Assembly: GCA_027325905.1 (NCBI GenBank) | Contig: DAIEEM010000080.1 | Coordinates: forward strand, 1 to 13,682 | Source: Rhodocyclaceae bacterium | Lineage (GTDB): Bacteria > Pseudomonadota > Gammaproteobacteria > Burkholderiales > Rhodocyclaceae | DNA length: 13,682 nucleotides | Direction of reading: 5' to 3' | In this document: positions 1-13,682 of the stretch, piece by piece | How the letters are laid out: the number at the start of each line of letters is the position of its first letter | Numbering within the stretch: position 1 is the first letter of the stretch | Made by a program: the position numbers and the translations under genes | Notes under the pieces: generated by a model | The model's database searches: none | What the model saw: only the letters and a program-made list of their open reading frames with translations | Told to the model about the DNA's origin: nothing

Positions 1-1
1 G

Positions 2-676
2 GTCGATCAGGTACGGGCGCTGGCCTTGGGCGGACTTTTGCACGACCTGAGCCTGGGCGGTTCCGATAGCACTCATCTCGATGCCGCAGTCGTCGCCGAC
101 GACTATGCGCACGTGGGCAGGACGCTGGTTCGCCTTGCCGCCTTCGACCTGCCGCTGGAAACGCTCGCCGTCGTCGGCGAGCATCACGAGCGCGTCGACG
201 GCAGCGGCTATCCGCACGGCCTCGTCGGCGACGAAATATCGCTGTACGGCGCCATGGGCGGGATTGCCGATACCTACGACCAGTTGTGTTCGCCGCGGCT
301 GTGCGGGCCGGGGCTGGCCGAAGGCATGCTGCTGCCGCCCGCGGCCATGGCGCAGATGTTCGAATGGGGCGGCCGCTACTACGATACGGTGCTGAGCACC
401 GGATTCGTCCGCGCGATCGGCATCTATCCGGTCGGTTCGCTGGTGCGCCTGGACAGCGGGCTACTGGCCGTGGTGATCCGGCACCGTCCGGGCGACTTGC
501 TGAGCCCGCTGGTTAGGGTGATATACGACCCGGCGGTGCCGGGCCGGGTCGTGCCCGAGGACCGCGATCTGGCGGAAGCGCCCTGGTACGGGCACGACCG
601 CATCGTCGCGCCCGAGGATCCGCGCCGCTGGGGAATTTCGATCGAGAACTGCCTCGATCTGCGCCGGCCCCACTAG
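2..676 (+). CDS. HD-GYP domain protein, C-terminal part (start lies before the window)
   Basis: The reading frame is open from the first bases, so the gene begins upstream. The visible part holds the second half of an HD-GYP domain: an HD doublet in GLLHDLSLGG, then the signature HHERVDGSGYP followed by GIADTYDQLC. HD-GYP proteins are metal-dependent phosphodiesterases that hydrolyse the second messenger c-di-GMP, and the residues seen match an active enzyme. A short beta-rich tail follows (YPVGSLVRLDSG onward), which also closes the HD-GYP protein at 1652-2932, so the two genes look like paralogues. The stop codon TAG at 674-676 overlaps by two bases the stop codon of the convergent regulator gene. 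The N-terminal sensory part is not visible, so the input signal is unknown. Family assignment is firm; activity is inferred from the motifs. Confidence 0.85.
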   Translation, partial: VDQVRALALGGLLHDLSLGGSDSTHLDAAVVADDYAHVGRTLVRLAAFDLPLETLAVVGEHHERVDGSGYPHGLVGDEISLYGAMGGIADTYDQLCSPRLCGPGLAEGMLLPPAAMAQMFEWGGRYYDTVLSTGFVRAIGIYPVGSLVRLDSGLLAVVIRHRPGDLLSPLVRVIYDPAVPGRVVPEDRDLAEAPWYGHDRIVAPEDPRRWGISIENCLDLRRPH

Positions 677-1200
677 CCTCGCCCGGACGGCGACGCTTCG
701 ACGAGCTTCAGGAAGCGGTCGAGCAGCGATGCGTCGCGCTTGCCTGACGCGCTGTAGTAGTCGTAGACCAGCCCGATCAGCTCGGCCTTCTTTTCCGGCA
801 TCAGATTGAGCTTGAGCGCCGCCATGCGGCTCTCGACGTCGGCGATGACGCCGGCGAGCACTTTCCAGTCCGGCGCCGTCGGCGCAGCGTCGCTCGGCGC
901 CAGTCCCGTCATCATCATCGGCCCTTCGCCGGTGATCAGCCAGTTGGCATTGATGCCGGCCAGGATCAGCAGCCCGAGCGCTTCGCCGCCTGGTATGCGA
1001 TTGCCAGTCTCGTAGTCCTTGTAGGAAGGCAGCGGCATGTTGATGCGCTGCGCGACTTGCTTTTGCGTCAGGCCGAGGCTGCCGCGCGCCATGCGCAGCC
1101 GCCCGGCGACTGCGCTGCGCGGATCGTCGTCGGGCGATCTTCCCTCTGCGGCCTTAGTCTCCGCGGCCGCGCGCGCCTTATTTTCGTTCAGCGGTGCCAT
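673..1200 (-). CDS. XRE/Cro-type helix-turn-helix transcriptional regulator
   Basis: 175 residues. After a charged, alanine-rich N-terminus of about 32 residues comes a helix-turn-helix of the Cro/C1 type (roughly residues 33-95): RLRMARGSLGLTQKQVAQRI is followed by PLPSYKDYETGNRIPGGEAL, the usual pattern of a DNA-reading helix and a conserved E-x-G turn. The stretch ANWLITGEGPM that follows is typical of phage-like and stress-type repressors. The rest is mostly helical and may serve dimerisation. ATG at 1198-1200 is the start; a weak GAGG lies about 10 bases ahead. The gene sits between two HD-GYP genes and overlaps the stop of the first. Its divergent intergenic region carries paired GCATGC boxes inside a promoter (1275-1303), a plausible operator. 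Target genes are unknown. Confidence 0.85.
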   Translation of the reverse strand: MAPLNENKARAAAETKAAEGRSPDDDPRSAVAGRLRMARGSLGLTQKQVAQRINMPLPSYKDYETGNRIPGGEALGLLILAGINANWLITGEGPMMMTGLAPSDAAPTAPDWKVLAGVIADVESRMAALKLNLMPEKKAELIGLVYDYYSASGKRDASLLDRFLKLVEASPSGRG

Positions 1201-1651
1201 GCTTTGGCGCCTCGTGATCCGCAGCGATTCGGGTCGGGCTCGCCGGCAGCGCGCGGAAAGACACCGAGTGTTTCTTGACTGGCATGCAATCGCATGCTAA
1301 TCTGAGCATCGTAGTCGTGTATTGCATGTATTGCGTACTTCAGCGAGGTCTCGCATCCGTCATGCATATGAATACCCAAACAACGCCGGCTCCGATTCTC
1401 ATCCGTTGTTTCCCCGTTCGCGGACTTCCCGCCGCAATTGCGGATCGGACTCCAGCGCTGTGGGACGACGGCGAAACGACAAGGCCGGCAATTGTCCTTT
1501 CTCAAAGTCGTCGCGCCCAGGGGCGGGGGGGCGATTCCCGGTCAGCATGCTTGGCAGTACATGCGCTTGGCTTGATTCTACTACCTGAACCGTGGCGAAA
1601 GGAGCAATTGCCTCCTCTCCTCCGATCAGTACTAAAGGTATAGATCATGCT
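1201..1651. other. 451-bp intergenic region between the XRE regulator and the second HD-GYP gene
   Basis: No convincing gene is seen here; the open frames crossing it have no family resemblance and no good ribosome binding site. It holds a sigma70-like promoter on the plus strand at 1275-1303, two direct repeats of GTATTGC (1319-1325 and 1328-1334), and three GCATGC palindromes (1282-1287, 1292-1297, 1545-1550). A transcript from the promoter would have a leader of about 340 bases before the HD-GYP start at 1652. A weaker promoter-like pair, TTGGCA and GATTCT, lies near 1550-1580. Base composition is lower in GC than in the coding DNA around it, as expected for a control region. Confidence 0.55.
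1275..1303 (+). promoter_or_regulatory. Sigma70-like promoter with a paired GCATGC operator in its spacer
   Basis: TTGACT (1275-1280) and TAATCT (1298-1303) are separated by exactly 17 bases, a good fit to -35 and -10 boxes. The spacer holds GCATGC, four bases, and a second GCATGC, giving an inverted and direct repeat at once. A repressor bound there would block RNA polymerase. The adjacent divergent XRE regulator is the natural candidate, but this is inference. Confidence 0.55.
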
Positions 1652-2932
1652 ATGGCCGATACGCCAGCCAAGTTCCATCGATCCGCGGTTCGGCGACGCC
1701 GTGCCGTCATCATGTTTATGAATAAGCTTGTTCCCGTCGACGTCCGCGACATCTGGCTGAACGCCCCGCTGGCGCAATCGATCTACGATAGCCACGGCCG
1801 CCTGCTGTTGCGCCGCGGGCTCGCCGTCGGCACGCAGCGCGAACTCGAACACCTGCTCGCGGTAGGCATGAAGGAAGCCGTGGACGTGGCGCCCGCGGTG
1901 GTGCACGCGCAGCCGACACATTCGGTCTTCGAACAGACGGAACTCGTGGCGGCTCGTTTGGCGATGCTCTACCAACGCCTGCGCGAAGAACCGGATTGGC
2001 CGGAGTTCGCCGTCCTGGTCGGCAAGATCGCCGACGCCATCCTCACGTGTTGTGAAAAGGACGGCGATGCGGCTTTTGCGATGGCGCATCTCGATTGCCG
2101 CCACGGCTACGACACCGTTCATCACGTCATGGCCGCCGTCATCGCCGCGCGCATCGCGCTGGCGCAGAAATGGGCCATCGAACGACGGCGGGCGCTGGTA
2201 TCCGCGGTTCTGACCCTGGATATCGCCTTGCTGCCGCACCGGCGTCTGCTGGAGGCCGATGCGCAGTTGTCAGCCGAACACGAAGCCATCGTGCACAGGC
2301 ATCCCGATGAGGGCGCAAGTTGGCTGGAACGGCTAGGGGTACGCGACGTCTATTGGCTGCGCTGCGTCCGCCAGCATCATCGCGGCCTCAACGGCAGCGG
2401 CTACCCGGCCGGAAGCGACCCGATCGACGTCGAGGCGCGCATTGCGACGCTGGCCGATGCCTTCAGTGCGATGCTGCGGCCGCGCCCCTACCGCGGTCGC
2501 ATTCCGGCCACCAAGGCGCTGGCCGGCATTTACGCCAACGCGGTGGGGCGCTATGACGGCAGCCTGATAAACGTCTTGATCCGCGAAGTCGGCATCTTTC
2601 CACCGGGAAGCGTCGTGCGCCTGGCCAATGGCGAGACCGGCATCGTCGTGCGCACCCCGCCCGACGCGCTCAATACCCCGGAGGTCTGGGTACTGGCGGA
2701 TATCTCAGGCCATCTGCTGCTGCGTCCGCGCCCATGCGACTCCAGTCTGCCGACTTTCACCGTCGTCGGTCTGGGAAAGCTGGAGATATGCCTCAGCATG
2801 ATGCAGGCCGTCGCCCAGTTGTGGAGCAGGGCGAAGCCGGCGACAGGCGATGCTAAATTCGGCACTGCGGCGGATGAGGCGCCGCCGCAGCGGACGCCGT
2901 TCTCGCGGCCGCTGGCCTTCGCACCGTCCTGA
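1652..2932 (+). CDS. HD-GYP family protein with degenerate catalytic signature
   Basis: About 426 residues from ATG 1652. The N-terminal segment (residues 25-75, KLVPVDVRDI through GRLLLRRGLAV) resembles the small domain that precedes HD-GYP in many betaproteobacterial proteins. The HD-GYP domain follows at about residues 145-300. The position of the HD doublet reads LTLDIALL, so the histidine is lost, and the signature HHExxDGxGYP reads HHRGLNGSGYP, losing the acidic Glu and Asp. c-di-GMP hydrolysis is therefore doubtful; the protein may bind the messenger or act by contacts only. A beta-rich tail (FPPGSVVRLANGETG) matches the upstream HD-GYP protein. The start is uncertain: ATG 1652 has a distant AAAGG, ATG 1712 or 1718 lie nearer the conserved region but have no ribosome site, and GTG 1592 is a further option. 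Confidence 0.8.
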   Translation: MADTPAKFHRSAVRRRRAVIMFMNKLVPVDVRDIWLNAPLAQSIYDSHGRLLLRRGLAVGTQRELEHLLAVGMKEAVDVAPAVVHAQPTHSVFEQTELVAARLAMLYQRLREEPDWPEFAVLVGKIADAILTCCEKDGDAAFAMAHLDCRHGYDTVHHVMAAVIAARIALAQKWAIERRRALVSAVLTLDIALLPHRRLLEADAQLSAEHEAIVHRHPDEGASWLERLGVRDVYWLRCVRQHHRGLNGSGYPAGSDPIDVEARIATLADAFSAMLRPRPYRGRIPATKALAGIYANAVGRYDGSLINVLIREVGIFPPGSVVRLANGETGIVVRTPPDALNTPEVWVLADISGHLLLRPRPCDSSLPTFTVVGLGKLEICLSMMQAVAQLWSRAKPATGDAKFGTAADEAPPQRTPFSRPLAFAPS

Positions 2933-2959
2933 ACGGCTTCCTTGTTGGCTTTGTCGGAT

Positions 2960-2975
2960 TGTCGCCTTTGCGACA
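2960..2975 (+). promoter_or_regulatory. NifA upstream activator site for nifB
   Basis: TGTCGCCTTTGCGACA is an exact TGT-N10-ACA NifA site, with six-base palindromic arms (TGTCGC and GCGACA). Its centre lies about 90 bases before the expected start of transcription from the sigma54 promoter at 3032-3047, the usual distance for enhancer binding. The core TGTCG...CGACA is shared with the sites near 8040 and 10677. Confidence 0.85.
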
Positions 2976-3031
2976 GCGTTAAGCCGTTGCGAATATCACT
3001 TGTTTTCAGTTGCTTGGCGTCCCGTGGCGGC

Positions 3032-3047
3032 TGGCATGAGCGTTGCT
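3032..3047 (+). promoter_or_regulatory. Sigma54 (-24/-12) promoter of the nifB operon
   Basis: TGGCATGAGCGTTGCT matches the sigma54 consensus TGGCAC-N5-TTGCW with one change, and the GG and GC doublets are separated by the required ten bases. Transcription should begin near 3058. This rules out the TTG at 3043 and ATG at 3052 as nifB starts, since they lie at or before that point. Confidence 0.87.
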
Positions 3048-3087
3048 GAATATGCTCAGCCTCCAATCACTCCGCGGGAGAAAACAA

Positions 3088-4611
3088 GTGAACCTGCCCG
3101 TCATTGCCCATGCCTCGGCCAAACCCGGCGGATGCAGCGCCAGCGGCTGCGGTTCGACAGCCGGCCAGATGAACGGCTTGCCTGACGAAATTCGCCTCAA
3201 GGTGCAGGATCACCCCTGTTATTCGGAGGAAGCTCATCACCACTTCGCGCGCATGCATGCCGCCGTGGCGCCGGCCTGCAACATCCAGTGCCACTATTGC
3301 AACCGCAAGTACGACTGCGCCAACGAGTCGCGGCCCGGCGTGGTTTCGGAACTGCTGACGCCCGAGCAGGCGGTGAAGAAGACGCTGGCGGTGGCGGCGG
3401 CGATCCCGCAGATGTCGGTGCTGGGCATCGCCGGGCCGGGCGATCCGCTCGCCAATCCGGCGCGCACTTTCGCCACCTTCCGCATGCTGGCCGAGAAGGC
3501 TCCCGACCTCAAGCTTTGCGTGTCGACCAATGGCTTGGCGCTGCCCGAGTCCGTTGCGGAACTGGCGCAGCACAATATCGACCACGTCACCATCACCATC
3601 AACTGCGTCGACCCTGACGTCGGCGCCAAGATCTATCCGTGGATATTCTGGAAGAACAAGCGCATCCATGGCCGTGCGGCGGCCGCCATCCTCGTCGAGC
3701 AGCAGCAGAAGGGCCTGGAGATGCTGGTGGCGCGCGGCATTCTGGTCAAGGTGAATTCGGTGATGATCCCCGGCGTCAATGACCGGCACCTCAAGGAGGT
3801 GTCGCGGATCGTCAAGGCCAAGGGCGCCTTCCTGCACAACGTCATGCCGCTGATCGCCGCCGCAGAGCACGGCACTTTTTACGGCATGATGGGCCAGCGC
3901 AGTCCGACGGCCGCCGATCTGAAGGCTTTGCAGGACGCCTGCGAAGGCGACATGAACATGATGCGCCATTGCCGCCAGTGCCGCGCCGACGCGGTGGGCC
4001 TGCTGGGCGAGGATCGCGGCGCCGAGTTCACGATGGACAAGGTCGAGGCGATGGAGATCGACCACGCAGCGGCGATGGCGCGGCGCCTCGCCCTGCGCGC
4101 CAAGGTCGCCGCGGAGCTCGAGGCCAAGCGGGCGGCGCGGCATGCCGTGGCCGCGGCGCCCGATGTGCCTGCATCGATGCAGGTGATTACGCTGCGCCGC
4201 CCCGCGAAAGTTGTGCAAGGCCGAGCCGTGCTGATGGCCGTGGCGAGCAAGGGCGGCGGCCTGGTCAACGAGCATTTCGGCCACGCCCGCGAGTTCCTGA
4301 TTTACGAGGCGACGGAAGCCGGAGCCAAGCTCGTGGGCACGCGCAAGACCGATCTCTACTGCGCCGGCAACGATAGCTGCGGCGACGGCGAGACCGTGCT
4401 CGCCAAGACCATCCGCGCGCTCGACGGTTGCGAGGCGGTGCTCTGCGCGCGCATCGGCTTCGAGCCCTGGGGCCAGTTGGAAGCGGCCGGCATCAAGCCC
4501 AACGGCGAGCATGCGATGGAACCCATCGAGGAGGCCGTCACGGCCGTGTGGCGCGAAATGCTGGTGGCCGGCAAGCTGGCGGCGCCACTGGCGGCGCAGA
4601 GGAGGGCCTGA
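3088..4611 (+). CDS. nifB: Nitrogenase FeMo-cofactor biosynthesis protein NifB
   Basis: About 507 residues. NifB is a radical-SAM enzyme that builds NifB-co, the iron-sulfur-carbide precursor of the nitrogenase FeMo-cofactor. The N-terminal tail holds GCSASGCGS. The radical-SAM cluster motif CNIQCHYC supplies Cys64, Cys68 and Cys71, followed by NRKYDC and the GIAGPGDPLANP strand. A CxxC (Cys295/Cys298) ends the barrel region. After a charged alanine-rich linker (about 325-375), a NifX/NafY-like domain (about 378-495, with NEHFGHAREFLIYE) forms the common NifB-NifX fusion. GTG 3088 is chosen as start because GGGAG at 3076-3080 sits seven bases ahead and earlier candidates precede the expected transcript start. 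It is the first gene of an operon running to fdxN, nifO, a ferredoxin and probably draG, driven by NifA and sigma54. Confidence 0.95.
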   Translation: MNLPVIAHASAKPGGCSASGCGSTAGQMNGLPDEIRLKVQDHPCYSEEAHHHFARMHAAVAPACNIQCHYCNRKYDCANESRPGVVSELLTPEQAVKKTLAVAAAIPQMSVLGIAGPGDPLANPARTFATFRMLAEKAPDLKLCVSTNGLALPESVAELAQHNIDHVTITINCVDPDVGAKIYPWIFWKNKRIHGRAAAAILVEQQQKGLEMLVARGILVKVNSVMIPGVNDRHLKEVSRIVKAKGAFLHNVMPLIAAAEHGTFYGMMGQRSPTAADLKALQDACEGDMNMMRHCRQCRADAVGLLGEDRGAEFTMDKVEAMEIDHAAAMARRLALRAKVAAELEAKRAARHAVAAAPDVPASMQVITLRRPAKVVQGRAVLMAVASKGGGLVNEHFGHAREFLIYEATEAGAKLVGTRKTDLYCAGNDSCGDGETVLAKTIRALDGCEAVLCARIGFEPWGQLEAAGIKPNGEHAMEPIEEAVTAVWREMLVAGKLAAPLAAQRRA

Positions 4612-4612
4612 G

Positions 4613-4963
4613 ATGAAAGCTGTTTGGCTTTCGGCGGCGGTGCGCGATCAGGCCGGTGGGATGTCCTGCTGCGCTCCATGTCCTCCGTCGGCGGTGAGAC
4701 CGCCTCCTCCTCCTCCTTTACTTACGCGCAGCAGGACACCCCACCGGCCCGATCCGGAACCACCGTGCGGTTTTGCAGCTCAAGGCATGCACCGAGGATT
4801 CCGGCCAAGGGTGGCGGGTGGCCGAATCCCGCAAGTAAAGGAGGAGGGAATCGGACACCCGCCATCCGTGGCGCGCCGCTGCCAGTGGCGCGCGCAGAGA
4901 CGCCGAGCACCAGATTCTCAGTTTCATGCGTCGCGGAAGACGCGCAGCATCATGGAGCACTGA
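4613..4963 (+). other. Open frame with a strong ribosome site in the nifB-fdxN gap; probably not a real protein
   Basis: ATG 4613 has a strong AGGAGG (4600-4605) seven bases ahead, overlapping the end of nifB, and the frame stays open for 116 codons to a TGA just before the fdxN start. The first residues (MKAVWLSAAVRD) look protein-like. The rest is rich in Pro, Arg and Cys, with a run of six prolines, and is read straight through a set of hairpin-forming inverted repeats, so it does not look like a folded protein. Two readings are possible: a small gene broken by insertion of the structured element after about 4645, or translation through the gap to keep ribosomes coupled to fdxN. I recognise no family. 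Confidence 0.25.
4646..4893. repeat. Nested inverted-repeat element between nifB and fdxN
   Basis: Hairpin A pairs 4646-4674 with 4726-4754 (29 positions, two mismatches). Hairpin C pairs 4809-4830 with 4846-4867 (22 positions, three mismatches). The two loops are complementary: 4709-4723 is the exact reverse complement of 4833-4847 (15 bases, built around AAGTAAAGGAGGAGG), so they could kiss. Read on opposite strands, A and C have the same plan, with related outer ends and the same loop but different inner stem bases that still pair. This looks like two inverted copies of one structured element. Smaller hairpins occur at 4690-4704 (GGCGGT, three bases, ACCGCC) and 4871-4893 (GCGCGCC / GGCGCGC); CCGGAA at 4754-4759 can pair with TTCCGG at 4799-4804. 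No transposase gene is present. Confidence 0.7.
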
Positions 4964-4964
4964 C

Positions 4965-5243
4965 ATGGCGCTCGAAATCGTCGAATTCTGCGTCAACTGC
5001 TGGGCCTGCGAACCGCTGTGCCCGAACAAGGCCATCGCCGCGGCGCAGCCGCATTTCCTCGTCGATGCCGACAAATGCACCGAATGCCTCGGCGACTTCG
5101 CCGATCCGCAATGCGTGGCGATCTGTCCCGTTGAGGGCGCGATCGTCAATGAAGTGAACGAACCGATGAACCCGCCGGGTTCGCTGACCGGCATTCCGCC
5201 CACCCGCTGGGCGGCGGTCCAGGCGGAGATCGCCGCCCGATAG
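4965..5243 (+). CDS. fdxN: 2[4Fe-4S] ferredoxin, nitrogenase-associated (FdxN type)
   Basis: 92 residues. Two cluster motifs are clear: C9-x2-C12-x2-C15-x3-C19-P, then C38-x2-C41-x8-C50-x3-C54-P. The eight-residue spacing in the second motif is typical of the ferredoxins that follow nifB in diazotrophs. They are low-potential electron carriers, in some species needed for NifB-co synthesis or as donors to nitrogenase reductase. The tail after residue 60 is short and unremarkable. ATG 4965 is preceded by GGAG (4954-4957) at seven bases. The 353-base structured gap to nifB is unusual, as these two genes usually lie close. nifO follows 12 bases downstream, so the two are surely cotranscribed. The name follows context and motif type; the exact electron partner cannot be read from sequence. 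Confidence 0.9.
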   Translation: MALEIVEFCVNCWACEPLCPNKAIAAAQPHFLVDADKCTECLGDFADPQCVAICPVEGAIVNEVNEPMNPPGSLTGIPPTRWAAVQAEIAAR

Positions 5244-5255
5244 GAGATTCGATTA

Positions 5256-5711
5256 ATGGCTGTCGTCGTGTTTTATGAAAAGCCGGGCTGCTCCGGCAAT
5301 GCCCGCCAGAAGGCATTGCTGTCAGCGGCCGGCCATACCGTCGTGGCGAAGGACTTGCTGCAAATGCCATGGACGCGCATGAAACTGCTGTCGTTCTTCG
5401 ATCCGCTGCCGGTCGCGCAGTGGTTCAATCGCAATTCGCCGGCCGTGAAGTGCGGCGATATCGTGCCTGAGGAACTCGACGAAGCAACGGCGCTGGCCCT
5501 GCTGCAGGCGTACCCGTTGCTGATTCGCCGTCCGCTGCTCGAAGTCGATGGCGTGCGCCGCGTCGGCTTCGATGCCGCCGCGATCGACGCCTGGATCGGC
5601 CTGCCCGATGCACCCAAGGAGGACAACCTCGAAGCGTGCAGCCACGGCGCCGACGGTGCCCACCGCTGCCAGGGCCACGGCGCCGATGGCACCGACCGCT
5701 GCAATCACTGA
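5256..5711 (+). CDS. nifO: NifO-like, ArsC-family nitrogenase-associated protein
   Basis: 151 residues with the thioredoxin-like fold of the arsenate reductase (ArsC) family: YEKPGCSGNARQKALL at the N-terminus places Cys12 at the ArsC active-site position, and the RRPLLEVDGVRRVGF segment near residue 91 is the family's conserved arginine-proline loop. NifO in other diazotrophs is linked to molybdenum handling and nitrate effects on fixation; its reaction is not settled. The C-terminal 24 residues hold an imperfect tandem repeat, CSHGADGAHR then CQGHGADGTDR, ending CNH, with three Cys and four His, which may bind metal. AGGAG (5242-5246) overlaps the fdxN stop and sits nine bases before ATG 5256. 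The next gene begins ten bases after the stop. It is transcribed with nifB and fdxN. Confidence 0.85.
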   Translation: MAVVVFYEKPGCSGNARQKALLSAAGHTVVAKDLLQMPWTRMKLLSFFDPLPVAQWFNRNSPAVKCGDIVPEELDEATALALLQAYPLLIRRPLLEVDGVRRVGFDAAAIDAWIGLPDAPKEDNLEACSHGADGAHRCQGHGADGTDRCNH

Positions 5712-6024
<313 letters not shown>

Positions 6025-6095
6025 GTGCGGCCTCCAAGACCCACCCACTTTCGCCGTTTCACGGCTGGCTTTGCTCAGTCAGCCGGCTACGGCGG

Positions 6096-6114
6096 CGCGG
6101 AGCAGAGCTCCGCG
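6096..6114. repeat. Short hairpin in the ferredoxin-draG gap
   Basis: CGCGGAGC (6096-6103), loop AGA, GCTCCGCG (6107-6114): a perfect eight-pair stem. The gap 6009-6175 holds this, the right half of the larger palindrome, and no gene. No clear sigma54 or sigma70 promoter for draG was found, which favours read-through from the nifB promoter. Confidence 0.5.
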
Positions 6115-6175
6115 AATTCCCGCCTCCGCCGCCCCGGGGAGGTGCCTGACCGGCTCACTGCGCTCGGCAAGTTCG

Positions 6176-7099
6176 ATGACACCCGAGTCCACTGTTCGCG
6201 CCATTGAGTGGGTTGCGCGCGCCGAAGCCGCCTACCTCGGGCTGGCCCTGGGCGATGCCCTGGGCGCGACGGTCGAATTCCTCACGCCGCGCGAGATTCG
6301 CAGCCAGTACGGCGTGCACCGCGAGCTCCGCGGCGGCGGCTGGCTGCGCCTCAAGCCCGGCCAGGTGACCGACGACACGACGATGTCGCTGGCTCTGGGG
6401 GCGGCGATCCTGGCGGACGGCGGCACTGTGCAGCCGCTCTCCTGCGCCCACGCCTTCGACGGCTGGATGCGCGCCAAGCCCATCGACATCGGCAATACTG
6501 TGCGGCGTAACCTCATCACCTTCCGCGGCAGCGGCGATCCCTGCGCGCCGCCTTCGGAAAACGACGCCGGCAACGGCGCGGCCATGCGCGTGCTGCCGGT
6601 GGCGCTGGGCACGCTCGGCCGCGAGGAGGCCGCCGTGCGCGGCGCCGTTCGCGCGCAGGCGCACGTCACCCACAACAACGCGTCCTCGGATGCCGCCAGC
6701 GAATTCCTGGCGCTGGCGGTGCAGGACTTCGTGCGCGGCGAGCCGTTGCGCCAAGTCTATCGTCGCCGCTTGATACCGCTTCTGGACGCGCGTCCTGAAT
6801 TTCGCTACAAGGGCCGGCGCCGCGAGAACCCCAGCGGCTGGATTGTCGAAAGCCTGCAGGCAGTGCTGCAGGCGCTGATGGAGACGGACGGCTTCGAGGC
6901 CTGCCTGGTGAACGTGACCAATCGCGGTGGCGATGCGGACACCACCGGGGCCATCGCCGGCATGCTGGCGGGCGCGTTCTACGGCGCCGACGCCATTCCG
7001 GCGCGCTGGCTCAGGGCGCTGGACCCGACCGTGCGCGAGGCGTGCCGTTCGCAGGCGCGCGCGCTCGTCGCCGTCGCTGCAACTGCCGCAATCGCCTGA
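6176..7099 (+). CDS. draG: ADP-ribosyl-[dinitrogen reductase] glycohydrolase DraG
   Basis: 307 residues, close to the usual DraG length of about 295. DraG removes ADP-ribose from the modified arginine of NifH and so reactivates nitrogenase when energy and nitrogen status allow. The dinuclear-metal ligands of the ADP-ribosylglycohydrolase fold are present: GLALGDALGATVEF near residue 22, TDDTTMSL with Asp66 and Asp67, and NRGGDADTTGAIAGML with Asp253 and Asp255. The invariant HVTHNN stretch is at 163-168. ATG 6176 is chosen because it gives a family-like N-terminus; no good ribosome site is seen before it, which suggests weak or coupled translation. It lies 167 bases after the ferredoxin and meets the minus-strand SIR2-like gene one base beyond its stop. 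Its partner draT lies 2.7 kb away on the other strand. Confidence 0.92.
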   Translation: MTPESTVRAIEWVARAEAAYLGLALGDALGATVEFLTPREIRSQYGVHRELRGGGWLRLKPGQVTDDTTMSLALGAAILADGGTVQPLSCAHAFDGWMRAKPIDIGNTVRRNLITFRGSGDPCAPPSENDAGNGAAMRVLPVALGTLGREEAAVRGAVRAQAHVTHNNASSDAASEFLALAVQDFVRGEPLRQVYRRRLIPLLDARPEFRYKGRRRENPSGWIVESLQAVLQALMETDGFEACLVNVTNRGGDADTTGAIAGMLAGAFYGADAIPARWLRALDPTVREACRSQARALVAVAATAAIA

Positions 7100-7100
7100 C

Positions 7101-7946
7101 TCAGGCGCAAGCGCCGGTGTCGGCCATGAGTTCGGCGCAATTGGCTTCGATCAACTCGATGTGCAGCTTGTCGAGGAAGCGGCGCTCCTTGTCGTTCGGA
7201 TTCTCGATCAAGGCCCAGCCGGCCGGCGTCGCCGCGCCATAGATCATGTCGGCCAGCACCATGCGCTCGGTATCGCGGTTGAGGCGCATGCCGAGCAGGA
7301 GATAGCGCTTGTTGCGGCGCAGCGTCTTGACGAAGGACGGCACGGCGAAGCCGCCCATCAACTCCGTGATGAAATCGACGTAGTCGGCGTCGGCGGCGAT
7401 ATACGAAGACTGCGGCTTGGGCGCGCCCATCGGCTTGAACAGCACCGGCTGGTCCGGCGCGGCCTGCTCGGGGACGATGGCCGTGTAGTCGGCGCCATCG
7501 TAAGCGTAGAGCTTGAAACGGAAATCGGTGCCGCCGATGCGGGCGCAGCCGAGCACCAGAACGTGGGGCGTGCCGGCATAGCTGTCGATCAGTTGCGTGT
7601 CGCGGTTGATGTCGATCACATAGGCGGGACGCAGCGCGCGCAGACAGTCGTGCACTGCGGCGCGGCTCCAGTCGGTGGCGTTGTAGGTGGTATCGAGGAA
7701 GCGCGTTACCGCCGCGCGGCCGCGCTTGAGTTCGACGTTCATCGCCGCGCGCGAGAATTCGTACATCAGTTTCGGCGCCATCGGCTTACCGCCGTTCAGT
7801 CCGAGGATCAGTTGCTCGCTGGTGGCCGGGATCGGCGTGCCGCTCGCCGACACGACATCGGCCAGTATGCCGGGGCCGAGATAGGGAACGATGCTGCCGT
7901 CCTTTAGTCCGGCGACGATTTCGGTGCGCAATTGTGGGGAAATCAT
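7101..7946 (-). CDS. SIR2-like domain protein under nif-type control
   Basis: 281 residues from ATG 7946, which has AAGGAGA (7951-7957) at the right distance. The protein follows the SIR2-like (SIR2_2) plan: a glycine-rich nucleotide loop YLGPGIL (22-28) for GAGxS; RPAYVIDINRDTQLID (106-121) for the TTNYD strand, keeping Asn114 and Asp116; LFKPMGAP (169-176) where the family has K-L-H-G; ADADYVDFI; and RYLLLGMRLNRDTERM (214-229) for the LGYSLxD motif. The catalytic His of the HG motif is replaced by Met173, so deacylase or NADase activity is doubtful while NAD or ADP-ribose binding remains possible. A NifA site and sigma54-like promoter lie upstream, and draG is the tail-to-tail neighbour. 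A role in NAD-dependent control of nitrogenase is inference; the exact function is unknown to me. Confidence 0.78.
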   Translation of the reverse strand: MISPQLRTEIVAGLKDGSIVPYLGPGILADVVSASGTPIPATSEQLILGLNGGKPMAPKLMYEFSRAAMNVELKRGRAAVTRFLDTTYNATDWSRAAVHDCLRALRPAYVIDINRDTQLIDSYAGTPHVLVLGCARIGGTDFRFKLYAYDGADYTAIVPEQAAPDQPVLFKPMGAPKPQSSYIAADADYVDFITELMGGFAVPSFVKTLRRNKRYLLLGMRLNRDTERMVLADMIYGAATPAGWALIENPNDKERRFLDKLHIELIEANCAELMADTGACA

Positions 7947-7974
7947 GTTGTCTCCTTGCTGTTCCTGCGTTCCC

Positions 7975-7990
7975 TGCAAGAAGCAGGCCG
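7975..7990 (-). promoter_or_regulatory. Probable sigma54 promoter of the SIR2-like gene
   Basis: Read on the minus strand, CGGCCTGCTTCTTGCA has GG and GC doublets ten bases apart, a perfect TTGCA -12 box and GGC at -24. Three positions of the -24 box differ from consensus. Transcription would start near 7964, just ahead of the ribosome site at 7951-7957, and the NifA site at 8032-8047 is about 76 bases upstream. That agreement in placement is the main support. Confidence 0.6.
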
Positions 7991-8031
7991 AGCGCGCCAG
8001 GCGCGCGGCGGCTCGGCATACGCGTCGGGTT

Positions 8032-8047
8032 TGTCGCTTGTGCGACA
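8032..8047. promoter_or_regulatory. NifA upstream activator site between the SIR2-like and diguanylate cyclase genes
   Basis: TGTCGCTTGTGCGACA is an exact TGT-N10-ACA site. It sits within a perfect ten-base inverted repeat, GGTTTGTCGC (8028-8037) and GCGACAAACC (8042-8051), with only TTGT between. It is the most symmetrical of the three NifA sites here and lies at a workable distance from sigma54-like promoters on both sides. Confidence 0.78.
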
Positions 8048-8115
8048 AACCGCCATGGGGTGCCGAGCTTGAAAAGACCATGATGCAAGCGTAGCCTAGC
8101 GAGGTTTGTGTCCGA

Positions 8116-8131
8116 GGGCCACGTCATTGCC
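8116..8131 (+). promoter_or_regulatory. Possible sigma54 promoter of the diguanylate cyclase gene
   Basis: GGGCCACGTCATTGCC has the GG and GC doublets ten bases apart and TTGC at -12, but the rest of the -24 box is poor. Transcription would start near 8142, some 37 bases before the start codon and about 102 bases from the centre of the NifA site. Such weak matches occur by chance in GC-rich DNA. Confidence 0.33.
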
Positions 8132-8178
8132 CGCGGCAAGCCGTAGTTCCGATGCGTCTGGGCTGGAGGGAGCCTCGA

Positions 8179-9354
8179 ATGCTGAAAGCGACACTGGCGA
8201 AACTGTGGCACCACGCCTGGTCGATGATCCTGATCGAAATGACCACCGAAGAAGTCGGCTGGTTGTTCTGTCCGGGCGGGCACCTCTCCCTGCTGTCGAA
8301 GCGGCGCACGGCCGTCATCCTGACGCGGGTGCGGCTGGTGGCCGGCCTTTTCGCGGTGTTGACGCCGCTCTGGATCGTCGTCGACATGCTGGTCTTTCCT
8401 TCCGACGTCTGGCATGGCTTGGCCTGGGCGCGCGTGGCGGCGTCGGCGGCCTTCGGCGCGATCGTTTTCGTCAAATGGAGCATCGACCGCAGCCGCGACG
8501 CTTATCGGGCGCTCGGCCTGCTGCTGGCAGTGCCGTCCGCCTTCTTCCTGTTCTCCTACGGACATATCGCCGCCTTCGATCTGCATGGGCTGCAGAAGGC
8601 CATCGCCAGCGGCTACACGTTCCTGCCGTTTGTCATGCTGGCGGGCTTGTCGATATTTCCGCTGACCCTAGTCGAATGTTTGGCCTTCGCCCTGCCGATG
8701 CTGCTGATGCCCGTTCTTGCCACCGCCGTGAGCGACGCGCCGATGGACCTGCCTGCGCTGGGCGTGACGATCTGGCTGCTGACCCTGATCGTCTGCGTCT
8801 CGGCCCTGGCCGGCCTGTCGCAGCTGGGTTTTATGATCGTCTTCATCCGCGAGGCGATCCGCGACAACATGACCGGCTGCTTCACGCGCAATAGCGGCGA
8901 AGAACTGCTCGACCTCCAGTTCATCCTGTCGACGCGCATCCATGCGCCGTTGTCGCTGGCCTTCATCGATCTCGACCATTTCAAGCACGTCAACGACAGC
9001 TTCGGCCATGAAGCCGGTGACCAGGTTCTGCGAAATGCGACGTTGCAGTTGCGCCGGCACCTTCGGGCCGGCGACATCCTGGCGCGCTGGGGCGGCGAGG
9101 AATTCGTGCTGATCCTGCCGAACGCCACCCGGCAGCAGGCTTGCCAGGGTTTGCTGCGGGTCTGCGAACTCGGGCTGGGCGCCGCGCCGGACGGCGTGCC
9201 GGTGACGGCCAGCATCGGCGTGGCCGAGCGGGTCGAGGACAACGCCAGGGACTGGGCCGAACTCGTGGAACTCGCCGATGCCCGCATGTACGAGGCCAAG
9301 CAGTCGGGGCGCAACCGGATCGTCGGTTGCGAGGACGTTCGCGGCATGCCATGA
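8179..9354 (+). CDS. Membrane-bound GGDEF diguanylate cyclase
   Basis: 391 residues. The N-terminal half has about five or six hydrophobic segments (roughly 52-74, 83-99, 111-127, 146-163, 165-183, 194-222), forming a membrane sensor region of no family I recognise. The C-terminal GGDEF domain (about 228-385) makes c-di-GMP from two GTP: DNMTGCFTRNSGEEL, FIDLDHFKHVNDSFGHEAGD, and the active-site motif GGEEF at 305-309. The product-inhibition site RxxD is present as RAGD (296-299), five residues before it. The enzyme is predicted active and feedback-controlled. ATG 8179 is preferred over ATG 8152 because GGAGGGAG (8165-8172) lies six bases ahead. It diverges from the SIR2-like gene and shares its control region with the NifA site at 8032-8047. 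A two-way terminator closes the gene. Confidence 0.9.
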   Translation: MLKATLAKLWHHAWSMILIEMTTEEVGWLFCPGGHLSLLSKRRTAVILTRVRLVAGLFAVLTPLWIVVDMLVFPSDVWHGLAWARVAASAAFGAIVFVKWSIDRSRDAYRALGLLLAVPSAFFLFSYGHIAAFDLHGLQKAIASGYTFLPFVMLAGLSIFPLTLVECLAFALPMLLMPVLATAVSDAPMDLPALGVTIWLLTLIVCVSALAGLSQLGFMIVFIREAIRDNMTGCFTRNSGEELLDLQFILSTRIHAPLSLAFIDLDHFKHVNDSFGHEAGDQVLRNATLQLRRHLRAGDILARWGGEEFVLILPNATRQQACQGLLRVCELGLGAAPDGVPVTASIGVAERVEDNARDWAELVELADARMYEAKQSGRNRIVGCEDVRGMP

Positions 9355-9369
9355 CGCCGCGCACATAAA

Positions 9370-9395
9370 AAAACCGCAGCCGAGGCTGCGGTTTT
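9370..9395. terminator. Two-way intrinsic terminator between the diguanylate cyclase and cold-shock genes
   Basis: AAAACCGCAGCC (9370-9381) and GGCTGCGGTTTT (9384-9395) form a 12-base inverted repeat around a GA centre. A T-rich stretch follows on the plus strand and a run of seven T on the minus strand, so it can stop the plus-strand cyclase message and the minus-strand cold-shock message alike. Confidence 0.9.
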
Positions 9396-9416
9396 CTTTG
9401 AACGGTCCAGCGCTAT

Positions 9417-9620
9417 TTACAGCGGCTTGATCGTCGCGGCTTGCTTGCCCTTCGGGCCTTGCTTGATCTCGAAGCTCACCTTCTGGCCTTCTTGGAGCGA
9501 CTTGAAGCCGCTGCCTTGAATTTCGGAGAAGTGCGCGAACAGGTCGTCGCCGCCTTCGTCCGGGGTAATGAAGCCGAAGCCCTTAGCGTCGTTGAACCAC
9601 TTTACGGTACCGGTTGCCAT
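9417..9620 (-). CDS. Cold-shock domain protein (CspA family)
   Basis: 67 residues, the standard length of a single cold-shock domain. It begins [20 protein letters not shown] and contains both RNA-binding motifs, KGFGFI (RNP1) and DLFAHFSEI (RNP2). These small beta-barrel proteins bind single-stranded RNA and DNA and melt mRNA structure, in cold shock or in normal growth. ATG 9620 is chosen over the longer frame because the family starts there and AAGGAAA precedes it. A promoter-like pair about 150 bases upstream implies a leader of about 140 bases, as in cspA genes whose leaders control translation. Nothing ties it directly to nitrogen fixation; it seems to be a housekeeping gene lying between nif-linked genes. 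Confidence 0.96.
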
Positions 9621-9766
9621 GTAACTTTCCTTGAAAAAATTAAAAATCGGGCATGTGCCCATCAACGCAAGCGAAATCAAGAAAGCTAGTTGGCAGCGGA
9701 GAAACGGCGCCCTTACGGCGGGTGACTACAGAACAGCAATACGCTACTTGAATCGAATGCCCGGCC

Positions 9767-9795
9767 ACCATACGGGAACAATAGGCCAATGGCAA
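9767..9795 (-). promoter_or_regulatory. Probable sigma70 promoter of the cold-shock gene
   Basis: On the minus strand TTGCCA (9790-9795) and TATGGT (9767-9772) are 17 bases apart, near consensus for -35 and -10. Transcription would start near 9760, leaving a leader of about 140 bases before ATG 9620. The surrounding 9621-9844 interval is AT-richer than the genes and holds no other feature I can support. Confidence 0.5.
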
Positions 9796-9844
9796 GAACT
9801 ATTTTTCGTATTTGCAGGGATTCCGTCGTCGCCGTTGCGGCGGC

Positions 9845-10750
9845 TCAGAGGGTTTTGATGGTCACCGCGTAAGCCCCGCCGACGACGAGGTATTCGTCCT
9901 CGCCCTTGAGCACGCCCGGCAGCAGCCCGTAGTGAAAAAATATCTTCGCCGACGGCACCTGCGTCGCCAGGATGTAGTCGCCGAATTCGCCGGCCCGTTC
10001 GCGCGATCGGGTAAAGGAGGCGAGGTTGTTGAAGAGCACGATTTGGCGGCGGCCGTCGCCTGCCAGCACTTCATGGTCGCCGATGCGGTTGATGCCGCGG
10101 TAGAGCTCGATCGTCGGGCGCGCCGGCGCGTTGCGGCGGAACTCGTACTGGCAGTAGGCGTAGAGCAGGTCTAGCTGGCCTTCCAGCGCATTGGTGCCCG
10201 AGATGCCGGCGGCGCGCATCTCCTGGTAGCGCCGGTAGGCGGGACCGACGAAGTCGCGCAAGGGCTCGCGGTGGAAGCGCGGCAGCAGTCCGAAGCGCGA
10301 TTCCACCCAGCCCTTCAAGACCGCACCTTCGCGGCCGTCCGAATCGAAGCTCCAGCCACGCAGCGCGCGCATCCAGTTGGCCTTGGCGCGCTGTTGCGAG
10401 GCGTCGGTGAGGCCGGCTTCTTCCAACTGGTCGAGGCAGAAATGCACGGCGACATAATCGCGGAAGGCGGCGGCGCGTTCGGCGCTGTCGCCGACGAGAT
10501 CGAGGCGGCGAAACAAATCGGCATGCAATTCGGCGACGCCGTCGAGCAGCAGGTCGGTGGGATGGCGCTGGAAGGTGACGCTGCCGAGTATGACGGCGGG
10601 AAGATTGCAGCGGTTGATCGGCAAGCGCGCCCATCTCGGCAGACTCGGCGGCAGCGTCTCACCTTCATTGTCGGTACTGCGACAAAGCGCTGCGCCGTTG
10701 TCGGATGCCGCGGCAGCGGCAGCGGCCGCTCGCTGAATAACTCGATTCAT
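9845..10750 (-). CDS. draT: NAD+--dinitrogen-reductase ADP-D-ribosyltransferase DraT
   Basis: 301 residues. DraT moves ADP-ribose from NAD onto one arginine of NifH and shuts nitrogenase down when ammonium appears or energy falls. Family features: ARLPINRCNLPAVILGS (41-57); ELYRGINRIG with Arg218 as the first element of an R-S-ExE-type transferase site; LFNNLASFTRSRERAGEFGD (239-258); and LPGVLKGEDEYLV with Glu284 and Glu286. The first 40 residues are low in complexity, including eight alanines in a row, and ATG 10750 has no ribosome site; TTG at 10622-10624 (codon 43) is a less likely alternative. The gene diverges from nifH, and the nifH NifA site lies inside its codons 23-28. draG is 2.7 kb away in the nifB operon rather than adjacent. 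Confidence 0.92.
   Translation of the reverse strand: MNRVIQRAAAAAAAASDNGAALCRSTDNEGETLPPSLPRWARLPINRCNLPAVILGSVTFQRHPTDLLLDGVAELHADLFRRLDLVGDSAERAAAFRDYVAVHFCLDQLEEAGLTDASQQRAKANWMRALRGWSFDSDGREGAVLKGWVESRFGLLPRFHREPLRDFVGPAYRRYQEMRAAGISGTNALEGQLDLLYAYCQYEFRRNAPARPTIELYRGINRIGDHEVLAGDGRRQIVLFNNLASFTRSRERAGEFGDYILATQVPSAKIFFHYGLLPGVLKGEDEYLVVGGAYAVTIKTL
10669..10684 (+). promoter_or_regulatory. NifA upstream activator site for nifH
   Basis: TGTCGGTACTGCGACA is an exact TGT-N10-ACA site with palindromic TGTCG/CGACA arms. Its centre is about 130 bases ahead of the expected nifH transcription start. It falls within the 5' coding region of the divergent draT gene. Confidence 0.85.
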
Positions 10751-10779
10751 TTCAATTCGTTGCGTGAGGTGTGATGGCT

Positions 10780-10795
10780 TGGCATGGTCTTTGCG
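10780..10795 (+). promoter_or_regulatory. Sigma54 (-24/-12) promoter of nifHDK
   Basis: TGGCATGGTCTTTGCG matches TGGCAC-N5-TTGCW at all but two positions, with GG and GC doublets ten bases apart. Transcription should begin near 10806, leaving a leader of about 60 bases before nifH. Confidence 0.9.
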
Positions 10796-10840
10796 GAACG
10801 TAACTCGGGAACGCGGGAGTCAGTCCGGCCCCCGAGTTGA

Positions 10841-11761
<921 letters not shown>

Positions 11762-11832
11762 TTCGAGATTCCATTCAATCCAACGGGGCGCCGTGCCCGG
11801 ATAGAGGCCGACGTCCGACAAGGAGAAGCAAC

Positions 11833-13308
11833 ATGGCTGCGCTAACCCGCGAAGAAACCGAAGCCCTCGTGCAGGAGGTGCTCGAGGTTTACCCCGAAAA
11901 GGCGAAGAAGGACCGCGCCAAGCACCTGATGATCAACGACAAGGAGCTCGAGTCGTCGAAGAAGTGCATCACCTCCAACCGCAAGTCGCTGCCGGGCGTC
12001 ATGACCATGCGCGGCTGCGCCTACGCCGGTTCCAAGGGCGTGGTGTGGGGTCCGATCAAGGACATGATCTCGATCTCCCACGGCCCGATCGGCTGCGGCC
12101 AATACGCCCGCGGCGGCCGCCGCAACTACTACGTCGGTACCACCGGCGTGGACAGCTTCTGCGAAATCAACTTCACCTCCGACTTCCAGGAGAAGGACAT
12201 CGTCTTCGGCGGCGACAAGAAGCTGGCCAAGGTCATCAACGAAATCGAACTGCTGTTTCCGCTCAACAAGGGCATCTCGGTACAGTCCGAGTGCCCGGTC
12301 GGCCTGATCGGCGACGACATCGAGGCGGTGTCGAAGAAGTCCGCTGCCGAAATCGGCAAGCCGGTCGTCCCCGTCCGTTGCGAAGGATTCCGCGGCGTCT
12401 CCCAGTCGCTCGGCCACCATATCGCCAACGACTCGGTACGCGACTGGATCATTTCCAACCGCGACGGCAAGGCCTTCGAGAAGACGCCCTACGATGTCGC
12501 CATCCTCGGCGATTACAACATCGGCGGCGACGCCTGGGCCTCGCGCATCCTGCTCGAGGAAATGGGCCTGCGTGTGGTCGCCCAGTGGTCCGGCGACGGC
12601 ACGCTGGCGGAAATGGAGAACACCCCCAACGTCAAGCTCAACCTCCTCCACTGCTACCGCTCGATGAACTACATCAGCCGCCACATGGAAGAGAAGTACG
12701 GCATTCCCTGGCTCGAATACAACTTCTTCGGCCCGACCAAGATCAAGGAGTCCTTGCGCAAGATTGCCGCCTTCTTCGACGACAAGATCAAGGAAGGCGC
12801 CGAGCGCGTGATCGAGAAATACACGCCGGCGATGGAAGCCATCATCGCCAAGTACCGTCCGCGCCTCGAAGGCAAGAAGGTCATGCTGTATGTGGGCGGC
12901 CTGCGTCCGCGCCACGTCGTCGGCGCCTACGAAGACCTCGGCATGGAAGTGGTCGGCACCGGCTACGAGTTCGCCCACAACGACGACTACGACCGCACCA
13001 TCAAGGAAATGGGCGACGCCACCCTGATCTACGACGACGTCACCGGCTACGAGTTCGAGGAATTCGTGAAAGCCATGAAGCCCGACCTGATCGGCTCCGG
13101 GATCAAGGAAAAGTACGTATTCCACAAGATGGGCGTGCCCTTCCGTCAATTGCACTCCTGGGACTATTCGGGCCCCTACCACGGCTGCGACGGTTTCGCG
13201 GTGTTCGCCCGAGACATGGACATGACCATCAACAATCCCTGCTGGAACATGATGCAGGCCCCCTGGCAGCCGAAGGCCGCGGGCTCCCTGCTGAAGGTTG
13301 CCGCCTGA
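11833..13308 (+). CDS. nifD: Nitrogenase molybdenum-iron protein alpha chain NifD
   Basis: 491 residues, full length. NifD and NifK form the alpha2-beta2 dinitrogenase that reduces N2 on FeMo-co. P-cluster ligands are Cys62 (RGCAYAG), Cys88 ([12 protein letters not shown]) and Cys154 ([11 protein letters not shown]). FeMo-co ligands are Cys274 ([10 protein letters not shown]) and His441 ([13 protein letters not shown]), and the molybdenum type is supported by the overall match and by the length. AAGGAG (11820-11825) precedes ATG 11833 by seven bases; a longer open frame runs upstream into nifH but has no support. The gene is cotranscribed with nifH, 71 bases upstream, and with nifK, which starts 79 bases after the stop. 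No missing key residue was seen. Confidence 0.99.
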
Positions 13309-13387
13309 GGGCAGAGCAAGCGGCAGAATCACCCCCTCAAGCTTAAGCCCGCGTCCACGGATGAGTGGCGGGGCAAAGGAGATCGAG

Positions 13388-13682
13388 ATGCAAAACGTAG
13401 AAGACATCAAGCCGTGCTTCCCGCTGTTTCGCAACGACGAATATCGGCAGACGATAGGCAACAAGCGCGCTTCCTTCGAGGAAGGCCACGGCAAGGACAA
13501 GGTCGAGGAGACCTTCCTGTGGACCACCAGTCAGGAGTACCAGGAGCTCAACTTCAAGCGCGAAGCCCTGACCATCAATCCGGCCAAGGCCTGCCAGCCG
13601 CTCGGCTCCTCGTTGTGCGGCCTGGGTTACCACAAGGCGCTGGTCTATGTGCATGGCTCGCAGGGTTGCATCGCCTACTTCC
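13388..13682 (+). CDS. nifK: Nitrogenase molybdenum-iron protein beta chain NifK, N-terminal part (runs off the window)
   Basis: The first 98 codons are visible. The start MQNVEDIKPCFPLF and the stretch INPAKACQPLGSSLCGLGY carry Cys69, and YVHGSQGCIAYF carries Cys94; both are beta-chain ligands of the P-cluster, close to positions 70 and 95 of the best-studied enzymes. NifK pairs with NifD in dinitrogenase. AAAGGAG (13375-13381) lies six bases before ATG 13388. The 79-base gap from nifD has no promoter that I can see, so nifHDK is one operon. The rest of the gene, including the third beta-chain P-cluster cysteine, lies beyond the window. Confidence 0.98.
   Translation, partial: MQNVEDIKPCFPLFRNDEYRQTIGNKRASFEEGHGKDKVEETFLWTTSQEYQELNFKREALTINPAKACQPLGSSLCGLGYHKALVYVHGSQGCIAYF

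Follow-up and report, generated by a model that had tools for sequence, protein, structure and literature searches.

The gene that lies between draT and draG in the window (the whole 13,682-nucleotide stretch of Rhodocyclaceae DNA analyzed here) looks like a member of the PnfA family, an assignment that goes through the printed identities of PnfA relatives and a 2024 SIR2 label. Its product is best read as a non-catalytic SIR2 protein that is encoded behind a NifA/sigma54-type promoter and probably supports nitrogenase post-transcriptionally in respiring cells, independently of DraT/DraG. What was computed comprises the fold, the residue losses, the promoter sites, the nif linkage and the hemerythrin neighbors of the relatives; the absence of the catalytic pair across the family and the presence of a hemerythrin gene behind family members in 30 of 76 loci are new here, and the accessible parts of the published accounts of the family contain no statement of either a missing catalytic pair or a hemerythrin link. 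The features discussed are as follows:

7101..7946, minus strand: the pnfA-like gene, encoding a 281-aa pseudo-SIR2 protein (Pfam SIR2_2, predicted structure, residue alignment)
7975..7990, minus strand: sigma54-like -24/-12 element CGGCCTGCTTCTTGCA, with 9 of 12 consensus letters
8032..8047, no strand assigned: NifA-type upstream activator site TGTCGCTTGTGCGACA, an exact TGT-N10-ACA with 6-base arms
6176..7099, plus strand: draG (TIGR02662, 361.8 bits, cut-off 337.05), the convergent neighbor, context
9845..10750, minus strand: draT (PF07357 DRAT, 331 bits, cut-off 25), context
10865..11761, plus strand: nifH (TIGR01287, above cut-off), context
3043..4611, plus strand: nifB (TIGR01290, 639 bits, cut-off 343.65), context

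Besides these, the window, whose source assembly is 59% complete, encodes a 4Fe-4S ferredoxin, an ArsC-like nitrogenase-associated protein, a 2Fe-2S ferredoxin, a GGDEF protein, a cold-shock-like protein and NifD, the last two bearing names that we presume by recognition, and no RNA family was found in it at the gathering threshold. TGT-N10-ACA sites and sigma54-like sites are also found upstream of nifH (10669-10684 and 10781, respectively) and nifB (2960-2975 and 3033). The NifB of the window has a C-terminal Nitro_FeMo-Co domain (PF02579). The GGDEF gene (8152-9354) is divergent from the pnfA-like gene and separates it from draT; a counterpart is present in L002 and absent, at 150 bits or more, in L001.

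The part of the initially flagged span comprising positions 7947-8047 is DNA upstream of the pnfA-like ORF, with AAGGAGACAAC lying immediately 5' of the ATG. The initial annotation had placed an exact, symmetrical NifA site and a sigma54-like element here, and both were confirmed and recur upstream of related genes. Upstream regions were compared for 90 loci, of which two with less than 250 b and seven duplicates were dropped, leaving 81 distinct ones. Of these, 77 contain TGT-N10-ACA (vs. 7.8% of random 400-mers), 70 contain a sigma54-like element that agrees with the 12-letter -24/-12 consensus in at least nine letters (vs. 13.1%), and 66 have the two in the expected order (vs. 2.4%), the background being 4000 random 400-mers drawn from the same loci. 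The spacing is retained too: 62 of the 77 NifA sites fall 95-125 b, and 65 of the 70 sigma54-like elements 44-55 b, upstream of the start codon; the 81 loci are related, therefore these counts show conservation in place and not independent origins. Among seven more distant relatives, the NifA site was found in L120, L121, L124, L125, L147 and L148, and none was found in L149. An inverted-repeat search upstream of the pnfA-like gene returned no pairs, probably because arms of 6 bases are shorter than the 12 that the search required. The window gene thereby carries both elements, NifA site and -24/-12, that are a trait of the PnfA family.

Pfam SIR2_2 (PF13289) matches the 281-aa protein (35.5 bits, cut-off 24.5) and is the sole family listed for it at E up to 1; PF02146, the classical sirtuin family, is not listed and has no matches in the gene's own 59% complete assembly either, and no NCBIfam model matches the protein. 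The structure prediction that had been suggested alongside the initial annotation gave a confident model (AF2, pLDDT 92.8, from a narrow input alignment of 61-88% identity), the closest folds to which are the SIR2 NADases KomC, ThsA and DSR2, and a single-sequence PDB search yielded weak matches only (best E 0.14). The window protein shares the SIR2 fold with these three NADases but differs from them in its incomplete Asn/His pair, the lack of a further domain and its nif promoter, and from the classical sirtuins in having neither a PF02146 match nor the catalytic His. The SIR2-like character and the retention of Asn114 and Asp116, both claimed initially, agree with the SIR2_2 match, the model and the residue alignment, in which HMMER sets DINRD of the window protein opposite TTNYD of KomC and ThsA. 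Residue 173 is Met, and the earlier proposal that it replaces the catalytic His also stood, because HMMER pairs KPMG with KLHG of SeThsA (in a weak stretch of the alignment). Across 114 distinct relatives (six fragments left out, identical proteins counted once), the catalytic Asn/His pair is complete in none: the His is gone in 91 and the Asn in 23, of which 12 are without both. Eleven of the sequences that have Trp at 114 keep the His, so that residual chemistry is possible. Gly24, Pro172, Gly174, Asp186, Asp188, Val190, Arg210, Gly219 and Arg228 are invariant in all 114, and the kept fold, together with these invariant glycines and charged residues, would allow for a ligand, perhaps NAD or ADP-ribose.

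What such a protein might do is suggested by pnfA (PST1325) of Pseudomonas stutzeri A1501, which encodes a 31.7-kDa protein with relatives reported in diazotrophs only (55% identity in Azoarcus BH72, 54% in Dechloromonas aromatica, and a second subfamily at 20%) and whose expression depends on NifA and sigma54 according to qRT-PCR (PMC2820453). Loss of nitrogenase activity on pnfA inactivation has, in the literature found, been published for P. stutzeri alone: a non-polar mutant retained 23% of the activity, was complemented and had an unchanged nifH transcript; it equaled the wild type under plain anaerobiosis, was much lower in microaerobic activity and did not fix N2 when nitrate was the acceptor (PMC2820453). 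Electron transfer or oxygen protection was proposed by its authors, and in the accessible text a portion of PnfA is likened to UspA and ETF-alpha, with no mention of SIR2 (PMC2820453). The SIR2 family label for PST_1325 comes from a 2024 table (PMC11332353), and the gene was up ~9-fold in E. coli carrying the nif island (PMC6053447); literature searches found no functional studies of PnfA after 2010. The window gene resembles pnfA in the size of its product, its own -24/-12 promoter, its TGT-N10-ACA site, its nif linkage and its Dechloromonas/Azoarcus relatives, whereas pnfA and nifH diverge from each other in A1501, where, as far as the accessible account goes, DraT and DraG were not found (PMC2820453), and the window gene is located between draT and draG.

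Downstream neighbors were counted for 76 related loci, those in which 1300 b or more follow the gene (4 of 80 were dropped). A hemerythrin gene starts on the same strand within 1600 b downstream in 30 (7 directly next, 22 across a 185-aa protein, 1 after a gap), no hemerythrin being counted in the other 46; around a random gene, ~0.7% would be expected by our own arithmetic, given how common hemerythrins are in the window's own assembly, and the 30 loci share descent. Neither Pfam nor NCBIfam has a match for the 185-aa protein (e.g., L053:8866-9423), which in those 22 loci lies between the pnfA-like gene and bacteriohemerythrin. A Rieske protein is encoded downstream in 12 of the 76, and three loci from another class (L121, L124 and L125) have an SOD and a rhodanese-ankyrin protein after the gene, as judged by Pfam for L121 and by similarity for L124 and L125, L121 additionally having a hemerythrin downstream; the Pfam tests of downstream neighbors cover the L053 and L121 copies. 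Among these neighbors, the O2-binding and superoxide-removing products point to respiration and oxygen. In the window no hemerythrin stands beside the pnfA-like gene, and its assembly has 14 hemerythrin matches, so oxygen protection is carried over to the window by analogy. A paper on hemerythrin with a nif cluster exists (PMC11208148). In an Oleiphilaceae MAG (L075), the pnfA-like gene is divergent from nifH, and the gene behind it (L075:9083-9658) appears bacterioferritin-like by eye.

Put together, a NifA/sigma54-type promoter would drive a pnfA-like nif accessory gene whose product keeps the SIR2 NADase fold and, because the catalytic residue pair is missing, probably acts by binding rather than by catalysis. 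It would probably be a nucleotide-binding protein, with NAD or ADP-ribose as the presumed ligand, that secures the supply or the protection of nitrogenase during respiration with O2 or nitrate, most likely acting after transcription and independently of DraT/DraG. We infer both that the window protein shares the role of P. stutzeri PnfA and which partner it touches. Counting against this reading are the 46 loci in which no downstream hemerythrin was counted, the nifH-positive genomes of the host family that lack the gene (5 of 49), the 15 of the 80 closest loci in whose available flanks no tested nif or dra gene was seen, and the incomplete catalytic pair of two proteins from outside the family, L162 and L171. 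A more daring version, tentative and somewhat doubtful in our view, is that a SIR2 family confined to diazotrophs gave up NAD cleavage by two separate routes and turned into sensors that read NAD(H) or ADP-ribose and report the respiratory state to nitrogenase or its electron supply, O2-binding hemerythrin or SOD being encoded behind the gene in many lineages; if true, this would amount to a post-transcriptional control of nitrogenase independent of DraT/DraG.

The tree of the 114 relatives falls into two branches (support 1.0): branch A (23 members), with Trp at 114 in 22 and Gly in 1 and with the His kept in 11, and branch B (91 members), with Asn at 114, to which the window protein belongs. 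Members of A are on average 52% identical to one another and those of B 66% (sampled pairs), whereas identity across the branches averages 25%, a split that resembles the second PnfA subfamily reported at 20% identity. All 23 branch A loci lie amid nif genes, 22 of them with a nifT match or annotation (L140 is the exception), and the branch includes rhizobial symbiotic plasmids. A tblastn search with E up to 1e-3 matched 72 plasmid records; the regions of eight of them were examined, and all eight lie in nif clusters, with nifT present in every one and directly before the gene in seven. The nifT-linked proteins (R. etli p42d RHE_RS30545 and, by description, Rcc03262 and ZMO1821) are nif-cluster SIR2_2 proteins like that of the window, but differ from it in being ~25% identical and in the branch A residues. 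Published counterparts include Rcc03262 of R. capsulatus, the last gene of the operon nifB1-rcc03265-nifZT-rcc03262, whose product was low in the wild type (7.3 and 6.6 fmol) and not found in the nifA mutant proteome (PMC6925177), and a SIR2-like protein adjoining nifT in Rhodovulum nif operons (PMC9412634). Extra nifT-linked SIR2 gene fragments were seen in G103, G311 and G258 (L135, L136, L137, L138 and L139); those in G103 and G311 almost match R. etli proteins in full, and pieces of nifB are found close to L135 and L137, as are pieces of nifT and nifS close to L136.

This placement of branch A, mostly beside nifT, nifZ and nifB, might mark the protein as an accessory to FeMo-cofactor or metallocluster assembly, i.e., a maturation chaperone not using NAD, and both the plasmid regions and the R. 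capsulatus operon speak for it. We nevertheless regard such a role as unlikely, as the window gene does not adjoin nifT and the P. stutzeri defect, being dependent on the electron acceptor and absent under plain anaerobiosis, is unlike a general cofactor defect (PMC2820453). Treating the family as SIR2 pseudoenzymes joined with the rhizobial nif-cluster SIR2 proteins makes one hypothesis for many diazotrophs, one that names a partner (hemerythrin) and a condition (respiration). It might also be relevant for the transfer of nif clusters to new hosts, in which such accessory genes may get omitted.

The initial annotation had proposed instead that the protein tunes DraT/DraG or binds ADP-ribosylated NifH, its pocket sensing ADP-ribose or NAD and adjusting the NifH switch, partly because the gene abuts draG. 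The contact itself is real (the two genes are convergent, their stops one base apart, that of draG at 7099), but of 80 related loci, some of them on contigs that end early, 15 were found to have a convergent draG no more than 400 b downstream. In L002 and L003 (79-82% identity) a hemerythrin gene intervenes between the pnfA-like gene and draG, none being there in the window or L001; local arrangements thus vary, and the draG contact, one among several, may have arisen through loss of the hemerythrin gene. The suggested survey of homologues upheld the nif half of the expected linkage and not the dra half. In a phylum sample of 299 genomes, the gene is present in 16, 13 of which are among the 36 with nifH over the cut-off and the other three of which have nifB; in the host family (121 genomes, nifH being searched with the window NifH at E up to 1e-100), 47 have a pnfA-like match, 49 have nifH and 44 have both, leaving 5 of the 49 nifH-positive genomes without the gene. 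Either nifH or nifB is thus present in 16/16 and 46/47 carriers, respectively, those relying on nifB being G128 (where it is on the same contig as the pnfA-like gene), G103, G311 and, in the host family, G005 and G387. The odd carrier, G424, has a weak match (E 4.8e-18) and neither nifH nor nifB over the cut-off, and G366, which has nifH, has a weak match (E 1.2e-20) ~3 Mb from its own nif genes.

The presence of draT, on the other hand, does not predict the gene among nifH-positive genomes, so nif and not dra is its constant companion: in the phylum sample it is carried by 4 of 24 draT-positive vs. 9 of 12 draT-negative genomes (Fisher p 0.001, not corrected for kinship), and in the host family by 41 of 45 and 3 of 4, so that co-occurrence with draT beyond what nif explains was seen in neither. 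No dra gene was listed in the stretches of the eight plasmid regions either (their gene table is incomplete), and the pnfA phenotype comes from A1501, where DraT/DraG were not found (PMC2820453). DraT/DraG tuning as a general role was rejected on this co-occurrence and the published strain, and for the window protein we consider it improbable. A DraT/DraG link special to this lineage is possible, given the host-family figure for draT-positive genomes and the dra genes seen near 64 of 80 loci. These 80 are the best of 405 relatives, and so the closest ones; nifH, nifD or nifB was found in 54 of them and either kind in 65, while in 15 the available flanks show no tested gene of either kind.

It is very unlikely that the protein is a working NAD-dependent deacylase with nitrogenase or NifA as its target. 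Such activity was supposed for ZMO1821, the SIR2 protein of the Z. mobilis nif island, whose expression rises during N2 fixation and for which a deacetylase function was predicted (PMC8600466), the pseudoenzyme view arguing against a deacetylase role for such a protein; this candidate was rejected on residues, none of the 114 members having the catalytic Asn/His pair. An anti-phage SIR2 NADase lying in a nif region by chance, for which the defense NADases being the closest solved folds would speak, is hardly credible considering the NifA-type promoter, the nif-bound distribution and the missing catalytic pair, and was discarded as no PADLOC family matches the protein. In a control comparison, which left out L170 (wrong frame) and L176 (poor frame), two proteins outside the PnfA-like family, L162 and L171, were also found without the pair or without its His; the former, a SIR2-like protein from a genome of the same order, lacks the NxD and HG motifs, and its C-terminal half appears TIR-like by eye.
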